DNA from: Nitrospinota bacterium
GTDB lineage: Bacteria; Nitrospinota_A; UBA7883; JACRGQ01
Reading direction: 5' to 3'
Length of the DNA stretch: 63,907 nucleotides
NCBI GenBank assembly: GCA_016217735.1
Contig: JACRGQ010000043.1
Span: 1-63,907, forward strand
In this document: positions 1 through 63,907 of the stretch, one piece after another
How positions within the stretch are numbered: the stretch's first letter is position 1
How the letters are laid out: every line of letters starts with the position of its first letter
Notes under the pieces: model-generated
Seen by the model: only the letters and a program-made list of their open reading frames with translations
Database searches by the model: none
What the model was told of the DNA's origin: nothing
Made by a program: the position numbers and the translations under genes

Positions 1-67
1 AATAGGTTGCCGCATCTGCGTGGTCGGTAAAAAAGGCAAATAAGAGAATAAGCAATAACCGTTTCAT
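1..67 (-). CDS. 5' end of a secreted protein gene (partial)
   Basis: Only the first 22 codons are inside the window; the gene runs off the left edge. The visible start is an N-terminal signal peptide: Met-Lys-Arg, then a run of Leu/Ile/Phe (MKRLLLILLFAFF), then a small-residue stretch ending near ADAAT. The ATG is preceded by GGAGGG about 8 nt upstream, and it overlaps the TGA of the upstream reading frame as ATGA, so translational coupling is likely. The family cannot be named from so few residues; it is exported or membrane-anchored by inference. Confidence 0.6.
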   Translation of the reverse strand, partial: MKRLLLILLFAFFTDHADAATY

Positions 68-440
68 TGGGGCAACCCTCCATCCCAGGGATTCTTGCAC
101 TCGTAGTGAATTAAAGTCGGCCATTCCCAACGCTCGCAACCAACGCTTTCACTTAGGTCATCCAATGCAACCTCATCAGTCGCATTACCGGCGCCGTTGG
201 CATGGTTCACATCAAAGCTGATTCCCTGACGGTGGTATTTGTGGGGAGTGCTCCACTCCCTGCCCCGGTCTTGGCGACAATGACTTTTTTTAGCGACTGG
301 CCATAGGGGTTGTCCAATATAAGAACGTCATTGGCCCGCACCGTTGCCGCGTCAGCGCCGCTTATCACCGCGTTGTTCGCGCCGCTTTGCGTCACCGAAA
401 CGTTCATGCTTTCCAGCACCTTGGGCACCGTTGCCGCCAT
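64..440 (-). CDS. uncharacterised reading frame, continuous only with a -1 frameshift
   Basis: A frame starting at the ATG at 440 (MAATVPKVLES) lies 7 nt after the glycosyltransferase stop and ends at 207 as a 77-codon ORF. A second frame, offset by -1, stays open from about 327 to a TGA at 64 that overlaps the next gene's ATG. Its C-terminus (for example WEWPTLIHYECKNPWDGG) looks like real protein. The two frames meet at a run of seven A (285-291) read as CTA AAA AAA G, which is a slippery heptamer. It could be a programmed frameshift, a decayed gene or a sequencing error. No family was recognised and no good Shine-Dalgarno precedes the ATG. Confidence 0.3.
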
Positions 441-447
441 CGGAAAA

Positions 448-1929
448 CTACTTTTCGCCGCGGAAGCCGTAGACGCGGTACAGCGTGAATTGGCGCACCG
501 GCTGGCCGCCGCGATTGATGGTAATCTCTTTCGTTTTTTCCGCCCTATCGAAAAGGTAGAACGCGTCCGGCGGCTCCTCGAAACGGTTGTCCGCCACGAA
601 GATGAAATCGGCCCCGGCGGGGGGGATTTTATCCGGAAAGAAATCAAACTGGTCGGTTGACCCGTTGAGACAATAGACCGGCGGTTTGTTGTGCGTGGCG
701 AAGGCGAGTTGCGAGCACATCACCCAGTGGTGGGCCATCACGAATTTTCCGTGTGCGCCGGGGAGCGCCGCAAATTCCCCTTCCACCGCATGCCCCACTT
801 CGGGCCAGCCGTGCAGCTCGTTGATGATGTCGTACTTCGGCTTCAACGGCAGGATGGGGTAAAACACATGGATGTAGGCTGCGGCGACCAGCGCGGCGGA
901 AAGTCCGATGGCGGCATAGCTGAATTTTTTCCATTGTTCGCGCCGCACGGTCAAGTAGTGTCCCCACGCCATGTAGAGCGTGAGGTAGGCGAAGGCCGCC
1001 CAGTGCGGTTCGGAAGTGTGCGACCAAAGCCCGATGTAGTAGAAAAAAACGAGCGGCGGCACGCCGAGCCAGAAGATCGGCACGAAGCGCGTATCGCGTT
1101 CGGCGAAGAGCGATTTGCCGGCGCGGTACGCCACATACAACAATCCGAACCAGATGAGCGGCGACATATACAGCCCCTGCCCGCCCAAAAACTCGCCGCA
1201 GTGTTTCCACCCAAAATGCCGTTCCACGTTGCGGTCGACAAGGTGGAACTTGAACGAGGGGAAATTATTGATCACGTTCCAGGCTATCACCGGCGCGAAG
1301 GCGGCAAGCCCCAGCACGCCGCCGAGGTAAATATGCGGCTTTTTCAGGTGGTGGCGCAGATTGGGGTGGAAGCCGAGCATCAGCAATGCGGAAGGAACGA
1401 GCGGCGCCAGCATGTATTTCCCCAACAGCCCCACGCCGATGGCGAGGCCGGCGGGATACCAGAGGAGCGGCTTGTCCTCGCGCACCGCCTTCGCAGCGAG
1501 GTTCACGAAGAGCATCCAGAAAAATGCGGCCGGGATATCCGGCACCATCTGCAGCGCGCCGAAAGCGAACAGCGGCGACACGTTGAACAGCAGCAGCGCC
1601 CAAAAGCCGGTCTCGCGGCTGTTGAAGATGTCGTGGGCGGTTTTGTAGATAAGCCAACAGACGCCTATGAAGATAATGGCCGAGGGGAAACGCACCCAAA
1701 ACGGCGTATCGCCGTGGATGGCGGTGGAAAACCGGATGAGCCACGCCACCAGCGGCGGGTGGTCGTAGTAGCTCAGGTCCATGTGGCGCGACCAGGTCCA
1801 GTAATACGATTCGCTGTCCCCCAGGCCGGTGGTTCCCATCACCGTGAGCCGGTAAAGGGTGAATGCGCCGACGAGGATCAGGGAGCGGGTGCGCCAGACG
1901 ATGCCGGTTTCACTATGTTTTGAATCCAC
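448..1929 (-). CDS. GT39/ArnT-like membrane glycosyltransferase
   Basis: This is a polytopic inner-membrane glycosyltransferase of the PMT_2/ArnT type. Such enzymes move a sugar from a polyprenyl-phosphate donor to a lipid or protein on the outer face of the membrane. The sequence shows the family's first periplasmic loop with acidic residues after the first membrane segment (GDSESYYWTW, then YYDHPPLVAWLI), about ten hydrophobic segments and a soluble C-terminal domain. I place the start at a GTG at 1929, 13 nt after the lpxI stop and behind AAGGGCG. The longer ATG frame (1986) would overlap lpxI by 44 nt. Position after lpxI suggests a role in envelope glycolipid modification, by inference. 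Confidence 0.75.
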   Translation of the reverse strand: MDSKHSETGIVWRTRSLILVGAFTLYRLTVMGTTGLGDSESYYWTWSRHMDLSYYDHPPLVAWLIRFSTAIHGDTPFWVRFPSAIIFIGVCWLIYKTAHDIFNSRETGFWALLLFNVSPLFAFGALQMVPDIPAAFFWMLFVNLAAKAVREDKPLLWYPAGLAIGVGLLGKYMLAPLVPSALLMLGFHPNLRHHLKKPHIYLGGVLGLAAFAPVIAWNVINNFPSFKFHLVDRNVERHFGWKHCGEFLGGQGLYMSPLIWFGLLYVAYRAGKSLFAERDTRFVPIFWLGVPPLVFFYYIGLWSHTSEPHWAAFAYLTLYMAWGHYLTVRREQWKKFSYAAIGLSAALVAAAYIHVFYPILPLKPKYDIINELHGWPEVGHAVEGEFAALPGAHGKFVMAHHWVMCSQLAFATHNKPPVYCLNGSTDQFDFFPDKIPPAGADFIFVADNRFEEPPDAFYLFDRAEKTKEITINRGGQPVRQFTLYRVYGFRGEK

Positions 1930-1942
1930 TGGTGCCGCGCCC

Positions 1943-2740
1943 TTATACGGCGGCCAGCACGATGTTGTGCCTATCGCAAAAAGCAATTACCGCGGGAAGA
2001 TCGATAACCACCACGCCGCCAGCCTCCACGGCAAGCGCGGCCGCGCCGCACTCGGCCAGCAATTGCACGGTGCGTTCCCCCACGGCGGGGATGTCGTAGC
2101 GGCGGTCCTGATTCGGGCGGCTCGCCTTGATCATCACCGTTCCTTTTCCCCCCAGCCCGCAGCCGCGGCGGATCGCTTCGTCGGTTCCCTCCACCGCTTC
2201 CACGGCGAGCACCACGCCCTCTTTAACGATGATGGTCTGGCCGATCTCCTTGCCGGCCAGCTCGCGGCAAAGCGCCATGGAGCGTTCAAATTCCCCGGCC
2301 AGCGCGGCGGACGGCGCGATTTTTCCTAAAATCCCCTTTTGCGGGATGAGGGCCGGCAGCCAGTCGGTCTGTTTGGCCACAGTCATCCCCTCCCCCTCCA
2401 GTTCCGCGATGATGGCGGTCATGATGGAACGGTCGTCCTTTTGCAGCAGGCGCCCCATCATTTTCACGGCGCGCAGATCGAACTTCAGGTTTTCAAAAAT
2501 CGCCGTCTTTTCGATTTTTCCAATGAGCACCACTTCGCGCACACCGGCGTCTTTAAAAACGCCTATCACCTTTTCGGCCTGCCCGAGGCCGCAACGATGC
2601 ACCGTGGCGAGGCCGTTGAGCGCGTCGGCCGATTCCGCCTGGAAGCATACGGCAACAACCGGACGGCCGCGTTGATGCGCGGTTTCACAGACGATACGGG
2701 GAAGCGAGCCGCCGCCGGCGATAAGGCCGAGAGGCTCCAT
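1943..2740 (-). CDS. lpxI: UDP-2,3-diacylglucosamine pyrophosphatase LpxI
   Basis: LpxI hydrolyses UDP-2,3-diacylglucosamine to lipid X and UMP, the fourth step of lipid A synthesis, in place of LpxH. The protein begins with the typical MEPLGLIAGGGSLP segment and has the DUF1009 architecture: an N-terminal domain with GKIEKTAIF and a C-terminal domain with a GCGLGGKGTV segment. The ATG at 2740 forms a TAATG overlap with the upstream oxidoreductase stop, which decides the start over an ATG six codons earlier. About 265 residues is the normal length. The other lipid A genes are 5 kb away in a separate operon. Confidence 0.92.
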   Translation of the reverse strand: MEPLGLIAGGGSLPRIVCETAHQRGRPVVAVCFQAESADALNGLATVHRCGLGQAEKVIGVFKDAGVREVVLIGKIEKTAIFENLKFDLRAVKMMGRLLQKDDRSIMTAIIAELEGEGMTVAKQTDWLPALIPQKGILGKIAPSAALAGEFERSMALCRELAGKEIGQTIIVKEGVVLAVEAVEGTDEAIRRGCGLGGKGTVMIKASRPNQDRRYDIPAVGERTVQLLAECGAAALAVEAGGVVVIDLPAVIAFCDRHNIVLAAV

Positions 2741-3708
2741 TACTTTCCGCCGCGGCAAAGATCAAGTATCTGGAGCGCCAGCTTGAGCGAGCGGAGTTCG
2801 TCTTCCACGCTTACCCTGCGGTCGGCTTCCCCTTTCGCGCAGGCGATGAGGTGGCGCAGTTCGAGGCGGAGCGGGTTGTCGCGGTGGACGAAGATCCGTT
2901 CGGAGGTCGATTCTTCCTTGTATTTAAGCTCCTGCCGGCTCACCTCGGTGGCGGCGCGGGCCAGCCGGTGTACATGGATTTCCTGGTCGGCGAAATTGAG
3001 GCTGACAAAATGCTCCTTGCAGGAGATGGTCATCATGCGCGACTTGTGCTGCGTCACCCGGCTGGCGGTGAAGGTGGCCAATGTGCCGTTGGCGAATTTC
3101 ACCTGCACGTCCACCACGTCTTCCATTTGGGAAAAGACTTTGGCGCCGATGACGTGTATCCGCTCCGGCTCGGAATTGACGAGGCCCAGCACGATGTCGA
3201 TGTCGTGGATCATGAGGTCGAGCACCACGCTGTCGTCTTTCACCCGCGGGTCGAACGGCCCCATCCGGCTGCACTGGATGAGCAGCGGCTCCGGGGCGAT
3301 CTTGTGCAGTTCCTGCACCGCGCCGTTGAAGCGCTCGATGTGCCCCACATGCAGCACCACCCCCTTGGCGGCGGCGAGATCGAACAGCTCTTTGGCGTGT
3401 TCGTAATTGTTGGAAACCGGTTTTTCGACGATGGCGTGTTTGCCCGCGCCGAGCACCGCCATGCCGACCGCGTGGTGCAGGGGGGTGGGCACCGCCACGC
3501 AGACCACGTCCACATGGGGAAGCATCTCGCGGTAATCGGCAAAGTATTGAACGCGGTACTTGTCGGCGACGGCCCGGCCCCGGACGGCGCTGACGTCCGA
3601 CACGGCGGCAAGCCGCACTTCCGGCATTTCGGAAAGGACATTCACGTGGAACTGCCCCATTCGTCCGGTGCCGATAACCCCTACACGCGGTTTTCCTTCT
3701 ATCTGCAT
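2740..3708 (-). CDS. Gfo/Idh/MocA-family oxidoreductase
   Basis: This is an NAD(P)-dependent sugar oxidoreductase. The Rossmann fingerprint GVIGTGRMGQFH lies near the N-terminus, followed by the family's E-K-P motif (AIVEKPVSNNYEHA) and a C-terminal sheet domain with the His-containing stretch MIHDIDIVLGL. The ATG at 3708 is chosen because the longer frame runs into a terminator. Members of this family often sit beside lpxI or lpxA. In some bacteria the homologue GnnA makes UDP-GlcNAc3N for amide-linked lipid A, but no GnnB aminotransferase is visible here, so the substrate is not assigned. It is first in the minus-strand operon with lpxI and the glycosyltransferase. Confidence 0.8.
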   Translation of the reverse strand: MQIEGKPRVGVIGTGRMGQFHVNVLSEMPEVRLAAVSDVSAVRGRAVADKYRVQYFADYREMLPHVDVVCVAVPTPLHHAVGMAVLGAGKHAIVEKPVSNNYEHAKELFDLAAAKGVVLHVGHIERFNGAVQELHKIAPEPLLIQCSRMGPFDPRVKDDSVVLDLMIHDIDIVLGLVNSEPERIHVIGAKVFSQMEDVVDVQVKFANGTLATFTASRVTQHKSRMMTISCKEHFVSLNFADQEIHVHRLARAATEVSRQELKYKEESTSERIFVHRDNPLRLELRHLIACAKGEADRRVSVEDELRSLKLALQILDLCRGGK

Positions 3709-3766
3709 ATGGGGGGAATTATAACACCGCCGCGCCGAAAGAAAACGGGGCACTTGCTGAACTAAA

Positions 3767-3799
3767 AAAAAGCCCGTCACCACGGGAGACGGGCTTTTT
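3767..3799. terminator. bidirectional rho-independent terminator
   Basis: A perfect 12-bp stem, AAAAAGCCCGTC paired with GACGGGCTTTTT, surrounds a 9-nt loop. A run of T lies on the correct side for both strands. It ends the minus-strand hemerythrin transcript and isolates it from the oxidoreductase gene beyond. Confidence 0.9.
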
Positions 3800-3810
3800 T
3801 CCGGGAACTT

Positions 3811-4218
3811 TTACTTCACACCCTTACCGATCAGATAATCCTTGTACAGCATATCCGTCTTGAGGATATGGTTGTACAGCCAGTCTTTCAGGAAAACCAT
3901 GACGGCCATCGATAACACGGCTTTTCCGCTATTAAAATTGTTCAGAACATCGGAGGCCTGCTTCGTCAGTTCGTCGTGTTCCTTCTTGTGCGCGGCTGTG
4001 TTGGGATAGGCAAATTTTTTAAAATACTCTTCTTCGGTGGCGAAATGCGAGACGGTGTATTTCACCAGCTCGTCGAGTATTTTCCCCGTGATCTCTTTGC
4101 CTTTTCCTTGCGGTATCGCTTCGCTCAACTCGTTTACCATGCCGAAGAGCTTTTTGTGTTGGTCATCGATGCTTTTTATTCCGACGCTGTATTTTTCTTC
4201 CCAGGGAATAAATGCCAT
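3811..4218 (-). CDS. bacteriohemerythrin
   Basis: A single-domain, cytoplasmic, O2-binding di-iron protein. The ligand pattern of the family is visible: the start FIPWEEKYSVGI, then His in DDQHKKLF, HFATEEEYF with His and Glu, AHKKEHDEL, and HILKTD near the C-terminus. Its 135 residues match the usual length. The ATG at 4218 follows GGAGG seven nt upstream. It is expressed alone, from the promoter copy at 4294-4322, and ends at the strong terminator just downstream. Likely roles are oxygen sensing, storage or delivery. Confidence 0.9.
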   Translation of the reverse strand: MAFIPWEEKYSVGIKSIDDQHKKLFGMVNELSEAIPQGKGKEITGKILDELVKYTVSHFATEEEYFKKFAYPNTAAHKKEHDELTKQASDVLNNFNSGKAVLSMAVMVFLKDWLYNHILKTDMLYKDYLIGKGVK

Positions 4219-4293
4219 AAATACCTCCAATTCCACCTTATTAGTCCAATTTGCCCCGGCAAAACGGGCGTTACATCGAGACCTTTAGTGGCA

Positions 4294-4322
4294 TACATAT
4301 CAGTGTTGCGGGAGGAAGTCAA
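4294..4322 (-). promoter_or_regulatory. sigma70-like promoter of the hemerythrin gene
   Basis: TTGACT (4317-4322) and TATGTA (4294-4299) are separated by 17 nt. The segment aligns with the promoter at 5955-5983 over about 27 nt (20 matches). Both copies abut a copy of the dedA 3' end, so this is one side of a duplication. Confidence 0.6.
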
Positions 4323-4324
4323 AC

Positions 4325-4379
4325 GGATTACGCGCGCTTGGGGAGGCGGCGGTTGCGGAAAAATTCCACCGCGGCGGGA
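4325..4379. repeat. 55-bp direct repeat, displaced copy of the dedA 3' end
   Basis: This stretch is identical over 55 bp to 5989-6043, which holds the last 17 codons and stop of the intact dedA gene. Here it encodes only an orphan tail (PAAVEFFRNRRLPKRA). The two copies flank the 1.6-kb MNT-HEPN-nuclease insert like the att sites of an element integrated at a gene's 3' end. Confidence 0.9.
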
Positions 4380-4380
4380 T

Positions 4381-5237
4381 TTATGCGCCCGTCACCGCCG
4401 AAAGATTTTGTATCTCCTTTTTTAGTTCTATGACTTCCAGATGAGGGGGGCAATCGCTCCAATTGTGATGCCAGCAAACAATCACATCGCATCGCATCCA
4501 TCCGGTGCATGACCATGCTCTTTAAAGTTGCGGCTTTCAAACTCGAATTCGATTTTCACCCTTTGCTATCGGCCATTGGGGATGCGGCGCTTGGCCTCAC
4601 AGTCGGGGAACCCGGGCTGTATTGCCTCCACGGAATAGCCAAGTTCATTTGCCACCATGCCAAATATGAAAATGACTCCGTTTTCGTTAACCGGCTCGTG
4701 GCGAAGTCCCCGGAAGTCCAAAGGATTTCCATAGGTGGTTCTGTCATCCAATTTGGAATGTTTTGGATTTTTAGAAGTGTTGCTTATTGTGATGGCGTCA
4801 GAATTGGATTTTTTCTCAAGAGGCTTGCTTTCGGGCAGCAAAGCCAATACATCCTCAAATCCGGGTTTGTTTTCAGCAAATTCCCTGAATTTGTCAGGTA
4901 TGCCACTCCAATTTCCAAATCGTTTCCAAAACAACACCTGACTGTATTTTCCTTCTCTCCGGTATTCATTAGTGGTGGGTATTTTCCCTTTTCTTTTTAC
5001 AAGTTTTGCCCAATCCTCAAGCAAAACATTGTCATCCAATTTTATGTTTTCTTCATTTGGCTTGAAACCTGCCGTACGGACAGCTTCATTCCAGCTTGTA
5101 AAATACTTTTGTATATGCCAATCAGCTATCTTTGAAAATTCTTTAAACTCCCTTCGGGAAGGGGTTCGGCCCAGTCTTTCTGCTAAGCTGTTTATCGAAT
5201 CAAGAATCCGTTCTTTGGTTGGAAATTTTTCTTTCAT
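4381..5237 (-). pseudogene. decayed nuclease-like protein with homing-endonuclease-associated repeats
   Basis: The N-terminal part has two copies of a short helical repeat (ERLGRTPSRREF...SWNEAVRTAGF, then RKGKIPTTNEYRR...NWSGIPDKF). These resemble the homing-endonuclease-associated (HNH_repeat) DNA-binding repeat. A C-terminal domain follows (DFRGLRHEPVNENGVIFIFG ... IEFEFESRNF). The frame is broken twice. A TAG replaces what looks like a Trp codon after IPNGR (stop at 4566-4568), and a duplicated GCGAT at about 4488-4497 shifts the frame inside DGCDVIVCW. After correcting both, it reads on to LKKEIQNLSAVTGA and a TAA at 4381. The start ATG at 5237 follows the HEPN stop by 4 nt. AT-richer than its neighbours, so probably imported. 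Confidence 0.75.
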
Positions 5238-5241
5238 AATA

Positions 5242-5640
5242 TCAACCAATCGTTCCTTTAACCGCATCTCCTGTTTTGGCGGCAAGTTGCACGGCCTTTT
5301 GGGCGTCTTCAAGGGTTATATCCAATGGGCCGGGATAACGGAACTCCACCGCATACGGATTAAGGACTGTTATTTCTTCCAGAGAACCGGCGAGGGAAGG
5401 ATTTTTGGCTGATATAAGGTCGAGAAGCTTTCCCAGATTATGCGTTTTTGAAAATTCGATTTGAAGATAAACCAACAGCCCTTTCAGGTATTTTTCAGCG
5501 GCTTGATGGGCATGGAAGGCTATGGCTTCAGGGAAGGGCGCATTTTCGTTCAAGAGGTGGGTGGCCAAAGCCAAGTCCTTGTCAGCTTTTTCCAGCCACT
5601 CCCGAACCATTTCCCTTTTAACTTGTTCAGGCGGCTTCAT
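5242..5640 (-). CDS. HEPN-domain protein (toxin partner of a MNT-HEPN pair)
   Basis: A 132-residue HEPN domain with the typical core W-x-x-K-A-x-x-DL-x-x-A and the helix FHAHQAAEKYLKGLLVY, followed by KTHNLGKLLDL. HEPN proteins paired with MNT nucleotidyltransferases act as RNase-type toxins or as silenced partners in type II or VII toxin-antitoxin systems. The gene overlaps the MNT gene by 14 nt, the standard MNT-first order. It lies within the insert bounded by dedA-tail repeats. I do not see a clear R-x4-6-H catalytic motif, so ribonuclease activity is not assured. Confidence 0.85.
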   Translation of the reverse strand: MKPPEQVKREMVREWLEKADKDLALATHLLNENAPFPEAIAFHAHQAAEKYLKGLLVYLQIEFSKTHNLGKLLDLISAKNPSLAGSLEEITVLNPYAVEFRYPGPLDITLEDAQKAVQLAAKTGDAVKGTIG

Positions 5641-5947
5641 AGATTACCGTGCCGTACTTGTGCGCGGGATAGGCCAGCCCTCCAACCACTCCTTTGCTCT
5701 CTTCAAAGCGGACGGTGGACATGACCATCACATCGACCGGAAATTCAAGGCCGCGTAGCGCGCCCCCTATCCGCACCATCTCTTTGCGGGCGTTTTGGGG
5801 ATGGTCTTCAAGCACCAGCAGGTCGATGTCGCTGTCTTTTGTCATGGCGCCCGTGGCGGCGGAACCGAACAGGATGATGCGGCGCGGTTTTGTGACGGAA
5901 AGTATCCTTTTCGTTATAACGTCAATAATATTCTGGTCAATTCCCAT
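5627..5947 (-). CDS. MNT-type minimal nucleotidyltransferase
   Basis: A 106-residue polymerase-beta-fold nucleotidyltransferase. The catalytic signature G-S-x10-D-x-D is intact (LFGSAATG...DSDIDLLVLE), with a third acidic strand at FPVDVMVMS. Such proteins neutralise the paired HEPN protein, in studied cases by adding AMP to it. The ATG at 5947 lies 7 nt after a -10 hexamer and has no Shine-Dalgarno, so a leaderless message is likely. The longer frame would read backwards into the dedA tail and is rejected. First gene of the three-gene insert. Confidence 0.85.
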   Translation of the reverse strand: MGIDQNIIDVITKRILSVTKPRRIILFGSAATGAMTKDSDIDLLVLEDHPQNARKEMVRIGGALRGLEFPVDVMVMSTVRFEESKGVVGGLAYPAHKYGTVIYEAA

Positions 5948-5954
5948 GCAGTTA

Positions 5955-5983
5955 ATACTATCGGCATTGTGGGAGATGGTCAA
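5955..5983 (-). promoter_or_regulatory. promoter of the MNT-HEPN-nuclease insert
   Basis: TTGACC (5978-5983), a 17-nt spacer and TAGTAT (5955-5960) lie 7 nt before the MNT ATG. It is a diverged copy of the hemerythrin promoter at 4294-4322, sitting next to the second copy of the dedA tail. Confidence 0.65.
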
Positions 5984-5988
5984 ACAGT

Positions 5989-6043
5989 GGATTACGCGCG
6001 CTTGGGGAGGCGGCGGTTGCGGAAAAATTCCACCGCGGCGGGA
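5989..6043. repeat. 55-bp direct repeat, copy inside intact dedA
   Basis: Second copy of the 55-bp repeat (see 4325-4379). It carries the real stop codon and last 17 codons of the DedA gene plus 3 bp beyond the stop. Similarity continues, at a lower level, into the adjoining promoter. Confidence 0.9.
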
Positions 6044-6642
6044 ATGAACGAAATCACGATGATGCCAACGACGACCAGCCCGAAGTTGTTTTTCACCACC
6101 GGGATGTTGCCGAAAAAGTAGCCGCCGTAGAGCAGCGAGCCTATCCACGCCAGGCAGCCCACAACGGAATAGATGAGGAACTTCGGATAATTCATCGCGC
6201 CGATGCCGGCGACGAACGGCACGAAAGTGCGGAAGAGCGGCATGAAGCGGGCCAGAATCACCGCCTTGGCGCCATGCATTTCATAAAAAAGTTTCGTGCG
6301 GTCGAGATATTCTTCCTTCAAAAACGGCACCCAGCGCCATTTGAACACCTTGGGGCCGATGATGCCGCCGAGGGCGTAGTTGGTGATGTTCCCCAGCGTG
6401 GCCGCCGCCACCAGCGAAAAGAACAGCGTCTCGTGCGATAACGCGCCGCCGGCCGCCAGCGCGCCGAGCGCGAAGAGCAGCGAATCGCCGGGGAGGAACG
6501 GCGTCACCACCAGGCCGGTTTCTGCGAAGATGATGAGAAAGAGGATGGCATAGGTCCACGCGCCGTAGTCTTGCGCCAACGCGCCAAGGTGCGCGTCGAT
6601 ATGCATTATAAACGGCACGGCGCCGGAAATGAACTCCATCAT
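5992..6642 (-). CDS. DedA-family membrane protein
   Basis: An integral inner-membrane protein of the DedA/SNARE-associated family, thought to flip or transport undecaprenyl phosphate or phospholipids in a proton-dependent way. The family motifs are intact: TPFLPGDSLLFALG with the conserved acidic residue, and RFMPLFRTFVPFVAG with the paired Arg residues. About 216 residues is the usual size. The start forms an ATGA overlap with the upstream UPF0114 gene. Its 3' end is the duplicated segment flanking the MNT-HEPN insert, so the coding sequence survived the insertion. Confidence 0.88.
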   Translation of the reverse strand: MMEFISGAVPFIMHIDAHLGALAQDYGAWTYAILFLIIFAETGLVVTPFLPGDSLLFALGALAAGGALSHETLFFSLVAAATLGNITNYALGGIIGPKVFKWRWVPFLKEEYLDRTKLFYEMHGAKAVILARFMPLFRTFVPFVAGIGAMNYPKFLIYSVVGCLAWIGSLLYGGYFFGNIPVVKNNFGLVVVGIIVISFIPAAVEFFRNRRLPKRA

Positions 6643-7175
6643 CAGTGGTCTTCCCCTTTATTGCCGCCGTGTCCCTTGTGGGTCAGATAGATGGAAAGCG
6701 CGATAAGGAAGATGCCGATGGCGAGGTACAGCAGGCTCAGCACATCTTCATATTTGAAGTAGACGGCGTGCTTGAAAAAAGTGACTATCAACACCAGCAA
6801 GATGACCTTTGCCAGTTTTTCCTTCAGTTGATCGAGATCGTGGATGACAAGGATGCGCGACGATTTGGTGTCCGCTTCGGCGATGTCTATCTTGCTGATG
6901 AACAGCTCGTACAGCCCCATCCCGAAGATGAGGAGCACCGTGGCGATGAGATAGCTGTCCACCGCGGCGATGATATGCGTCACCGCAAGGGCGTGGAATT
7001 CCTCCATCCCTTCGGCGGCCGTGTGCAACAGCTCGGCGAAGACCTTGTACACATCGTATGTGCCGATGAAAATGAGCAGCATTGCCGACAGGATGGAGGC
7101 GGCTACGGCAAAGATGATTACCAGCCTGCTTTCCCACAGGATTCGCTCAACGACGCTCTCGATAGTTTTAAACAT
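6642..7175 (-). CDS. UPF0114 (YqhA) family membrane protein
   Basis: A 177-residue membrane protein with three or four hydrophobic helices. It begins in the family style (ERILWESRLVIIFAVAASILSAM) and ends in a charged cytoplasmic His/Lys/Gly/Asp tail. The DSYLIATVLLIFGMGLYELF segment is typical of YqhA homologues. The biochemical function of the family is unknown. It is translationally coupled to dedA by ATGA. A TACAAT-type -10 lies about 50 nt before the start; AGGAG lies 13 nt upstream, which is long. Confidence 0.8.
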   Translation of the reverse strand: MFKTIESVVERILWESRLVIIFAVAASILSAMLLIFIGTYDVYKVFAELLHTAAEGMEEFHALAVTHIIAAVDSYLIATVLLIFGMGLYELFISKIDIAEADTKSSRILVIHDLDQLKEKLAKVILLVLIVTFFKHAVYFKYEDVLSLLYLAIGIFLIALSIYLTHKGHGGNKGEDH

Positions 7176-7369
7176 GAACTTTCATGGTCTCCTGAAAAGT
7201 TGGTTTTCGAACAAAGAATTGTAGCTGATTTTGCGGCCTGCCCACATCTTCTTTTTTAAATGGATAGGCATATCCCGCTGTCCCGATTCACAACAGGTGT
7301 CCTTGACCCCGCGGAGGACATGCTGCGCATGAATAGCCAAAACCCATGTTTTGCAAGGGGTTTATTTGC

Positions 7370-7385
7370 TGGCATGAAGAGTGCT
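7370..7385 (+). promoter_or_regulatory. sigma54-type promoter candidate
   Basis: TGGCATGAAGAGTGCT fits the -24/-12 consensus: TGGCA and TGCT with GG and GC exactly 12 nt apart. It lies about 60 nt before the lipoprotein ATG. The rest of 7176-7447 holds the divergent upf0114 promoter region and a 9-codon ATG frame at about 7408; no other gene is seen. Confidence 0.5.
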
Positions 7386-7447
7386 TTCACAATGGGGTGA
7401 GCAACATGAAAAACCGGAACATAACAAAAACCTGAGAGAGAGAAAAC

Positions 7448-8065
7448 ATGAGAAACAATATTTCCCGCTTCGGCCCGGTTCTGTTAGCCGGCATTGCCGC
7501 GGGCTGGCTTTTAACCGGGTGCGGCACATCCTCATCCAATGCGGGTGGTAACGATGATGAAATAGAATCAACGTCGGACAACGAGCTTTCGCACGCACAG
7601 ACCAGCGCCGACAACAATACCGGCGAACTCAACATAACCACCAGCACAACCGCCACCACGGCGACCACCGGCACAACCGCCACCTCCACCACGACGACCA
7701 CCACCGGCCAGACCGCAACCTACACCGTGGCCTTTACTGTCAGCGCCGCGCCGGCCACCATTACCGCCACCACCACGCCGACCTTCACATGGATACCGGC
7801 CTCCGCCGTTTATAAGGTCTATGTAACGCTGGCCGGCTCCACCACCATCAAGTGGGGCCTTAAATGCGCCACCGTTGGCACCAACTGCATCAACAGTCCG
7901 GTGAACCTGGGCGATCAGACGGCCGCGGGAGCCACGGTAACGCTGATCGGCACCGCCCCGGCCGCCACGGCGTTGGCGGCTGGCGCCTATAACGCCGTCG
8001 TTGAAACCGCCAGCGCCACCGGCACCATTTCCCAGGCCGGCTGGACGGCGTTCACCGTTCAATAA
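7448..8065 (+). CDS. Thr/Ala-rich secreted lipoprotein
   Basis: A 205-residue protein with an N-terminal lipoprotein signal: positive start, hydrophobic core, lipobox LLTGC with the acylated Cys near residue 25. An acidic Ser/Asn region follows, then a Thr-rich low-complexity linker (about residues 58-90) and a beta-rich domain with two Cys (LKCATVGTNCINS) that may form a disulphide. Similar C-terminal domains occur in repeat-containing surface proteins, but I cannot name a family. GAGAGAGA lies before the ATG. It stands alone between a sigma54-like promoter and a strong terminator, suggesting regulated surface display. Confidence 0.75.
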   Translation: MRNNISRFGPVLLAGIAAGWLLTGCGTSSSNAGGNDDEIESTSDNELSHAQTSADNNTGELNITTSTTATTATTGTTATSTTTTTTGQTATYTVAFTVSAAPATITATTTPTFTWIPASAVYKVYVTLAGSTTIKWGLKCATVGTNCINSPVNLGDQTAAGATVTLIGTAPAATALAAGAYNAVVETASATGTISQAGWTAFTVQ

Positions 8066-8083
8066 GTCTCTACCTCCTCCCCG

Positions 8084-8122
8084 CCCGCCGGATTCCCCCC
8101 ACTGGAACCGGCGGGTTTTTTT
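8084..8122 (+). terminator. rho-independent terminator after the lipoprotein gene
   Basis: CCCGCCGG (8084-8091) pairs with CCGGCGGG (8108-8115), followed by seven T. It faces the converging lpxA gene. Confidence 0.9.
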
Positions 8123-8172
8123 ACTTGTCGGGATGGTGGAACGCTGGGGAAAACAGGCAACGCAAAGAGGCG

Positions 8173-8970
8173 TTATGCTTCGGGTTCTTCGCGGCTGTTT
8201 TTGCCGGTGGTGATACCGCGCTTGCTGTCGCCGATAAAGGCGATGATTTTTTTAATATACCCGCTTTCGTCCGGCAGGGCCGCCAGCCCTTCCTTGGCGG
8301 TCTTCAGATTGCCGCGCCCGGCGAAGAGGATTTTGAACGCCTGTTTTATCTCCGCCCGCGCCGCTTCTGAAAAGCCCTTCCGCTTGAGCCCCACCACGTT
8401 GAAGTTGCGGATGTGCGCGGGACTCCCTTCGGCCAGCATATAGGGAACCACATCCTGGACGATGCGGGCCATCCCGCCGATCATCGCGTATTCGCCTATC
8501 CGCACGAACTGGTGAATGCCCACCTGCCCGCCGATGATAACGTGGTTGTTCACCGTCACGCTGCCGGATAGCCCGGCATAGGTGGTGATGATCACGTTGT
8601 CGCCGATGGCGCAGTCATGCCCTATGTGCGTATTGGTCATGATCATGCAATCGTTGCCCACCACCGTCACGCCGTTTTCGTCCTTGCTCCGATGCATGGT
8701 GACAAGCTCGTGGATGTCGTTGTTCGCGCCGATGCGGACGAGGGAGGGGACTTCCTTCCAGTTCAGCATCTGCGGATCCCCCCCGATGAGCGAGCTGGCG
8801 CCGATCCTTGTTCCCTCCCCGATGCGCGCGTGATCCAACCAGACGTGCGGGCCGATGGCGCACCGGGGGCCGATTTCGACGTTGCCCCCGATGATGGCAA
8901 AGGGGCCGACCGTCGCGGCTGCGTCTATGCGCGCGTCCTTGTGGACAACGGCCGTGGGATGGATGCTCAT
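8173..8970 (-). CDS. lpxA: acyl-ACP--UDP-N-acetylglucosamine O-acyltransferase LpxA
   Basis: LpxA adds the first (3-O) acyl chain to UDP-GlcNAc in the cytoplasm, starting lipid A synthesis. The protein is a left-handed beta-helix of hexapeptide repeats from residue 3 (IHPTAVVHKDARID) to about 190, followed by a helical C-terminal domain. The catalytic His region is visible in DIHELVTMHRS, and HQFVRIGEYAMIGG is conserved. Its 265 residues match the family. The ATG at 8970 overlaps the fabZ stop as ATGA, ruling out the longer upstream frame. Last gene of lpxD-fabZ-lpxA. Confidence 0.95.
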   Translation of the reverse strand: MSIHPTAVVHKDARIDAAATVGPFAIIGGNVEIGPRCAIGPHVWLDHARIGEGTRIGASSLIGGDPQMLNWKEVPSLVRIGANNDIHELVTMHRSKDENGVTVVGNDCMIMTNTHIGHDCAIGDNVIITTYAGLSGSVTVNNHVIIGGQVGIHQFVRIGEYAMIGGMARIVQDVVPYMLAEGSPAHIRNFNVVGLKRKGFSEAARAEIKQAFKILFAGRGNLKTAKEGLAALPDESGYIKKIIAFIGDSKRGITTGKNSREEPEA

Positions 8971-9401
8971 TCTTCGATGCTCAACACGGCGGTGATGTCC
9001 GCTTTGCAGGCGAGTTCGTCCCCCACGTGCGCCGTGCCCGCCAGCCACCAGATGCGTTGCCGGGTTTTCGTTACCTTCAGGTCGAGGATGAGGGTATCCC
9101 CCGGAACGACGGGGCGCTTGAATTTCGCGCCGTCGATGCCGGCGAAGAGCGGTATCTTCTTGCCGGGGATGTCCTTGGCGCTTTTGATGGCGAGGTAGGC
9201 GGCGGCCTGCGCCATCGCTTCGATGATAAGCACGCCCGGCATGATCGGCTGCCCCGGGAAGTGGCCGGTGAAAAACGGCTCGTTGATGGTGACGTTCTTC
9301 ACCGCCTTGATGTGTTCAAATTCTTTCATCTCCAGCACCCGGTCGATGAGCAGGAACGGGTAGCGGTGCGGGAGGGTTGCGATGATGTCCTTGATGTCCA
9401 T
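8967..9401 (-). CDS. fabZ: (3R)-hydroxyacyl-ACP dehydratase FabZ
   Basis: FabZ dehydrates beta-hydroxyacyl-ACP in fatty acid elongation and competes with LpxA/LpxD for the same hydroxyacyl-ACP pool, which explains its place between them. The hot-dog fold signatures are present: [12 protein letters not shown] with the catalytic His, [13 protein letters not shown], and IEAMAQ with the catalytic Glu. At 144 residues it is standard length. It starts 6 nt after the lpxD stop and overlaps lpxA by 4 nt. Confidence 0.96.
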
Positions 9402-9407
9402 GAGCGG

Positions 9408-10409
9408 TTATTCCCCTTTCTTTTCCAGCGCCGAGAGGCGGCGCAATGTTTCAGCTCCGCGCCGGTAGGCAACCTCGGCGCGCCGCCATTCGTTGATCGG
9501 CATGGCGTAGGCGCCGCCGAAGATGCCGGGGCCGATGTCGCCGGTGACGCCGGTTTTTCCCGCGATGAAGGTGTTGTCGGCGATGGTTACGTGGTCGGCT
9601 ATCCCGGCCAGCCCGCCAATAGTGACATTTTTGCCGATGGTTACGGAACCGGCGACGCCGCATCCGGCGGCGATCACGGTCTGTTCGCCAATGACGCAGT
9701 TGTGGCCGATCTGCACCAGATTGTCGATCTTCACGCCGTCGCCGATCACCGTTTCATCCAGCATCGCCCGGTCGATGCAGGAATTCGCGCCGATCTCCAC
9801 GTCGTCGCCTATCCGCACGCGGCCAATGTGGCGCACCTTGATCCGCCGCCCTTTTTCCCCAACGAGGTATTTGAAACCGTCCGCACCGATAACCGCGCCG
9901 GCGTGGATGATGGCCCGTTTGCCGACAACGGCGTTGGGATAGATGGTTACGTTGGGGTGGATGATGCCTCCATCGCCGATCTGTGTGTTTTCACCGATGG
10001 AAGCCGACTGGTGGACAATGACGTTATCGCCCAGCCGCACCCCCGCGCCGATGCAGACGCAGGGGCCGATATGGCATCCGTTACCCAGCTTCGCGTCCGG
10101 GTGGACGGAGGCGGAAGGGTGAATCCCGGCTGGCGGCCTTTTTTCCGGATGCAGCGCGTCCAACACTATTGCGAAGGCGATGTGTGTGTTTTTCACCTCG
10201 ATGGTGTTGACCCCTTCCAGCCGTATGCCCGCGGGAACAATGACGCAGGCGGGACGGCGCGCGCCGAGCTGTTCAATGAACTTTTTATTTTCAATGAATA
10301 CGATGCTGTCCGATCCCGCACTGGCGAGCGACGAACAGCGGTTAACTTCCTTTTCCGGGTCACCGGTGAGTACCCCTCCCACCAACGCCGCGATATTTTT
10401 TAAACGCAT
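9408..10409 (-). CDS. lpxD: UDP-3-O-acylglucosamine N-acyltransferase LpxD
   Basis: LpxD adds the N-linked acyl chain to UDP-3-O-acyl-glucosamine, the third step of lipid A synthesis. An N-terminal uridine-binding domain (about residues 1-100) precedes a long left-handed beta-helix of hexapeptide repeats. The catalytic His lies in QIGHNCVIG, and the family segment GADGFKYL is intact. The ATG at 10409 ([12 protein letters not shown]) lies 6 nt after a TACAAT -10 and lacks a Shine-Dalgarno, so the operon mRNA should be leaderless. First gene of lpxD-fabZ-lpxA. Confidence 0.95.
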
Positions 10410-10415
10410 GGCGAC

Positions 10416-10421
10416 ATTGTA
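10416..10421 (-). promoter_or_regulatory. -10 element of lpxD, leaderless arrangement
   Basis: TACAAT on the minus strand ends 6 nt before the lpxD ATG. No good -35 is seen. It lies back to back with the -10 of the divergent MNT gene at 10462-10467, only about 40 nt away. Confidence 0.5.
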
Positions 10422-10461
10422 TAGCGGCCCCCCGCCAAAAAAAAGGGGCCGTCGCATATGG

Positions 10462-10467
10462 TAAACT
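10462..10467 (+). promoter_or_regulatory. extended -10 element of the second MNT gene
   Basis: TAAACT preceded by TGG (extended -10) ends 6 nt before the ATG at 10474. No -35 and no Shine-Dalgarno are visible. Confidence 0.45.
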
Positions 10468-10473
10468 GTGTCG

Positions 10474-10806
10474 ATGAAAAAGCTTTCAAAAGAGGAAGTG
10501 CTGCGGATTGTCCGGAAGCTTCATGTCGAGCTTGACCGCACATATGGAGACCGCTTGAAAGGCGTATACCTTTACGGATCATATGCGCGGGATGACGCGC
10601 GGGATGACAGCGATATTGACGTGGCAATAGTGCTGGCGGGCAAGGTGGATCGCACTGCTGAAACTCATAGGACAGTGGGAATATTTTCGGATATGTGCCT
10701 GACAGGGCGCTACCTTATAGTCCCCTTTTTCCTTTCGGTCGAGGAATACCAGGAAAAGCCGCTGGCTATTTTCAGGAGCATCGCCCGCGAAGGCGTTTTT
10801 GCATGA
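10474..10806 (+). CDS. MNT-type nucleotidyltransferase (second MNT-HEPN pair)
   Basis: A 110-residue minimal nucleotidyltransferase with an intact active site: [23 protein letters not shown] has the G-S-x9-D-x-D signature. The C-terminal third ([23 protein letters not shown]) fits the family. It is expected to modify and neutralise the HEPN partner whose gene starts 4 nt before its end, but that partner is broken. It is transcribed divergently from lpxD. I chose the ATG at 10474 because it sits 6 nt behind the -10. A GTG two codons earlier is an alternative. Confidence 0.82.
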
Positions 10807-11197
10807 GAAGGGAAACCGCCGCGCACCTTGACCGCGCGGCTGAACTTCTTGGCGTGGCGCGGGAGAATTGTGCGGCAATGGGCATTTTGCCGATTCGGTA
10901 AGTCGTTCCTATTACGCTACCTTTCACGCGGCGACGGGTCTTTTAATGGCGATCAATATCGAAAGGGGTTCACATCACTCGCTTTGGTCGGCGTTCGGCG
11001 AGCATATCTCCGCTCCGGGCCTTTTGGATAAGAGGTACCATCGTTTGGCGCTGGATTTGTTCTATCAACGGTCGCAAGCTGATTACATGGCGGTTCCTGA
11101 AAGCACTGCGGAAGATGCCGCCACCGCGCTTAGGATGGCCACGGATTTTGTGACAGCCTGCCGCGCGTTTTTGGAAAACCGCGACAAAGGCGTATAG
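10803..11197 (+). pseudogene. frameshifted HEPN-domain gene
   Basis: The first frame opens with [22 protein letters not shown] and ends at a stop near 10901. The next frame continues the domain with GHFADSVSRSYYATFHAATGLL, the typical HEPN helix S-R-x-Y-Y-A-x-F-H-A, and runs to FLENRDKGV and a TAG at 11197. The shift lies at about 10876-10885 (two extra or one missing base). The ATGA overlap with the MNT gene shows this was a normal MNT-HEPN operon. A sequencing error is possible; if real, the antitoxin-like gene now stands alone. Confidence 0.75.
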
Positions 11198-11217
11198 CCC
11201 CTTTATCGTCGGGTCGG

Positions 11218-11338
11218 TGCCTCAGTTTGGGATTGCCGCGGCCATCTTCGATGGCCTCGCAATGACCAATCACTGTCATTGCGAGCGTGAGCGAAGCAAT
11301 CCCATTATCCATTCAAGCGGTAATTTCAAACTGAGACA
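11218..11338. repeat. module bounded by TGCCTCAGTTTG / CAAACTGAGACA inverted repeats (copy C1)
   Basis: The outer ends are 12-bp inverted repeats (11218-11229, 11327-11338; one mismatch). Inside is a REP-like palindrome with two copies of a gattgc/tcgcaatga unit in opposite orientation. The same end sequences bound the modules at 22361-22601 and 49581-49730, which have different cores. It fills 11198-11343 between the HEPN pseudogene and the radical SAM promoter. Confidence 0.65.
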
Positions 11339-11343
11339 GCGCC

Positions 11344-11372
11344 TTGCAACGTTCCCGCGCCGCCCTTACACT
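11344..11372 (+). promoter_or_regulatory. sigma70 promoter of the radical SAM gene, leaderless arrangement
   Basis: TTGCAA (11344-11349), a 17-nt spacer and TACACT (11367-11372) end 6 nt before the ATG at 11379, so the predicted transcript starts at or next to the A of ATG. Confidence 0.65.
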
Positions 11373-11378
11373 TGAGCG

Positions 11379-12821
11379 ATGGCAGCAAAAATACTCTTTG
11401 TGGCCCCGCCGACCAACGCCACGAAACAGCTTACGCCTGATCTCGGCATCGGCTTCCTTGCATCCGCCCTGCGCGGCGCGGGGTTCGACGTGGATTTTAT
11501 CGACGTGCGGCGCGACGGCTTTTCCCGCGCGGGATTCATCGAGCGGCTGCGGCGCGAACCGTATCTATTCGTCGGCGTAAAAGTTTTTTCCACCTCGCTG
11601 CCCGAGGCGAACGAGGTGCTGAACGCCGTGCGCGAGGCGCTGCCGCAAACCAAGATAATCATCGGCGGGCCCCATCCAACCTATGCCCCGGAAGACGCTC
11701 TCAAAAGCTGCCCCGCCGCCGACGTGGGCATTATCGGCGAGGGGGATACGGCGGTGATCGCGCTGGCCCGCGCCTTCGCCGAGGGGAAAAGCGTGGCCGA
11801 TATCGAGGCTATCGCTTTCCGCGATGGCGGCGTGATACGGGTGAATGCGCGCAAGTCGTTCCTCGATCTCGAGCGGCTGCCGCTTCCGGCATGGGACCTT
11901 ATCGATCCGCGCCGCTATGTTGGACACGAAGACCTCTGGTTCTTCAGCAAAGGAAAAGTGACCGCGCCGATATCGGTCGGCCGCGGCTGCCCGTTCAAAT
12001 GCACTTTTTGCTCCGATTTCATCGTGGCGGGGCGCAACGTCCGCTACCGCCCCGTGGAAAAAGTGATGGATGAAATCGCGCTCCTCGTGAACGAATACGG
12101 CGTGGACGAGATACACCTCACCGATTCCATCTTCACCATCAACAAAAAGTACGTCTATTCCTTCTGCGAGAATTTGCAAAAACGAAACCTCAAAATCCAC
12201 TGGGCCACACCGTACGGTACACGGCTGGATACGCTGGACGCGGAACTGCTGGGCGCAATGGAGCAGGCGGGCTGCTACGGCACCTCCGTCGGCATCGAGG
12301 CCGGCAGCGACCAAATGCTGGCGTTCATGAAGAAGGGGGTCACTGTCGCGTTGGTGGAGGAGAAGATAAAGCTCATCAAAGCAAACACCCGCTGGCTGGT
12401 GCAGGGGTTCTTTATCCTCGGCTATCCCACCGAAACGCGCGAGACGATGCGGGCTACCATCGACCTCGCCTGCCGCCTGCCGCTTGATATGGCGGTCTTC
12501 GCGCCGTTCCGCGCCACGCCGGGAACGGAAGTGGCGGCCTACCTCGCCGAACACGAGCCGGAATTCACCCCCGCGTGGGGCAACCAATCGGTGGAGCATC
12601 TGGTATACCATCCGCGCGGCATCGGCGTGGAAGAGATGGAGCGGTGGCACCGCCGCGCGTACCGCGCGTTTTATTTCCGCCCGCATGTGGCATGGCGCTA
12701 TCTGACGATGATACGCGGCAAAAAGGAAATGCGCCTTCTCGCCGCCAAATTCAAGAACCGCATCTTCCGCCGCGCCTCCACCGAAGGGAACGCCGCCGCC
12801 CCTCCCGTCTGGGCCTCATGA
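11379..12821 (+). CDS. B12-binding domain radical SAM protein
   Basis: A 480-residue enzyme. An N-terminal cobalamin-binding Rossmann domain (about 1-140: ILFVAPP, then GGPHPTYAP) precedes a radical SAM barrel with the cluster motif GRGCPFKCTFCSD near residue 205 (C-x3-C-x2-C). A C-terminal helical part follows with GYPTETRETM. Class B radical SAM methylases and related enzymes have this layout, but the substrate is unknown. The neighbours (HEPN remnant, SHOCT protein) give no pathway. No Shine-Dalgarno; a promoter sits directly against the ATG. Confidence 0.88.
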   Translation: MAAKILFVAPPTNATKQLTPDLGIGFLASALRGAGFDVDFIDVRRDGFSRAGFIERLRREPYLFVGVKVFSTSLPEANEVLNAVREALPQTKIIIGGPHPTYAPEDALKSCPAADVGIIGEGDTAVIALARAFAEGKSVADIEAIAFRDGGVIRVNARKSFLDLERLPLPAWDLIDPRRYVGHEDLWFFSKGKVTAPISVGRGCPFKCTFCSDFIVAGRNVRYRPVEKVMDEIALLVNEYGVDEIHLTDSIFTINKKYVYSFCENLQKRNLKIHWATPYGTRLDTLDAELLGAMEQAGCYGTSVGIEAGSDQMLAFMKKGVTVALVEEKIKLIKANTRWLVQGFFILGYPTETRETMRATIDLACRLPLDMAVFAPFRATPGTEVAAYLAEHEPEFTPAWGNQSVEHLVYHPRGIGVEEMERWHRRAYRAFYFRPHVAWRYLTMIRGKKEMRLLAAKFKNRIFRRASTEGNAAAPPVWAS

Positions 12822-12857
12822 TATAATTTTACTCAATTCACAAGAGGTAACATTATT

Positions 12858-13082
12858 ATGTGGATGCATGAACCGTGGTATGGGTTTCCGTGGATGTGGA
12901 TATTCCCGCTGCTCTTTTTCATCGTGATGCTGCTCTTCCTCTTCCGTGGAAGCGGCTGGCCTATGTGTGGCGGCCATCGAACGCACAAGAGGGAAAACGC
13001 GCGGGAAATTCTCGACCGGCGCTACGCCAGCGGGGAAATCAGCCGCGAGGAATATCAACGGATGAAGAAAGATATCGAATAA
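12858..13082 (+). CDS. small membrane protein with a SHOCT domain
   Basis: A 74-residue protein: a short Trp-rich N-terminus (WMHEPWYGFPW), one membrane helix (PLLFFIVMLLFLF), then a C-terminal SHOCT motif (AREILDRRYASGEISREEYQRM). SHOCT is a short oligomerisation segment common at C-termini of small membrane proteins; its role here is unknown. GAGG lies 10 nt before the ATG, and a TATAAT-like box is about 30 nt upstream. The M50 protease gene follows 61 nt later, so the two may be cotranscribed. Confidence 0.78.
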   Translation: MWMHEPWYGFPWMWIFPLLFFIVMLLFLFRGSGWPMCGGHRTHKRENAREILDRRYASGEISREEYQRMKKDIE

Positions 13083-13143
13083 CGGCAAGCGGCCGGCGCG
13101 GGCGGCCACGGCATACAAGTATTGGTATTGGCGGGAGAAAAAG

Positions 13144-13884
13144 ATGACATCGTTTTTCTGGTTTATGGCCGTGTTCAGCGCGGCGGTTATCGTGCATGAA
13201 TTGGGGCACTTTTTCGCCGCCCGCCGGTGCGGCCTGCTGGTGGGGGAATTCGCCATCGGCTTTCCGTTCAGCCCGCGCGTCATCACCCTCTTCCGGCACC
13301 GCGAAACCGAATTCACCATCCGGCTGCTGCCGATAGGCGGCTTTGTCGGTTTTTCCGGCGGGGACGAGCCGGGCGGATTCGGCGCCCTTTCATCGCGGCA
13401 AAAACTTTTCGTGATCGCCGCCGGTCCGGCATTTAATATCGTTTTCGCGGGAATACTGTTTCCCCTCTATTTCATGTTCCATGACGGGATGCCGCTTCCC
13501 GCGGCGGCGGCGAAATCGGCCGCCCTCATGCACACCGCATTTGTTGCGGCAGGCCGGTTTCTATACCACCTTGTCGGCACCGGCTCGCTTGACGGGCTTT
13601 CCGGTCCGGTCGGCATAGCATCAATGGCCGGTGCCGCGGCTATCGCTGGCGTCTGGAGCATCATTTATTTCGTGGCGGTGCTGAGCCTGAGCCTCGGCAT
13701 CATGAATCTTCTGCCGCTCCCCGCGCTGGACGGCGGCCAGATCGTCATGATCGCCGCCGAACGTCTCAAAGGCTCGCCGTTCAACGAACGGACGCTTGCG
13801 CTGGTCAACAACGCCGGGATGGTCTTTCTGCTCCTTCTTTCAGCAATGGTAACGGTAAAAGACGTGGCCGCCCTGCTGGCCTGA
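13144..13884 (+). CDS. site-2 (M50) intramembrane metalloprotease
   Basis: A 246-residue membrane zinc protease related to RseP. The zinc motif HELGH is in the first membrane helix (VIVHELGHFFAARRCG), and the second metal-binding motif is NLLPLPALDGG near the C-terminus. The central PDZ domain of RseP is missing. The Phe/Gly-rich loop (GGFVGFSGGDEPGG) after the first helix is typical. Such proteases cleave anti-sigma factors or signal peptide remnants in the membrane; no substrate is encoded nearby. GGGAG lies about 9 nt before the ATG. Confidence 0.88.
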   Translation: MTSFFWFMAVFSAAVIVHELGHFFAARRCGLLVGEFAIGFPFSPRVITLFRHRETEFTIRLLPIGGFVGFSGGDEPGGFGALSSRQKLFVIAAGPAFNIVFAGILFPLYFMFHDGMPLPAAAAKSAALMHTAFVAAGRFLYHLVGTGSLDGLSGPVGIASMAGAAAIAGVWSIIYFVAVLSLSLGIMNLLPLPALDGGQIVMIAAERLKGSPFNERTLALVNNAGMVFLLLLSAMVTVKDVAALLA

Positions 13885-13908
13885 CAGCCCGCCTGAAAGC
13901 TTTTTTGA

Positions 13909-14057
13909 GGGAAACTTTCTGTAGAAAGATTTCCCCCAAAACCCCCTTCAAAGACTTTGTGTTCCCGAAAAAGTCCCCTTGTTAAGGGGGCTTTTTCGGG
14001 AAGATAGAAAGTTTTTGGAGAGAGTTTGAGAGAGCCTTTTTACAAAAAGGTTCTCTC
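13909..14057. terminator. three stacked hairpins between converging genes
   Basis: Three inverted repeats fill the gap between the M50 protease and hisC: 13909-13935 (GGGAAACTTTCT stem), 13964-14000 (CCCGAAAAAG with CTTTTTCGGG) and 14028-14057 (an imperfect stem around CCTTTTT/AAAAAGG). The A/T-flanked middle stem can terminate both strands. Confidence 0.75.
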
Positions 14058-14066
14058 AATAAAAGT

Positions 14067-15125
14067 TTACGCGAGGATGTCGCGCAGGGCGGATGCGAGG
14101 GAGGCCATCTCATCGTTGGTGCCGATGGTGATGCGGAGGAAATCCGATAGGCGGGGCTTGTTCCAGTAGCGCACCAAAATGTTTTTGGCGCGTAGCGCGT
14201 CATACAATTCCTGTCCGCCGTGGCGGGGGTGGCGGGCGAAGACAAAGTTCGTTTTCGAGGGGAGCACTTCGAATCCATGTTTTTTTAGGATGGTAACCGT
14301 TTCTTCGCGTGTTTTGATGATGGCCGCGCGGCACTTTTCAAAATAGTCCTTGTCGTCCATCGCGGCGGCGGCTCCGGCGATGGCAAGCCGGTCCATCGTG
14401 TAGGAGTTGAACGAGTTTTTCACCGCCTCCATGCCGGTTATCAATTCGGCGTGGCCGACGGCGAACCCGGCGCGCAACCCCGCCAGCGACCGCGATTTGG
14501 AAAACGTCTGCGTCACCAGCAGGTTCGGGTATTTGTTCACCAGCGGTATCGCGCTCTCGCCGCCGAAATCGACGTATGCCTCGTCCACCAGCACCACCGT
14601 ATCGGTGTTGCGTTGCAGCAGCGTGTCGATTTCGGCCACCGGCGTGAAGCAGCCGGTGGGGGCGTTCGGGTTGGCGAAAAGCACGCCGCCGTTTTTGGCG
14701 GGGGCGCGGGCGGGATCGATCTGCCAATCATCGGTAATCGGAAACGTGGTGAACGGCACGCCGAACAGTTCGCAGTAGACCGGGTAAAAGCTGTAGGTGA
14801 TGTCGGGAAAAACCAGCGGCAATTTGTTGCGGAAGAACGCGAGGAACGCGACCGCCAGCACCTCGTCCGAGCCGTTTCCCGCGAAGACGTTTTCGGCCTT
14901 CACGCCGTGGTAGCGGGCGATGGCCGCTTTCATCGCGGAGGCGTCCGGATCGGGATAGAGCCGCAGCCCCGCGTCCGCCGCTTCCTTTATGGCGGCGATG
15001 GCGCGCGGCGAGGGGGGATAGGGGTTTTCGTTGGTGTTGAGCTTGATGACGCTCCCCTCTTTCGGCTGTTCCCCCGGCACATAGGGTTTGAGGGTTCTTA
15101 GCCCCTCGCTCCAAAATCTGTTCAT
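14067..15125 (-). CDS. hisC: histidinol-phosphate aminotransferase HisC
   Basis: A PLP enzyme of fold type I that transaminates imidazole acetol phosphate in histidine synthesis. The N-terminal LNTNENPYPPSP, the PDITYSFYP segment, NPNAPTGCF, the aspartate in VDEAYVDF, and the Schiff-base lysine in TFSKSRSLAGLRAG are all present. At 352 residues it is full length. Some homologues also act on aromatic amino acids. It stands alone, without other his genes. A TACAAT with an extended TG lies 7 nt before the ATG and no Shine-Dalgarno is seen. Confidence 0.92.
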   Translation of the reverse strand: MNRFWSEGLRTLKPYVPGEQPKEGSVIKLNTNENPYPPSPRAIAAIKEAADAGLRLYPDPDASAMKAAIARYHGVKAENVFAGNGSDEVLAVAFLAFFRNKLPLVFPDITYSFYPVYCELFGVPFTTFPITDDWQIDPARAPAKNGGVLFANPNAPTGCFTPVAEIDTLLQRNTDTVVLVDEAYVDFGGESAIPLVNKYPNLLVTQTFSKSRSLAGLRAGFAVGHAELITGMEAVKNSFNSYTMDRLAIAGAAAAMDDKDYFEKCRAAIIKTREETVTILKKHGFEVLPSKTNFVFARHPRHGGQELYDALRAKNILVRYWNKPRLSDFLRITIGTNDEMASLASALRDILA

Positions 15126-15132
15126 GGAAACG

Positions 15133-15138
15133 ATTGTA
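15133..15138 (-). promoter_or_regulatory. extended -10 element of hisC
   Basis: TGATACAAT on the minus strand (TG one base before the hexamer), 7 nt before the ATG at 15125. The -35 is weak. Confidence 0.5.
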
Positions 15139-15174
15139 TCAATAGCACAGAGTGGGGGAAAGAAGCGTTTTGGA

Positions 15175-15915
15175 CTACGCCATCGCGGGCGCGGTAGCGT
15201 CGGTCTTCACCAGCGGCAGCGAGATAAGGATGACCGTCCCCTTTTCGCGGGAGTCTTCCACGGCGATTGTTCCGCCGTGCCGGTCCACAAAAAGGCGCGC
15301 GTTGTAGAGGCCCAGGCCAGCCCCGTTGAATACCCGCTTTGAGGTCATGCTCCCCTGCTCGAAACGGGAAAATATTTTTTCCCGCTCCTCCGGCGCAATA
15401 CCGGGGCCGGTATCGGCCACGCGGATATTTATCAGGTTATCCCGCTGCTCCACTGAAAGTGTTACGCTGCCGCCCGCCGGGGTGAATTTGAGGGCGTTCG
15501 AAATGATGTTATTGAAAACATGGTGGCGCAGCCGCATCATGTCCCAAAAAACCGGCGGCAACGGCGTCCGTGTGTCAACCGAGAGCCGGATATTTTTTGC
15601 TCCCGCTTCGTATTCGAAAGTTTTGGCGGTCTCCCGCAGTTCGCCGGCGAGGTCCGCGGTCCATGCCGGTTCCACATGCTCTTTTCCCGCTTCCATCTTT
15701 CCCATCGCGAGAATGGTTTCTATGAGTTCCAGCATCCCTTCCCCCGCCCTCACCATTCGCTCCACCATAAGCAGCCAATTGGGATCGTGCGGCTTGTTCC
15801 GCATATCGCGCAGGAGGAAACGGGAACAGCCGATGATGGCCACCATCGGCGATTTCAGATCGTGGGTGACGATGGAGAGGCTCGCGCTTTGCCGTTCGAG
15901 CGTTTCCTTATTCAT
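15175..15915 (-). CDS. short sensor histidine kinase (HisKA/HATPase core only)
   Basis: A 246-residue kinase core with no sensor or membrane domain. The H box is VTHDLKSPM near residue 18. The ATP-binding domain shows the N box (NNIISNALKFTPAGG), G1 (VADTGPGIAP), the F box and G2 (NGAGLGLYNARLFVDRHGG). It must receive its signal from a partner protein or be cytosolic. No response regulator is adjacent; the REC protein at 21466 is 6 kb away. A TATCAT -10 ends 6 nt before the ATG, with no Shine-Dalgarno. Confidence 0.88.
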   Translation of the reverse strand: MNKETLERQSASLSIVTHDLKSPMVAIIGCSRFLLRDMRNKPHDPNWLLMVERMVRAGEGMLELIETILAMGKMEAGKEHVEPAWTADLAGELRETAKTFEYEAGAKNIRLSVDTRTPLPPVFWDMMRLRHHVFNNIISNALKFTPAGGSVTLSVEQRDNLINIRVADTGPGIAPEEREKIFSRFEQGSMTSKRVFNGAGLGLYNARLFVDRHGGTIAVEDSREKGTVILISLPLVKTDATAPAMA

Positions 15916-15921
15916 GCCGCC

Positions 15922-15927
15922 ATGATA
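15922..15927 (-). promoter_or_regulatory. -10 element of the kinase gene, leaderless arrangement
   Basis: TATCAT on the minus strand, 6 nt before the ATG at 15915. No clear -35. Confidence 0.45.
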
Positions 15928-15982
15928 CGGCGGCGGCGGTTACGATTTGATGGCGTTCCGGTTAAGATTACGGTCAAAGTAA

Positions 15983-18544
15983 TTAAGCCGTTATCACCCA
16001 TCCATCTTTGTAGTCTATGAGCACGTTGCTTCCTTCGCCGATCTTTCCTTCCACGATGCGCAGGGCCAACTCATCCAGAATCTCGTTCTGAATGACGCGC
16101 TTGAGCGGCCGCGCGCCAAAGGCCGGGTCGTAGCCCGCCACGGCTAGGCGCTCGGTGGCACGCTTGGTGAGGCGCAGGGCTATCTTCTTTTGATCCAGCC
16201 GTTTAGCAACCCGCGCCACCTGTATTTGGACGATCTCGGCCAACTCTTCGCGCCCAAGGTGTTGGAAAATGATGGTATCATCTATCCGGTTGAGGAACTC
16301 GGGCCGAAAAAGACGGCGCAACGCGGCGAACACCTCTTCGCGCTGCCGCTTGGCATCGTCTTTAAATTCGGCGATCTGCTCCGCCGCGATGTTTGAGGTC
16401 ATTATCAACACCGTGTTGCGGAAATCGACTGTCCGCCCCTTGCCATCGGTGAGCCGCCCTTCATCCAGCACCTGCAACAGCAAATTGAAGACATCGGAAT
16501 GCGCTTTTTCGATCTCGTCGAAAAGAACCACGCTATAGGGATGGCGGCGCACCGCCTCGGTGAGCTGTCCCCCCTCTTCGTACCCCACGTAGCCGGGGGG
16601 CGAACCGATAAGCCGCGCAACGGCATGTTTTTCCATGTATTCGCTCATATCAACGCGGATGATGTTCCGCTCGTCGTTGAACAAAAATTCCGCCAAGGCT
16701 TTGGCCAGCTCGGTTTTTCCCACGCCGGTCGGCCCGAGGAAAATAAAGCTCCCCATTGGACGCCCTTCTTCCTGTATCCCGGCGCGGCTGCGGCGCACCG
16801 CGTTGCTGACCGCTTTAATTGCCTGTTTTTGGCCCACTACCCGCCGGGCAAGCTCCTCTTCGAGGTGAGTGAGTTTTTGGCTCTCTTCCATCAACATCCG
16901 GGTAACCGGGATGCCGGTCCAACGGGAAACCACGGCGGCGATATCCTCTTCCGTCACCTCTTCCTTGAGAATGGAGCGGTTTTTCTGCAGCGCACCGAGC
17001 TTCGCCTGCGTCTCGCGCATCAGTTTTTCCTGCTCGGGAATTTTGGCGTAGCGTATCTCGGCAACTTTTTGAAGTTCGCCCGCCCGCTCGGCCTTTTCGG
17101 CCTCGTCCTTCAGGCGGCCGATCTCCTCCTTCGCCTTCTTGATGGCGTCGATAACCCCCTTTTCGTTCCGCCATTGAAGTTCAACGGTTTTTAACTCCTC
17201 GGCAGATTGGGCCAACTCCTTTTCCAGCTCTTCCAGACGCTTTTTGCTCGCTTCGTCGGCCTCTTTTTTAAGGGCGGCGCGTTCAATTTCCATCTGCCGT
17301 ATTTTGCGGTCGAGCCGATCCAACTCGGCGGGGCGGCTTTCAAGATCCATCTTGAGGCCGCTGGCCGCCTCATCCATCAGGTCGATTGCCTTGTCCGGCA
17401 AAAAACGGTCGGAAATATAGCGGGCCGAAAGGGTAACCGCAGCCACAATGGCGTTGTCACGGATGCGTACGCCGTGGTGCAATTCGTATTTCTCCTTAAT
17501 TCCCCGCAGGATGGAGATGGCGTCTTTTTCAGAAGGCTCCTCCACCATCACCGGCTGGAACCGGCGCTCTAGGGCGGCGTCTTTTTCGATGTATTTGCGG
17601 TACTCCTTCAGCGTGGTGGCACCGATGGTGTGCAGCTTGCCCCGTGCAAGGGCCGGTTTCAATAGGTTGCCCGCGTCCATCGAGCCTTCCGCCGCGCCGG
17701 CGCCGACAATAGTGTGCAACTCGTCGATGAAGAGGATTATCTCCCCTTCCGCCGATTCAATTTCCTTTATGACCGCTTTAAGCCGGTCTTCAAATTCACC
17801 CCGGTATTTGGTACCGGCGATGAGCGCGCCCATATCAAGCGACAATAACCGCTTGTTTTTAATGGTGGCGGGGACGTCCCCTTCCACGATCTTCTTGGCC
17901 AAACCCTCCACGATGGCGGTCTTGCCGGTTCCCGGCTCCCCCACCAGGCAGGGGTTGTTCTTGGTGCGGCGGCTGAGTATCTGCATAACCCGGCGAATCT
18001 CATCCTCCCGCCCCACCACCGGGTCTATCTTGTTCTGTTTTGCCTGCCGGGTGAGATCGACGGTGTATTTTTCAAGCGCCTGATACTTCCCCTCCGGGTC
18101 GGCATCGGTCACACGCTGGCTCCCCCGGACGGAAGCAAGAGTCTTTAAAACCTCGTCGCGGGTTATTTTGAGGAGTTTTTTCACCGCTGGCTGAGCCAGC
18201 ATCCCCAAAAGGAGATGTTCGGTACTTATGTACTCGTCGTGAAGCTGGGCCGCCTCCGCTTCCGCTCCCTCCAGAGCCTTTTTGGCTTCGGGGGAAAGGT
18301 AGCTGCCCTCGACACCGGTCACGCGCGGCATGGACTCAAGTGCGGCTTTAACCTCTTCCGCGAGCTTTTCGGGCGAGACCTCCAGCCGGGTCAGAAGGGT
18401 CGGAACAAGCCCCCCCTCCTGCCGTATGAGGGTGAGGAGCAGGTGCAGGGGGGTTATCGCCTGATGGGATAGCTTCCCCACAAGCTGCATTGCCCCTTGG
18501 ATCGCCTCGGCCGCTTTGGTTGTATAGTTGTTAAAGTTCGTCAT
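15983..18544 (-). CDS. clpB: ATP-dependent disaggregase ClpB
   Basis: A hexameric Hsp100 chaperone that resolves protein aggregates with DnaK. Domains in order: Clp N domain (residues 1-150); first AAA+ module with Walker A GEPGTGKT and Walker B LFIDELHT; the coiled-coil M domain (about 400-530, Glu/Lys/Ala-rich); second AAA+ module with GPTGVGKTE and LFDEIEKAH; and the C-terminal D2-small domain. The M domain separates it from ClpA/ClpC. At 853 residues it is full length. The ATG at 18544 has no Shine-Dalgarno but a promoter lies directly before it. I see no CIRCE operator. Confidence 0.97.
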
Positions 18545-18550
18545 TGTTAT

Positions 18551-18579
18551 TGGATAAGACCAATGAGACTAAACGTCAA
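18551..18579 (-). promoter_or_regulatory. clpB promoter, leaderless arrangement
   Basis: TTGACG (18574-18579), a 17-nt spacer and TATCCA (18551-18556); six nt separate the -10 from the ATG. The hexamers look sigma70-like rather than sigma32-like. Confidence 0.6.
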
Positions 18580-18721
18580 TCTTTTGATGGCAATTTACAG
18601 TGAATTTGCCCGCTTCCGGATATTGCTTAATTGGAAATGGTAGATACCAATCTCAAAATAAACTATTAATAAGAACATAATGTAATTTATATGGGCTCAA
18701 AAACCATATTAATTGCGTTTT

Positions 18722-18865
18722 ATGGCTATTACAAACCAAAGGGTCAGCATTATCTGTTTATTATATTTGTTTGTCGCAGGCTGGTTGTATTGGCTGGATT
18801 TAGCAACTCCAACACCATGTTTAGCGCCATTCCAGCATCCTGATTTAGAGGGAAAAGGATTTTAA
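18722..18865 (+). CDS. possible 47-residue single-pass membrane peptide
   Basis: An ATG frame of 47 codons encodes a clean transmembrane segment (VSIICLLYLFVAGWLYWL) after a short polar start, then a Pro-rich tail. It is AT-rich like the whole of 18545-19270. There is no Shine-Dalgarno and no clear promoter, so it may be chance. It is listed because it is the only frame in this 700-nt gap that looks like protein. Confidence 0.3.
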   Translation: MAITNQRVSIICLLYLFVAGWLYWLDLATPTPCLAPFQHPDLEGKGF

Positions 18866-18910
18866 CAAAGCCATTAGACTAGGGTAAAAAATGGCCGATC
18901 CGACTATAAA

Positions 18911-18937
18911 TATGTTGACATATAATATGTCAACATA
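18911..18937. repeat. perfect 27-bp palindrome containing TTGACATAT half-sites
   Basis: TATGTTGACATAT, one central A, then its exact inverted complement. The half-site TTGACATAT recurs in the palindrome at 19053-19078, so this looks like a pair of operators for a dimeric DNA-binding protein. Confidence 0.6.
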
Positions 18938-19052
18938 TAGCATTTTACGGCCAGTATTATTATATCTTGGGATTTATCAGGATGCTTTTAGGTGCACCGA
19001 AATACAAAAATGGCCGTTGAAAAGACCAGCCGGAATTGCCATCCGAACCACA

Positions 19053-19078
19053 AAATATATGTCAATTGACATATATTT
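19053..19078. repeat. perfect 26-bp palindrome containing ATATGTCAA half-sites
   Basis: AAATATATGTCAA followed directly by its inverted complement. The half-sites are those of 18911-18937 in the opposite arrangement. Both lie in the AT-rich gap between clpB and trpD; a TGGCCGT/ACGGCCA inverted pair lies between them. Nothing else was recognised in 18866-19270. Confidence 0.6.
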
Positions 19079-19270
19079 AAACTTTCAAAGATCGATAATG
19101 ACCAAAATCAATATAGCGACGACATCAACACCAAACATTTAGTTAACATTGCACACAATACTGACCAAAAGATAAGCAACACTCATAAATTGTTAAGAAA
19201 ACGGGAATAAATACTCATATATGCATTAATAAACACTTTAAATAAGCTGTTATCATGAAATGCTTAGAGG

Positions 19271-20284
19271 CTAATTGGTCAACCGTTTCATTTCATCAAG
19301 CTTTTTGATGGCAACGCCGGAAGTTATTGAGGTATCGGCCAATGCAACAGCCTCTTTAAAATCCTTTGCCTTGCCGCCAGCCATAATGGCAAGGGCTGCA
19401 TTCATGATGGCGATATCCCTTTTTGGCCCCTTTTCCTCCCCTTTTAAAATTCTAAGGGTTATCCGGGCATTAGCTTGGGGGTCTTCCCCTTTTAAATCTT
19501 CCGGCTTGCAACAGGAAAAACCGTGCTTTTGGGGATCGAAATCGTAAGTCGTTACTTTTCCATCTTTCAATTCGCTCACCTTGCTTGTAGTCGTGAGCGT
19601 TAGCTCATCCAGCCCATCGTGTCCATGCACCACAAAAACATGCCTTGAGCCAAGTCTTTTCAATACGTTGGCCAGCGGCTCGGTGAGGGCGTCGGAATAG
19701 ACCCCAATCACCTGGTTTTCGGCTCCGGCCGGGTTGGTGAGGGGGCCTAAAAGATTAAATATCGTCCTTACGCCTATCTCCCTGCGGGGGCCGATGGCAT
19801 ATTTCATCGCGCCGTGCATCATCGGGGCAAAAAGGAAGCCTATGCCGCACTGCCGGAGGCACTCCTCCACCCGGCTCTGCTCCGCCTCGATATTCACCCC
19901 AAGCGCCTGCAAGAGGTCGGCGCTTCCTGATTTGCTGGAGACCGACTTGTTCCCATGCTTTGCCACAATCAGCCCTGTGCCGGCGGTGATGAACGCGGCG
20001 GTGGTGGAAATATTGAAAGTCCCGGCCGAGTCACCGCCGGTGCCGCAGGTATCTACCACCGTCTGGCCTTTGGGGGTATCGATCTTCACCGCCTTTTCCC
20101 GCATCACCCGCGCCGCCCCGGTGATCTCGTCCACCGTCTCCCCCTTCAGCCGGAGTGCCACCAAAAAGGCGCCGATCTGGGCGGGGGTGGCGGCCCCTGT
20201 CATGATCTCATCCATAACCTGAACCATATCCGCTTCGGACAGGTTCAGGCGGTCAATAACCTTCGCTATAGCCTCTTTAATCAT
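19271..20284 (-). CDS. trpD: anthranilate phosphoribosyltransferase TrpD
   Basis: TrpD joins anthranilate to PRPP in tryptophan synthesis. The PRPP-binding motif [14 protein letters not shown] and the segment [18 protein letters not shown] (with the family's Lys-His-Gly-Asn start) are intact, as is the [20 protein letters not shown] substrate segment. At 337 residues it is full length and not fused to the glutaminase. It overlaps trpG by 4 nt. Further trp genes would lie elsewhere. Confidence 0.95.
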
Positions 20285-20862
20285 ACTTTTGCCCCATATA
20301 TGGTCAAAAAGTTACTTAAAATACCTTTCCCGTGGTTTGTAAGTATTGATTCCGGGTGGAACTGCACCCCCTCAATCGGCAAGGTTTTGTGTCTAACGCC
20401 CATGATTTCGTGCAACTCATCATCATAGGCCGATATCTCCAGATCGTCCGGCAGACTCTCCCTTTCAGCCACCAGCGAGTGGTATCGGGTGGCGGTAAAG
20501 GGGCTGGGAATGTTGGAAAATATGGTTCTGCCGTCGTGGAGGATGTTCGATGTTTTTCCATGCATCAGTTTTTTGGCCTTTACGATCCTTCCGCCGAAGG
20601 CTTGGCAAATCGACTGGTGGCCGAGGCAGACCCCCAGTATCGGGAACTTCCCTTGCAGCTTTTCCACCACGGCGAGCGATATACCCGCCTCGTTGGGCGT
20701 GCAGGGACCGGGGGAGATGACGATATAGTCCGGCTTTAGAACCTCTATATCCGCCACGGTGATGGCGTCGTTGCGGAAGGTCTCCACCATCTGCCCCAGT
20801 TCGAGGAAGTACTGGACGAGGTTGTAGGTGAACGAATCGTAGTTATCGACCATCAGCAGCAT
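20281..20862 (-). CDS. trpG: anthranilate/aminodeoxychorismate synthase glutaminase subunit
   Basis: A class I glutamine amidotransferase that feeds ammonia to TrpE or PabB. The nucleophile is in GVCLGHQ and the His-Glu pair in GVQFHPESI; the opening [16 protein letters not shown] is diagnostic of TrpG/PabA. Coupling to trpD by ATGA favours a role in tryptophan synthesis. Without a neighbouring trpE it may serve both pathways. A TAAAAT -10 ends exactly 6 nt before the ATG, with no Shine-Dalgarno. Confidence 0.92.
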
Positions 20863-21236
20863 TCCGGGATTTTACCGCGCGGGGAGGGGAGGGGGGAACC
20901 TTATTTTTTAGGTTCTTGGCGGAACGGCGATTTTCGGGGGGCGTTTTTTGCGTTTATTTTGCCTTCAATTCTTTCAAAACCGCCAACCGCGCCAAATCTT
21001 TCACCGTGCGCCCGGTTGAAAAACGTGGGGGAGGGGAGGGGGTAGGGCCGCCCGGCCCGCCCACGAATGCTCCAAATCCACCAATTCCGCCAAAACCGCC
21101 AGATCGCGTTGACAGTTCTTTGGCGGGGAGAGGGGGCGGCAGGTGAAAATGGCGGCCATTTTTGTTTGTTAGCGTCCTCCAAACAATTTATAGTTGCGCT
21201 GATCATTAACGGAAGAGGGGAGGGATCGCCGAGCCG
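20863..21236. other. intergenic stretch, no convincing gene
   Basis: This 370-nt gap holds the trpG -10 (TAAAAT, 20869-20874, minus strand). It also holds runs of G and a minus-strand 52-codon frame (21001-21159) with two similar LAxLAxL segments in different frames (RDLAVLAELVDLEH; VKDLARLAVLKELKAK). It may be the remains of a gene, but nothing intact is visible. Confidence 0.4.
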
Positions 21237-21434
21237 ATGTTGGAATCAGAGCCGCAAGCGCCCAACTGTTTGGAATGTGCCCATTACCACATCACATGGG
21301 ACGTGGCATTTCCATACGGCTGCCGGGCGATCGGCTTCAAGAGCAAACGCCGCCCGCAACTGGATGTTCTGCAAAATTCCGGCGCATCCTGCCTGGCGTT
21401 TGAATTGCGGCAAAAGGCGCCCAAGCCCGCCTGA
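21237..21434 (+). CDS. small conserved-looking Cys-containing protein
   Basis: A 65-residue protein with C-x2-C at NCLECAHY, then HITWDVAFPYGCRAIGFKSK and a final SGASCLAFE, giving four Cys suited to a metal or zinc-ribbon site. I recall similar short proteins of this pattern in other proteobacteria, but the function is unknown. GGGAGG lies about 13 nt before the ATG. It ends inside the promoter of the response regulator gene. Confidence 0.65.
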   Translation: MLESEPQAPNCLECAHYHITWDVAFPYGCRAIGFKSKRRPQLDVLQNSGASCLAFELRQKAPKPA

Positions 21435-21459
21435 AATGTTTTCACGCGGATGATAGAAT
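21431..21459 (+). promoter_or_regulatory. response regulator promoter, leaderless arrangement
   Basis: CTGAAA (21431-21436), a 17-nt spacer and TAGAAT (21454-21459) end 6 nt before the ATG at 21466. Confidence 0.6.
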
Positions 21460-21465
21460 TAACAC

Positions 21466-22317
21466 ATGGGTGATTTGAACGATCTTGAGTTTCTGCGCAA
21501 GTTGGCGGCGATGAAGGTTCTCATCGTTGACGACCAGAAGAACATGGTGAAAACCATCGAAAACATGCTGGTCTCCATTTGCGCGTTCAAGAGAAAATCC
21601 AATTCCGTTTTCCGGGCCTATGACGGGGATCAAGCCTTGGCGGCCATTATGAACCAGCCCGATGCCTTGCCCGGGCATATCGACCTTGTTCTGCTGGACT
21701 GGAACATGCCGAAGGTTCCCGGCATCGAGGTGGTGCGCGCCATCCGCAATTCCCCCAAGCCGTTCATAAAGGACCTGCCCGTTATCATGACTACCGGCGA
21801 ATCGCTGGCGCGCGACGTGAACAACGCCCTCTACGAGGGGGTGGACAACTACCTGCTAAAACCCTTTGTGGCGGACGACATGCGGACGCGGATGAACCCG
21901 CTGCTGCGCCACTATTGGGGCGGACAAAAAATGCGCCGGGCCAAGAACCGGCGGCATGAAAACCGGTATTTCGCCGACCGCGTGAAAATGAAAGTGCTGG
22001 TTGAATTCATGAACGGCGAAGAGCGAACCGCGGCCCCCATCACCATATCGAAGCATGGCGCGCGGGTGGAAATGGATACCCCCAAAAAATTCGAGGTGCA
22101 TGGACTCCGCTTTGAAACCTGGGGGAAAACCGGCGTATTCGAAAACCGGGTCGATTGCGTCGGTTTTGTTCCCGACCTTGAAGGCGCCCCCCCGCGCATA
22201 GGGCTTTCCCTCTGGTTTAAGTTCGGCTTCCCGGATGAGGAACTGGAAAAGCGCTGGTCGGCCTGGGTGGAAGGAGCGCGCCGGGCCGAGTTGGAATACC
22301 GGGGCGTCCTCGTCTGA
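21466..22317 (+). CDS. response regulator with PilZ-like C-terminal domain
   Basis: A 283-residue protein. The N-terminal receiver (residues 16-145) has the acidic pair in VLIVDDQ, the phospho-acceptor Asp in VLLDWNMP, the Thr in IMTTGES and the Lys in LLKPF. An Arg-rich linker (RRAKNRRHENRYF) leads to a beta-rich domain (MKVLVEFMNGEERTAAPITISKHG) that looks PilZ-like, although the RxxxR and D-x-S-x-x-G motifs are only partly kept. Output could be c-di-GMP binding or protein contact rather than DNA binding. No kinase is adjacent. Confidence 0.8.
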   Translation: MGDLNDLEFLRKLAAMKVLIVDDQKNMVKTIENMLVSICAFKRKSNSVFRAYDGDQALAAIMNQPDALPGHIDLVLLDWNMPKVPGIEVVRAIRNSPKPFIKDLPVIMTTGESLARDVNNALYEGVDNYLLKPFVADDMRTRMNPLLRHYWGGQKMRRAKNRRHENRYFADRVKMKVLVEFMNGEERTAAPITISKHGARVEMDTPKKFEVHGLRFETWGKTGVFENRVDCVGFVPDLEGAPPRIGLSLWFKFGFPDEELEKRWSAWVEGARRAELEYRGVLV

Positions 22318-22360
22318 TTTTAAATGGGCGGCCATAAGCCGATGCACTGGAGATTGGGGG

Positions 22361-22601
22361 GTGTCTCAATTTGAATTTTTCGGAGTTGCCCTTCCCAACG
22401 GTGGCACGGGCAACGGCCTATAGGCCATTTCCGGAGCGGATTGAGAAATTCCATTCCGCTCCTCCTTTCCTGCCCGCGGCGCGTCTGCCGGGACGCGCGA
22501 ACTGCGTTTGCAAGAATTTGCGCCTTGCAGGCGCAACGCGGACAAGAGTGTCCGCGCCACCAAGCTGATTAAGTTTGAAGCTGTTTTTCAAACTGAGACA
22601 C
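22361..22601. repeat. module bounded by GTGTCTCAATTTGAA / TTCAAACTGAGACAC inverted repeats (copy C2)
   Basis: Terminal inverted repeats of 15 bp (one mismatch), with AGATTGG flanks also partly inverted. The core holds a hairpin-rich segment with the palindrome GGCCTATAGGCC (22415-22426). The following approximately 45 nt is found inverted at 30068-30118. It fills the gap between the response regulator and the CCIK gene promoter; no coding sequence is seen. Confidence 0.65.
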
Positions 22602-22617
22602 CAATCTGGGGCGCGGT

Positions 22618-22646
22618 TTGACTCGCCGACAGCGCGGCCTTATAGT
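22618..22646 (+). promoter_or_regulatory. strong sigma70 promoter of the CCIK/csp operon
   Basis: TTGACT (22618-22623), a 17-nt spacer and TATAGT (22641-22646). The ATG is 9 nt after the -10, so the leader would be only 2-3 nt. Confidence 0.65.
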
Positions 22647-22655
22647 GGATTGACA

Positions 22656-23192
22656 ATGGTGAGGTGGGTTTTCCCGGCGTTCGCGCTCCTGCTGCTCATG
22701 CCGCTATCCGCGGCGGCCGCGGCCAACTGCCGCCACGAACAAAGTCATGCCGCCAATCACGCCGCGCGCGCCGAACCGGTCGAAAGCGTCCCGGCCGCCG
22801 GAGCCGCGCCCTGTCCGAATCATCCGGGCCAGCCCCGCACAATCAAGGCAAGCATGATGCCCAAGTGCAACATGGAAGGGTGCTGCATCAAGGCCGATGG
22901 CCCGCTCTCCACCGGCCTCAGCAACCGCCTTTCCACCAACGACGACAACGCATTGGGCATTTCCGCCGGCCAGCCCCGCGCCGGCGGACGGCTGGTGAAT
23001 GCCGCTCCCCATCGGCTCCACCCGCAAAGAAACCCGCCGGAACCCGATCCCCGCCCCCCCGCGCGGCATGCCCTCTTTAAATATGTACACGTTTTTGGCA
23101 AAGCCGCGCCTGATGCGCCCGCGTTAGCGGAGCCGGGCGGCGGCGGAAAAGTAACCAACACTATCAGCAGGAGGATTTATGGACAGACGTGA
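22656..23192 (+). CDS. secreted Cys-motif protein (CCIK family, copy 1)
   Basis: A 178-residue exported protein: signal peptide MVRWVFPAFALLLLMPLSAAAA, then an early Cys-Arg-His, a C-P-N-H, and the core MPKCNMEGCCIK, followed by a low-complexity Pro/Ala/Arg tail. A paralogue with the same layout is encoded at 29123-29602. The Cys/His pattern suggests binding of a thiophilic metal; the family has no name I recognise. It overlaps the following copper-storage gene by 14 nt, so the two are one operon. The longer upstream frame lies inside a repeat and is rejected. Confidence 0.65.
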   Translation: MVRWVFPAFALLLLMPLSAAAAANCRHEQSHAANHAARAEPVESVPAAGAAPCPNHPGQPRTIKASMMPKCNMEGCCIKADGPLSTGLSNRLSTNDDNALGISAGQPRAGGRLVNAAPHRLHPQRNPPEPDPRPPARHALFKYVHVFGKAAPDAPALAEPGGGGKVTNTISRRIYGQT

Positions 23193-23616
23193 AATGCTTA
23201 CCACCCTCGGCGGCATCGCCGCCATCGCCGCCACTTCGGGTATCGCCTTCGCCGCCGAGAAGGGGCACGAACACCACGCCGCCGCCCCGGGAACCGCCGC
23301 GTTGGCCGCTTCCGCGTTCGACTGCGTTCAAGCCGCCGAAACGGGGATACGGCACTGCCTGGTGGAGTTGGGCAAAGGGGACAAATCGCTTGCCGAATGC
23401 GCGGCCAAAATGAACGAGCTGAAGATCGCCTGCACCGCCCTGGGGTCGTTTTCTTCCTTTGATTCGGCCAGCGTGAAGGAAATGGCGCGGCTCACCATAA
23501 AGGTGTGCGAGGAGAGCGAGAAGGAATGCCGGAAATTCGAGAAGCATAAAGAGTGCATGGATTGCGCCGAGTCGTGCAAGAAATGCATCGCGGAGTGCCG
23601 CAAAGTCGCCGCATAA
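23179..23616 (+). CDS. Tat-exported four-helix copper-storage protein (Csp1-like)
   Basis: A 145-residue protein with a twin-arginine start (MDRREMLTTLGG) and an AFA-type cleavage site, then a His-rich stretch and a four-helix bundle with about 11 Cys spaced along the helices (RHC, AEC, IAC, KVC, KEC, MDC, ESC, KKC, AEC). This is the DUF326/Csp1 pattern, in which Cys residues inside the bundle bind many Cu(I) ions. Csp1 of methanotrophs is likewise a Tat substrate. A clear GGAGG precedes the ATG. Likely role: periplasmic copper storage or detoxification. Confidence 0.85.
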   Translation: MDRREMLTTLGGIAAIAATSGIAFAAEKGHEHHAAAPGTAALAASAFDCVQAAETGIRHCLVELGKGDKSLAECAAKMNELKIACTALGSFSSFDSASVKEMARLTIKVCEESEKECRKFEKHKECMDCAESCKKCIAECRKVAA

Positions 23617-23630
23617 CAACTGAAACGCAA

Positions 23631-23660
23631 TCCGCTCCCCGCGCCAAGGCGGGGGGCGGA
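23631..23660. terminator. GC-rich hairpin after the csp gene
   Basis: TCCGCTCCCCGC pairs with GCGGGGGGCGGA around a 6-nt loop, 15 nt after the csp stop. There is no T run on the plus strand, so it may act as a 3' stabiliser rather than a classic terminator. Confidence 0.45.
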
Positions 23661-23708
23661 ATAAAATCCAGGCGATCCCTTTCTATCGGGGCGTTGAAAA
23701 ACCCCCGT

Positions 23709-23866
23709 GTCATTCTGAGGAGCGAAGCGACGAAGAATCCCTTTCCGGAAATAGATTCTTCGCCCTTACAGGACGTTTCCGCGGCGGTTTGTACGCGGCT
23801 GGCTCCATTGCATTTCGCCGCCGCATCTTCTCTCCGCCGCTCCCGCGCCTTTGGCTCAGAATGACA
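23709..23866. repeat. dispersed palindromic repeat, family A copy 1
   Basis: Begins GTCATTCTGAGGAGCGAAGC and contains CTTTCCGGAAA between GAAGAATC and GATTCTTCG. It ends TCAGAATGACA, the inverse of its start. Compared with the other copies it has about 80 nt of extra sequence in its right half. It lies between the converging csp and tonB genes. Confidence 0.7.
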
Positions 23867-23887
23867 AGAATGGTTTTCGACAACCTG

Positions 23888-24565
23888 TTAGCCGACGCGG
23901 AAGTTGAACGGTATCCGCACCCGAACGGCGACCGGCCTGCCGGAAATGTATCCCGGCTCGAACTGGCTTTGCTTCAGGGCGGCTATCACGGCGGCGTCGA
24001 AATCCTCGCCGCCGCTCTGGGCGATGCGGACGTCATCCACGCCGCCCTTTTCGTTGATAAAAACTTCCACCACCACGCGGGCTTTCCGTCCCGACCTGAG
24101 CGCCGTCCGGGGATAGACCGGTTTTACGTTCGTGCGGAAATAGGGGAGGTTGGACAGCTGCTCCGTCTCCTGATACGCGGGTCCCGGGGGCAGGCTCTCC
24201 GTCCGCGGCGCGGGGGGCGCATTCTGGGCGACCACTTCGGGAGCGGGAGGGGTCTCCGGTTGCGGCGCGGGGGGTTCCGCCTTCGCCACGATGGGTTCCA
24301 CCGGCTCCGGCTTTACGGGCGCCGGCTCCGGTTTGGGGAGGGGTTTCGCCGGCTTTGGCGGCGGCACCGGAGCGCACGCCGTGGAGGTATGGGAAACGGG
24401 CGCCGCCCTGCGCACGGCCATCGGCGCTTCCCGGAAGCGGTAAACCTCCGTGGGCAGATAATCTTTTTTCGCGCCCAGCGCCCAGGCGGCGCAACCGAAC
24501 ACGGCGCAGTGAACCGCCAGCGAAACGGCGGCGGCGGGGAACCAGACGGCTTTAACTCTTTTCAT
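23888..24565 (-). CDS. tonB: TonB energy-transducing protein
   Basis: TonB links the ExbB/ExbD proton motor to outer-membrane receptors. It has one N-terminal membrane anchor (VWFPAAAVSLAVHCAVFGCAA), a long Pro/Lys/Glu periplasmic spacer (about residues 65-125), and a C-terminal domain with VYPRTALRSGRKARVVVEV and the end IPFNFRVG. The ATG at 24565 follows GGAGG. Last gene of receptor-BNR-exbB-exbD-tonB, so it probably serves mainly the receptor encoded here. Confidence 0.88.
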   Translation of the reverse strand: MKRVKAVWFPAAAVSLAVHCAVFGCAAWALGAKKDYLPTEVYRFREAPMAVRRAAPVSHTSTACAPVPPPKPAKPLPKPEPAPVKPEPVEPIVAKAEPPAPQPETPPAPEVVAQNAPPAPRTESLPPGPAYQETEQLSNLPYFRTNVKPVYPRTALRSGRKARVVVEVFINEKGGVDDVRIAQSGGEDFDAAVIAALKQSQFEPGYISGRPVAVRVRIPFNFRVG

Positions 24566-24583
24566 CGTGTCCTCCATGCCCCA

Positions 24584-24988
24584 TCAAGCGGGATTTTTCG
24601 GCCGGGTGATGATGTCGATGTTGTGTATGCCGCGTCCCTTGAGGGCGTCTATCACCCCCATAAAATCGCCGTGGCGGCAATTCTCGTCCGCGCCCAGCAG
24701 CACCTCCGCTTCGGGAGGGAGGCCTTGCACGGCGTTTTCCAGTTCCTCGCGCGAGACCTTCCGCTGGTCGATATACATTGTTCCCAGCCCATCGATGTTG
24801 ATGACGGTTTTCGGCTTTGCCTGATCCGGCGCGGCGGCGCTGGAGGCTTCGGGAAACGTCATCTCTATCAGCTTCAGGTTCAGGAACGTGGTGGTGGTGA
24901 TGAAGAAAATAAGGAGAATCAGCACGAGGTCGATCAGGTTCACCGGGGCGATCTCGATGTGGAACTCGGGCCTTCTCCTGCGTCTCAC
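24584..24988 (-). CDS. exbD: ExbD/TolR-family proton channel subunit
   Basis: A 134-residue protein with a short Arg-rich cytoplasmic N-terminus, one membrane helix with the essential Asp (NLIDLVLILLIFFI), and a periplasmic domain ending LKGRGIHNIDIITRPK. With ExbB it harvests the proton gradient for TonB. It overlaps exbB by 4 nt and lies 18 nt before tonB, whose own GGAGG is in the gap. Confidence 0.9.
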   Translation of the reverse strand: MRRRRRPEFHIEIAPVNLIDLVLILLIFFITTTTFLNLKLIEMTFPEASSAAAPDQAKPKTVINIDGLGTMYIDQRKVSREELENAVQGLPPEAEVLLGADENCRHGDFMGVIDALKGRGIHNIDIITRPKNPA

Positions 24989-25578
24989 GGCTGTTCCCCC
25001 TGTTCCGGCGCGGAAACGCCCCCCAGGAGGCGGTAGAGTTTTTCCTCCACCGCGAGGGAGACCTTTGACGCGTGTACCTCGAACGATTTGTAGGCCACCA
25101 TGGCGGGGATCGCCACCACCAGCCCGCCCACCGTATCCAGCAGCACCTCTTTGATGCCGTGCGCGACGGCTTTCGGATCGGTCAGGCCCAAGGACGAAAC
25201 CCCCTCAAACACGTGGAAGACCCCGATGAACGTGCCGATAAGACCTATCATCGGCGCGAGCGTGGCGATGAGGCCGAGGATGGTGACCCGCGCCATCAGC
25301 TTGCCGTCCAGCGCGGCCAGCTTGGTCTGGATAAACGGCTCCAGCGATGCGCCATTGCCGTATGCCGCTATCTCGCCGAACGTTTTTTTAATAATCCCTT
25401 CCGGCAGTTGCCCGGTCTGGCCCAGCCCGGTTATCCGGTCGAGCGCCCGCACCTCTTCGCCGATTTTTTTATACTCGGCGATTTTCGCCACCATGACCGT
25501 TATCGAGGCGATGCTGATGACCATCAGCAGCTTCATGCAGTAATCGCTGTGAACGACGAAATCCATCATGTATTGCAT
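24985..25578 (-). CDS. exbB: ExbB/TolQ-family proton channel subunit
   Basis: A 197-residue membrane protein with three helices. The MotA/TolQ/ExbB core is visible in LGLIATLAPMIGLIGTFIGV and the following DTVGGLVVAIPAMVAYKSFE, which holds the Thr and small residues of the pore. Five ExbB surround two ExbD in known complexes. It sits between the BNR-repeat protein and exbD in the metal-island operon. Confidence 0.9.
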   Translation of the reverse strand: MQYMMDFVVHSDYCMKLLMVISIASITVMVAKIAEYKKIGEEVRALDRITGLGQTGQLPEGIIKKTFGEIAAYGNGASLEPFIQTKLAALDGKLMARVTILGLIATLAPMIGLIGTFIGVFHVFEGVSSLGLTDPKAVAHGIKEVLLDTVGGLVVAIPAMVAYKSFEVHASKVSLAVEEKLYRLLGGVSAPEQGEQP

Positions 25579-25596
25579 ACCGCCTGTTTCTCCCCT

Positions 25597-26832
25597 TTAC
25601 CGGGCCACGCGCAACAGCGAGCGGGTGTTGCGCATCTCATCCTTCGACCATGCCACGGCCATCATGCCGTTGGCGTTTGCGGCAACCGCGGGGGAGGAGG
25701 ATTTCCGCACCCCGTCGCTCAGCCGCCGCGCCGTGCCGCCGGAGGCCGCCTTGAACATGATGTTGCCGAAAACCGGCGTCACTTCTTCCCACGTCAGGTA
25801 AACCTTCCCGCCCGCCACGGCAAGCGCGGGATGATCCGGGAAAAATCCGGGGGTGACGGCGATCTCTTCCTTCGTGAAGGCCGCGCCGCGGTCCGCCGAC
25901 ACGGCGTAATAGATGGCCGGTTTCCCGCCCCCTTCCGAATACCAGATGACGTGCAGCTTGCCGCCGCCATCCACGCCGAGGCCCGCGCCGCGGTGGGGGC
26001 AGCCGGCGATGACCCACTTGTCGTTTCCCACGACGGCGGGCGCGCCGAATGTTTTGCCGCCGTCGCGCGACGAGGCGGCCACCATCTCCCGCACATCGTT
26101 GGCGAAGACCTTGCGCCATACGGCGTAGACCGTGCCGTCCGGGGCGATAGCCAACGCGGTGCGGCAGCAGGGGCAGGAGCCGCCGTCGATCTTCACGTTC
26201 GGCGAAAAGCTTTTGCCGCCGTCGCGCGAAACGGCAAAATAGGTGGCCGAGCCCACGGTGGCTTTTTCCCGCCCGTCGAGCCACGCAAGATAGATGGCGC
26301 CATCCGGCCCCACCGCCATCGATTCAAATCCGGCGGATGCGGGCTGCGGTGAATCGCTCACTTTCACGGCGGGGGAAAAGGTTTTGCCCCCGTCAATCGA
26401 ACGGCTGAATTTGAGGTCCGCCCCAAACGCCGCTCCCGCGCGGGGAGTGGTCCACGCCGCGTAGAGTTCCCCTTTCGGCCCGGTGGCAAGCATGGGGGAA
26501 CCGTGGATGCCGGCCGGCTCGTCGTTCCCGCCATCCACCCGCACGGGGGCCGAAAAATCCTTCCCGTCCGCCGATGCGGCGACATGGAAGAGGTTGTGAT
26601 CCTTTTCCTCCTCGAACCACGCCAGATAAACCGCGCCCTTCGCGTCCATCGCCGCGGCGGGGGTGGAGACCGCCTTGGAGGGATGCGTTACCCCGCCTAT
26701 CTCCGCGAATTCCATTTCCCCGGAAGTCTCGGCGCACCAGGCAGGGGCGGCAAGGCCAAGCATCAAGACGGAGGCCGCCAGCGCGGCGGCCCCCTTTTTT
26801 GCCGTTACTTCAAACATGGTTTTCATTCTCAT
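25597..26832 (-). CDS. secreted BNR/sialidase-fold protein with a CPCC motif
   Basis: A 411-residue exported protein (signal peptide ending APAWCAE) folded as a beta-propeller. Asp-box-like repeats occur several times (SIDGGKTFS, SRDGGKSFS, SSRDGGKTFG). The sialidase catalytic residues are not evident. In the middle is GGSCPCCRTALA, and a further Cys-His pair lies in IAGCPHRGAG. A Cys-rich propeller next to a TonB receptor suggests metal capture or hand-over rather than glycan cleavage. The start overlaps the receptor stop (ATGA); an ATG two codons later is also possible. Confidence 0.75.
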   Translation of the reverse strand: MRMKTMFEVTAKKGAAALAASVLMLGLAAPAWCAETSGEMEFAEIGGVTHPSKAVSTPAAAMDAKGAVYLAWFEEEKDHNLFHVAASADGKDFSAPVRVDGGNDEPAGIHGSPMLATGPKGELYAAWTTPRAGAAFGADLKFSRSIDGGKTFSPAVKVSDSPQPASAGFESMAVGPDGAIYLAWLDGREKATVGSATYFAVSRDGGKSFSPNVKIDGGSCPCCRTALAIAPDGTVYAVWRKVFANDVREMVAASSRDGGKTFGAPAVVGNDKWVIAGCPHRGAGLGVDGGGKLHVIWYSEGGGKPAIYYAVSADRGAAFTKEEIAVTPGFFPDHPALAVAGGKVYLTWEEVTPVFGNIMFKAASGGTARRLSDGVRKSSSPAVAANANGMMAVAWSKDEMRNTRSLLRVAR

Positions 26833-29012
26833 TTAAAGCGGTATTCCACGCCCGCCGAATACGTGCGCGGCATGCCGGGGGCATACTGTTCCCCGGATGC
26901 GGCGGTGTACGCCGATAACATGGCGTACCGCTCGTCGGCGATGTTGGTGACGCGGCCGAAAAACTCCAGATTCTCGCCGGCCTTGTATGAAAGCCGCAGG
27001 TGGAACAGATTGTGCCCGGGGTATTTGTGGGTGTTGTCGTCATCCATCCAATAGCTGCCGAGGCGTTCCCATTCCGCTTCCACGCGGCCGCCGCCCAGCG
27101 CCGCCGGACGCCAGTTCAGGCGCAGGTTGCCGATTTCGGACGGGGCGGATGCCTGTTCCTTGCCGTCGTAGTTCAGGCCGGTTTTGGGGCTCCAATTCCC
27201 GTAGGTGTGCTTGGCGTAGGAATAGGCGATTTCCATTCCCACGGTGTCGGCCAGCCGGGCGGTGATTCCCGTCTCGATGCCGCGGTGCAGCGTTTCGCCG
27301 GCGTTCAGCGTCTCGCGGGTGTTGTTCGCGGTGTTGGTGTAGCTCACGATGTCGTCCGTCTTGGTCATCGAGTAGGCGGTGATTTCCCAACCGAAGCTCT
27401 CTCCCGCCTCGCCGCGCAGGCCGAGGTCATAGCTGTCCACCTTCACCGGCTTGAGGTCCACGGTGTTTTCCGCCTGCCCTTGCCGGAAGAGCTGCGATTC
27501 GGACGGGGTGCGGAACGCGTGGCGGTACGAGACGAAGCCGCTCAAGGACTCGGCGAAGCGGTAGGTGAGGCCCGCCTTGGGGCTGAAATGCGTAAAGTTC
27601 ACGTTTGTGTTGGCGGGGCGCCGCTTGGCGCCGGTGGTAACCGTCGACAGGTTGTTGGTGTAGCTGTATCCCATGTTGTCGTAGCGCAGCCCCAGGGTCA
27701 GGCGCAGATTTTCCGTGGGGGAAAACTCGGTATGCGCGTAGGGGGAAAGACCCTGGTAGGCCACCGTGTAGTCGTAACTCTTGGCGCCGACGGCATAGCC
27801 GGTGTAGATATTGCCGGTCTTGGTGACCGTCAGCCTGTCCTCGTCGTAGCGGCCGGGGCTGTAATCGAAATCGGCTCCCACGATGATGCGCGCCCGCAGC
27901 GATTCCAGATCGACGCGGTACTTGGCCAGCGCGCCGAACGAGTCGTTGCCGCCGCTGGAACGCTGGGGGTCGTACGAGAGCGACCAGTTCGGCAGGAGAT
28001 CCATGCTGTTCGACCGCACATAGGGGGTGATGCTGACCAGCGTATCGCCCGATTCCTTTTCGTACGCCGAGGAAAGGCGGAGCGCCTTCACCTTGCGGTA
28101 GGAGATCGGCGTGTAGTTGACGGTGGGGTTGTTCTGGTAATCGGCAAGCGAAATCTGCGAGGTGCCGGCGGTCTGCTGATCGATATTCGAATAGGTGGCC
28201 ACCGTCTTGAACCGCGAGCCGCTTTCGGATTCCACATCCCAGCGGATGGTGCCGGACTGGCGGTCGAATTTGGTCATATCGCGCCAGCCGTCGGTGTGGG
28301 ATACGTTCACGTCGGCGCGGACGCCGTGGCCGCCGGCCGATACCAGCGTGCGCCAAAAGCCGAATCCGCCCATCTCCAGCGATACGTCCAGCTCCGGGTT
28401 GACCGGCGCGGGGCGCGTGAGCACGTTCACGGTGCCGCCTATCGCGTCGCTGCCGTACAGCGCGGTGCCGGGTCCCTTGACCACTTCAATCCCGCCCGAC
28501 TGCGGAACGTTCACTTCATACAGCGCATTGTGGTTGAAAAATCCGGTGGAGCGGGTCGGTATGCCGTCTTCCAGAAAGAGGTACACCGGGCTGGTGGTCA
28601 TCGGCTGGCGGATGGAGGTCATATGCCCTTCGCCGCCGGTGACGTTCACATACACGCCGGGGACGCGCCCCATGATTTCCGCGGGGTGCTGCGGCCGCGT
28701 TTCCTGAACTTCCTTTTCCTTCACGCCGCCGACCGCCAGCGGCGTCTCCGCCTTGGTTTCCTTTTCGCGCGTGCCTGTGACGACGACGTCATCAAGGACC
28801 AATGCCGGGCCTTCGTGTTTTGATTGTTTCGCCGCCGGGGCCGCCGGTTCTTCCGCCACCGGTGCCTGTGCTGGAGCTTCCGCCGCCGGTGTTGGTGCTG
28901 GAGCTTCCGCCGCCGGTTGTTCCGCCGCCGGTTCTTCCGCGAACGCCGGTATCGCCATCACCGCGCAGAGCGACGCCGTCAATAACAGTTTTCCAAAAAA
29001 TCTTCCGTACAT
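26829..29012 (-). CDS. TonB-dependent outer-membrane receptor
   Basis: A 727-residue receptor. Signal peptide (MYGRFFGKLLLTASLCAV...AFAEE), then an unusual Ala/Pro/Glu low-complexity stretch (about residues 26-65), a TonB-box-like DDVVVTGTRE, a plug domain (PGVYVNVTGG...VKGPGTALYGSDAIGGTVNV) and a 22-strand barrel ending in GVEYRFK. The CirA/BtuB-like layout does not fix the substrate. Its operon carries CCIK and CPCC proteins and faces a copper-storage gene, so copper or another thiophilic metal complex is the best guess. GAGG lies before the ATG. Confidence 0.9.
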   Translation of the reverse strand: MYGRFFGKLLLTASLCAVMAIPAFAEEPAAEQPAAEAPAPTPAAEAPAQAPVAEEPAAPAAKQSKHEGPALVLDDVVVTGTREKETKAETPLAVGGVKEKEVQETRPQHPAEIMGRVPGVYVNVTGGEGHMTSIRQPMTTSPVYLFLEDGIPTRSTGFFNHNALYEVNVPQSGGIEVVKGPGTALYGSDAIGGTVNVLTRPAPVNPELDVSLEMGGFGFWRTLVSAGGHGVRADVNVSHTDGWRDMTKFDRQSGTIRWDVESESGSRFKTVATYSNIDQQTAGTSQISLADYQNNPTVNYTPISYRKVKALRLSSAYEKESGDTLVSITPYVRSNSMDLLPNWSLSYDPQRSSGGNDSFGALAKYRVDLESLRARIIVGADFDYSPGRYDEDRLTVTKTGNIYTGYAVGAKSYDYTVAYQGLSPYAHTEFSPTENLRLTLGLRYDNMGYSYTNNLSTVTTGAKRRPANTNVNFTHFSPKAGLTYRFAESLSGFVSYRHAFRTPSESQLFRQGQAENTVDLKPVKVDSYDLGLRGEAGESFGWEITAYSMTKTDDIVSYTNTANNTRETLNAGETLHRGIETGITARLADTVGMEIAYSYAKHTYGNWSPKTGLNYDGKEQASAPSEIGNLRLNWRPAALGGGRVEAEWERLGSYWMDDDNTHKYPGHNLFHLRLSYKAGENLEFFGRVTNIADERYAMLSAYTAASGEQYAPGMPRTYSAGVEYRFK

Positions 29013-29043
29013 AATTCCTCAAGATGTAAAAAACATGGTTGTT

Positions 29044-29101
29044 AACGCCTCAAGGGCGGTCTTGCGCGGAACCCGCGCGAAAAAGACGCACTTCAGGCGT
29101 T
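29044..29101 (-). promoter_or_regulatory. structured RNA leader of the TonB-receptor gene
   Basis: In the 110 nt between the CCIK and receptor genes, three nested stems can form in the minus-strand RNA: AACGCCTGAAG with CTTGAGGCGTT (one mismatch), GTCTT with AAGAC, and GCGCGG with CCGCGC closed by a 3-nt loop. No T run follows, so it is not a terminator. It could be an attenuator, a protein-binding site or an RNase-processing signal. No known riboswitch consensus (for example the B12 box) is seen. Confidence 0.5.
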
Positions 29102-29122
29102 ACTTAAGATAGGTTGAGGAAA

Positions 29123-29602
29123 TCAGGCGGCCGGGGGGCGCGGGACGGGAGGATAGAGGTTGGAAAGTTTTTCGAGGAGATACGGAGCGGCAAGCTCCTT
29201 TGAGGAAAGCGTGTTAAGCCCTTGGCTGGCATCCACCGCCATTTCGGGCGCGGCTTTGGGGGAGAAACCGCCGTCCGCGAGCGGTATTTCGGTTTTTATG
29301 CAACAGCCGCCCGTGCCGCATTTCATCAGGGCGAGGCGCGAGGAATATGTCTGGCCAAAACCGGAATTATGGGGGCAGTCCCCATTCATGTTGTGTCCGT
29401 CAGCCGAAGAAACCGGCGCGGTTTGCGGAATCTCTTCGATGCCGCCGGCCGCGGAATGCGCGTGACCGGCGTGACGTTCGTTGGCGTCAATTGTTTCCAC
29501 TTCGGCCTTCCCGGCTTGTCCGCGGTGGCAGGACTCTTCCGCCCAGGCAAACCCCGGGAGCACCAGAAGGGCGAAGGCAAACGCCGCAAACAGTTTGGAC
29601 AC
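29123..29602 (-). CDS. secreted Cys-motif protein (CCIK family, copy 2)
   Basis: About 159 residues: signal peptide (SKLFAAFAFALLVLPGFAWA), an early Cys-His, a His-rich stretch (ERHAGHAHS), CPHNSG, and the core LMKCGTGGCCIKTE, ending in PPVPRPPA. The order C...CP...KC-x4-CCIK matches copy 1 (22656-23192). I choose the GTG at 29602 because GGAGGA lies just upstream; a longer ATG frame begins at 29665. First gene of the receptor/exb/tonB operon. It may be a metal-binding or metal-sensing periplasmic protein. Confidence 0.65.
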   Translation of the reverse strand: MSKLFAAFAFALLVLPGFAWAEESCHRGQAGKAEVETIDANERHAGHAHSAAGGIEEIPQTAPVSSADGHNMNGDCPHNSGFGQTYSSRLALMKCGTGGCCIKTEIPLADGGFSPKAAPEMAVDASQGLNTLSSKELAAPYLLEKLSNLYPPVPRPPAA

Positions 29603-30193
29603 CCGATCCTCCACTAACTTCGGCCGGGAAAAACTCCCGCCCATCCTCTCCGCAATCCAGAGCAATACTATATCAAAGGCCGCCCGAATTGAAAAGGCGC
29701 AGTTTGGAACCTCAATCTCCGGCTAAAGGGGTCACCATGCGTGAAGAAACGGCTTCTAACCATGATTGACGGTATCAACGCCGCTTTCCGGCCCAACATG
29801 GTTTTCACACCCATTGGGTGATTTGGGGACGGCTTGGTACCGCAGGATTCATCCTGCGGTTGTCCCCGAAGGGGGCAAGCCTTCTTGGCCCTTGCGGGCC
29901 AACAACAGAATGAATTCCGTTGTACCGGCGCAACACACTTCCTTAGCCGGAGATTTGGGTGGAACGGTAATTTGGGGGTGGCGCCTTATTTTCACGGCGG
30001 GACACGCGTGTCGTTGGTCCGTTAGGGCCAATTTTGTCAGCCCTTTCGGGCTGATGACAGACAAGATGGGAGGAGCGGGATGGCTTTTTTCCATCCGCTC
30101 CGGAGATGGCCTATAGGCTGCTGTCTGTCCTGCCCGCCATATTTTTTCAAACGGGGGCGCTACCCGGCGCTACCGTTGGAGGGAGGGCTAAGG
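29603..30193. repeat. intergenic hairpin array, family D
   Basis: No gene is seen in this 590-nt gap. It contains a chain of inverted repeats: 29840-29859 (CCGCAGGA stem), 29885-29902 (TTGGCCC stem), 30036-30058 (GTCAGCCC stem). The segment 30068-30118 is an inverted, similar copy of 22416-22461. A relative of the 30036 hairpin is found at 56829-56850. Confidence 0.6.
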
Positions 30194-30199
30194 TATAAT
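30194..30199 (+). promoter_or_regulatory. consensus -10 (TATAAT) of purF, leaderless arrangement
   Basis: TATAAT ends 6 nt before the purF ATG; the -35 region (TACCGT at 17 nt) is weak. Confidence 0.6.
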
Positions 30200-30205
30200 C
30201 AGTAA

Positions 30206-31633
30206 ATGATACGCAACGAAGAAGGAAAATTCCACGATCAGTGCGCCGTATTCGGCGTGTACGGCCATCCCGAGGCGGCCAACCTCGCATATCTCGGCCT
30301 GTACGCCATGCAGCACCGCGGGCAGGAAAGCTCCGGCATTGTCACCTCCGACCGCGCCTCGCATTACGCCGAGATCGGCATGGGGCTGGTGGCGGATATT
30401 TTCAGCAAAGATAAAATAGAACTCCTCCGCGGCGACCTGGCCATCGGCCACAACCGCTATTCCACCACCGGCGAATCGTTGCTGAAAAACGCGCAGCCGG
30501 TCGCGATCAATTATTCGCTGGGGGCGCTGGCGGTGGCGCACAACGGCAATCTGGTGAACGCCGCCGAGGCCCGCAGCCGACTTGAAGATGCCGGCTCGAT
30601 CTTCCGCAGCAGCATCGATACCGAGGTGATCGTCCACCTCATCGCCAAGTCGGCCGCGGGGAATTTCATCTCCCGCGCGGTGGACGCGCTCATGCAGGTG
30701 CAGGGGGCCTACTCGCTGCTGTTGATGACCGAAGAGGAGATGGTGGCGGTGCGCGACCCGAACGGCTTCCGCCCGCTGGCGATGGGGAAGCTGGACGGCG
30801 CGGCGGTGTTCGCCTCGGAGACCTGCGCGTTCGATCTCATCGGCGCGGAATACGTGCGCGACGTGAACCCCGGCGAGATGGTCGTCGTTTCGCCCGAGGG
30901 GGTGCGGTCGTTCTATCCGTTTCCGAAGCGCCGCCCGTCGCACTGCGTTTTTGAGTTCATCTATTTCGCCCGGCCCGATTCGATGGTCTTTGGGGAATCG
31001 GTTTATGGAATACGCAAGGCTTTCGGGCGCGAGTTGTCCAAGGAAAACCCGGTCAAGGCGGATATCGTCATCCCCGTCCCCGATTCCGGCGTGCCGGCCG
31101 CCATGGGGTACGCCGAGGAATCCGGCATCCCGTTCGAGATGGGGCTGATCCGCAACCACTATGTGGGGCGCACGTTCATCGAGCCGTCGCAGCAGATACG
31201 CCATTTCGGGGTGAAGATAAAGCTCAACCCGATCAAAAAGCTGATCGAGGGGAAACGGGTGGTCGTGGTGGATGATTCCATCGTTCGCGGCACCACCTCC
31301 CGCAAGATCATCAATCTCATCCGGCAGGCGGGCGCCCGCGAGGTGCATCTGCGGATCAGTTCCCCCCCCACCACGAATCCCTGCTATTACGGCATCGACA
31401 CGCCCCGCAAAGAGGAGCTTATCGCCGCCAACAAGTCGGTGGCTGAAATCCAGCGGTATCTGGGGTGCGAATCGCTTTCCTACCTCGCCAACGAACGGAT
31501 GCTCAATGTGTTCGGCGCGCATGGCGCGGACTTCTGCACCGCCTGTTTCAACGGAGCCTACCCGGTGCCGCTTCCCGGCATGGATATCCGGCAGCCGGGG
31601 CTTTTCGAAAGCCTTTCCGGCGCGCCGCGTTAA
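30206..31633 (+). CDS. purF: amidophosphoribosyltransferase PurF
   Basis: PurF commits PRPP to purine synthesis by replacing pyrophosphate with ammonia from glutamine. A 12-residue propeptide precedes the nucleophile Cys13 (HDQCAVFGVYG), so the enzyme is made as a precursor. The glutaminase half contains HRGQESSG and HNGNLVNA; the phosphoribosyltransferase half has the PRPP loop VVVVDDSIVRGTT and IPVPDSGVPAA. C-terminal Cys (FCTACFNG) fit the Fe-S-containing Bacillus-type subfamily. At 475 residues it is full length. Clear -10 against the ATG, no Shine-Dalgarno. Confidence 0.96.
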   Translation: MIRNEEGKFHDQCAVFGVYGHPEAANLAYLGLYAMQHRGQESSGIVTSDRASHYAEIGMGLVADIFSKDKIELLRGDLAIGHNRYSTTGESLLKNAQPVAINYSLGALAVAHNGNLVNAAEARSRLEDAGSIFRSSIDTEVIVHLIAKSAAGNFISRAVDALMQVQGAYSLLLMTEEEMVAVRDPNGFRPLAMGKLDGAAVFASETCAFDLIGAEYVRDVNPGEMVVVSPEGVRSFYPFPKRRPSHCVFEFIYFARPDSMVFGESVYGIRKAFGRELSKENPVKADIVIPVPDSGVPAAMGYAEESGIPFEMGLIRNHYVGRTFIEPSQQIRHFGVKIKLNPIKKLIEGKRVVVVDDSIVRGTTSRKIINLIRQAGAREVHLRISSPPTTNPCYYGIDTPRKEELIAANKSVAEIQRYLGCESLSYLANERMLNVFGAHGADFCTACFNGAYPVPLPGMDIRQPGLFESLSGAPR

Positions 31634-31719
31634 GCCGCGCGCGCCGCGGGCATTGGGAAATCAAAGGGTAATCTGATATTCTGGCCGTCGGCGTTATGAA
31701 ACGGAAAAGGGGAGTATCG

Positions 31720-32337
31720 ATGGATCACGACAGCATCAAGAAGATTTATCATAACTATTCCAACGTCTATGATTTCATCTTCAAGCTGATGTTCTATCCG
31801 CGCCAGCGGCACGCCATCGAGGGCATGAAGATACGGCCCAATGAAAGCGTGCTCGACGTGGGGGTCGGCACCGGCCTTACCTTGCCGCTGTATCCGCGTG
31901 ATTGCCAAATAACCGGCATCGATCTTTCCCGGTCGATGCTGCAAAAAGCCGAGCGCAAAAAACAGAAACACCGGCTGGATCATGTGACCCTGATGGAGAT
32001 GGACGCCTGCGATCTGCGGTTTCCCGATGATAACTTCGATCATGTGCTCGCCACCTTTGTCATCAGCGTGGTGCCGGACCCGGTGAAGGCGGTGGCCGAA
32101 ATGAAACGGGTCTGCAAGCCGGGTCAGCCGATCGTGCTGGTGAACCACTTCCTGAGCGAGAAGAGGATGCTGGCGCGGGCGGAGGAGCTGCTGGATCCCG
32201 TGTGCCGCAAGTTGGGATGGCGCGCCACACTGGCGCTTCCGGATCTGGCCGCGGCCTCGGGGCTGCAGGTCGATTCATGCTTCAGGATGAAGAAGTTCGA
32301 CCCGTGGTCCATCGTATTCGCCACCAACACGAAGTAA
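31720..32337 (+). CDS. PmtA-like SAM-dependent methyltransferase
   Basis: A 205-residue class I methyltransferase with motif I LDVGVGTGLTLPLYP, then GIDLSRSMLQKA and an FVISVVPDP segment. The opening YHNYSNVYDFIFKLMFYPRQRHAIE resembles bacterial phosphatidylethanolamine N-methyltransferases (PmtA), which make phosphatidylcholine. Demethylmenaquinone-type methylases are an alternative. GGGGAG lies before the ATG at 31720, preferred over an ATG eight codons upstream. It lies between purF and a DUF3108 gene. Confidence 0.75.
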   Translation: MDHDSIKKIYHNYSNVYDFIFKLMFYPRQRHAIEGMKIRPNESVLDVGVGTGLTLPLYPRDCQITGIDLSRSMLQKAERKKQKHRLDHVTLMEMDACDLRFPDDNFDHVLATFVISVVPDPVKAVAEMKRVCKPGQPIVLVNHFLSEKRMLARAEELLDPVCRKLGWRATLALPDLAAASGLQVDSCFRMKKFDPWSIVFATNTK

Positions 32338-32438
32338 TCCGGATTATTCACAGCGATGCTGTTCATAATCCGGAAACCGCCGATCTTTTGAAAATTTTCG
32401 CGTTGGCTTGCATTTTTATCGGTCAACATACCGTCAGT

Positions 32439-33314
32439 ATGTTTTCCCCTAAAAATGCCGCGCCGCCGCGTCTTTTCAAAAGCTTGACGGTTTTCCCGCT
32501 TTCCGTGAATAAAGCGGGAGTAGCCCGCCGGCTATTCGTGTTTCTGCTGCCGCTGTTGTTTTTCGCCGCCCCCGCGCGCGCGCAGGACCTGCCGTTCAAA
32601 CCGGGCGAATCGCTGATCTATTCCGCCCGGTGGCTTTTCTTTGATGCCGGGATAATGGAAGCATCCATACCCGAAACGGTGGAGCGGGACGGCCGCCAAT
32701 ATCTGCGGTTCACCCTGCACACCTGGACCACCAATGTTATCGCCAGGATATTTACGATGGACGACAAATTCGAGTCGCTGTGGGATCCGGCGGCCCGTTT
32801 GCCCGCGAGCATGAAAGCGGTGATACGCGAAAGCACCACCACCAAGGACAAGCTGCTGGAATTCGACCACTCCCGCGGCACGGCCCTCGTGACGGTGGAC
32901 GAGAAGCCGCCCGAAACGTTCCGCCTCAACCCCGAAGCGCAGGACTTTTTCAGCGCGTCATATCTTGTCCGCGCCACGCGCCTGAAGCCGAAACAGAAGC
33001 TGCTGGTTCCGATTTTTGAGGATAACAAGAATTATCACGCCGACATCTTTGTGATCAAGCGGGAGCGGATACCGGTGCTGGACGGCCAGGTGGATACCGT
33101 TATGCTCATCGCCCGGCTGAAATTCGAGGGAGCCTTCACCGGCAGCAACCTGTTATACATCTGGCTCACCGATGACGAGTACCAGATTCCGGTGCGGCTC
33201 AGGCTAAACATGGCGTTTGGCGATATCGTTGTGAATCTGGTAAAAGCGGAAGGAGTGGCGCTCCGCGTCATGCGGGACAAAACCAACAGCGGCGCGCTGA
33301 CGGAGAAGCAATGA
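32439..33314 (+). CDS. DUF3108 periplasmic protein
   Basis: A secreted beta-rich protein of the DUF3108 family. The signal-peptide core is RRLFVFLLPLLFFAAPARAQ, followed by PFKPGESLIYSARWLFFDAG, the typical opening of the domain, and later FSASYLVRATRLKPKQ and WLTDDEYQIPVRLR. The family's function is unknown; structurally it is thought to resemble LolA/LolB-like lipid carriers. The start is uncertain: ATG at 32439 or a GTG near 32503, neither with a good Shine-Dalgarno. The stop overlaps nadE by 4 nt. Confidence 0.75.
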   Translation: MFSPKNAAPPRLFKSLTVFPLSVNKAGVARRLFVFLLPLLFFAAPARAQDLPFKPGESLIYSARWLFFDAGIMEASIPETVERDGRQYLRFTLHTWTTNVIARIFTMDDKFESLWDPAARLPASMKAVIRESTTTKDKLLEFDHSRGTALVTVDEKPPETFRLNPEAQDFFSASYLVRATRLKPKQKLLVPIFEDNKNYHADIFVIKRERIPVLDGQVDTVMLIARLKFEGAFTGSNLLYIWLTDDEYQIPVRLRLNMAFGDIVVNLVKAEGVALRVMRDKTNSGALTEKQ

Positions 33315-34957
33315 TCCGCGTGGCGCTGGCGCAGATCAATGCGGTGATGGGGGATTTCGCCCGCAACGCCGCCAAAATCACCGCCGCCATCGAAGCGGCG
33401 AAAGGGGAAGGGGCGGCGCTCGTCGTTTTTCCCGAGTTGGCGGTGACCGGCTATCCGCCCGAGGACCTGCTCTTCAAGGATAACTTCATTCATGCGGCGG
33501 CGCGGGCGGTGGACGACATCGCCAAAGCGGCGCGCGGCATCTGCGCCGTGGTGGGCTATCCCCGCCGCCACGAGGGGAAGCTTTACAACGCCGCCGCCGC
33601 GCTGATGGACGGCCGGGTGGCCGCGGTGGCGCACAAAACCGAATTGCCGAACTACGGCGTATTCGACGAAAAACGGTATTTTGCCTCCGGTGACGGCGGC
33701 GCGGTCACGGTTAACGGCGTGCGCATAAGCATCACCATCTGCGAGGATATCTGGGTGGAGGGTTCGCCGGTGGCGGCGCGCTGCGCCCGCGCCGATGTGG
33801 GCCTGGTGTTGAATCTTTCATCATCGCCCTACCATCTGGGCAAAACCGAAACGCGCCGCGGCGCGGCCACCGCCTTTGCGAAAAAATGCGGCAAGCCGCT
33901 GGTCTATTGCAATCTCGCGGGGGGACAGGACGAACTGGTGTTCGATGGCGGGTCGTTTGTCTGTGGCGCGGACGGCGCGGTGATTGCCGCCGCGCGCGAA
34001 TTCGCCGAGGATATGCTTATCGCCGATGTGCCGCTGAACGCGGGTGAAGCGGCGGCCAACAAAATCGCGCCGCCGCTGGCCTATCCGGAAAACGTCTGGA
34101 ACGCGCTCACGCTGGGCACCCGCGACTATGTGGAGAAAAACGGCTTCAAGAACGCGCTGGTAGCCCTCTCCGGCGGCGTCGACAGCGCGCTCACCGCGGC
34201 CGTGGCGGCGGCGGCGCTGGGGCGGGAAAGGGTTTGGGGCGTGGCGATGCCCTCCAGATACAGCAGCGAAGGGAGCGTGTCCGACGCCCGCGCGCTGGCC
34301 CGCAACCTTGGCATCCGCTTCGACGTCATCCCCATCACGGATCTGATGGACGGCTTTGACCGCGCGCTCGGGCCGCTATTCACCGGCACCGCGCCGGGGT
34401 TGGCCGAGGAAAATATCCAGGCGCGCATCCGGGGGAACCTCATCATGGCGCTTAGCAACAAGTTCGGCTCCCTGGTGCTGGCCACCGGGAACAAAAGCGA
34501 GATAGGCGTCGGATATTGCACTCTCTACGGCGACATGGCGGGGGGGTTCGCCGTCATCAAAGACCTGCCCAAAACCCGGGTATACGATCTCTGCCGCTGG
34601 ATCAACGGCCGTCCGGAGCTTCCCCGGATACCGGACAACACCATCACCAAGCCGCCGTCGGCCGAATTGCGCCCCAACCAGTTGGATAGCGACTCCCTGC
34701 CGGAATATGGCGTCCTGGACGAGGTGCTCCGGTTATATGTGGAAGAAGAAAAAAGTGTTGTGGAGATAATAGCGCTTGGTTATGATGGGCGCGACGTGAA
34801 GAGGACGGTCTCGTTAGTTGATAAAAGCGAGTATAAACGGCGCCAGACGGCGCCGGGCGTGAAGCTGACGCCGAAAGCGTTCGGGAAGGATCGAAGGGTT
34901 CCAATCACAAACCGGTTTTTTATAGATTGGGTGGAGGCAAAAGAAGATAGTGAGTAA
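33311..34957 (+). CDS. nadE: glutamine-dependent NAD+ synthetase
   Basis: A two-domain enzyme. The N-terminal nitrilase-fold glutaminase (residues 1-250) has the Glu-Lys-Cys triad in FPELAVTGYPPEDLL, AHKTELPNYGVFDE and ITICEDIW. The C-terminal synthetase domain has the ATP-binding SGGVDSALT and the NaAD-binding GNKSEIGVGYCTLYGDMAGG. It converts nicotinate adenine dinucleotide to NAD using glutamine nitrogen. At 548 residues it is typical. ATGA-coupled to the DUF3108 gene, with an 8-nt overlap into the decarboxylase gene. Confidence 0.96.
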   Translation: MIRVALAQINAVMGDFARNAAKITAAIEAAKGEGAALVVFPELAVTGYPPEDLLFKDNFIHAAARAVDDIAKAARGICAVVGYPRRHEGKLYNAAAALMDGRVAAVAHKTELPNYGVFDEKRYFASGDGGAVTVNGVRISITICEDIWVEGSPVAARCARADVGLVLNLSSSPYHLGKTETRRGAATAFAKKCGKPLVYCNLAGGQDELVFDGGSFVCGADGAVIAAAREFAEDMLIADVPLNAGEAAANKIAPPLAYPENVWNALTLGTRDYVEKNGFKNALVALSGGVDSALTAAVAAAALGRERVWGVAMPSRYSSEGSVSDARALARNLGIRFDVIPITDLMDGFDRALGPLFTGTAPGLAEENIQARIRGNLIMALSNKFGSLVLATGNKSEIGVGYCTLYGDMAGGFAVIKDLPKTRVYDLCRWINGRPELPRIPDNTITKPPSAELRPNQLDSDSLPEYGVLDEVLRLYVEEEKSVVEIIALGYDGRDVKRTVSLVDKSEYKRRQTAPGVKLTPKAFGKDRRVPITNRFFIDWVEAKEDSE

Positions 34958-35498
34958 CCTTGTACCGCGGAAAATATTTTTCACCAGGGGAGTCGGCGTC
35001 CATAAGGAGGAGCTCCGTTCGTATGAGTTGGCGTTGCGCGACGCGGGCGTTGAACGTTGCAATCTCGTGACGGTGTCTTCCATCCTTCCCCCGCGCTGCA
35101 AGATCATCAGCCGCAAAGAAGGGGAAAAACTTCTCGAGTCCGGCGCCATCACGTTCGTGGTGCAGGCCCGCATCGCCAGCAACGAGCCGCACCGGCTGGT
35201 CGCCACCAGCATCGGCTGCGCCATCCCCACCGATAAAAACGCCTACGGTTATTTGAGCGAGCACCACTCCTACGGCGAAACCGAAAAAAGCGCCGGCGAC
35301 TATGCCGAAGACCTCGCCGCGGCGATGCTGGCCTCCACGCTGGGCATCGAGTTCGACGAAAGCCAGAGCTGGGACGAGCGCCGCCAGGTGTTCAAGATCA
35401 GCAACAAGATCGTCAACACCCGCAATATCACCCAAACCGCAATAGTGAAAGGCCGCGTGTGGCACACCGTGGTCGCGCTAGCCGTCTTTATTCTGTAA
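34950..35498 (+). CDS. pyruvoyl-dependent arginine decarboxylase
   Basis: A 182-residue proenzyme of the PvlArgDC family. Self-cleavage before a Ser in the segment VTVSSILPP would create the pyruvoyl cofactor. The flanking RYEL-type start (HKEELRSYELALRDAG), VQARIASNEP and EHHSYGE are family features. It makes agmatine for polyamines or acid resistance. The start is GTG, overlapping the nadE end. No agmatinase or agmatine deiminase is adjacent. Confidence 0.93.
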   Translation: MSNLVPRKIFFTRGVGVHKEELRSYELALRDAGVERCNLVTVSSILPPRCKIISRKEGEKLLESGAITFVVQARIASNEPHRLVATSIGCAIPTDKNAYGYLSEHHSYGETEKSAGDYAEDLAAAMLASTLGIEFDESQSWDERRQVFKISNKIVNTRNITQTAIVKGRVWHTVVALAVFIL

Positions 35499-35513
35499 CC
35501 AAGGCCGGGGAGC

Positions 35514-37679
35514 ATGCATAGTCCCCGGCTGATTTTTCTTCTAAGCGCGCCCGTGTGCGCGCTTTTTCTTTTTGTGTCCGCCGCCGCGGCCGAAGAAGCG
35601 CCACCCGCATCGAAGCAGGCGCATCAGGAGGCCGCCGGACGGGACGGCCAAAAAACGCTTCAGATCACCGCCGACAGCATCAACTATTCCGAAAAGGGAC
35701 AGACGTTGGCCGCCAAGGGGGACATCCGGATCACGTATGGCGATTTCACCGTCACCGGCCAGGAATGCACGATTCAACGCGAAATCCAGAGGGGGTTCAT
35801 TCAGGGGGATGTGCGGCTGCAGGTGCAAAACGCCGACATCACCGCCCACAACATGGAGTTTTCCCTTGATAGCGGACTCGGCACCCTGTGGGACGCCAAA
35901 GGGGTTTTTGGCGGCAACCTTACTTTTACCGCCGGCAAAATCGAGCGCCAATCCGCCGACCGCTTTATCATAGATGAAGGATCGCTCACCAGTTGCCCGG
36001 CCGATAACCGGGAATGGGTTTTCAAGGCGCGGCGGCTCGACGTCCGGATGGAGGGGATCGCCGTCTTTGAAGGGGCTTCGCTCCAGTTTTACGGCGTGCC
36101 GGTTTTTTATTCCCCCTACTGGTTTGCGCCGGCGGTTACCAAGCGCTCCACCGGTTTTCTGCTTCCCGGCATCGGCTATTCCTCCACGGGGGGAGCCACG
36201 GTGAAAAACAGCTTTTTTTGGGCCATCTCGGATCAGGACGACGCCACCCTCTACCTTGATTGGATGGACTGGCGCGGCATCCGCGAAGGGCTGGAATACC
36301 GCTACGCCTTCGCCGAGCGCACCTACGGCCAATTGAACCTCGACTACCTTCACGACCGGCAACTGCAAGAGCCGCTCTACAGCGCAAAGTACGACCACCG
36401 GATGAAAATCAACGACTACGCCGACAGCATGGCCCGCGCGGATATTGAAAGCCGCACCAGTTACAGCAAGGAATTTGACAACAGCATCATGATGCGCACC
36501 CGGCGCTACACCGATTCGTTCGTCAACGCCCATTTTACCGGAGGGCCGTACGCCCTGTCGCTCACGGGACGCGACCAGCGCGAGCTGGAGGTTACCGGCG
36601 GCGAGGTATTTGGCAAGCGGCCCGAGCTTTTGTTCGCGGCGATGCCCCGGCAAATCGCCGGATTGCCGCTGGTGGCGGAGGGGAGCGCATCGGCCGTTTC
36701 ATTCGCCGCGAACCGGCATGGCGACGGCGAAATAAGCCGCCTTGACGCCCGTCCCCGCTTATCGGCGCCATTCACCCTATCGCCTTTTTTTAACGTTACG
36801 CCGTGGGCGGAGGGGCGTTCCACCTGGTACAGCCGTTCCGAAACGGAAAACCGGGCGTTCGCGGTGAACTACTACGCGGCCGGCGCGGGGGTGGAGGGGC
36901 CGCGCATCCACCGGATATTCAACGGGGATGAAAATGCCTGGAAGCATGTCGTCACCCCCCGGCTCGATTTTACATACGTTCCCGGATACGAAACCGGCGG
37001 CGATGGCCGCCAACAGGCTGTGCCGCTGGACATATTGGACAAGCACGGCCCCAAAACCCTCGCCGCCGTTTCGCTGCTGAACCGCATCTATTCCCGCTCA
37101 CGGGCGGACGAAATCGCGCGGCTCAACATCAGCCAAGGGTACGACTTCCGCGAAGCGCAACGGATCGACATCGCTGAAACGCGCCCCTGGGCCGACCTCA
37201 CGGTGGAATTCAAGAGCCGCCCCGCCGAATGGCTGCTGCTCAACGCCGACCTGGCATATAACCACTACGAGCATGAGCCATCGGCCATGAACCAGGAGGC
37301 GGGGCTTACCTGGGGCGATTTCCATATCTCATATGACCGGCGTTTCGTGAACACCCCGCGTTCAACCTTCTCCTCCGGGCTGTTGGGCTACCGGTTCAAC
37401 AAGGCGTTCTCCACCGAACTCTCGGCCATCTACGATGAAGACCGCGGCGAGGCCACCGGCTCGCTCGCCACCGTGAACTGGGAATCGTGCTGCTGGGGAG
37501 TTTCGTTCAACGCCGGCTCGCGCCGCCGCACCGAGCAGTTGGCTGACGGCGGGGTGCGCTCCGAAACGGAAACCCGCTTTTTCCTTAGCATCAATCTCAA
37601 GGGGATCGGCGACATCGGCGAAAAAAGCGCCCCGCTCATCCCCCCCAAAGTACCCGTGCGGGAAACCTCCGCCCAATAG
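35514..37679 (+). CDS. lptD: LPS-assembly outer-membrane protein LptD
   Basis: LptD is the barrel that inserts LPS into the outer leaflet, together with LptE. Signal peptide, then an OstA/LptA-like jellyroll (about residues 45-190: LQITADSINYSEKGQTLAAKG), then the LptD barrel (GLEYRYAF, LNISQGYDFREAQ). Four Cys are kept: GQEC and TSCP in the N-terminal half and the adjacent pair in ESCCWGV near the C-terminus, matching the disulphide set needed for LptD maturation in E. coli. At 721 residues it is normal. GGGGAG lies before the ATG. Its lptE partner is at 43881. Confidence 0.93.
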   Translation: MHSPRLIFLLSAPVCALFLFVSAAAAEEAPPASKQAHQEAAGRDGQKTLQITADSINYSEKGQTLAAKGDIRITYGDFTVTGQECTIQREIQRGFIQGDVRLQVQNADITAHNMEFSLDSGLGTLWDAKGVFGGNLTFTAGKIERQSADRFIIDEGSLTSCPADNREWVFKARRLDVRMEGIAVFEGASLQFYGVPVFYSPYWFAPAVTKRSTGFLLPGIGYSSTGGATVKNSFFWAISDQDDATLYLDWMDWRGIREGLEYRYAFAERTYGQLNLDYLHDRQLQEPLYSAKYDHRMKINDYADSMARADIESRTSYSKEFDNSIMMRTRRYTDSFVNAHFTGGPYALSLTGRDQRELEVTGGEVFGKRPELLFAAMPRQIAGLPLVAEGSASAVSFAANRHGDGEISRLDARPRLSAPFTLSPFFNVTPWAEGRSTWYSRSETENRAFAVNYYAAGAGVEGPRIHRIFNGDENAWKHVVTPRLDFTYVPGYETGGDGRQQAVPLDILDKHGPKTLAAVSLLNRIYSRSRADEIARLNISQGYDFREAQRIDIAETRPWADLTVEFKSRPAEWLLLNADLAYNHYEHEPSAMNQEAGLTWGDFHISYDRRFVNTPRSTFSSGLLGYRFNKAFSTELSAIYDEDRGEATGSLATVNWESCCWGVSFNAGSRRRTEQLADGGVRSETETRFFLSINLKGIGDIGEKSAPLIPPKVPVRETSAQ

Positions 37680-37813
37680 CCACGCGACGGAGCAATTCCG
37701 CTCCGGCGTCCGCCGCACCCATGCCCTGGGGCGCCAAAATCATTTTCCGGGGGCATCGCCGCCGCAATGGGGGTAATATGACGCGATAACCATTTTTCAG
37801 TGAAGGGGTTTTG

Positions 37814-38617
37814 ATGCCGTTTGCCGACAATCCGCTGGATGCCTATCGTGGCGCGTTGGACGCCTTTCCCGTCAGGATGGGCGTTTCCTCATTCGTTTGG
37901 CCCGCCGGTTATGCCGAAAACGCCAAGCGCCTCAAAGGGGTTTTTGGAGAGGTGCAACTGCTGGCATATGAAGCGCTGGATCAATCCCCGGTAACCGATG
38001 ACGAATTGCGCCAACTGGCCGCGCTCAAGGACGGCGGGTTTTCCTACTCGCTCCACCTGCCGGCCCCCAGCGGTTTGGCGGCCCCCGGCGGCGCCGGCGA
38101 AGCGGCCATCATCAAGGCGGTTGAAACCTTCGCCCCGGCCGGCATCGGCAACTACGTGCTGCACATAGAGCAAAACGGCCATTTCGACCTGCCGCTCGCC
38201 GCCAAACGGCTGGAGCGGATTTTGAAGAAGACCGGCGTCGCCCCGGAGCGCATCTGTGTGGAGAACACCGTCGGCACCCCCTTCGCCCCGGTGTGGGAGG
38301 CCGTGAAGGGGCTGGGCGTTTCGGTCTGCTTTGATATCGGCCACCACATTTACGAAAAGGGCGAGCCGCTCGCCTTCATCGATACCTACGGCCGCCGGAT
38401 ACGGATGTGCCATATTCATGGCGTGGCGGACCGCGACCACCGCCCGCTGTCGGCCCTGCCGGAGGAAACGCTTACCGCCGTCCTTGCCGCCGTGGCCGAT
38501 TGCAAGCCGGCCGGCGCGGTGATCATAGAAAATTTTTCGGTGGGGGACGTGGTGGAATCGGTCCGCTGCCTTGCCCACGGCGCGCGCCGGTTTTTTAACG
38601 TGGCGGCGCAACAATGA
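37814..38617 (+). CDS. cbiR: cobamide-remodelling phosphodiesterase CbiR
   Basis: A TIM-barrel protein of the xylose-isomerase/AP-endonuclease-2 superfamily, 267 residues, with metal-ligand-like His/Glu/Asp positions (SLHLPAP, VLHIEQNG, ICVENT, FDIGHHIYEKG, CHIHGVADRDH, VIIENFS). Its place directly before cobU, cobT and cobS, with an ATGA overlap into cobU, identifies it as CbiR. CbiR cleaves the nucleotide loop of salvaged cobamides to give cobinamide phosphate. AAGGGG precedes the ATG; a TTG one codon earlier is rejected. No B12 riboswitch was recognised upstream. Confidence 0.82.
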   Translation: MPFADNPLDAYRGALDAFPVRMGVSSFVWPAGYAENAKRLKGVFGEVQLLAYEALDQSPVTDDELRQLAALKDGGFSYSLHLPAPSGLAAPGGAGEAAIIKAVETFAPAGIGNYVLHIEQNGHFDLPLAAKRLERILKKTGVAPERICVENTVGTPFAPVWEAVKGLGVSVCFDIGHHIYEKGEPLAFIDTYGRRIRMCHIHGVADRDHRPLSALPEETLTAVLAAVADCKPAGAVIIENFSVGDVVESVRCLAHGARRFFNVAAQQ

Positions 38618-39129
38618 AGACGCTGATCACCGGCGGGGCGCGCGGCGGCAAAAGCGCCCACGCGCTTATGCTGGCGGATCAATCGCCGGGCGCGAAAATA
38701 TTTATCGCCACCGCCGAAGCGCGCGACGCCGAAATGCGCGCCCGCATCGAAAAACATAAAACCGAGCGCGGCGCCCGGTGGATCACCGTGGAGGAGCCGC
38801 TGGCGGTGGCCGAAGCGGTGGCGGCGCATGGCATAGCCGGAAACTGTATCGTGATAGACTGTTTAACGCTGTGGACCAGCAACCTGCTGGAACAGGCCGA
38901 TGACGCCGCGTTCGCCCGCAAGGCGGACGAGCTGGCCGCCGTGGTTATGAACGCGGCGGCGGCGGTGATCGTGGTGACGAACGAGGTGGGGCTGGGCATC
39001 GTGCCGGCCGACCCGCTGTCGCGCGCCTATCGCGACCGTTTGGGATTGGTGAACGCCCGGCTGGCGGCGGCCTGTGGCCGGGTCATATTGATGGTGGCGG
39101 GGTTGCCGCTCATGATAAAGGGGAAATGA
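38614..39129 (+). CDS. cobU: adenosylcobinamide kinase/guanylyltransferase CobU
   Basis: CobU phosphorylates adenosylcobinamide and then attaches GMP. The P-loop GGARGGKSAHA is at residues 7-17, the His region is KHKTERGARWIT, and DCLTLWTSNLL and TNEVGLGIVPADPLSRAYRDRLG are diagnostic. At 171 residues it is standard. It lies between cbiR (4-nt overlap) and cobT (4-nt gap), so the four genes form one cobamide salvage operon. Confidence 0.95.
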   Translation: MKTLITGGARGGKSAHALMLADQSPGAKIFIATAEARDAEMRARIEKHKTERGARWITVEEPLAVAEAVAAHGIAGNCIVIDCLTLWTSNLLEQADDAAFARKADELAAVVMNAAAAVIVVTNEVGLGIVPADPLSRAYRDRLGLVNARLAAACGRVILMVAGLPLMIKGK

Positions 39130-39133
39130 AACC

Positions 39134-40186
39134 ATGAAACGGATAGAGCAATACATCGCCGGCATCGAGCCGGTGAACACCGCGCGCGACGCCGAGGTCC
39201 AGGCGCACCTCAATAATCTCACCAAGCCCCTCGGCTCGCTGGGGCGGCTGGAGGATTTTGCCGCCCGCTTCATCAGGGCCTCGGACAGCTACCCGCCGCG
39301 CCTGAAAAAAAAGGCGATCTACATCATGGCGGCCGACCACGGCGTTTGCGCCGAAGGGGTGAGCGCCTTCCCGGCGGAAGTAACTCCGCAGATGGTGCTC
39401 AACTTCCTGCGCGGCGGCGCCGGCATCAATGTGCTGGCGCGCCACACCGGCTGCGAAACCGTGGTGGTCGACATGGGGGTGAATTACGATTTTGAAAACA
39501 CGCCGGGGCTGGTCAACCGGAAAGTCGCCAAAGGAAGCAAAAACATCGCCAAAGAAGCGGCGATGACCGAAAAAGAACTTGAGCAGGCCATTTTCGCCGG
39601 CATCGGCCTCGCCGAAGAAGCGGCAAAAAACGGCGTCGATATCATCGGCACGGGGGACATGGGGATCGGCAACACCACCCCCTCCACCGCGCTGTATGCC
39701 GCCATGCTGGGGCTGTCGCCCGATACCATCGTCGGCCCCGGCACCGGGCTGGACGCCGCGGGCATCGCCCGCAAGACCGAAGTGCTCAACCGCATTCTCG
39801 CGCTGCACACGCCGTTCGCTTCGCCGCTCGACGCCCTCCGCAAAGTGGGCGGGCTGGAAATCGCCGGGCTGACCGGCCTCATTCTCGGCGCGGCCAAAAA
39901 CCGGATACCGGTGGTGGTGGACGGATTCATCTCGATGGCGGCCGCCATCGTCGCCATTCGCAGCGCGCCGCCGGTTCATCAGCGGGTCTTCTTCGCCCAT
40001 TTCTCAGCCGAGCGGGGGCATCGCCGCATCTGCGAAGAGGTGGGGGTGAAGCCGATACTCGACCTCGATATGCGGCTGGGGGAGGGAACCGGCGCGGCGC
40101 TTGCCATCGGCATTATCGAAGCGTCCGTGAAAATCTACAACGAAATGGCCACCTTCGGGGGCGCCGGCGTTTCCACCGCGCTGTGA
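39134..40186 (+). CDS. cobT: nicotinate-nucleotide--dimethylbenzimidazole phosphoribosyltransferase CobT
   Basis: CobT activates the lower-ligand base as its alpha-ribotide. LTKPLGSLGRLEDFA near the N-terminus, ADHGVCAEGVSAFP, GDMGIGNTTPSTAL and the catalytic Glu in RLGEGTGAALA are intact. At 350 residues it is full length. CobT chooses which base is installed, so with cbiR next door the operon can replace the lower ligand of imported cobamides. Confidence 0.96.
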   Translation: MKRIEQYIAGIEPVNTARDAEVQAHLNNLTKPLGSLGRLEDFAARFIRASDSYPPRLKKKAIYIMAADHGVCAEGVSAFPAEVTPQMVLNFLRGGAGINVLARHTGCETVVVDMGVNYDFENTPGLVNRKVAKGSKNIAKEAAMTEKELEQAIFAGIGLAEEAAKNGVDIIGTGDMGIGNTTPSTALYAAMLGLSPDTIVGPGTGLDAAGIARKTEVLNRILALHTPFASPLDALRKVGGLEIAGLTGLILGAAKNRIPVVVDGFISMAAAIVAIRSAPPVHQRVFFAHFSAERGHRRICEEVGVKPILDLDMRLGEGTGAALAIGIIEASVKIYNEMATFGGAGVSTAL

Positions 40187-40208
40187 GCGGCGGGGCGCGT
40201 TTCCGCCG

Positions 40209-40937
40209 ATGCTGAAACCGCTGCACCTGGCATTCACGTTTCTTACGCGTCTGCCGTTGCCGCAGGTGAAGCAATACGGTGCGGCCGATTTCGGCGCGTC
40301 GTTCGCCTTCTTCCCGCTGGCGGGGGCCGTTATCGGCGGCATTGCGGCCGCCGCCGCATACGGACTGATGGCGGCGGGGGCCGACCCGCGCGTTGCCGCA
40401 TTCGCCGCGCTGCTGCTGCTGACGCTGGTCACCGGCGCGTTGCACCTCGATGGCTTGGCCGACTCGGCGGACGGCCTGCTGAGCGGCAAAGGGCCGCAAC
40501 GCGCGCTGGAGATCATGAAGGAGCCGTTCACCGGCCCGTTCGGCTACACCGCCATTTTCCTTGTCCTTATCGGCAAGTTCGCGGCGCTCTGGCTGCTCTG
40601 CGAACAGGGCCGGTTCGCCGCCATCGCCGCGGCGCTCGCCTTCTCCCGCTGGAGCATGATGGTGGCCGCCTGCAACGCCCCCTACCCCCGCGCCACCGGC
40701 ACCGGCGCGGCGTTCGTCGGCAAATTTTCGGCGGTAACAATCCTCATCGCCACGGCGACCGTTCTTGCCGGCGGCTTTGTGATTGACCCGAAAAAACTGG
40801 CGCTCTTCGCGGCGGTGGCGGCGGGAACGGCGCTGGCGCTGCGGAAGTTCGCCGAAAAGCGGATCGGCGGGGTGACCGGCGACATACTGGGAGCGGTGAA
40901 CGAAACCGCCGAAACGCTTCTCCTGCTCGTGGCCTGA
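40209..40937 (+). CDS. cobS: adenosylcobinamide-GDP ribazoletransferase CobS
   Basis: CobS is the membrane enzyme that joins adenosylcobinamide-GDP to alpha-ribazole (phosphate). FTFLTRLPLP at the start, the metal-binding HLDGLADSADGLLSGK, and GPFGYTAIFLVLIGKF are typical, followed by several membrane helices and the RIGGVTGDILGAVNE segment. 242 residues. It starts 22 nt after cobT and ends the operon. No pseudocobalamin phosphatase gene is adjacent. Confidence 0.94.
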   Translation: MLKPLHLAFTFLTRLPLPQVKQYGAADFGASFAFFPLAGAVIGGIAAAAAYGLMAAGADPRVAAFAALLLLTLVTGALHLDGLADSADGLLSGKGPQRALEIMKEPFTGPFGYTAIFLVLIGKFAALWLLCEQGRFAAIAAALAFSRWSMMVAACNAPYPRATGTGAAFVGKFSAVTILIATATVLAGGFVIDPKKLALFAAVAAGTALALRKFAEKRIGGVTGDILGAVNETAETLLLLVA

Positions 40938-40992
40938 CTTCCAGGCGGTATCGGCCAAATAATTAATTTGATTATTTCCGGTATGGCTGGGG

Positions 40993-41077
40993 TACAATTC
41001 GCAACCGGCAATAATTAAACGAATTTTACCGCGGGACACTGGTTTGCCGCGCATGTTGCGCGGCGGTTCCGCGGTAA
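40993..41077 (+). promoter_or_regulatory. -10 element and nested-hairpin leader of the Lys/Glu peptide gene
   Basis: TACAAT (40993-40998) is followed by a leader of about 98 nt. TTACCGCGG (41026-41034) pairs with CCGCGGTAA (41069-41077), and inside it GCCGCGC (41046-41052) pairs with GCGCGGC (41058-41064). No T run follows, so it looks like a stabilising or regulatory fold. Confidence 0.5.
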
Positions 41078-41102
41078 TGGTTGTACACCTTGGAGGATTC
41101 CC

Positions 41103-41288
41103 ATGAAAAAGTTCCTGACTATCGCTTTTGTGGCCGCCGCTTTCACCTGCTTCGTTGCCCCGGCGTTCGCTGAAGAAGTGAAGGCCGAAGAAAAGAAAGT
41201 CGAAAAGAAGGCCGACAAGAAAGCCGCCAAAACCGAAGCGAAAGCTGAAGTGAAGGCCGAAGAAAAGAAAGCCGAAGAAAAGAAATAA
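41103..41288 (+). CDS. small secreted Lys/Glu/Ala-rich protein
   Basis: A 61-residue precursor: signal peptide MKKFLTIAFVAAAFTCFVAPAFA, then a mature part of about 38 residues made only of Lys, Glu, Ala, Val, Asp and Thr with repeats of KAEEKK. It would be a highly charged helix in the periplasm or outside. GGAGG lies 7 nt before the ATG. The strong translation signal and structured leader suggest high expression. No known family. Confidence 0.75.
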   Translation: MKKFLTIAFVAAAFTCFVAPAFAEEVKAEEKKVEKKADKKAAKTEAKAEVKAEEKKAEEKK

Positions 41289-41300
41289 CCCTTTTTTCTT

Positions 41301-41368
41301 TGTCATCCTGAACGCAGCGAAGGATCTCTTTCCGGAAAGGGATTCTTCGCCTGCGGCTCAGAATGACA
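41301..41368. repeat. dispersed palindromic repeat, family A copy 2
   Basis: TGTCATCCTGA to TCAGAATGACA with the core GATCTCTTTCCGGAAAGGGA. It starts 12 nt after the peptide stop and could act as a 3' hairpin. Confidence 0.75.
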
Positions 41369-41432
41369 GAAGCGTGTAAATATGTTTGGCCGACGGCGCG
41401 GCGGCGCGGTAAACTGTCGTTCCATAAACCCG

Positions 41433-42404
41433 ATGAAAACGATATTCCGGCCCGTGATTGCCGTGGCGCTGCTCGCCCTGACGCCGCTTTTGGCGGGAGA
41501 GGCGCGCGCCACCCAGATATTCGCCGATCAGACGGGGAAAAACTGCGACTACTGCCATATCGGCCGCCCCGACAATCTTGAGTTCACCGCCGACGGCAAC
41601 CTGTTCGTCCGGAATTATTATCAGCTTCCAAACACCGCGAGTGGAAAGCCGAAGAGCGGCCTGGGCGCCGCGCTTGAACGGAAAATCCGCCATCTGCTGC
41701 TGGCGATCCATGCCGCGGCGGCGGTGGCGCTGGCGGGGGCGGCCATCTTCCTCGGCTTTGTGCCGCGCCCGCTGGCGCGGGAGGATATTTCCCCCACGGA
41801 GCGCAAATTCATCTGGACATCGATGGGGCTGGCCATCGGCTGCGGCGCGCTACTCGTTCCGTTCGTCTATGTGCCGGGAAACGATTTCTGGCATTCCACC
41901 TACGGCACTTTTCTTGGCCTCAAGATTGTCCTGACCAACATGCTGGTTCTGCTTATGACGATCAGGCTGATCGTGGCGCGCCAGACGGCGGGACGGCGCA
42001 AAGAGGCCGAGATACTGCTGGCCTTGCCCGATTTTTCCCGGTTCAAGGCGTTTTCACCCGGCGACCTCAAACTCTTTAACGGCCGCAAGGGGCGGCGCGC
42101 GCTCATCGCCTTCAAGGGGAAGGTATACGATGTGACCGAATCACGCCATTGGAACAACGGCTTGCATATGAACAAGCATAGCGCCGGGGCCGACCTGACC
42201 GGCGCCATTGCCGCCGCGCCGCACGGTGAAGCGGTGCTCCACGCCGCGCGGGAAGTGGGAACATACGATCCTTCTCTGACCTCATCGGGCAGCGGGGAGT
42301 TGCGGCGGCTCGACGCGTATGTGGGGCGGTTCAATACCCTCTCTTGGGCTTCCGCCGCCGTGGCGGCCGGGCTGGCGGTCACGCTGGCTTTCTGGCGTCT
42401 ATAA
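41433..42404 (+). CDS. membrane protein with c-type heme motif and cytochrome b5-like domain
   Basis: About 323 residues. A signal peptide leads to a short periplasmic segment with a heme c motif (NCDYCHIG), then about four membrane helices with scattered His (AIHAAAAVALAG; FWHSTYGTFLGLKIV). The cytoplasmic C-terminal cytochrome b5-like domain follows (LFNGRKGRRALIAFKGKVYDVTES...HMNKHSAGADLTGAI, with candidate heme His in MNKHSAG and APHGEAV), then a last helix. It looks like an electron-transfer conduit across the membrane. No partner enzyme is adjacent, and no good Shine-Dalgarno precedes the ATG. Confidence 0.75.
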   Translation: MKTIFRPVIAVALLALTPLLAGEARATQIFADQTGKNCDYCHIGRPDNLEFTADGNLFVRNYYQLPNTASGKPKSGLGAALERKIRHLLLAIHAAAAVALAGAAIFLGFVPRPLAREDISPTERKFIWTSMGLAIGCGALLVPFVYVPGNDFWHSTYGTFLGLKIVLTNMLVLLMTIRLIVARQTAGRRKEAEILLALPDFSRFKAFSPGDLKLFNGRKGRRALIAFKGKVYDVTESRHWNNGLHMNKHSAGADLTGAIAAAPHGEAVLHAAREVGTYDPSLTSSGSGELRRLDAYVGRFNTLSWASAAVAAGLAVTLAFWRL

Positions 42405-42489
42405 CGCCGCCGGGCTGGCGGTTCTTGTGTTACAATCACGAAAAATGGCGGTATCTTTGTTTGGAAAATAACGCTTGTTACGCGGGCGT

Positions 42490-42563
42490 TGTCATCCTGA
42501 GCCGAAGGCGAAGGATCTCTTTCCGGAAAGGGATTCTTCGTCGCTTCGTTCCTCAGAATGACA
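42490..42563. repeat. dispersed palindromic repeat, family A copy 3
   Basis: TGTCATCCTGA to TCAGAATGACA, same core as the other copies. It ends 17 nt before the ATG of the peroxidase-like gene and only a few nt before its AAGGAG, so it becomes part of that gene's leader. Confidence 0.75.
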
Positions 42564-42580
42564 AGAGTAAAGGAGAAATA

Positions 42581-42913
42581 ATGGAAACATATTACAATCC
42601 GGCGGATCTCGAAAAATTTGGCGACATGGGGAAGGATGCCCCGGAACTGTGGAAGGCTTTTTCGCAGTGGTACGGCAAGGTCTTTCAGGAGGGCGCCCTC
42701 ACCCAACGGGAAAAGGCGCTCATCGCTTTAGCGGTCGCCCACGCCGTGCAATGCCCCTATTGCATCGACGCCTACACCAAAGACTGCCTTGAAAAAGGCT
42801 CCAACACCGGCCAGATGACCGAAGCGATCCATGTGGCCGCCGCCATCAAGGGGGGCGCGGCGATGGTGCATGGAGTGCAAATGCGCAACGCCGCGGAAAA
42901 AATCTCGTTTTGA
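42581..42913 (+). CDS. AhpD/carboxymuconolactone-decarboxylase-like protein of arsenosugar type
   Basis: A 110-residue helical protein of the AhpD-like superfamily. The redox pair lies in VQCPYCIDAYTKDC (C-x2-C), followed by EAIHVAAAIKGGAAMVHG. Members beside ArsS-type radical SAM genes are annotated as arsenosugar-biosynthesis-associated peroxidase-like proteins. Here the gene ends 2 nt before the ArsS start, which supports that assignment. AAGGAG precedes the ATG at 42581. Confidence 0.85.
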   Translation: METYYNPADLEKFGDMGKDAPELWKAFSQWYGKVFQEGALTQREKALIALAVAHAVQCPYCIDAYTKDCLEKGSNTGQMTEAIHVAAAIKGGAAMVHGVQMRNAAEKISF

Positions 42914-42915
42914 CG

Positions 42916-43884
42916 ATGCCCGCCGCCATCACGCCGTTCGACGACGCGCTCAAATCGTGCAACCTCTACCCGTTGAGGGCCGAAGGCATCGCCACGTTGC
43001 AGGTGAATTTGGGCAAAAAGTGCAACCAGGCCTGCCACCACTGCCACGTCGAAGCCGGGCCGAACCGCACCGAGATGATGGGGGATGCGGTGATGGAACG
43101 CTGCCTGAGCCTGCTGAAGGAAGAACGGATACCGGTGCTGGACATCACCGGCGGCGCGCCGGAGATGCACCCCCGCTACCGGACGTTTGTCGAAAGCGCG
43201 CGCGGCACCGGCGCGGCGGCCATGACCCGGTGCAACCTCACCATCCTGCGCGAACCGGAAATGCACGGCCTTCCCGCGTTCTGGAAAACGCATAACGTCA
43301 TTGTCGTCGCCTCGCTCCCTTACTTCCGCCGGGAAGAGACCGACGCGGTGCGGGGCAAAGGCGTTTTTGAAAAATCCATCGAAGCCCTTAAGCATCTCAA
43401 CGAAACGGGCTATGGCATCGAGGGGAGCGGGCTTACGCTGAACCTCGTCTACAATCCGGCCGGGGCGTTTCTCCCCGCGCCGCAGGAGCCGATGGAGCGG
43501 CAGTTCCGCGCCGAGCTGAAAAGAAACCACGGCGTCGCCTTCAACCACCTGTTCGCCATGAGCAACATGCCGATAGCCCGGTTCAAGGATTACCTCAACC
43601 GGAAAAACGCCCACGACAGCTACCTGCTGCGTCTCGCGGGGGCCTTCAACCCGGCGGCCGCCGAAAACGTGATGTGCCGTTCGATGGTATCGGTCGGGTG
43701 GGACGGATTTTTGTTCGACTGCGATTTTAACCAGATGCTCGGCCTGCGGGTCAACCACGGCGCCCCCTTCCACATCAACGACTGGAACCAGCGCGCCCTC
43801 GCCGGGCGGCAGATCGTCACCGGCGCGCACTGCTACGGCTGCACCGCCGGTCAAGGCTCCAGTTGCGGCGGGGAGATTTCTTGA
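42916..43884 (+). CDS. arsS: arsenosugar-biosynthesis radical SAM protein ArsS
   Basis: A radical SAM enzyme of 322 residues. The cluster motif is CNQACHHCHVEAGP near residue 34, and the C-terminal Cys-rich part (FDCDFNQML; HCYGCTAGQGSSCGG) can hold a second cluster. The order with the AhpD-like gene matches ArsS systems, which transfer a 5'-deoxyadenosyl group to dimethylarsinous acid in arsenosugar formation. No ArsM methyltransferase is in the window. The ATG at 42916 is chosen; the TTG before it overlaps the upstream stop. Confidence 0.85.
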   Translation: MPAAITPFDDALKSCNLYPLRAEGIATLQVNLGKKCNQACHHCHVEAGPNRTEMMGDAVMERCLSLLKEERIPVLDITGGAPEMHPRYRTFVESARGTGAAAMTRCNLTILREPEMHGLPAFWKTHNVIVVASLPYFRREETDAVRGKGVFEKSIEALKHLNETGYGIEGSGLTLNLVYNPAGAFLPAPQEPMERQFRAELKRNHGVAFNHLFAMSNMPIARFKDYLNRKNAHDSYLLRLAGAFNPAAAENVMCRSMVSVGWDGFLFDCDFNQMLGLRVNHGAPFHINDWNQRALAGRQIVTGAHCYGCTAGQGSSCGGEIS

Positions 43885-44384
43885 AACGGCTGTTACCCCT
43901 TTTTCTGGCCGTTCTCTTCGCCGCGGGTTGCAGCTACCGCCTCGCGGGGCAGGGGAGCGGCCTTCCCGAAGGGATCAGGAGCATCGGCATTCCCGTATTT
44001 GAAAACGATGTGCAGCAGCCGAACCTCGATATCACCGTTACGCGGGCGGTGACCGAAAAATTCATCAGGGACGGCCGGCTGGCGGTGGTGGACGGCGGGG
44101 CCGACAGCCTCTTGCTCGGCGCCATTAAAAGCTACTCGTTGGAGCCGGTCGCCTTCGACAGCCTCAACCGGGTTTCCCAATACCGCGTTAAGATGACGGT
44201 GAAGGTTACATTCACCGACAACGCCGGTAAAGGAATCGCGTTCGACCGCGAACTGCGGGTGCAGTGGGATTACAACGTCGGCGCGGATATTCCGGCGGCC
44301 GAAACCGCCCGCAATCAGGCGGACAGGGAGGCGGCGGACTACTTGGGCGACCGGCTGGTCGGACTCATACTCGAAGGTTTTTAA
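43881..44384 (+). CDS. lptE: LPS-assembly lipoprotein LptE
   Basis: A 167-residue outer-membrane lipoprotein that plugs LptD. The signal ends in the lipobox FAAGC, followed by SYRLAGQG and IGIPVFENDVQQPNLDITVTRAV, the usual LptE/DUF799-type opening. I choose the TTG at 43881: GGGGAG is 6 nt upstream and it overlaps the arsS stop. A TTG at 43863 is the alternative. It is 6 kb from lptD, so the two are not one operon. Confidence 0.82.
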   Translation: MKRLLPLFLAVLFAAGCSYRLAGQGSGLPEGIRSIGIPVFENDVQQPNLDITVTRAVTEKFIRDGRLAVVDGGADSLLLGAIKSYSLEPVAFDSLNRVSQYRVKMTVKVTFTDNAGKGIAFDRELRVQWDYNVGADIPAAETARNQADREAADYLGDRLVGLILEGF

Positions 44385-44401
44385 CGGCAAGGAGCTGCGC
44401 C

Positions 44402-46018
44402 ATTTCCCACACGGTTCACGGCAATATCGCGGGGCTGCCGCACGCGGCCCTCAAAAGCCTCGAGCGCGTCTACCGCCGCAAAATCCCGTCCGGCCAGCTC
44501 ATCACCGACGAACTCCTGACGTACATCGCCAAGCTCTCGCGCGAGCTGGCGCGGCAAATCGGCCTGCTGATCGACCGCAAGGGGAAAATCACCCACGTCA
44601 TCGCCGGCAACGACCATCAGATCGTCATCCCGAATCTGGGGCAGCGCCGCGTGGCCGGCAAACGGCTGGCCGGCTACCGCTGCATACATACCCACCTGAA
44701 GGGGGAGCCGGTCACGCGGGACGACCTGAACGACCTCCTGCTGCTGCGGCTGGACGCGATGGCCGCCATCGATGTGCGGCCGGACGGCACGGCGGGAAAA
44801 CTGCACCTCGCCCACATCGAGGCGGGGGAAGAAGACCGCTACACCATGCACGGCGCGCTCACCCACCCGCTGGCGGAAGAGCTGTACCAGGGGCTGATCG
44901 AGCAGGTGGAGCGCGACCTCGAAAAAACCGTCATCGCCAAAAAGGTGGAGACGGAACAGAGCGCGCTGTTGATACACGTTTCCAACAAGCCGAAGCTGCA
45001 AATGGACATCTCGCTGGACGAACTGGCCGAACTGGCCCGCAGCGCCGGCATCGCCGTGGCGGGGCGGGTGACGCAGCGGCGCGACGTGCCGGATCCGAAA
45101 TTCCTGATGGGGCACGGCAAGATGCAGGACTTCATGATAAAAGCGCTCTCGCTGGGGGTCGACATGGTGATATTCGACACCGAACTGACCCCCGCGCAGA
45201 TAAAGGCGATTTCCGATTTCACCGATCTGGAAGTCGTCGACCGGACGCAGCTCATCCTCGGCATTTTCGAGAAGCGCGCCACCAGCCGCGACGGCAAGGT
45301 GCGCATCCAACTGGCGCAGATGAAATACCTGCTGCCGCGGCTGGGCGCGAAGGAATCGGCCCTCTCGCGCATACGCGGCGGCATCGGCCTGCGCGGCCCC
45401 GGCGAGACGACCGCCGAAACGCAGCGCCGCCACCTGCAAAGCCGGATCACCCAGTTCGAGCACGAACTGGAAAACCTGAAAAACCGCCGCGCCCAAAAAC
45501 GGAAAAAACGCGGCCGCGCCGAGGTGAAAACCGTTTCGATACTCGGCTACACCAACGCGGGAAAATCGACGCTGCTCAACCGGCTCACCGGCAGCGACCT
45601 GCTGGTGAAAGACCTTCTGTTCTCCACGCTCGACCCGGCCACGCGGCGGCTCTGGCTGCCGAACGGCAAGGAAGCGGTCATCAGCGACACGGTGGGGCTT
45701 ATCCGCAACATGCCTGAATCGCTGCGCGGCGTTTTCCGCGCCACGCTGGAAGAGCTGGCCGAATCGGATATGCTCATCAACCTCGCCGATATTTCAAACC
45801 CCGAACTGGACGCGCACATGAAAGTCACCGAAGAGATCATCGAGGATATCGGCTTGGCGGAAATTCCGGTCATCACGGTGTTCAACAAAATAGAGCTGGC
45901 GGACGCGGAACAGGCCGAAAACATCTGCCGCCGCCACGGCGCGCTCGGCATCAGCGCCGCCACCGGCCAGGGGCTGGAAGAGCTTAAGCGGAAAATCGCC
46001 GACGCCCTTTTCGGATAG
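44402..46018 (+). CDS. hflX: GTPase HflX with N-terminal extension, probable ATT start
   Basis: A ribosome-associated GTPase that splits stalled or hibernating 70S ribosomes. The HflX domain has GHGKMQDF and RGGIGLRGPGETTAE; the G domain has G1 GYTNAGKST, G3 DTVG and G4 NKIE. A 170-residue N-terminal extension (GNIAGLPHAALKSLERVYRRK...) is shared with some homologues. No ATG, GTG or TTG lies in frame near the family's start; an ATT at 44402 is placed 5 nt after AAGGAG and 17 nt after lptE. The open frame further upstream runs through lptE and is rejected. Confidence 0.88.
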   Translation: MSHTVHGNIAGLPHAALKSLERVYRRKIPSGQLITDELLTYIAKLSRELARQIGLLIDRKGKITHVIAGNDHQIVIPNLGQRRVAGKRLAGYRCIHTHLKGEPVTRDDLNDLLLLRLDAMAAIDVRPDGTAGKLHLAHIEAGEEDRYTMHGALTHPLAEELYQGLIEQVERDLEKTVIAKKVETEQSALLIHVSNKPKLQMDISLDELAELARSAGIAVAGRVTQRRDVPDPKFLMGHGKMQDFMIKALSLGVDMVIFDTELTPAQIKAISDFTDLEVVDRTQLILGIFEKRATSRDGKVRIQLAQMKYLLPRLGAKESALSRIRGGIGLRGPGETTAETQRRHLQSRITQFEHELENLKNRRAQKRKKRGRAEVKTVSILGYTNAGKSTLLNRLTGSDLLVKDLLFSTLDPATRRLWLPNGKEAVISDTVGLIRNMPESLRGVFRATLEELAESDMLINLADISNPELDAHMKVTEEIIEDIGLAEIPVITVFNKIELADAEQAENICRRHGALGISAATGQGLEELKRKIADALFG

Positions 46019-46029
46019 CCGCACCGCTT

Positions 46030-46120
46030 GTCATTCTGAGCACGTTCGCTCCGCTCAGTGTAAACTCCGCGAAGAATCCCTTTCCGGAAAGAGATCCTTC
46101 GCCTTTGGCTCAGGATGACA
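46030..46120. repeat. dispersed palindromic repeat, family A copy 4
   Basis: TGTCATTCTGA to TCAGGATGACA, with GAATCCCTTTCCGGAAAGAG as core and a longer left arm than the other copies. It fills the gap between hflX and the Sel1 gene. Confidence 0.75.
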
Positions 46121-46175
46121 GGGGGCCGCCCCATTTTGCTTGCGCCTCCGCGCCGTATCATTTACCCTTTTCCCA

Positions 46176-47015
46176 ATGACAAACGAACAGGAACCTCAAT
46201 TGAATAAAAATCTGGACGTGGACCAAATACGCGCCTTCGCGCAGCAGGGCGATATGAACGCGCAGTATCTCCTCGGCGAACTGCTGCGGACGGGCGAGGG
46301 GATGGAGCCGGACCTCGCGGAATCGGCCCGCTGGTACCGCGCCGCCGCGCAGCAGGGACACGTATGGGCCGCCAACAATCTCGGCCTCATGCTGCACAAC
46401 GGCGCGGGGGTGGAGCAGGATTTTAAGGAGGCCGCGCACTGGTTCAAGCGGGCGGCAGATCAGGGGCTGGCCGAGGCGCAGAGCAATCTTGCCCTCCTGT
46501 ATTGCGGCGGACACGGCGTACGGCAGGACTTTAAAGAGGCGAACCGGCTGTTCACGCTGGCCGCCGGCGAGGGGCTGGCCGAGGCGCAGAACTCGCTCGG
46601 CGGGCTGCATTTCCACGGCCACGGCGTTGAGCGGAATTTCCTCGAAGCGGCCCGCTGGTATGAGGAAGCGGCCGGCAACGGCCACTCCGGCGCGGCCTAC
46701 AACCTCGCGCTGATGTTTTACAACGGTCACGGCGTCCGGCGGGATTTTAACCGCGCCCTTTCGCTTTTCGAGGAGGCGGCGGAGGGGGGCACCGCCGAAG
46801 CGGCGTACAACATCGGCGTGATGTACCAAAACGGCAGCGGCGTGAAATTGGACGAGGAGCGCGCGGTGGAATGGTTTTACAGGGCGGGGCAAATCTATCT
46901 GGCCAACGGCATGCGCGAGCCGGCCAGCGAAGCGGCCAGCGCCATCGAAAGCTGCATCGCCGGGCATCCGCTGGCCCAAAAGCTGCTCGCCGAAATCTTC
47001 GGGGAAAACGAATGA
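46176..47015 (+). CDS. Sel1-repeat protein
   Basis: A 279-residue protein made of about seven Sel1-like repeats of roughly 36 residues. Each has the form A-x-x-x-L-G-x-x-x-x-x-G-x-G-V-x-x-D-x-x-x-A-x-x-W-x-x-x-A-A, for example LGLMLHNGAGVEQDF. No signal peptide is seen, so it is probably cytoplasmic. It would be a scaffold for protein-protein contacts. A -10-like TATCAT lies 14 nt before the ATG. It overlaps the next gene as ATGA, suggesting a linked function. Confidence 0.85.
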   Translation: MTNEQEPQLNKNLDVDQIRAFAQQGDMNAQYLLGELLRTGEGMEPDLAESARWYRAAAQQGHVWAANNLGLMLHNGAGVEQDFKEAAHWFKRAADQGLAEAQSNLALLYCGGHGVRQDFKEANRLFTLAAGEGLAEAQNSLGGLHFHGHGVERNFLEAARWYEEAAGNGHSGAAYNLALMFYNGHGVRRDFNRALSLFEEAAEGGTAEAAYNIGVMYQNGSGVKLDEERAVEWFYRAGQIYLANGMREPASEAASAIESCIAGHPLAQKLLAEIFGENE

Positions 47016-47353
47016 GCGAACCGCTCTCGCTGCCAAAAACACTTGCCGCATACGGCACGGAAGCGTTCAATGATACTCTGGCGCGCGAACTGCTGGATAA
47101 CCTCTGGAAACTGCCGCTGGAAAAGCTGTGCAAAAAAGGGGGATGGCCCTACAAAGACGGCCCCTTCTCGCTGTACGATATTGATGTGGAAGATCGTGGC
47201 GGCGCGTTGCACATCACTTGCGGCGTCAGCTTCGAGGAGGCCGTTCCCACCTGCTGCGCCGGCGGCGGCATCACCGACACCCGCATGGGCAACCTCACCC
47301 TCACCATCGACAAGAAAACCGCCCTCGCCGAAGCTGCCGTCACCGCAATATAA
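47012..47353 (+). CDS. uncharacterised 113-residue protein
   Basis: A soluble protein coupled to the Sel1 gene (ATGA). Visible features are a helical N-terminal half (ARELLDNLWKLPLEKLCKKGG), then a beta-rich half with CGVSFEEAVPTCCAGGGITDTR, where three Cys could bind a metal or react. The end IDKKTALAEAAVTA fits a compact domain. I do not recognise the family. The terminator at 47361-47386 overlaps its end. Confidence 0.65.
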   Translation: MSEPLSLPKTLAAYGTEAFNDTLARELLDNLWKLPLEKLCKKGGWPYKDGPFSLYDIDVEDRGGALHITCGVSFEEAVPTCCAGGGITDTRMGNLTLTIDKKTALAEAAVTAI

Positions 47354-47360
47354 AAAAACA

Positions 47361-47386
47361 GGGCGGCCCTTTTAAAGGAGCCGCCC
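47361..47386 (-). terminator. terminator of the CsgG-like gene
   Basis: GGGCGGC (47361-47367) pairs with GCCGCCC (47380-47386), with an inner CTTTTAAAGG that extends the stem. Read on the minus strand it is followed by a T run. Confidence 0.8.
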
Positions 47387-47408
47387 CGTTGTCATGTCCA
47401 ATCGTTGG

Positions 47409-48134
47409 CTATTCGTCGAGGTCGATAGCTTCCTTGGTCTTCTTGCGGCGCTTTTCCTCTTTCTGTTTGTACTTGTCCATGCAGTCGTCCTTGTCCACCA
47501 TGGCGCATTCGAGGTATTCGGATATCTCCACCACGCAGGCGCGGATCGCCTTGCCCGCCGGGGTTTTCTCCTCTTTTTTCAGGTTGCCGCCCAGCCCGCT
47601 CTTATAAAAGCCGACGCTGAGGCCGCCGCTGCCGGACTTTCCTTCGATCGTGCGGGAAAGCTCGATCTCGCCCGTGGTGGTATCGATGACCCGGATATCG
47701 ACCGCGAGGTATGCGGTTCCCTTATCGCCGCCGACGCTGATGCCGCCGAAGCTGAGGCCGCCGCCCGTGCTGGAGGTGTCTTCTTCATACGCCGACACGG
47801 TTCCGTAAACGATATACTGCGCGCCGGTCAGGTTGCCGGCCTTGGCCGCCTTTTTGGGATTCACCTTGCCGGATTCGGCGAGATCCTGTTCGTCCAGAAC
47901 CCCTTTCAGCTTATCCCGCTCCACCAGCGAGAATTTTCCGCTGGAGGAAAGCTCGTTGCTCAGCATCGAGGCGAGGTCGTCCCCCACCCCGCCATGCCAC
48001 CACCCGGCGTGGGTGTTGTTGCGAAACTCCTTCACGCCGAGGGAAATTTTATCTTTCTTGGCGAACGCCGCCGGCGCGGCGCAAAAAAACGCCGCAAGCA
48101 TCACCATACACACCCGCATCGCAATCCGATTCAT
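47409..48134 (-). CDS. secreted CsgG/HfaB-like protein
   Basis: A 241-residue exported protein (signal peptide MNRIAMRVCMVMLAAFF...AFA) with the CsgG-type core: LGVKEFRNNT, DLASMLSNELSSSGKFSLVERDKLKGVLDEQDLAESG, GAQYIVYGTVSAYEED and VDIRVIDTTTGEIELSRTIEGK. CsgG forms a secretion pore for curli, but the lipobox Cys of CsgG is absent and there are no curli genes here. It is more likely one of the many envelope-associated CsgG-domain proteins. GGAGG precedes the ATG at 48134. Lys/Glu-rich tail. Confidence 0.78.
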   Translation of the reverse strand: MNRIAMRVCMVMLAAFFCAAPAAFAKKDKISLGVKEFRNNTHAGWWHGGVGDDLASMLSNELSSSGKFSLVERDKLKGVLDEQDLAESGKVNPKKAAKAGNLTGAQYIVYGTVSAYEEDTSSTGGGLSFGGISVGGDKGTAYLAVDIRVIDTTTGEIELSRTIEGKSGSGGLSVGFYKSGLGGNLKKEEKTPAGKAIRACVVEISEYLECAMVDKDDCMDKYKQKEEKRRKKTKEAIDLDE

Positions 48135-48171
48135 CCGCACCTCCATAATGTATTTTGGTTTCATTCCGCCG

Positions 48172-49515
48172 TTATTGCGCCGGGGCGGCGCTTTTCGCCG
48201 CCAGCGCCTCGAACGCGACAGCCGCGTCGGCGTCCGAGCAGCCGGGGCATTGCGCTTCGTCGTCAAAAAGATCGTCATCCTTCGTCACGCTGTAAATCCG
48301 CAGCCCGAGGACATAATTCCCCCTCGCTTTCATCACCGAGGGGATCGCGGCGTAGGACGCGCCGAGCGCGTTCGCCACGTCCGCCACGCAATGGTCGTCT
48401 TCGTGGCAGTTGTTCGCCTTATAATTTTCCACGGCCTTGTTTTCGGCGGCTTCCACCTTCTTGCCGCTGAATATCTGATAGTTCTTGCCCAGTTCTTTCT
48501 CCACCCCCTTGGCGAACAGCTTGCGCACGTCGGGCGGTATCACCCCGTTCACGTTGAGGCTCATCAACACCATCGATGCGCCCGCCGCGGCCCCTTTGGG
48601 GGCTCCCCCCTTGGCGGCAATGGCGCCGCCCGCGGCGACAAAGGACTTCGCATCCCCCTGATAGGCGTAGGCCGCCTTTACGATGGCGATGGCGGCGCCC
48701 CCTTCCCAGACGGGCTCCGCCACCGGCTTTCCTCCCTGATCCATATACGATTTAGCCGCCAGCTTGAGCCCGGCATCCAGCATGTTCTTCGCCTGCGGCA
48801 GCGGCACGGCCAGCACATCGGGCGGCAGATCGCCCAGGCGGGCCACCAACCGGTTCAGCGCCACCTTGCGCGCAAGAACCAGCGCCTTATCTTCCGCCTC
48901 GGCCTTGCTCTGCTTGGGGGTCTTGTTGTCGGTCCCCGGCGTTTCGCCGTAGGCGATCTGCACCACCGGTTTTTTCAGCACGAACTCCATCAGCGCCGCC
49001 TTGCGCGCGTCGGCTTCCGCCGCGGTTTTCGGCTCTTTCGCTTTTGCGTATTCATCGGTTTTAACGCGGAGCTGGGTTTCAAAAGCGGGATCCACCCCCT
49101 GAATGGCGTTCACGAGGTCGCGCAGCTCATCCATATCCACCTTGCCGGCAACGTCGATGCAGTGGGTATCTTTGGGTTTTTCATAAAAATCCGAAAACCG
49201 CGGGTCGACGATCCGCCCCGCCACCGTGGTTTCCACGATCCGTATGATGCTCTGGTGCTCTTCTTTGGCATCCGTGCCGGAAACATCGACAAAAAGGTTT
49301 TGGCTCGATACCATCGCCGATTCGATGGCGTTTTTCACCGCCTTGTCTTTGGCCAGCTTGCGGGCGGCGGCGACGGAGAACGATTCCCCCATTGCCTGGC
49401 AGCCGGTCCCTTTCACCGCGGTCATGTCCTTGGCGTGCGCCGGAACGGGCATCATGGCGAGAAACGCCACTAGAGCGGAAAGTGAAATGCGGGTCAAAAC
49501 CGTGTTTCGTGTCAT
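48172..49515 (-). CDS. large secreted protein with FlgT/LPP20-like N-terminus
   Basis: A 447-residue exported protein. After the signal peptide, VKGTGCQAMGESFSVAAARKLAKDKAVKNAI resembles the N-terminal domain of FlgT/LPP20-type proteins. The middle is Ala/Lys-rich, and the C-terminal domain (FAKGVEKELGKNYQIFSGKKVE...NCHEDDHCVADVANALGASYAAI) resembles a CsgG/TolB-N-like lobe. Paired Cys (CQAM/CIDV, NCHEDDHC, CPGC) may form disulphides. It lies 37 nt before the CsgG-like gene, so the two secreted proteins probably act together. Exact role unknown. Confidence 0.7.
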   Translation of the reverse strand: MTRNTVLTRISLSALVAFLAMMPVPAHAKDMTAVKGTGCQAMGESFSVAAARKLAKDKAVKNAIESAMVSSQNLFVDVSGTDAKEEHQSIIRIVETTVAGRIVDPRFSDFYEKPKDTHCIDVAGKVDMDELRDLVNAIQGVDPAFETQLRVKTDEYAKAKEPKTAAEADARKAALMEFVLKKPVVQIAYGETPGTDNKTPKQSKAEAEDKALVLARKVALNRLVARLGDLPPDVLAVPLPQAKNMLDAGLKLAAKSYMDQGGKPVAEPVWEGGAAIAIVKAAYAYQGDAKSFVAAGGAIAAKGGAPKGAAAGASMVLMSLNVNGVIPPDVRKLFAKGVEKELGKNYQIFSGKKVEAAENKAVENYKANNCHEDDHCVADVANALGASYAAIPSVMKARGNYVLGLRIYSVTKDDDLFDDEAQCPGCSDADAAVAFEALAAKSAAPAQ

Positions 49516-49580
49516 GCAATCCCCCCTTTACGGGAATCATAATTTATGGAGGGGAAATTAACAACCCGTGGAAAAAAAGG

Positions 49581-49730
49581 GTAGTGGGTCAGGTTGAAAT
49601 TAACTTGGCAACGAAGTAGTCCCCTCCTTTGCAAGGAGGGGATACAGGGGAGGTTTTTAACCCCTCCCGCACCTCCCCTTGCACCGCAAGGGGAGGAAAA
49701 AGAACATGATAATTCAAACTGACACACTGC
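49581..49730. repeat. TIR-bounded module (copy C3) carrying a family B hairpin
   Basis: The ends GTAGTGGGTCAGGTTGAA and TTCAAACTGACACACTGC are inverted with few mismatches, like the ends of C1 and C2. Inside is CCCCTCCTTTGCAAGGAGGG followed by gatacaggggaggttttta (49621-49660), also present at 59698-59780. No gene is seen in 49516-49786. Confidence 0.65.
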
Positions 49731-49786
49731 CCGCGTTCTTTGAAAAATTTGGCGCTTGAGCCGGCTTTATCGGCGGTAAAGCGAAG

Positions 49787-51877
49787 CTATGCGAAATCGC
49801 CGGTGACGGTGGCGACGGAGTGGTAGAGGATGTCGGCCATCTTCTTCAGCTCGCCCTGCGTGCTGCTTAAAATCGGGAAGAGCACCATGATGTCGCCCAG
49901 CGGGCGGACGATCAGCCCCTGCCGCCGCGCCTCCATAGCCACCGCGTGGCCGGTGCGCAGGTGCGGGGCGAACGGTTCGCGCGTTTCGCGGTTTTTCACC
50001 AGTTCGATCCCGACGATCATCCCCTTGTGGCGGACGTCCCCCACATGCGGCAGGTTCTCGAATTTCACCAGTTCGTCCAGCAACTGAAGGCTCCGCGCCT
50101 CCACTTGCGCCAGCACCTTCTTTTGCCGGAACATCTTCAAACTTTCCAGCGCCACCGCGCAGGCCGGCGGATGGCCGGTGAAGGTGTGGCCGTGGAAAAA
50201 GGTTTTCTTCTCCTCATAGCCGCCCAAAAACGCCTCGTACACCTTTTCGCTGGCCATCGTGGCGGCCAGCGGCAGCACCCCCGCCGCGAGGCTTTTCGAG
50301 AGCGCCATCAGATCCGGCTGCACCTCTTCATGCTCGCAGGCGAACATCCGCCCGGTGCGGCCGAAACCGACCGCCACCTCGTCCGCTATCATCAGGATGC
50401 CGAATCGGTCGCACACCTCGCGCGCTTTTTTCAGGTAGCCGTGCGGGGCGGTGATGACGCCGCCGGGACACTGCACAATCGGCTCGATGATGAGCGCGGC
50501 GATCTTTTCGTGGTGCATCTCGGCCATCCGCTCCAGTTCCGACGCGCAGGCGAGCGCGCAGTCCGGATACGTCTTGCCCAGCGGGCAGCGGTAGCAGTGC
50601 GGCGCGGGGGCGAAAAAAACATCCGCCAATAGCGGCCCAAACACGCGGCGGTAGAGATCGACCCCGCCCACCGCGACGGCCCCCAGCGTATCGCCGTGGT
50701 AGGCGCCGCCGATTGCCAAAAACTTGGTCTTCTTCGATTTCTTTCCCAGCGTGTTGCGGAAATACTGCACCGACATTTTCAGCGCCACCTCAACCGCGGT
50801 GGAGCCGTTGTCGCTGTAAAACACGCGCGTGAGATTATGCGGCGTGATCTCAGTCAGCCGCTGGGCCAGCTCTATGGCGGGCCGGTTGGAAAGTCCCAAA
50901 AAAGTGGCGTGATCCAGCCGGGCCGCCTGCTTGGCCAATGCGCGGGTAAGGCGCGGGTGGCCGTGGCCGTGTACGTTCACCCAGTAGCTGGAATGCCCGT
51001 CGTAATACCCCTCGCCTTCCAGGTCGGCGAGCCGGACGCCGTTGCCGCGGCTGACGATGAGCACCGGTTCCTTTTCCCACTCGCGCATCTGGGTGAACGG
51101 ATGCCAGACGTGCTGGCGGTCCATCCGCTCCAGCCGCTGCTGGAGCAGGGAGGCGTTTTCCCGGTCGATGTATTCCACCAGCTTCGCGCCATCGAAACAG
51201 TTTGCCGCGGCGCGGCGCAGTTCGAGGTAATCGGGAATCTTGCGCGCCAGCCCCTTGCAGTAGGGGAGCACGCCCCACACCGGAACATTGCAGTTCTTCT
51301 CAAGAAATTTCAGGTCGACCGGCGGGTTGTCTTTCGGGTCGGTCTCCACCGCCACGATGCCGGCGATTTCCACGCCGTAGGTTTCGGCGGCCAGCACGGT
51401 GGCGAGCGTCTGGTGGATCATCCCCAACTTTGTGCTGGTGACGATCACGGCGGGAATGTTGAGCATCTTGATGACATCGGCCCAAAACAGTTCGTCGGTG
51501 AGCGGGGTCATAAGCCCCCCCGCCCCTTCCACGACCACCATGTTGCGCTGTCCGGAAAGGGCGCGGAACGCGTTGACGATCCTGGCCGGTTCGATGCGGC
51601 GGTTTTCGGCCAGCGCCGCGTGATAGGGGGAAAGCGGCAGCGAAAAGGCGTAGGGCATGGCGAGGTCGTCCTTGTCGCTCGTGCCGGCCATGATGCGCAT
51701 GAAGTCGAGGTCGGGCGAAACGGCTTTCTCCCCCCGCACCGGAGCGCCGGTCTGAACCGGCTTCATCACCGCCACGTCGTACCACTCTTCCGCCAGCAGG
51801 TGCGCCAGCGCGCCGGCCACCACGGTCTTGCCGACGCCGGTGCCGGTGCCGGTGATGAACAGCCCCTTATGCTTCAT
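49787..51877 (-). CDS. bioDA: BioD-BioA fusion: dethiobiotin synthetase / DAPA aminotransferase
   Basis: One 696-residue frame joins two consecutive biotin enzymes. Residues 1-225 are BioD: P-loop TGTGTGVGKTVV, KPVQTGAP, and VVVEGAGGLMTPL. Residues about 255-696 are BioA: WHPFTQMREWEKEP, the SSYWVNVHGHGHPRL segment, AYHGDTLGAVAVGG, DEVAVGFGRTGRMFA, and the PLP lysine in LMALSKSLAAGVLPLAA. The product of BioA is the substrate of BioD, so the fusion may channel DAPA. The same D-A order exists in plant and fungal BIO3-BIO1. ATGA-coupled to bioC. Confidence 0.94.
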   Translation of the reverse strand: MKHKGLFITGTGTGVGKTVVAGALAHLLAEEWYDVAVMKPVQTGAPVRGEKAVSPDLDFMRIMAGTSDKDDLAMPYAFSLPLSPYHAALAENRRIEPARIVNAFRALSGQRNMVVVEGAGGLMTPLTDELFWADVIKMLNIPAVIVTSTKLGMIHQTLATVLAAETYGVEIAGIVAVETDPKDNPPVDLKFLEKNCNVPVWGVLPYCKGLARKIPDYLELRRAAANCFDGAKLVEYIDRENASLLQQRLERMDRQHVWHPFTQMREWEKEPVLIVSRGNGVRLADLEGEGYYDGHSSYWVNVHGHGHPRLTRALAKQAARLDHATFLGLSNRPAIELAQRLTEITPHNLTRVFYSDNGSTAVEVALKMSVQYFRNTLGKKSKKTKFLAIGGAYHGDTLGAVAVGGVDLYRRVFGPLLADVFFAPAPHCYRCPLGKTYPDCALACASELERMAEMHHEKIAALIIEPIVQCPGGVITAPHGYLKKAREVCDRFGILMIADEVAVGFGRTGRMFACEHEEVQPDLMALSKSLAAGVLPLAATMASEKVYEAFLGGYEEKKTFFHGHTFTGHPPACAVALESLKMFRQKKVLAQVEARSLQLLDELVKFENLPHVGDVRHKGMIVGIELVKNRETREPFAPHLRTGHAVAMEARRQGLIVRPLGDIMVLFPILSSTQGELKKMADILYHSVATVTGDFA

Positions 51878-52647
51878 GCGCGCTCCCCTTCAAAATAGGC
51901 TATTTCCCACGTTGCCGTGATACCGCCGCCGGCCGCCGGATAATAGCGGCGTGTTTTTGCCAGGATGTCGCGGCGCGGCGCGTTTTCGGGCCGGCCGGCC
52001 GCGGCGGCGCCGGTTCCCTTGAGCGCGGCGAAAAGTTCGTCCACGCCGGCGTACCGCCGCACGGCGGTTTCGCTGTTCCAGCGTATACGGCGGAAGCCCT
52101 CGCATTCCATAAGCTGTGCCAGCCGGGCGGGAGCGGCAAGCGGCAAAAAATTCGCCGGGCGGCCGGTACACTCCATGCAAGCGGCGGCATATGCTTCGCG
52201 CAATTCCGCCAGCGTCCCCTCCGCCAGCGTGGCGAAAAAAAGCCGCCCGCCGGGGCGCAGCACGCGGGCGGTGGCGCCGAAAAATCCGGGTTCGGCGGCG
52301 GCCCACTGGAATGCGAGCGATGAAACCGCCGCGTCGAACGTTCCATCGCGGAACGGCAGACGTGCCGCGTCGGCCACCGCCACCGCCCGTATCCCCGCAT
52401 TGCGCGTTTCGCGCGCCATCGGCAAGGCGATGTCGATGGCACAGACACGGGCGGCGGACCAGCGGTTCAACGCATCGAGCGACGTGAAGCCGGTGCCGCA
52501 GCCTATGTCGAGAACGCGGCACGGCGCCTCCGGCATTTGGGCAAATTCGGCCACCAAGCGGCGCGATACCTCTTTTTGCAGCGCGGCGTGGCGCGCATAG
52601 GTCCGCGCGCCGCGGGCAAAGGATTTTTTTATGCGTGCCGGAATCAT
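51874..52647 (-). CDS. bioC: malonyl-ACP O-methyltransferase BioC
   Basis: BioC methylates malonyl-ACP so it can enter fatty acid synthesis as a pimelate primer. The N-terminal IKKSFARGARTYARHAALQKEVSRRL and motif I RVLDIGCGTGFTSLDAL identify it, with the FDAAVSSLAFQWAAAEPGF segment typical of BioC. 257 residues. It overlaps bioH upstream and bioDA downstream by 4 nt each. bioF and bioB are not in the window. Confidence 0.92.
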   Translation of the reverse strand: MIPARIKKSFARGARTYARHAALQKEVSRRLVAEFAQMPEAPCRVLDIGCGTGFTSLDALNRWSAARVCAIDIALPMARETRNAGIRAVAVADAARLPFRDGTFDAAVSSLAFQWAAAEPGFFGATARVLRPGGRLFFATLAEGTLAELREAYAAACMECTGRPANFLPLAAPARLAQLMECEGFRRIRWNSETAVRRYAGVDELFAALKGTGAAAAGRPENAPRRDILAKTRRYYPAAGGGITATWEIAYFEGERA

Positions 52648-53423
52648 TCCAAAAATGTCTCCAACACGCGGTTAAAAAGTTCCGGGCGGGTAAGAAACGG
52701 CGCGTGGCCGCAACCCGGAATAAGAACGATATTCGCGCGTGGCGCCAGAAACCCCGACCATACCCCCGTTACCTCCACCGGAATGATTCTATCATCCCGC
52801 CCGTGGACTATCAAAGACGGAACGGCGATCCGCCGCAGTTCTTCGCGGATGTCGGACACGTGCAAATCATCCAGCAAGGCGAGCGCCGATGCGCGATCCG
52901 GCGCGTGGACGAAAAAAAGCTCCTTGATAACCGCTTCCTCCTCCGGCGAAATGGCTTCCCCGCCGGCAAAGAACGTGAGAATGAAGCCGCGCAAAACGTT
53001 TTCGAAATCGGCGCGCATCTGACGGGCGAACCATTTCGATTTGGCGGCGGGAACACCCCACCGGTCATCTTTCGACGGCGCGGTAAAACAGGGGGTGCCG
53101 GAAACAAGCGCCAGCTTCGCCACCCGCGCGGGGTTCAACAGGGCCGCATGGCACGCAACCTGAGCGCCAAGCGACCAGCCGATGAGCACCGCCCCTTCCA
53201 GCTTTTCTTCGTCGAGAAAGCGGGCCAGCTCTTCCCCGCAGCGGCGGATGGTGATCGGGCCTTCCAGCGGCGCGCTCAACCCGTGACCGGGAAGATCCAC
53301 GGCGAAAACGCGGTGGGTGCCGCCAAAATGATCGAACTGCTTTTGCCAGACCGCGCCGCTCATCGCCCAGCCGTGGACGAAAACAAGCGGAGTCCCCTGT
53401 TCACCGCCGCGCCGGACGTTCAT
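52644..53423 (-). CDS. bioH: pimeloyl-ACP methyl ester carboxylesterase BioH-type hydrolase
   Basis: An alpha/beta hydrolase with the triad Ser in IGWSLGAQV, Asp in VHGRDDRIIP and His in PGCGHAPFL; the oxyanion HG lies in FVHGWAMSG. BioH removes the methyl group added by BioC. Sequence alone would allow other esterases, but ATGA coupling to bioC makes BioH the clear choice. 259 residues, normal length. Confidence 0.88.
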   Translation of the reverse strand: MNVRRGGEQGTPLVFVHGWAMSGAVWQKQFDHFGGTHRVFAVDLPGHGLSAPLEGPITIRRCGEELARFLDEEKLEGAVLIGWSLGAQVACHAALLNPARVAKLALVSGTPCFTAPSKDDRWGVPAAKSKWFARQMRADFENVLRGFILTFFAGGEAISPEEEAVIKELFFVHAPDRASALALLDDLHVSDIREELRRIAVPSLIVHGRDDRIIPVEVTGVWSGFLAPRANIVLIPGCGHAPFLTRPELFNRVLETFLE

Positions 53424-53448
53424 CCCGGATTACTCACAGCGTAGCGGT

Positions 53449-53919
53449 TCATTTGTTTATTTTGTACTGGCGCTCCGTTTCCCGGTCGAGCGCTTTATTC
53501 TTCAGCGTTTCGCGCTTGTCGTGCATCTTTTTTCCGCGGCCGAGGCCGAGCTCCACCTTCGCATAGTGCTGCTTGAAATAAATTTTCAGCGGCAGGAGCG
53601 TAAGCCCTTTCTCCTGCGTCTTTTCGATGAGCTTCACCATCTGCGCCCTGTGCAGCAACAGTTTGCGGGGGCGGGTCGGTTCGTGATTTTGCACATTGCC
53701 GTGGGAATATTCGCTGATGTGCAGCTTTTCCAGATAGAGCTCGCCGCGCCGCTCGCTGGCGTAGGCGTCCGCCATCTGAACGTTCCCCTCGCGCAACGCC
53801 TTCACCTCGGTTCCTTGCAGGACGAGGCCCGCCTCGACGGTCTCCATGATTTCATAGTTGTGGTACGCCTTGCGGTTCGTCGCCACAATCTTTATCCCGC
53901 CGGTGTCTTTTTGCTTCAT
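53449..53919 (-). CDS. smpB: SsrA-binding protein SmpB
   Basis: SmpB delivers tmRNA to stalled ribosomes. NRKAYHNYEIMETVEAGLVLQGTEVKALREG, LHISEYSHGN, RPRKLLLHRAQM, and the basic C-terminal tail (GRGKKMHDKRETLKNKALDRE) are diagnostic. 156 residues. A TAGAAT -10 ends 6 nt before the ATG and there is no Shine-Dalgarno, so the transcript should be leaderless. The tmRNA gene was not found nearby. Confidence 0.96.
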   Translation of the reverse strand: MKQKDTGGIKIVATNRKAYHNYEIMETVEAGLVLQGTEVKALREGNVQMADAYASERRGELYLEKLHISEYSHGNVQNHEPTRPRKLLLHRAQMVKLIEKTQEKGLTLLPLKIYFKQHYAKVELGLGRGKKMHDKRETLKNKALDRETERQYKINK

Positions 53920-53925
53920 ACGGCA

Positions 53926-53931
53926 ATTCTA
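53926..53931 (-). promoter_or_regulatory. -10 element of smpB, leaderless arrangement
   Basis: TAGAAT on the minus strand, 6 nt before the smpB ATG; weak -35. Confidence 0.5.
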
Positions 53932-53978
53932 TCCGGTTTATAAGAATTAAGGGGGTATGGGAGGGAGGGAAAAAACGG

Positions 53979-55067
53979 TTAAGGCTTTTCGTACGGAAGG
54001 ACTTTGGCCTTGGCGTGTTCTTTCCGGCCGAATTCGGCGGCGGCGGCATCCGCCTCTTCCTGCGTGGCGTAGGCGCCCGCCATCACCCGGTACCAGGTGT
54101 TTTTGGTTGTCACCGTTTTCAGGTAATAGGCCTGATAGCCGCTCTTTTTGAGGGCGGCAACGCGGCTCTTCGCGTCGGCCTCGCTCGCCACCGTTTCAGC
54201 CAAAAGGGCGAACTTCGGCTCGGCCGCTTCCGGGGCGGCGGCGGGGGCCGGTTTCGCGGGGGCTTCGGCCGTCACCGGGGCGGCGGCGCCAGGCTCAATG
54301 GCATCGGGCTTTGCGTCGGGAGAGGGTTCAACCGCAACGGTCATGGGCCGCAAAGTATCGGGTAACCTGGTTCTGAATGACGATGGCCCCGGCTTGTTTT
54401 CCAGTTTTCCGGCCTTGGTATCCTGAACCGGCGCTTCGCCGGTTTCCTTGGGTTCTTTGCGCGGCTCGGCCTTGGGGGCGGCATTTACCTTCTTAACGTC
54501 CAGTTGCTTCTTAAGCGGCTCCGGCGTTTTGCGGTGAATGGCATGCACCCTCTTTTTCTTCGGCTTTTCGCGCTTGGCTTTTTTCTCTTTTTTCGGCTCG
54601 GCGCTTTTTTCTTCTATCGCGGGAGACGGCTTTGGAGCGGTCTTTTCAACGATGGCGCCGGGGGCGGGAGCCGGCGCGGCGGCCTTGGGCTGCGCGGCGG
54701 GGACCGGCGCCGCGGGAACCGGTTGTGGAGCGGCTTCAGGTTTCTTTTCAGCCTTATGTTCGGCTTTCTGCTTCAGCTCTTCTTCGGGGGTCAACGGCAC
54801 CTGCTTCGGCAGGGTTCCTTCCAGCTTGCTTAATTCTTCCTTCTTGGCCCCATCGGGGAGCGGCATCTCCGTCGCCTGTTCGGCGGGCGGGGCTTCCACC
54901 GCCGCCTGCTCCTCCACCTGGGCGTCGTTCTTTTTCGTCAGAAATCCAACCGCCAAAGCCAACACCACGATGGCGGCAATGCTGCCGATTATGACGGTGA
55001 GCTGCGTTTTGGAAAAATTGAGTTTATCGGGATTTTGATCCTGATCGTCGTTCTTTTTGGCTGCCAT
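53979..55067 (-). CDS. membrane-anchored SPOR-domain protein
   Basis: A 362-residue protein: a charged cytoplasmic start, one membrane helix (LTVIIGSIAAIVVLALAVGFLT), a long Pro/Ala/Lys/Glu periplasmic spacer, and a C-terminal SPOR domain of about 75 residues (FALLAETVASEADAKSRVAALKKSGYQAYYL...YRVMAGAYATQEEADAAAAEFG). SPOR domains bind glycan strands lacking stem peptides at division sites. It lies between argS and smpB. A TAGAAT lies 9 nt before the ATG. Confidence 0.85.
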   Translation of the reverse strand: MAAKKNDDQDQNPDKLNFSKTQLTVIIGSIAAIVVLALAVGFLTKKNDAQVEEQAAVEAPPAEQATEMPLPDGAKKEELSKLEGTLPKQVPLTPEEELKQKAEHKAEKKPEAAPQPVPAAPVPAAQPKAAAPAPAPGAIVEKTAPKPSPAIEEKSAEPKKEKKAKREKPKKKRVHAIHRKTPEPLKKQLDVKKVNAAPKAEPRKEPKETGEAPVQDTKAGKLENKPGPSSFRTRLPDTLRPMTVAVEPSPDAKPDAIEPGAAAPVTAEAPAKPAPAAAPEAAEPKFALLAETVASEADAKSRVAALKKSGYQAYYLKTVTTKNTWYRVMAGAYATQEEADAAAAEFGRKEHAKAKVLPYEKP

Positions 55068-55100
55068 ATTTCGGCTATTCTAGCCTAAATTTCTTGGAAG

Positions 55101-56756
55101 TTACATCTTTTCGGGGGCGGAAACCCCCAACAGTTCAAGGCCGTTTTTCAAAACCGTCCGGACGCGCGCCGCCAGAGCCAGCCGCGCGGCGGTGAGCGGA
55201 ATGTCGTCCGACAACACCCGGTTAACGGTGTAATACTTGTGCCAAACCCCCGCCAACTCCGTCAGGTAGTGGGTTGTGGCGTGCGGGGCCAGCCCCTTGG
55301 CGGCGTCTTCCACCATCGCCGGGAAGAAGAGCGCTTTCTTAATTACCCGCAGATCGTCCTCGTGATTGAGCAACGCCCAATCGGGCGCGGCGGGAAACGG
55401 CTCGATGCCGCGCTCCGCCGCCGTTTTGAATATGTTGCTTATCCGCGCGTGCGCGTACTGCACATAGTAGACCGGGTTTTCGTTGCTCTGGCTCTTGGCC
55501 AGATCAACATCGAACTCAAGCTGCGCGTCGTAGCCGCGGGTGAGGAACGTGAAGCGGCAGGCGTCCACCCCCACCTCGTCCACCACCTCCTTCAATTCGG
55601 TGAACTTGCCGGAGCGGGTGGACATGGCGACAAGCTCGCCCCCTTTTTTGAGCGAGACGATCTGGATGAGCAGCGGCTGGAACGAGGCGGGATTTTTTCC
55701 CAGCGCCTTCGCGGCGGCCTTCATCCGCGCCACATAGCCGTGGTGGTCGGCCCCCCAGATGTCGATCAGGCGCGTGAAACCGCGCTCATATTTATCGTCG
55801 TGATAGGCGATGTCCGCCGCGAGATAGGTGGTGATGCCGTTGGCCCGCCTCACCACGCGGTCCTTTTCGTCCCCCGCCAGTTCGATGGTCTTCAGCCAAA
55901 GCGCCCCGTCCTTTTCGTAGATGGCCCCGTGCTGTTGCAGATGCGCGATGGTTGTTTCCACGGCGCCGGATTCGTGAAAGCTTTTCTCGCTGGCCCAGTT
56001 ATCGAAGTTCACCCGGAATTTCTTCAGGTCTTCTTTTATGTCGCCGAGGATTTTATCGGCGGTGCAGGCGGTGAAAAAAGGAAGCGACTCGGCGTCGCCC
56101 TGCTTCAAAAACCTGTCGCCGTGCGCGTCCTTTATCTCCTGCGCGATATCGCGGATGTAAAGGCCCTGGTAACTGTTTTCCAGCAGGGCATCGTCCCGGC
56201 CGAAAAGCTGCTTGTAGCGGATCAGCGTGCTGCGCCCGAGGTTTTCCATCTGGAGGCCGGTGTCGTTGGTGTAATACTCGGCGGTGACGTCGTACCCCGC
56301 CTTTTTCAGCAGGCGGGCCAGCGCATCGCCCACCGCCGCGCCCCGCCCGTGGCCGATGTGCAACGGGCCGGTCGGGTTGGCGCTGACGAATTCCACCAGC
56401 ACCTTTTCGCCGGGAACGGGCGGGAGCGTGCCGAAATCGGAATTGTCGGCGGGGATTCTTGCAAACTCCTCCAGCCACTTTTCCGGCTTCACCGTCATAT
56501 TGATGAAGCCCGGCCCGGCAATGCTGACGCTGGCGAACAGCGGATGCCCTTTCAGCGCGGCGGCCAACTCTTCGGCTATTTTGCGCGGGTTGCTTTTCAG
56601 CGGTTTCGTCATGACCATCGCGGCGTTGGTGGAAAAATCGCCGAATTTTTCTTCGGGTATCTCGATGGCGATGGGCGGCAATTCCCCGCCAAACCCGGCT
56701 TTTTGGGCCACCGGGGCAAGCGCTTCCATCACCGCGTCGCGTACAGCTTTTCTCAT
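55101..56756 (-). CDS. argS: arginyl-tRNA synthetase
   Basis: A class I synthetase with the N-terminal Add-1 domain, the HIGH-type motif in SANPTGPLHIGHGRG, the KMSKS equivalent in VAMSTRSGKF and the C-terminal DALR anticodon domain (QYAHARISNIFK ... LLGVSAPEKM). 551 residues, full length. The ATG at 56756 is preferred to an upstream ATG in repeat DNA. A promoter-like TTGCCT-17-GATAAT ends 9 nt before this ATG and no Shine-Dalgarno is visible. Confidence 0.96.
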   Translation of the reverse strand: MRKAVRDAVMEALAPVAQKAGFGGELPPIAIEIPEEKFGDFSTNAAMVMTKPLKSNPRKIAEELAAALKGHPLFASVSIAGPGFINMTVKPEKWLEEFARIPADNSDFGTLPPVPGEKVLVEFVSANPTGPLHIGHGRGAAVGDALARLLKKAGYDVTAEYYTNDTGLQMENLGRSTLIRYKQLFGRDDALLENSYQGLYIRDIAQEIKDAHGDRFLKQGDAESLPFFTACTADKILGDIKEDLKKFRVNFDNWASEKSFHESGAVETTIAHLQQHGAIYEKDGALWLKTIELAGDEKDRVVRRANGITTYLAADIAYHDDKYERGFTRLIDIWGADHHGYVARMKAAAKALGKNPASFQPLLIQIVSLKKGGELVAMSTRSGKFTELKEVVDEVGVDACRFTFLTRGYDAQLEFDVDLAKSQSNENPVYYVQYAHARISNIFKTAAERGIEPFPAAPDWALLNHEDDLRVIKKALFFPAMVEDAAKGLAPHATTHYLTELAGVWHKYYTVNRVLSDDIPLTAARLALAARVRTVLKNGLELLGVSAPEKM

Positions 56757-56828
56757 AGGGTGCCCATTATCGCCAATTTGACAGGTGAAGGCAAAAGATA
56801 CCCTTGCCGGGCCAGCGCGCCAATCCCT

Positions 56829-56867
56829 GTCGGCCCGTTGGGCCGATGACATGCAAGAATGCATGTC
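56829..56867. repeat. family D hairpins upstream of argS
   Basis: Two hairpins share a few bases: GTCGGCCC...GGGCCGATGAC (56829-56850), which resembles 30036-30058, and GACATGCA/TGCATGTC (56848-56867). They lie between the divergent argS and membrane-protein genes. Confidence 0.55.
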
Positions 56868-56900
56868 CTACCTGGGAAAAGGTACAATACGCGGACGATA

Positions 56901-57548
56901 ATGAAAAAATTTATTCCGCTCACGGTATTCGCCGCCGCCTTCGGGCTGGTGGAAGCGGCGGTGGTGGTCTACACCCGATGGCTCTATTACCCCGATGGCT
57001 TCGCTTTCCCGGTGAACGTGCCACCGATGGCGTTCCTTAAAGTGGAGCTATGGCGCGAGCTGGCCACGCTCGCCATGCTTGGCGCGGCGGGCGCGCTGGC
57101 CGGACGCGGCGGCTGGCAAAAATTCTCCTTCTTCATGTGGGCGTTCGGCGTGTGGGATATCTTCTACTATATTTGGCTGAACCTCTTCATCGGCTGGCCC
57201 GCCTCGCTGTTCGACCCGGACATCCTTTTCCTCATCCCGGTAACCTGGTGGGGGCCGGTGCTCTCCCCCTGCATCGTTTCGGTCTCCATGTGCGTGGCCG
57301 CCCTTGTTATCGTGCGGCGCGACGAAGCGGGGCGGACGCCCGTTCTGAAACCGCTCGACGTAATCGGCGTCGCCATCGGCGCGTGCATCATCCTCTACAC
57401 ATATATGGCGGATGCCGCCATCATCACGGCGGGCGAAATGCCGCCGCCATACCGCTGGGGACTTTTTTTGGTCGGCGAAATTTTTGGCGTTGCCGCCTTC
57501 ATCAACATGCTATCGAGAAAGCCGGATGGACGAAGCGCTGCTGGTTGA
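56901..57548 (+). CDS. uncharacterised polytopic membrane protein
   Basis: A 215-residue protein with about six membrane helices. Notable are an early Glu in a helix (AFGLVEAAVVVYTR), WAFGVWDIFYYIWLNLFIGWP, PVTWWGPVLSPC and a Met/Pro loop (ITAGEMPPPYRWG). I do not recognise a family. A TACAAT lies 12 nt before the ATG, so the leader would be about 5 nt and there is no Shine-Dalgarno. It overlaps birA by 23 nt; the pairing may be only positional. Confidence 0.65.
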   Translation: MKKFIPLTVFAAAFGLVEAAVVVYTRWLYYPDGFAFPVNVPPMAFLKVELWRELATLAMLGAAGALAGRGGWQKFSFFMWAFGVWDIFYYIWLNLFIGWPASLFDPDILFLIPVTWWGPVLSPCIVSVSMCVAALVIVRRDEAGRTPVLKPLDVIGVAIGACIILYTYMADAAIITAGEMPPPYRWGLFLVGEIFGVAAFINMLSRKPDGRSAAG

Positions 57549-58284
57549 ACGCCTCCGCGCCGCGCGGTGGCAGGAGATCATCATCCTCGATGAGGTGGAG
57601 AGCACCAACGGCTACGCCCTGCAACTGCTGGCGGAGGGAACGCTGCGCGACGGCGCGGTGATTATCGCCAACCGCCAAACCGCCGGGCGCGGACGCTTCA
57701 AGCGCGCGTGGTTCTCCGATGGCGGGCTGGCGCTCACCGTGACGGTGATAAGCCCGGAACCGCCGCACCGCGTGGGGCCGGTCACGCTCAACGCCGGGGT
57801 TGCGGTGGCGAAGGGGCTTAAAAACGCCACCGGGCGCGATTTTTATCTGAAGTACCCCAACGACGTGATGAGCGAAAAAGAGCACGGCAAGAAAATCGCC
57901 GGGATTTTGGTGGAAATGAAGCCGGCCCAAGGGGGAACGGCGCTCATCGTCGGCATCGGCGTGAATGTGGAACAGGAGCGTTTTCCCGATGAAATAGCGC
58001 CGATGGCATCCAGCCTGCGCCAGCTGGGATGCGGCACGCGGCGCGAGGTGGCGGCGGCGGAAATCCTCAACGCGCTGGAAGCCGACCTCGAACGCCCATT
58101 TTGCGATTTGCGGGAAGAGTGGCTTAATATGGATTGCACCATCGGCCGGCCGGTGCGGATAAAAAACCTCAAGGCGGATGTGGAAGGGATCGCCGCCGGG
58201 CTGGACGGCGACGGCGCGCTGCTGGTGAATACCGCGCGCGGAACCGAACGGATAACCGCCGGCGACGTAATTTTCGGGGAGTAA
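57526..58284 (+). CDS. birA: biotin--[acetyl-CoA-carboxylase] ligase (BirA without HTH)
   Basis: BirA attaches biotin to the carboxyl carrier protein. Catalytic-domain motifs: DEVESTNGYA, the biotinoyl-AMP loop QTAGRGRFKRAW, LKYPNDVM and KKIAGILVEM. A C-terminal SH3-like domain follows (GRPVRIKN...GDGALLVNT). There is no N-terminal winged-helix domain, so it is a monofunctional ligase and not a biotin repressor. It is 2-3 nt-scale coupled to coaX downstream. Confidence 0.94.
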   Translation: MDEALLVERLRAARWQEIIILDEVESTNGYALQLLAEGTLRDGAVIIANRQTAGRGRFKRAWFSDGGLALTVTVISPEPPHRVGPVTLNAGVAVAKGLKNATGRDFYLKYPNDVMSEKEHGKKIAGILVEMKPAQGGTALIVGIGVNVEQERFPDEIAPMASSLRQLGCGTRREVAAAEILNALEADLERPFCDLREEWLNMDCTIGRPVRIKNLKADVEGIAAGLDGDGALLVNTARGTERITAGDVIFGE

Positions 58285-58289
58285 ACAGA

Positions 58290-59054
58290 ATGCTGATCGC
58301 GTTCGACATCGGGAACACCAACACCGTGGCGGGAGTCTTTGAAAAAGACGCCCTCCGCCAAAAATTCCGCTATCACACCAGCAACATCGAAACGGCGGAC
58401 GAGCTGGCCCTGAAAATCAGCATGCTGCTCAAAGAGCAGGGCATCGAAAAAAAAGACATTGCCTCCGTCATCGTCTGTTCGGTGGTTCCCGCCCTCACCG
58501 GGGCATATGTCGATATCGCAAAGCGGATATTCGGGGCCGATCCCATCGTTGTCGGGCCGGGGATAAAAACCGGCATCGCCCTCCTGTATGACAACCCGCG
58601 CGAAGTGGGGGCCGACCGGATCGCCAACACCGTCGGCGGCTTCGTCAAATACGGGGGGCCGCTCATCGTGGTGGATCTCGGCACGGCGATAACCTTCGAC
58701 GCCGTTTCGGCGAAAGGCGAGTACCTCGGCGGCGTCATCGCGCCGGGGATCGACGCCTCGATGCTCTCGCTCTCCAAGCGCGCGGCGCAGCTGCCGCAGG
58801 TGGGGCTGGAGAAGCCTTCCCGGGTTATCGGCAAAAACACCGTGGCGGCCATGCAAAGCGGCGCGGTATTCGGCTTTTGCGGCTTGATCGACACCATCGC
58901 GCGGAAGATGCAAAAGGAGATGGGGGGAAATCCCAAGGTGGTGGCGACCGGCGGCCAGAGCTATTGGCTGAAAGAGGTGAGTGAAACCATCGAAGCGGTC
59001 GACCCCGACCTCACGCTCCACGGGCTTTTGGAAATCTGGAAACGGAACCAGTGA
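58290..59054 (+). CDS. coaX: type III pantothenate kinase CoaX
   Basis: CoaX phosphorylates pantothenate in CoA synthesis and is insensitive to CoA feedback. The ASKHA-fold phosphate motif is FDIGNTNTVAGVF at the start; GADRIANTVGGFV, VDLGTAITFD and VATGGQSYWL are typical. 254 residues. The ATG at 58290 is 5 nt after the birA stop; birA-coaX neighbours are common in many bacteria. Confidence 0.95.
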   Translation: MLIAFDIGNTNTVAGVFEKDALRQKFRYHTSNIETADELALKISMLLKEQGIEKKDIASVIVCSVVPALTGAYVDIAKRIFGADPIVVGPGIKTGIALLYDNPREVGADRIANTVGGFVKYGGPLIVVDLGTAITFDAVSAKGEYLGGVIAPGIDASMLSLSKRAAQLPQVGLEKPSRVIGKNTVAAMQSGAVFGFCGLIDTIARKMQKEMGGNPKVVATGGQSYWLKEVSETIEAVDPDLTLHGLLEIWKRNQ

Positions 59055-59058
59055 GGCG

Positions 59059-59640
59059 ATGAAAAATATCTGCGTGTTCTGCGGCTCCAGCGCGGGGGTG
59101 TTGCCCGCGTATGCCGCCGCCGCGCGCCGCATGGGACAGCTCATCGCGCAACGGGGAATGGGGCTCGTCTACGGCGGGGGGGACGTCGGCCTCATGGGCG
59201 AAACCGCCAAAGGGGCCTTGGGGGAAAAGGGAAGCGTTACCGGCGTGATTCCCGCCAGCCTCGTCGATAAGGAAATACGGCAGAACTTGCTCACCGAACT
59301 GCTGATCGTGGACAACATGCACCAGCGCAAAGCAAAGATGGCCGATCTCTCGGACGCCTTCGTCACGCTTCCCGGCGGGCTTGGCACGCTGGAAGAGTTT
59401 TTCGAGGTGCTGTCGTGGGCGCAACTCGGCCTGCATAAAAAGCCGTGCGCGCTTCTGAATGTGGAAGGGTACTACAACGGACTCATCGACTTTTTGAATC
59501 ACGCGGTGGAGCACAAGTTCGTTTCCCCCGCGCACCGGCAACTGGTGTTGGTGGAAAAAACCCCCGAGGCGTTGCTGGACGCCATCGCCACCTTTCAACC
59601 CCCCGCCGTCGATCTCTGGATCAAGCGCGGCGACATATAA
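59059..59640 (+). CDS. LOG-family nucleoside 5'-monophosphate phosphoribohydrolase
   Basis: A 193-residue Rossmann-like enzyme of the lysine-decarboxylase-like (LOG) family. The signatures are FCGSSAG, YGGGDVGLMG and the catalytic PGGLGTLEEFFEVLSWAQLG. Homologues release a base from nucleoside monophosphates (cytokinin activation in plants); in bacteria the physiological substrate is usually unclear. Four nt separate it from coaX. A strong terminator follows. Confidence 0.9.
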   Translation: MKNICVFCGSSAGVLPAYAAAARRMGQLIAQRGMGLVYGGGDVGLMGETAKGALGEKGSVTGVIPASLVDKEIRQNLLTELLIVDNMHQRKAKMADLSDAFVTLPGGLGTLEEFFEVLSWAQLGLHKKPCALLNVEGYYNGLIDFLNHAVEHKFVSPAHRQLVLVEKTPEALLDAIATFQPPAVDLWIKRGDI

Positions 59641-59644
59641 AAAA

Positions 59645-59670
59645 GCCCGCGGGTGTTGAATCCCGCGGGC
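59645..59670. terminator. terminator after the birA-coaX-LOG operon
   Basis: GCCCGCGGG (59645-59653) pairs with CCCGCGGGC (59662-59670) around an 8-nt loop. An A run precedes it and CGTTTG follows, so it can work in both directions. Confidence 0.8.
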
Positions 59671-59697
59671 CGTTTGATACGCGAAAACCTTCTTAGA

Positions 59698-59780
59698 GTC
59701 ATCCCCTCCTTCGCAAGGAGGGGATACAGGGGAGGTTTTTTAACCCCACCTCAATCCTCCCCTCAAATGAGGGAAGGAAG
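59698..59780. repeat. dispersed repeat, family B copy 2
   Basis: TCCCCTCCTTCGCAAGGAGG then ggatacaggggaggtttttt. About 45 nt match the core of the module at 49581-49730, but here the TIR ends are missing. Confidence 0.7.
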
Positions 59781-59794
59781 CTTTGAAATCGGAC

Positions 59795-60538
59795 TTAGTG
59801 CTTGTGCGCGGCGTGGCCTTCGTGGCCGCCGCCAAGCAGCTTCGCCTGATCGGGGTGTTCGCCCATCCATTCCACTTTGCCATCGGCCAGGTCGTACACC
59901 GCGCCGACAACCTTCACTTTGCCCGAGGCGACAAGGTGGCGGATCTCTTCGCTGCGGGTGAGCATATCGGCTATCGATTGCAGCACGTTCTCGGTGATGG
60001 CGCGGTTTATCAGGTCGTCGCCTTCCAGCCGCTTGTCCTTCGCGCGCTTGGCGGCGGGGACGATGTTATCGACCAACTGCGGGATGCTGCCGCCGACCTT
60101 ATCCCCCTTCACCACGGCGGTGACTGCGCCGCATTTCTTGTGACCAAGCACCACGATGAGCGGTGTGCCGAGGTGGCCCGCGCCGTATTCCACGGTGCCG
60201 ATCTCATCGGTATCGGAAACGTTGCCCGCCACGCGGATGACGAACAGGTCGCCGATGCCGCGGTCGAACACCAGCTCAATCGGCGCGCGCGAATCGGAAC
60301 AGCCGAGGATGCTGGCAAACGGATGCTGGCCGCCCTTGGTCTCGTCGCGGCGGGCCTGCGAAACGTTCGGACTGGTCAACTTGCCCGACATGTAGCGGGC
60401 GTTGCCTTCTTTCAACATGGCAAGGGCCTGATCCGGCGTGGGGCCGGCGGGCGCGGCTTCCTTACCGGCGGCAAAAACCGCCAGCGGCGAAAGAACAAAC
60501 ATGATGGCGAATGCCAAAGTAACCATGGACTTTTTCAT
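59795..60538 (-). CDS. periplasmic beta-carbonic anhydrase
   Basis: A beta-class carbonic anhydrase with an export signal (MKKSMVTLAFAIMFVLSPLAVFAA). Zinc ligands are the Cys in LGCSDSRAPIE and the His-x2-Cys in LGHKKCGAVTAV; the Asp/Arg dyad of CSDSR is intact. The C-terminus is His-rich (GGGHEGHAAHKH), which could bind extra metal. It interconverts CO2 and bicarbonate in the periplasm. GGGGAG lies before the ATG at 60538. It is a single-gene unit. Confidence 0.93.
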   Translation of the reverse strand: MKKSMVTLAFAIMFVLSPLAVFAAGKEAAPAGPTPDQALAMLKEGNARYMSGKLTSPNVSQARRDETKGGQHPFASILGCSDSRAPIELVFDRGIGDLFVIRVAGNVSDTDEIGTVEYGAGHLGTPLIVVLGHKKCGAVTAVVKGDKVGGSIPQLVDNIVPAAKRAKDKRLEGDDLINRAITENVLQSIADMLTRSEEIRHLVASGKVKVVGAVYDLADGKVEWMGEHPDQAKLLGGGHEGHAAHKH

Positions 60539-60695
60539 CTGCGACTCCCCTCCCAATAATGATTAACTACCCGTTTGAATATGCTTTGAATTTATACCCC
60601 AACCGTGGAATAAACGGGGAGCATTTTTTCAGAAGGGCCGGAACGGGCGCGGCTTTGGCGCACCCGTCCTTTACACGCGTTCATGGCGGTCATGT

Positions 60696-61367
60696 TCAGC
60701 CTTCCTGTATCTTTCCGTCCAGTATCCGTATCACGCGGCGCGCGTCGGCCACGATATTGTGGTCGTGGGTGGCGAACACCAGCGTCACCTTCTGGTCGGC
60801 ATTGAGCCGCTTCATCAATTCAACGATCTCATGCCCGGTCTTTGAGTCAAGGTTGGCGGTCGGCTCGTCGGAAAGGATGATGCCGGGGTTGGTGACCAGC
60901 GCGCGGGCAATCGCCACACGCTGGCGCTGACCGCCGCTCAATTCTTCGGTCTTGTGGTTTGCCCTATCACCCAGCCCCACCCGCTTGAGGATGGCGTGCA
61001 CCCGCTCCCGGCGCTCCTCCTTCGATACCTTTTTCAGCACAAGGGGGAATTCCACGTTGCCGTAAACGCTTAGCACCGGGATAAGGTTGAATGACTGGAA
61101 TATGAAACCGATGTTGTCGCGGCGTATTTGCGCCAGGCGGTCATCATCCAGCCGGTTCACCTGCACGCCGTCCATCAGTATCTCCCCGGAAGTCGGCTGG
61201 TCGAGCGCCCCCATCAGGTGCAGCAACGTCGATTTGCCGCTGCCCGAAGGGCCGACAAGGGCGACGAATTCCCCCTGCGCCACCACCAGGGATGCCTGGT
61301 GCAGCGCGTGTACCGTGGTCTGGCCCAGCTTGTATTCCTTGCTCACCGAGTTCAAACGAATTTCCAT
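60696..61367 (-). CDS. LolD/MacB-type ABC transporter ATPase
   Basis: A 223-residue ATPase with Walker A GPSGSGKST, Q loop IGFIFQSFNLIPVLSVYGNV, signature LSGGQRQR, Walker B IILSDEPTANLDS and the H loop ATHDH. This sequence class pairs with FtsX/MacB-like permeases that drive lipoprotein or envelope substrates without importing them. AAGGAGG precedes the ATG. Last gene of the permease, LolA-like, barrel, ATPase operon. The 139-nt gap to the carbonic anhydrase holds no gene I can see. Confidence 0.9.
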   Translation of the reverse strand: MEIRLNSVSKEYKLGQTTVHALHQASLVVAQGEFVALVGPSGSGKSTLLHLMGALDQPTSGEILMDGVQVNRLDDDRLAQIRRDNIGFIFQSFNLIPVLSVYGNVEFPLVLKKVSKEERRERVHAILKRVGLGDRANHKTEELSGGQRQRVAIARALVTNPGIILSDEPTANLDSKTGHEIVELMKRLNADQKVTLVFATHDHNIVADARRVIRILDGKIQEG

Positions 61368-61383
61368 GACATCCTCCTTGTGT

Positions 61384-62730
61384 TTAAAAACTTGCCTTTA
61401 TCCCGATTTCGAACAACCCCTTGTACGGGCTGTTGCCAAATTCGGAGCCACTGTCCCCCTCGTTGTACAAATAAACGGCGCGGAGTTCGTAATAATCCGA
61501 AACGGCGTATGCGATCTCCGCGCGTGTGGAGGAGGATCCGTCCCCGGCCAAGAGCGAACTGAAACCAAAGGTGTACTTTTCCCAAAACTCCTTGGTGAAA
61601 TTGGCCAGCAGGTAATTCCTGTCCATGCCCAGCGGAACGAAATCCCCCGTAATGACCGGATCGAAACCATTGCCCAGACGCGCATCGGCGGTCCGGAAAT
61701 AGTTGGCGCGCTCCCCGGCGGAGTAACCCTGGCCGTTGTGGAAATATTCCGCGAAAAAGCCCGATCTGCCCCCCAGTCCGAGTGATAGGCCGGCAACACC
61801 CTGGAAATATCCATCGTCCTTGCGCCTCGCCACACCGTCCGCCGCATAATAGTTCCGGTAGTTCCGCGCAAAGTTGGCCGCTTCCATATAGAGCGTTATG
61901 CCCGGCACCGACACGGTGGCGAACGATGCACCGGCCATCCGCTCATAAGGTCGGCCATCGGCATAATTGCCGCCGTCAAAATAGTAGAGGGCGTAGTCGG
62001 TATCCGCCCCCGCGCCGCCCCATTTCAGTCCCCAACGGTTCTGGTTGCTGTTCCAGTCCGCATCGAAGTTGCGGGTAAGGATGACATCCATACTTCCCCA
62101 AGCGGTGCGGTGGCTTCCCCATGCCATCGGCTGCCCTTCGGTCTGGTATCCGGGATTGATGGGGTCGCGCGGCGGGGCAATCACGTTCACGGGATTGAAC
62201 CCCTGCGCGTGCCCCCAATTGACGCGCCGCTTGCCGATGCTGGCGAACAGGTCATCCCCTTTCCAGTCGGCGAACAGTTCATCCACCCGGGCCTCTTTTT
62301 GACGTTGCGCGCCGTTCGCCGCCAGATAGCTCCCCGATGCGGCGAATCCCTTGAACAGCCAGCGGACCGTTTCCCGCCGGTCAATATGATCGGACATGGT
62401 CAGCCGCGTTTCCGCGGTGCCGATATTCCGCTTAAGCTCCATGATGCGGTTGTCCGGGTTGATGCGGGAACCATCGTTAATCGAGGCCGCGAATTCCCTA
62501 ATAAAAACCTCGGCCCGCGCCTGTGGCCCGCGCGAGGGGCTTTTGAGCCGCGCCTCGTCCGGCGCCGCCACCTGCGGCTTCCCTTCGATGACGGTAAATG
62601 GGTCCTCCTGCCCGAACGGATCCTGCGCGGCGGGCGAAGCAACTTCCGCTTCGGCTGCGTGGGCAACCAGCGGCGACATCCATCCCGCCATGATCCAGAG
62701 CGCCGCCAGAAACAGGCAAACGCTTTTCAT
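61384..62730 (-). CDS. outer-membrane beta-barrel protein
   Basis: A 448-residue exported protein with a signal peptide (VAHAAEAE), a Pro/Gln-rich segment, then many alternating beta strands rich in Tyr, Trp and Gly (WGLKWGGAGADTDYALYYFDGG; YLLANFTKEFWEKYTFGFSSL). It ends in a C-terminal Phe (GLFEIGIKASF), as outer-membrane barrels do. It resembles DUF1302/alginate-export-like barrels. Set between a LolA-like protein and an ABC ATPase, it may be the outer-membrane end or the cargo target of that system. Confidence 0.75.
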   Translation of the reverse strand: MKSVCLFLAALWIMAGWMSPLVAHAAEAEVASPAAQDPFGQEDPFTVIEGKPQVAAPDEARLKSPSRGPQARAEVFIREFAASINDGSRINPDNRIMELKRNIGTAETRLTMSDHIDRRETVRWLFKGFAASGSYLAANGAQRQKEARVDELFADWKGDDLFASIGKRRVNWGHAQGFNPVNVIAPPRDPINPGYQTEGQPMAWGSHRTAWGSMDVILTRNFDADWNSNQNRWGLKWGGAGADTDYALYYFDGGNYADGRPYERMAGASFATVSVPGITLYMEAANFARNYRNYYAADGVARRKDDGYFQGVAGLSLGLGGRSGFFAEYFHNGQGYSAGERANYFRTADARLGNGFDPVITGDFVPLGMDRNYLLANFTKEFWEKYTFGFSSLLAGDGSSSTRAEIAYAVSDYYELRAVYLYNEGDSGSEFGNSPYKGLFEIGIKASF

Positions 62731-62743
62731 GGCATCCTCCGCT

Positions 62744-63538
62744 TCACCGCTTCATCAGCGCGCCCGGGGTGAAGGTCTCCTCCGGATACGCCACATTCGG
62801 GGTGTATTTGAGAAACCGTATGACCGTCTTCTTGTCCTTCTCCAGCACGCTGCTCATCACGAAGGTATCCGGCATGCCCTCCACCAGCTTCCCGGTGGAA
62901 CGCATGTCCAGCCGTTTGAGAAGCTGTTGCGAAAAAGTGTAGTAGTCCCGCCGGAGCGGCGCGAAATCCCCTTTGCGTACCCAATAGACGATCTTTGCGT
63001 ATGCGGTGTCCTCGCTTTTCGCCTCCAACTCCAGCTTCCAGGTATCCACGCCGTTGAGCTTTTCGCTTCCGGCGATGCTGGCGGTGTATTCGGCGCTGAG
63101 CCGCGGAGAGAGAATGTCGGTGTTGGAAAAATCGCTGTTCGACAGGCTGTTTGATTCCGCGATCTTCACCGCCTTGTTGATGTTGGGCAGGAACAGCCAG
63201 TAGTTCTTCCTTCCCGCCTGCAACATCTTCTCTCCCTGGTTCCGGGGGGGATGGGTGGTTTCAACGAGCACATGGTAGTTGTCCAGATACTTGATGTTCA
63301 TCTTGTAGCTCGACCGCAGTTCGCTCTCGCGGTAGACCTGCAACTCAAACTCCACGCGGGAATTCCTGAGATTCAGATCCCAATGGTCGTCAGCGCGATC
63401 CAATATTTGCAACGCGGTTGGTTCCGCTTCGCCGGCGAAACCGGCACGCGGCGCGGCCGCCCACAACATCCCGGCGGCCAACAACAGTGTCAATAAGCGC
63501 GCCGCCACGCCAACCGCCCGTTCTTTTATCGTTTTCAT
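62744..63538 (-). CDS. LolA-like outer-membrane lipoprotein-sorting protein
   Basis: A 264-residue exported protein of the outer-membrane lipoprotein-sorting family. After the signal peptide come RADDHWDLNLRNSRVEFELQVYRESELRSSYKMNIKYLDN, YWLFLPNINKAVKIAES, and the C-terminal RRDYYTFSQQLLKRLDMR segment. The fold is a half-barrel that carries lipid. GGAGG lies before the ATG at 63538, 2 nt after the permease stop. It probably passes a lipid or lipoprotein from the ABC permease to the outer membrane. Confidence 0.85.
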   Translation of the reverse strand: MKTIKERAVGVAARLLTLLLAAGMLWAAAPRAGFAGEAEPTALQILDRADDHWDLNLRNSRVEFELQVYRESELRSSYKMNIKYLDNYHVLVETTHPPRNQGEKMLQAGRKNYWLFLPNINKAVKIAESNSLSNSDFSNTDILSPRLSAEYTASIAGSEKLNGVDTWKLELEAKSEDTAYAKIVYWVRKGDFAPLRRDYYTFSQQLLKRLDMRSTGKLVEGMPDTFVMSSVLEKDKKTVIRFLKYTPNVAYPEETFTPGALMKR

Positions 63539-63540
63539 GG

Positions 63541-63907
63541 TTACACCTCCGTTAACGCCTGAACCGGACTCATATTTGCCGAGGCCGACGCGGGCCACCA
63601 CGCGGCGAACAATCCGACCACGAACGGCATAATGGCGCCAAACGCGCTCATCACCGGATCGATGACCGGCACGACGGATATCGCCTCATTGGTTCCCGGC
63701 GGCGGCGGCAGGGGAACCCCGCCATGAGCGGCCACCAGCAGGGTCAGCCCGGTCGCCAGCATGAGGCCCGCCGCGGCCCCGATGCCGCCGATAATGAACC
63801 CTTCGGCAAGAAACAGGCGCCGCACCTGTCCTTTTTCCATGCCTATCGCGCGCATCGTCCCTATCTCCCGTTTCCGCTCCATCACCGCCATCGCCATCAC
63901 ATTGCCG
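63541..63907 (-). CDS. FtsX/MacB-like ABC permease, C-terminal part (cut by window end)
   Basis: The last 121 codons of a permease. MERKREIGTMRAIGMEKGQVRRLFLAEG is the coupling helix and start of an FtsX domain; three further membrane segments follow, and the end ANMSPVQALTEV is typical of this family. The N-terminus lies outside the window. Operon partner of the ATPase at 60696. Confidence 0.9.
   Translation of the reverse strand, partial: GNVMAMAVMERKREIGTMRAIGMEKGQVRRLFLAEGFIIGGIGAAAGLMLATGLTLLVAAHGGVPLPPPPGTNEAISVVPVIDPVMSAFGAIMPFVVGLFAAWWPASASANMSPVQALTEV

Follow-up and report, generated by a model that had tools for sequence, protein, structure and literature searches.

A putative copper acquisition-and-storage locus of Nitrospinota with candidate nascent-chain copper sensors at the head of both transcription units

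A gene island in the genome of a Nitrospinota bacterium probably constitutes a copper acquisition-and-storage locus, with each of its two transcription units headed by a candidate nascent-chain copper sensor. Copper acquisition in bacteria is little understood, few TonB copper receptor families have been named, and TonB receptors as a class are import proteins. In the island, a TonB-dependent receptor is encoded with a CPCC-containing beta-propeller and its own exbB, exbD, and tonB genes, opposite a gene for the copper storage protein Csp1. Judging from sequence comparisons, the small Cys-containing CCIK proteins encoded ahead of both units are most likely cis-acting copper-sensing leaders of the CruR/CutF kind and not metal carriers.

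Results

Gene content of the island

The window, the whole stretch of 63,907 nucleotides that was analyzed, is the entire contig C43 of a 2.53-Mb genome (G000) that is 95% complete. The public collection has near relatives in the form of Nitrospinales/Nitrospinota metagenome assemblies, including one that came from groundwater. All genes named in a preliminary description of this DNA were found where it had placed them, and the features are as follows.

22656..23192, forward strand: CCIK1, putatively exported leader open reading frame (ORF) upstream of csp1, starting at ATG 22656; the conserved part ends near 23063 (RPPA)
22866..22892, forward strand: CNMEGCCIK of CCIK1, proposed Cu(I) sensing motif
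23052..23060, forward strand: RPP arrest-like motif of CCIK1, 55 residues past CC
23179..23616, forward strand: csp1, predicted Tat-exported four-helix-bundle copper storage protein of 145 aa with 11 Cys
23640..23880, no strand assigned: dispersed genome repeat
23888..24577, reverse strand: tonB (PF03544, 65.8 bits)
24584..24988, reverse strand: exbD (PF02472, 75.4 bits)
24985..25578, reverse strand: exbB (PF01618, 76.4 bits)
25597..26832, reverse strand: exported CPCC beta-propeller (BNR/Asp-box), with CPCC at residues 220-223 and GCPH at 277-280
26829..29012, reverse strand: TonB-dependent receptor, 727 aa, above the Pfam cut-off, not TIGR01778 (OprC)
29015..29022, reverse strand: receptor gene Shine-Dalgarno (SD) sequence TTGAGGAA, with predicted masking
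29043..29102, reverse strand: GC-rich hairpin in the CCIK2-receptor intergenic region
29114..29121, reverse strand: anti-SD TTCCTCAA, one base past the CCIK2 stop codon, predicted to pair with 29015-29022
29123..29614, reverse strand: CCIK2, putatively exported leader ORF, most likely starting at GTG 29614, heading the receptor-propeller-exbB-exbD-tonB operon
29132..29140, reverse strand: RPP arrest-like motif of CCIK2, 53 residues past CC and two residues ahead of the stop
29294..29320, reverse strand: CGTGGCCIK of CCIK2, proposed Cu(I) sensing motif

The identification of a Csp1-like copper storage protein was borne out by a full-length match to TIGR04401 (124.7 bits against a cut-off of 100, residues 1-143 of 145), by a Tat-type start, and by matches to PDB entries 5fjd and 8r4l (E values of 1e-13 to 1e-14). 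The protein shares its Tat-type signal and Cys-rich four-helix bundle with other Csp1 proteins and is distinctive in its 11 Cys and in a gene headed by a leader ORF. A search of 24 Nitrospinota genomes, this one included, found Csp1 in 17, and in 16 of these it scored above the family cut-off. In line with the preliminary description, the receptor and the exbB, exbD, and tonB products each passed their own Pfam cut-off.

A family of leader ORFs with a C-terminal arrest-like motif

The two CCIK proteins, described previously as paralogous Cys proteins, are indeed paralogues (BLASTP E value, 3e-7), and their motif stands above chance: a profile of the family matched only Nitrospinota at an E value of <1e-4 across 385 genomes. 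Neither protein has a family match in Pfam or NCBIfam; for DUF2946 (PF11162) in particular, neither matched at an E value of ≤1, and the genome held no match at ≤0.001. Four family genes are present in the genome, two of them outside the window on contigs C5 and C4.

An alignment of the 12 first-found members, drawn from five genomes, revealed a common anatomy. All share a putative export signal, the CCIK N termini being hydrophobic by sequence only. CPxH and C-x4/5-CC-[IY]-K are invariant or nearly so, as is PxPRPPxA at the C terminus, and a His/Cys segment lies between the export signal and the C-x4-CC motif. The distance from CC to RPP was 53 to 55 residues in all 12 members, across an intervening stretch that is poorly conserved, and in 11 of the 12 the RPP stood at the extreme C terminus, as PxPRPPxA followed by the stop. 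Among 211 background genes, none had RPP within 4 residues of the end, and 9 had PP among the last 15 residues.

CutF-like proteins are described as having PP within the 15 C-terminal residues, an N-terminal signal peptide, and a length of <150 aa (PMC9973294). PP falls within the last 15 residues of CCIK2 and of 10 of the other 11 first-found members, and not of CCIK1 as it stands. CCIK2, with 163 aa, and CCIK1, with 178 aa and a lost stop, are both longer than that limit; several relatives measure 138 to 149 aa. For most leaders the following gene starts 101 to 129 nt downstream; in the window, this distance is 110 nt between CCIK2 and the receptor gene and -14 nt between CCIK1 and csp1. A preponderance of unrelated neighbors among CCIK homologues, which the preliminary description named as refuting its reading, was not seen: most homologues precede Csp1, TonB receptors, or CCG/CEFC outer membrane barrels, and two copies (G000 contig C5 and G003 contig C97) precede no recognizable copper gene.

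Predicted masking of the receptor Shine-Dalgarno sequence

The predicted fold of the entire CCIK2-receptor intergenic region (z = -3.96; none of 200 shuffles was as stable) contains a long, GC-rich hairpin as well as an outer helix that pairs the bases immediately past the CCIK2 stop codon with the receptor SD. The hairpin is kept in the alignment with G001, G003, and G002. The outer helix is conserved in G001 and, by way of a U-G wobble, in G003; in G002, a shifted anti-SD can still pair with the SD, and that region's own predicted fold differs.

The anti-SD/SD helices vary in sequence yet stay complementary, reading TTCCTCAA/TTGAGGAA in the window, GATCTTCCC/GGGGGAGATC in G008, AATCCTCTTT/AAAGAGGATT in G017, and CCTTTCCC/CGGGAAAGG ahead of the G008 copper receptor. 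The calculated pairing energies were -16.9 kcal/mol for the Csp1 operon of G008, -15.0 for its copper receptor, and -12.1, over ten pairs, for G017. Matched pairs were more stable than permuted ones (P value, 0.022; 10 leader groups). Masking the 15 nt that follow the stop, to mimic a ribosome paused at RPP, raised the predicted openness of the SD in the window (0.19 to 0.48) and in G017 (0.04 to 0.62). The mask is absent or weak in G006, G012, and the csp1-only leaders of G001 and G003.

The CCIK1-csp1 unit

Searches in the window, G001, and G003 found no SD mask for csp1. CCIK1 has lost the stop that follows RPPxA in relatives, and its frame therefore overlaps csp1 by 14 nt. Compared with G001, a 3-nt insertion is present and CAT replaces the G001 TAA, so that a protein of 136 aa up to RPPA is extended to 178 aa. 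We considered whether the long tail is a genuine domain and rejected this; since relatives end at RPPxA, stop loss is the simpler account.

In G001 and G003, csp1 is followed by a CEFC barrel gene, whose place is taken in the window by the dispersed repeat. This repeat, with the core GTCATTCTGAGGAGCGAAGCGACGAAGAATC, has 69 matches across many of the genome's contigs, many of them on both strands. The CEFC barrel gene itself was not found in this 95% complete genome and is present in G001, G003, and G008. The CCIK1-csp1 unit may be drifting here, and because the stop is lost and no SD mask is detectable, its control may be altered or decaying.

An outer-membrane-barrel-like protein with the motif CEFCTxHNGLGQYN was seen after Csp1 or a CCIK leader at four loci (L023:7315-8211, L024:6547-7443, L026:3502-4395, and L027:1036-1992). 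The G003 copy has a Phenol_MetA_deg match, and in G007 (L027:557-2487), one CEFC gene is flanked by two CCIK leaders.

The CPCC propeller and its operons

The preliminary description's CPCC beta-propeller proved to be a BNR protein, and its AlphaFold2 model is a beta-propeller (pLDDT, 85). Both CPCC (220-223) and GCPH (277-280) are invariant in nine sequences, down to 31% identity. Fold matches in the PDB are sialidase-type propellers of sialidases, lyases, and lectins; these matches speak to the fold only and do not imply sialidase activity.

Receptor-propeller pairs also occur outside Nitrospinota, in G193, G226, G315, G355, and a Gemmatimonadaceae genome, some of them with exbB-exbD-tonB. 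A small His/Cys leader-like ORF with PP near its end lies upstream of every receptor and CPCC propeller pair examined; in a scan for such ORFs, they preceded 20 of 254 genes, nearly all in receptor-propeller operons. A pattern scan for further propeller relatives, made with poor patterns, returned only 7 loci. On Roseobacter plasmids, distant propeller relatives adjoin multicopper oxidases, copper-binding proteins, and metal efflux genes. On a Sulfitobacter copper plasmid (L066:1-1748), the TolC gene of the copper oxidase operon is preceded, at a distance of 255 nt, by a leader-like ORF that ends in GFLRPPRFLI. A literature search of open-licence papers found no description of a propeller-copper-TonB operon.

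Copper links in relatives

The proposal that the island joins TonB-dependent copper uptake with Csp1 storage gained support from two relatives that have Csp1 and the receptor in one operon, G008 (L026) and G006 (L121). On contig C3 of G008, a leader, Csp1, the CEFC barrel, the receptor, and the propeller lie on one strand. On contig C51 of the same genome, exbB-exbD-tonB genes close to those of the window are followed by a family leader and then by a TIGR01778 TonB copper receptor (627 bits against a cut-off of 472). A CCIK-family leader thus heads a copper receptor of the OprC/TIGR01778 family, which further backs the copper reading. In G006, the order is a leader ending IPDRPPIA, a receptor 59% identical to that of the window, a PepSY_TM protein, exbB, exbD, tonB, and Csp1. 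This locus bridges the window system to the cruR-crtA-crpH operon of Bordetella (PMC12914433). Asp-box-like repeats occur in the periplasmic parts of the G006 PepSY_TM protein (L121:8435-10126) and may link the PepSY_TM and propeller types of partner. With these relatives, the copper uptake-and-storage reading is strengthened and plausible.

In G012, which belongs to another family, a leader ending ESPPPEFL lies 156 nt ahead of Csp1. At other loci (L022:303-3946, L122, L125, and L127), the genes after a leader encode an Ig-like lipoprotein, an ASCCGGG barrel, and, in most cases, TlpA-like thioredoxins. These loci are a second operon type with the same leader class, conserved across Nitrospinota families, with the G012 example including Csp1. 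A search of open-licence papers found no description of a leader ORF over Csp1.

Discussion

A model for the proposed switch

We propose that a ribosome finishing CCIK2 would pause at RPP, as at the RAPP of CruR, and would then cover the anti-SD and free the receptor SD, allowing the receptor, the CPCC propeller, and the dedicated ExbB-ExbD-TonB to be made. During the pause, the CC motif would sit just outside the ribosome exit, where binding of Cu(I) could alter the pause. If CruR is a guide, copper would relieve the pause and turn uptake off; a CutF-type opposite sign is the alternative. The receptor would import a copper complex, which the propeller would handle in the periplasm at its CPCC/CPH site, in the place of the PepSY_TM protein CrpH of Bordetella, and Csp1 would store Cu(I). 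The CCIK1-csp1 unit would use a related leader, with control in this genome that may be altered or decaying.

Comparison with known systems

That no named system has this set of genes, as claimed previously, is only partly right, for cruR-crtA-crpH of Bordetella pertussis is a close named parallel: a DUF2946 upstream ORF (CruR), a TonB copper transporter (CrtA, or BfrG), and a PepSY_TM protein (CrpH) (PMC9426467, PMC12914433). In CruR, CXXC and RAPP are 45 residues apart and copper acts on the paused ribosome (PMC9426467); arrest at its two prolines has been demonstrated in vitro (PMC12992588). Like this system, the window has a putatively exported Cys leader, an arrest-like motif of the Arg-Pro-Pro type that is set at the C terminus with fixed spacing, a TonB receptor, and a periplasm-facing partner; ExbBD/TonB are present in some members, and the G006 relative even has PepSY_TM. 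Unlike CruR, the CCIK leader is outside Pfam DUF2946, runs from C-x4-CC to RPP with a spacing of 53 to 55 residues, and, for CCIK2, is coupled to a predicted SD mask, in place of Rho termination or in addition to it. A CPCC propeller stands in the PepSY place, and Csp1 is within the locus.

The receptor was compared with two families of copper receptors. OprC was considered and rejected as its identity, TIGR01778 being absent among the 25 matches listed. CrtA transporters share a sequence cluster and a conserved Y, W, E, Q, H, and R ligand site; the window receptor matched PDB 9rvq, probably CrtA as judged by length and two entries, only locally, at the plug.

CutF of Rhodobacter capsulatus (cutFOG) offers a second comparison, with an exported leader that binds copper, a Pro-rich end, and an RNA stem-loop that masks the SD of the following gene (PMC9973294). 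The CCIK leaders differ in having C-x4-CC in place of CxxxC and an RPP end, and in preceding receptor or storage genes and not a multicopper oxidase.

Alternative readings

The shared SD-masking stem-loop (PMC9973294) also favors a reading in which the leaders are CutF-type activators of copper tolerance, with copper prolonging the pause and turning on Csp1 and the receptor-propeller operon, and with the propeller detoxifying. Csp1 can act as a sink for excess Cu(I), and propeller relatives occur in the copper resistance clusters of Roseobacter plasmids. We nevertheless consider this reading unlikely. It fits poorly with the import role of TonB receptors and with an island that lacks an efflux pump or multicopper oxidase. 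In addition, the Bordetella counterpart operon is repressed by copper (PMC9426467, PMC12914433).

Alternatively, the CCIK proteins could be mature periplasmic metal handlers that take copper from the receptor or propeller and give it to Csp1, close to the role in handling imported metal first assigned to them. Their export signal, conserved Cys and His-rich segments, and the neighboring Csp1 and receptor would suit such a role, which we nonetheless find quite improbable: the stretch between CC and RPP is conserved mainly in length, the conserved Pro-rich tail has no obvious metal role, and the CruR and CutF proteins, which share this architecture, work in cis and are quickly degraded (PMC9426467, PMC9973294). 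The fixed motif spacing, the C-terminal RPP, the operon-head position, and the SD-masking pairing directly after the stop point instead to cis-acting nascent-chain sensors.

That the receptor imports non-copper cargo (pyrroloquinoline quinone [PQQ], a ferric siderophore, or a corrinoid) and that its Csp1 neighborhood is incidental would agree with its nearest solved structure, the PQQ transporter PqqU/YncD, with BtuB also among its best solved relatives, and with NCBIfam matches to siderophore, B12, and PqqU families only, all below cut-off, but is highly improbable given the receptor and Csp1 in one operon in G008 and G006, the PepSY_TM protein or CPCC propeller that follows the receptor, cobalamin or iron genes never having been seen with it in the loci examined, and same-family leaders heading a true copper receptor.

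Implications

On the preferred reading, that of a copper acquisition-and-storage locus under nascent-chain sensors, we tentatively suggest that the system could be a third kind of TonB copper uptake beside OprC and CrtA, composed of the sensor, the receptor, a CPCC/CPH propeller replacing PepSY_TM, and ExbBD-TonB, with Csp1 under the same sensor class. If so, the receptor-propeller part of this third kind would reach well beyond the phylum, and the locus would provide the first copper storage under a co-translational copper switch. The proposed switch is simple and testable, with an anti-SD that begins just past the leader stop, within reach of a ribosome paused at RPP. One class of copper sensor acting in cis would be linked through this locus to a receptor family without a name, to a recurrent CPCC propeller, and to Csp1 storage, and control of the CruR/CutF type would extend to Nitrospinota and to copper storage.
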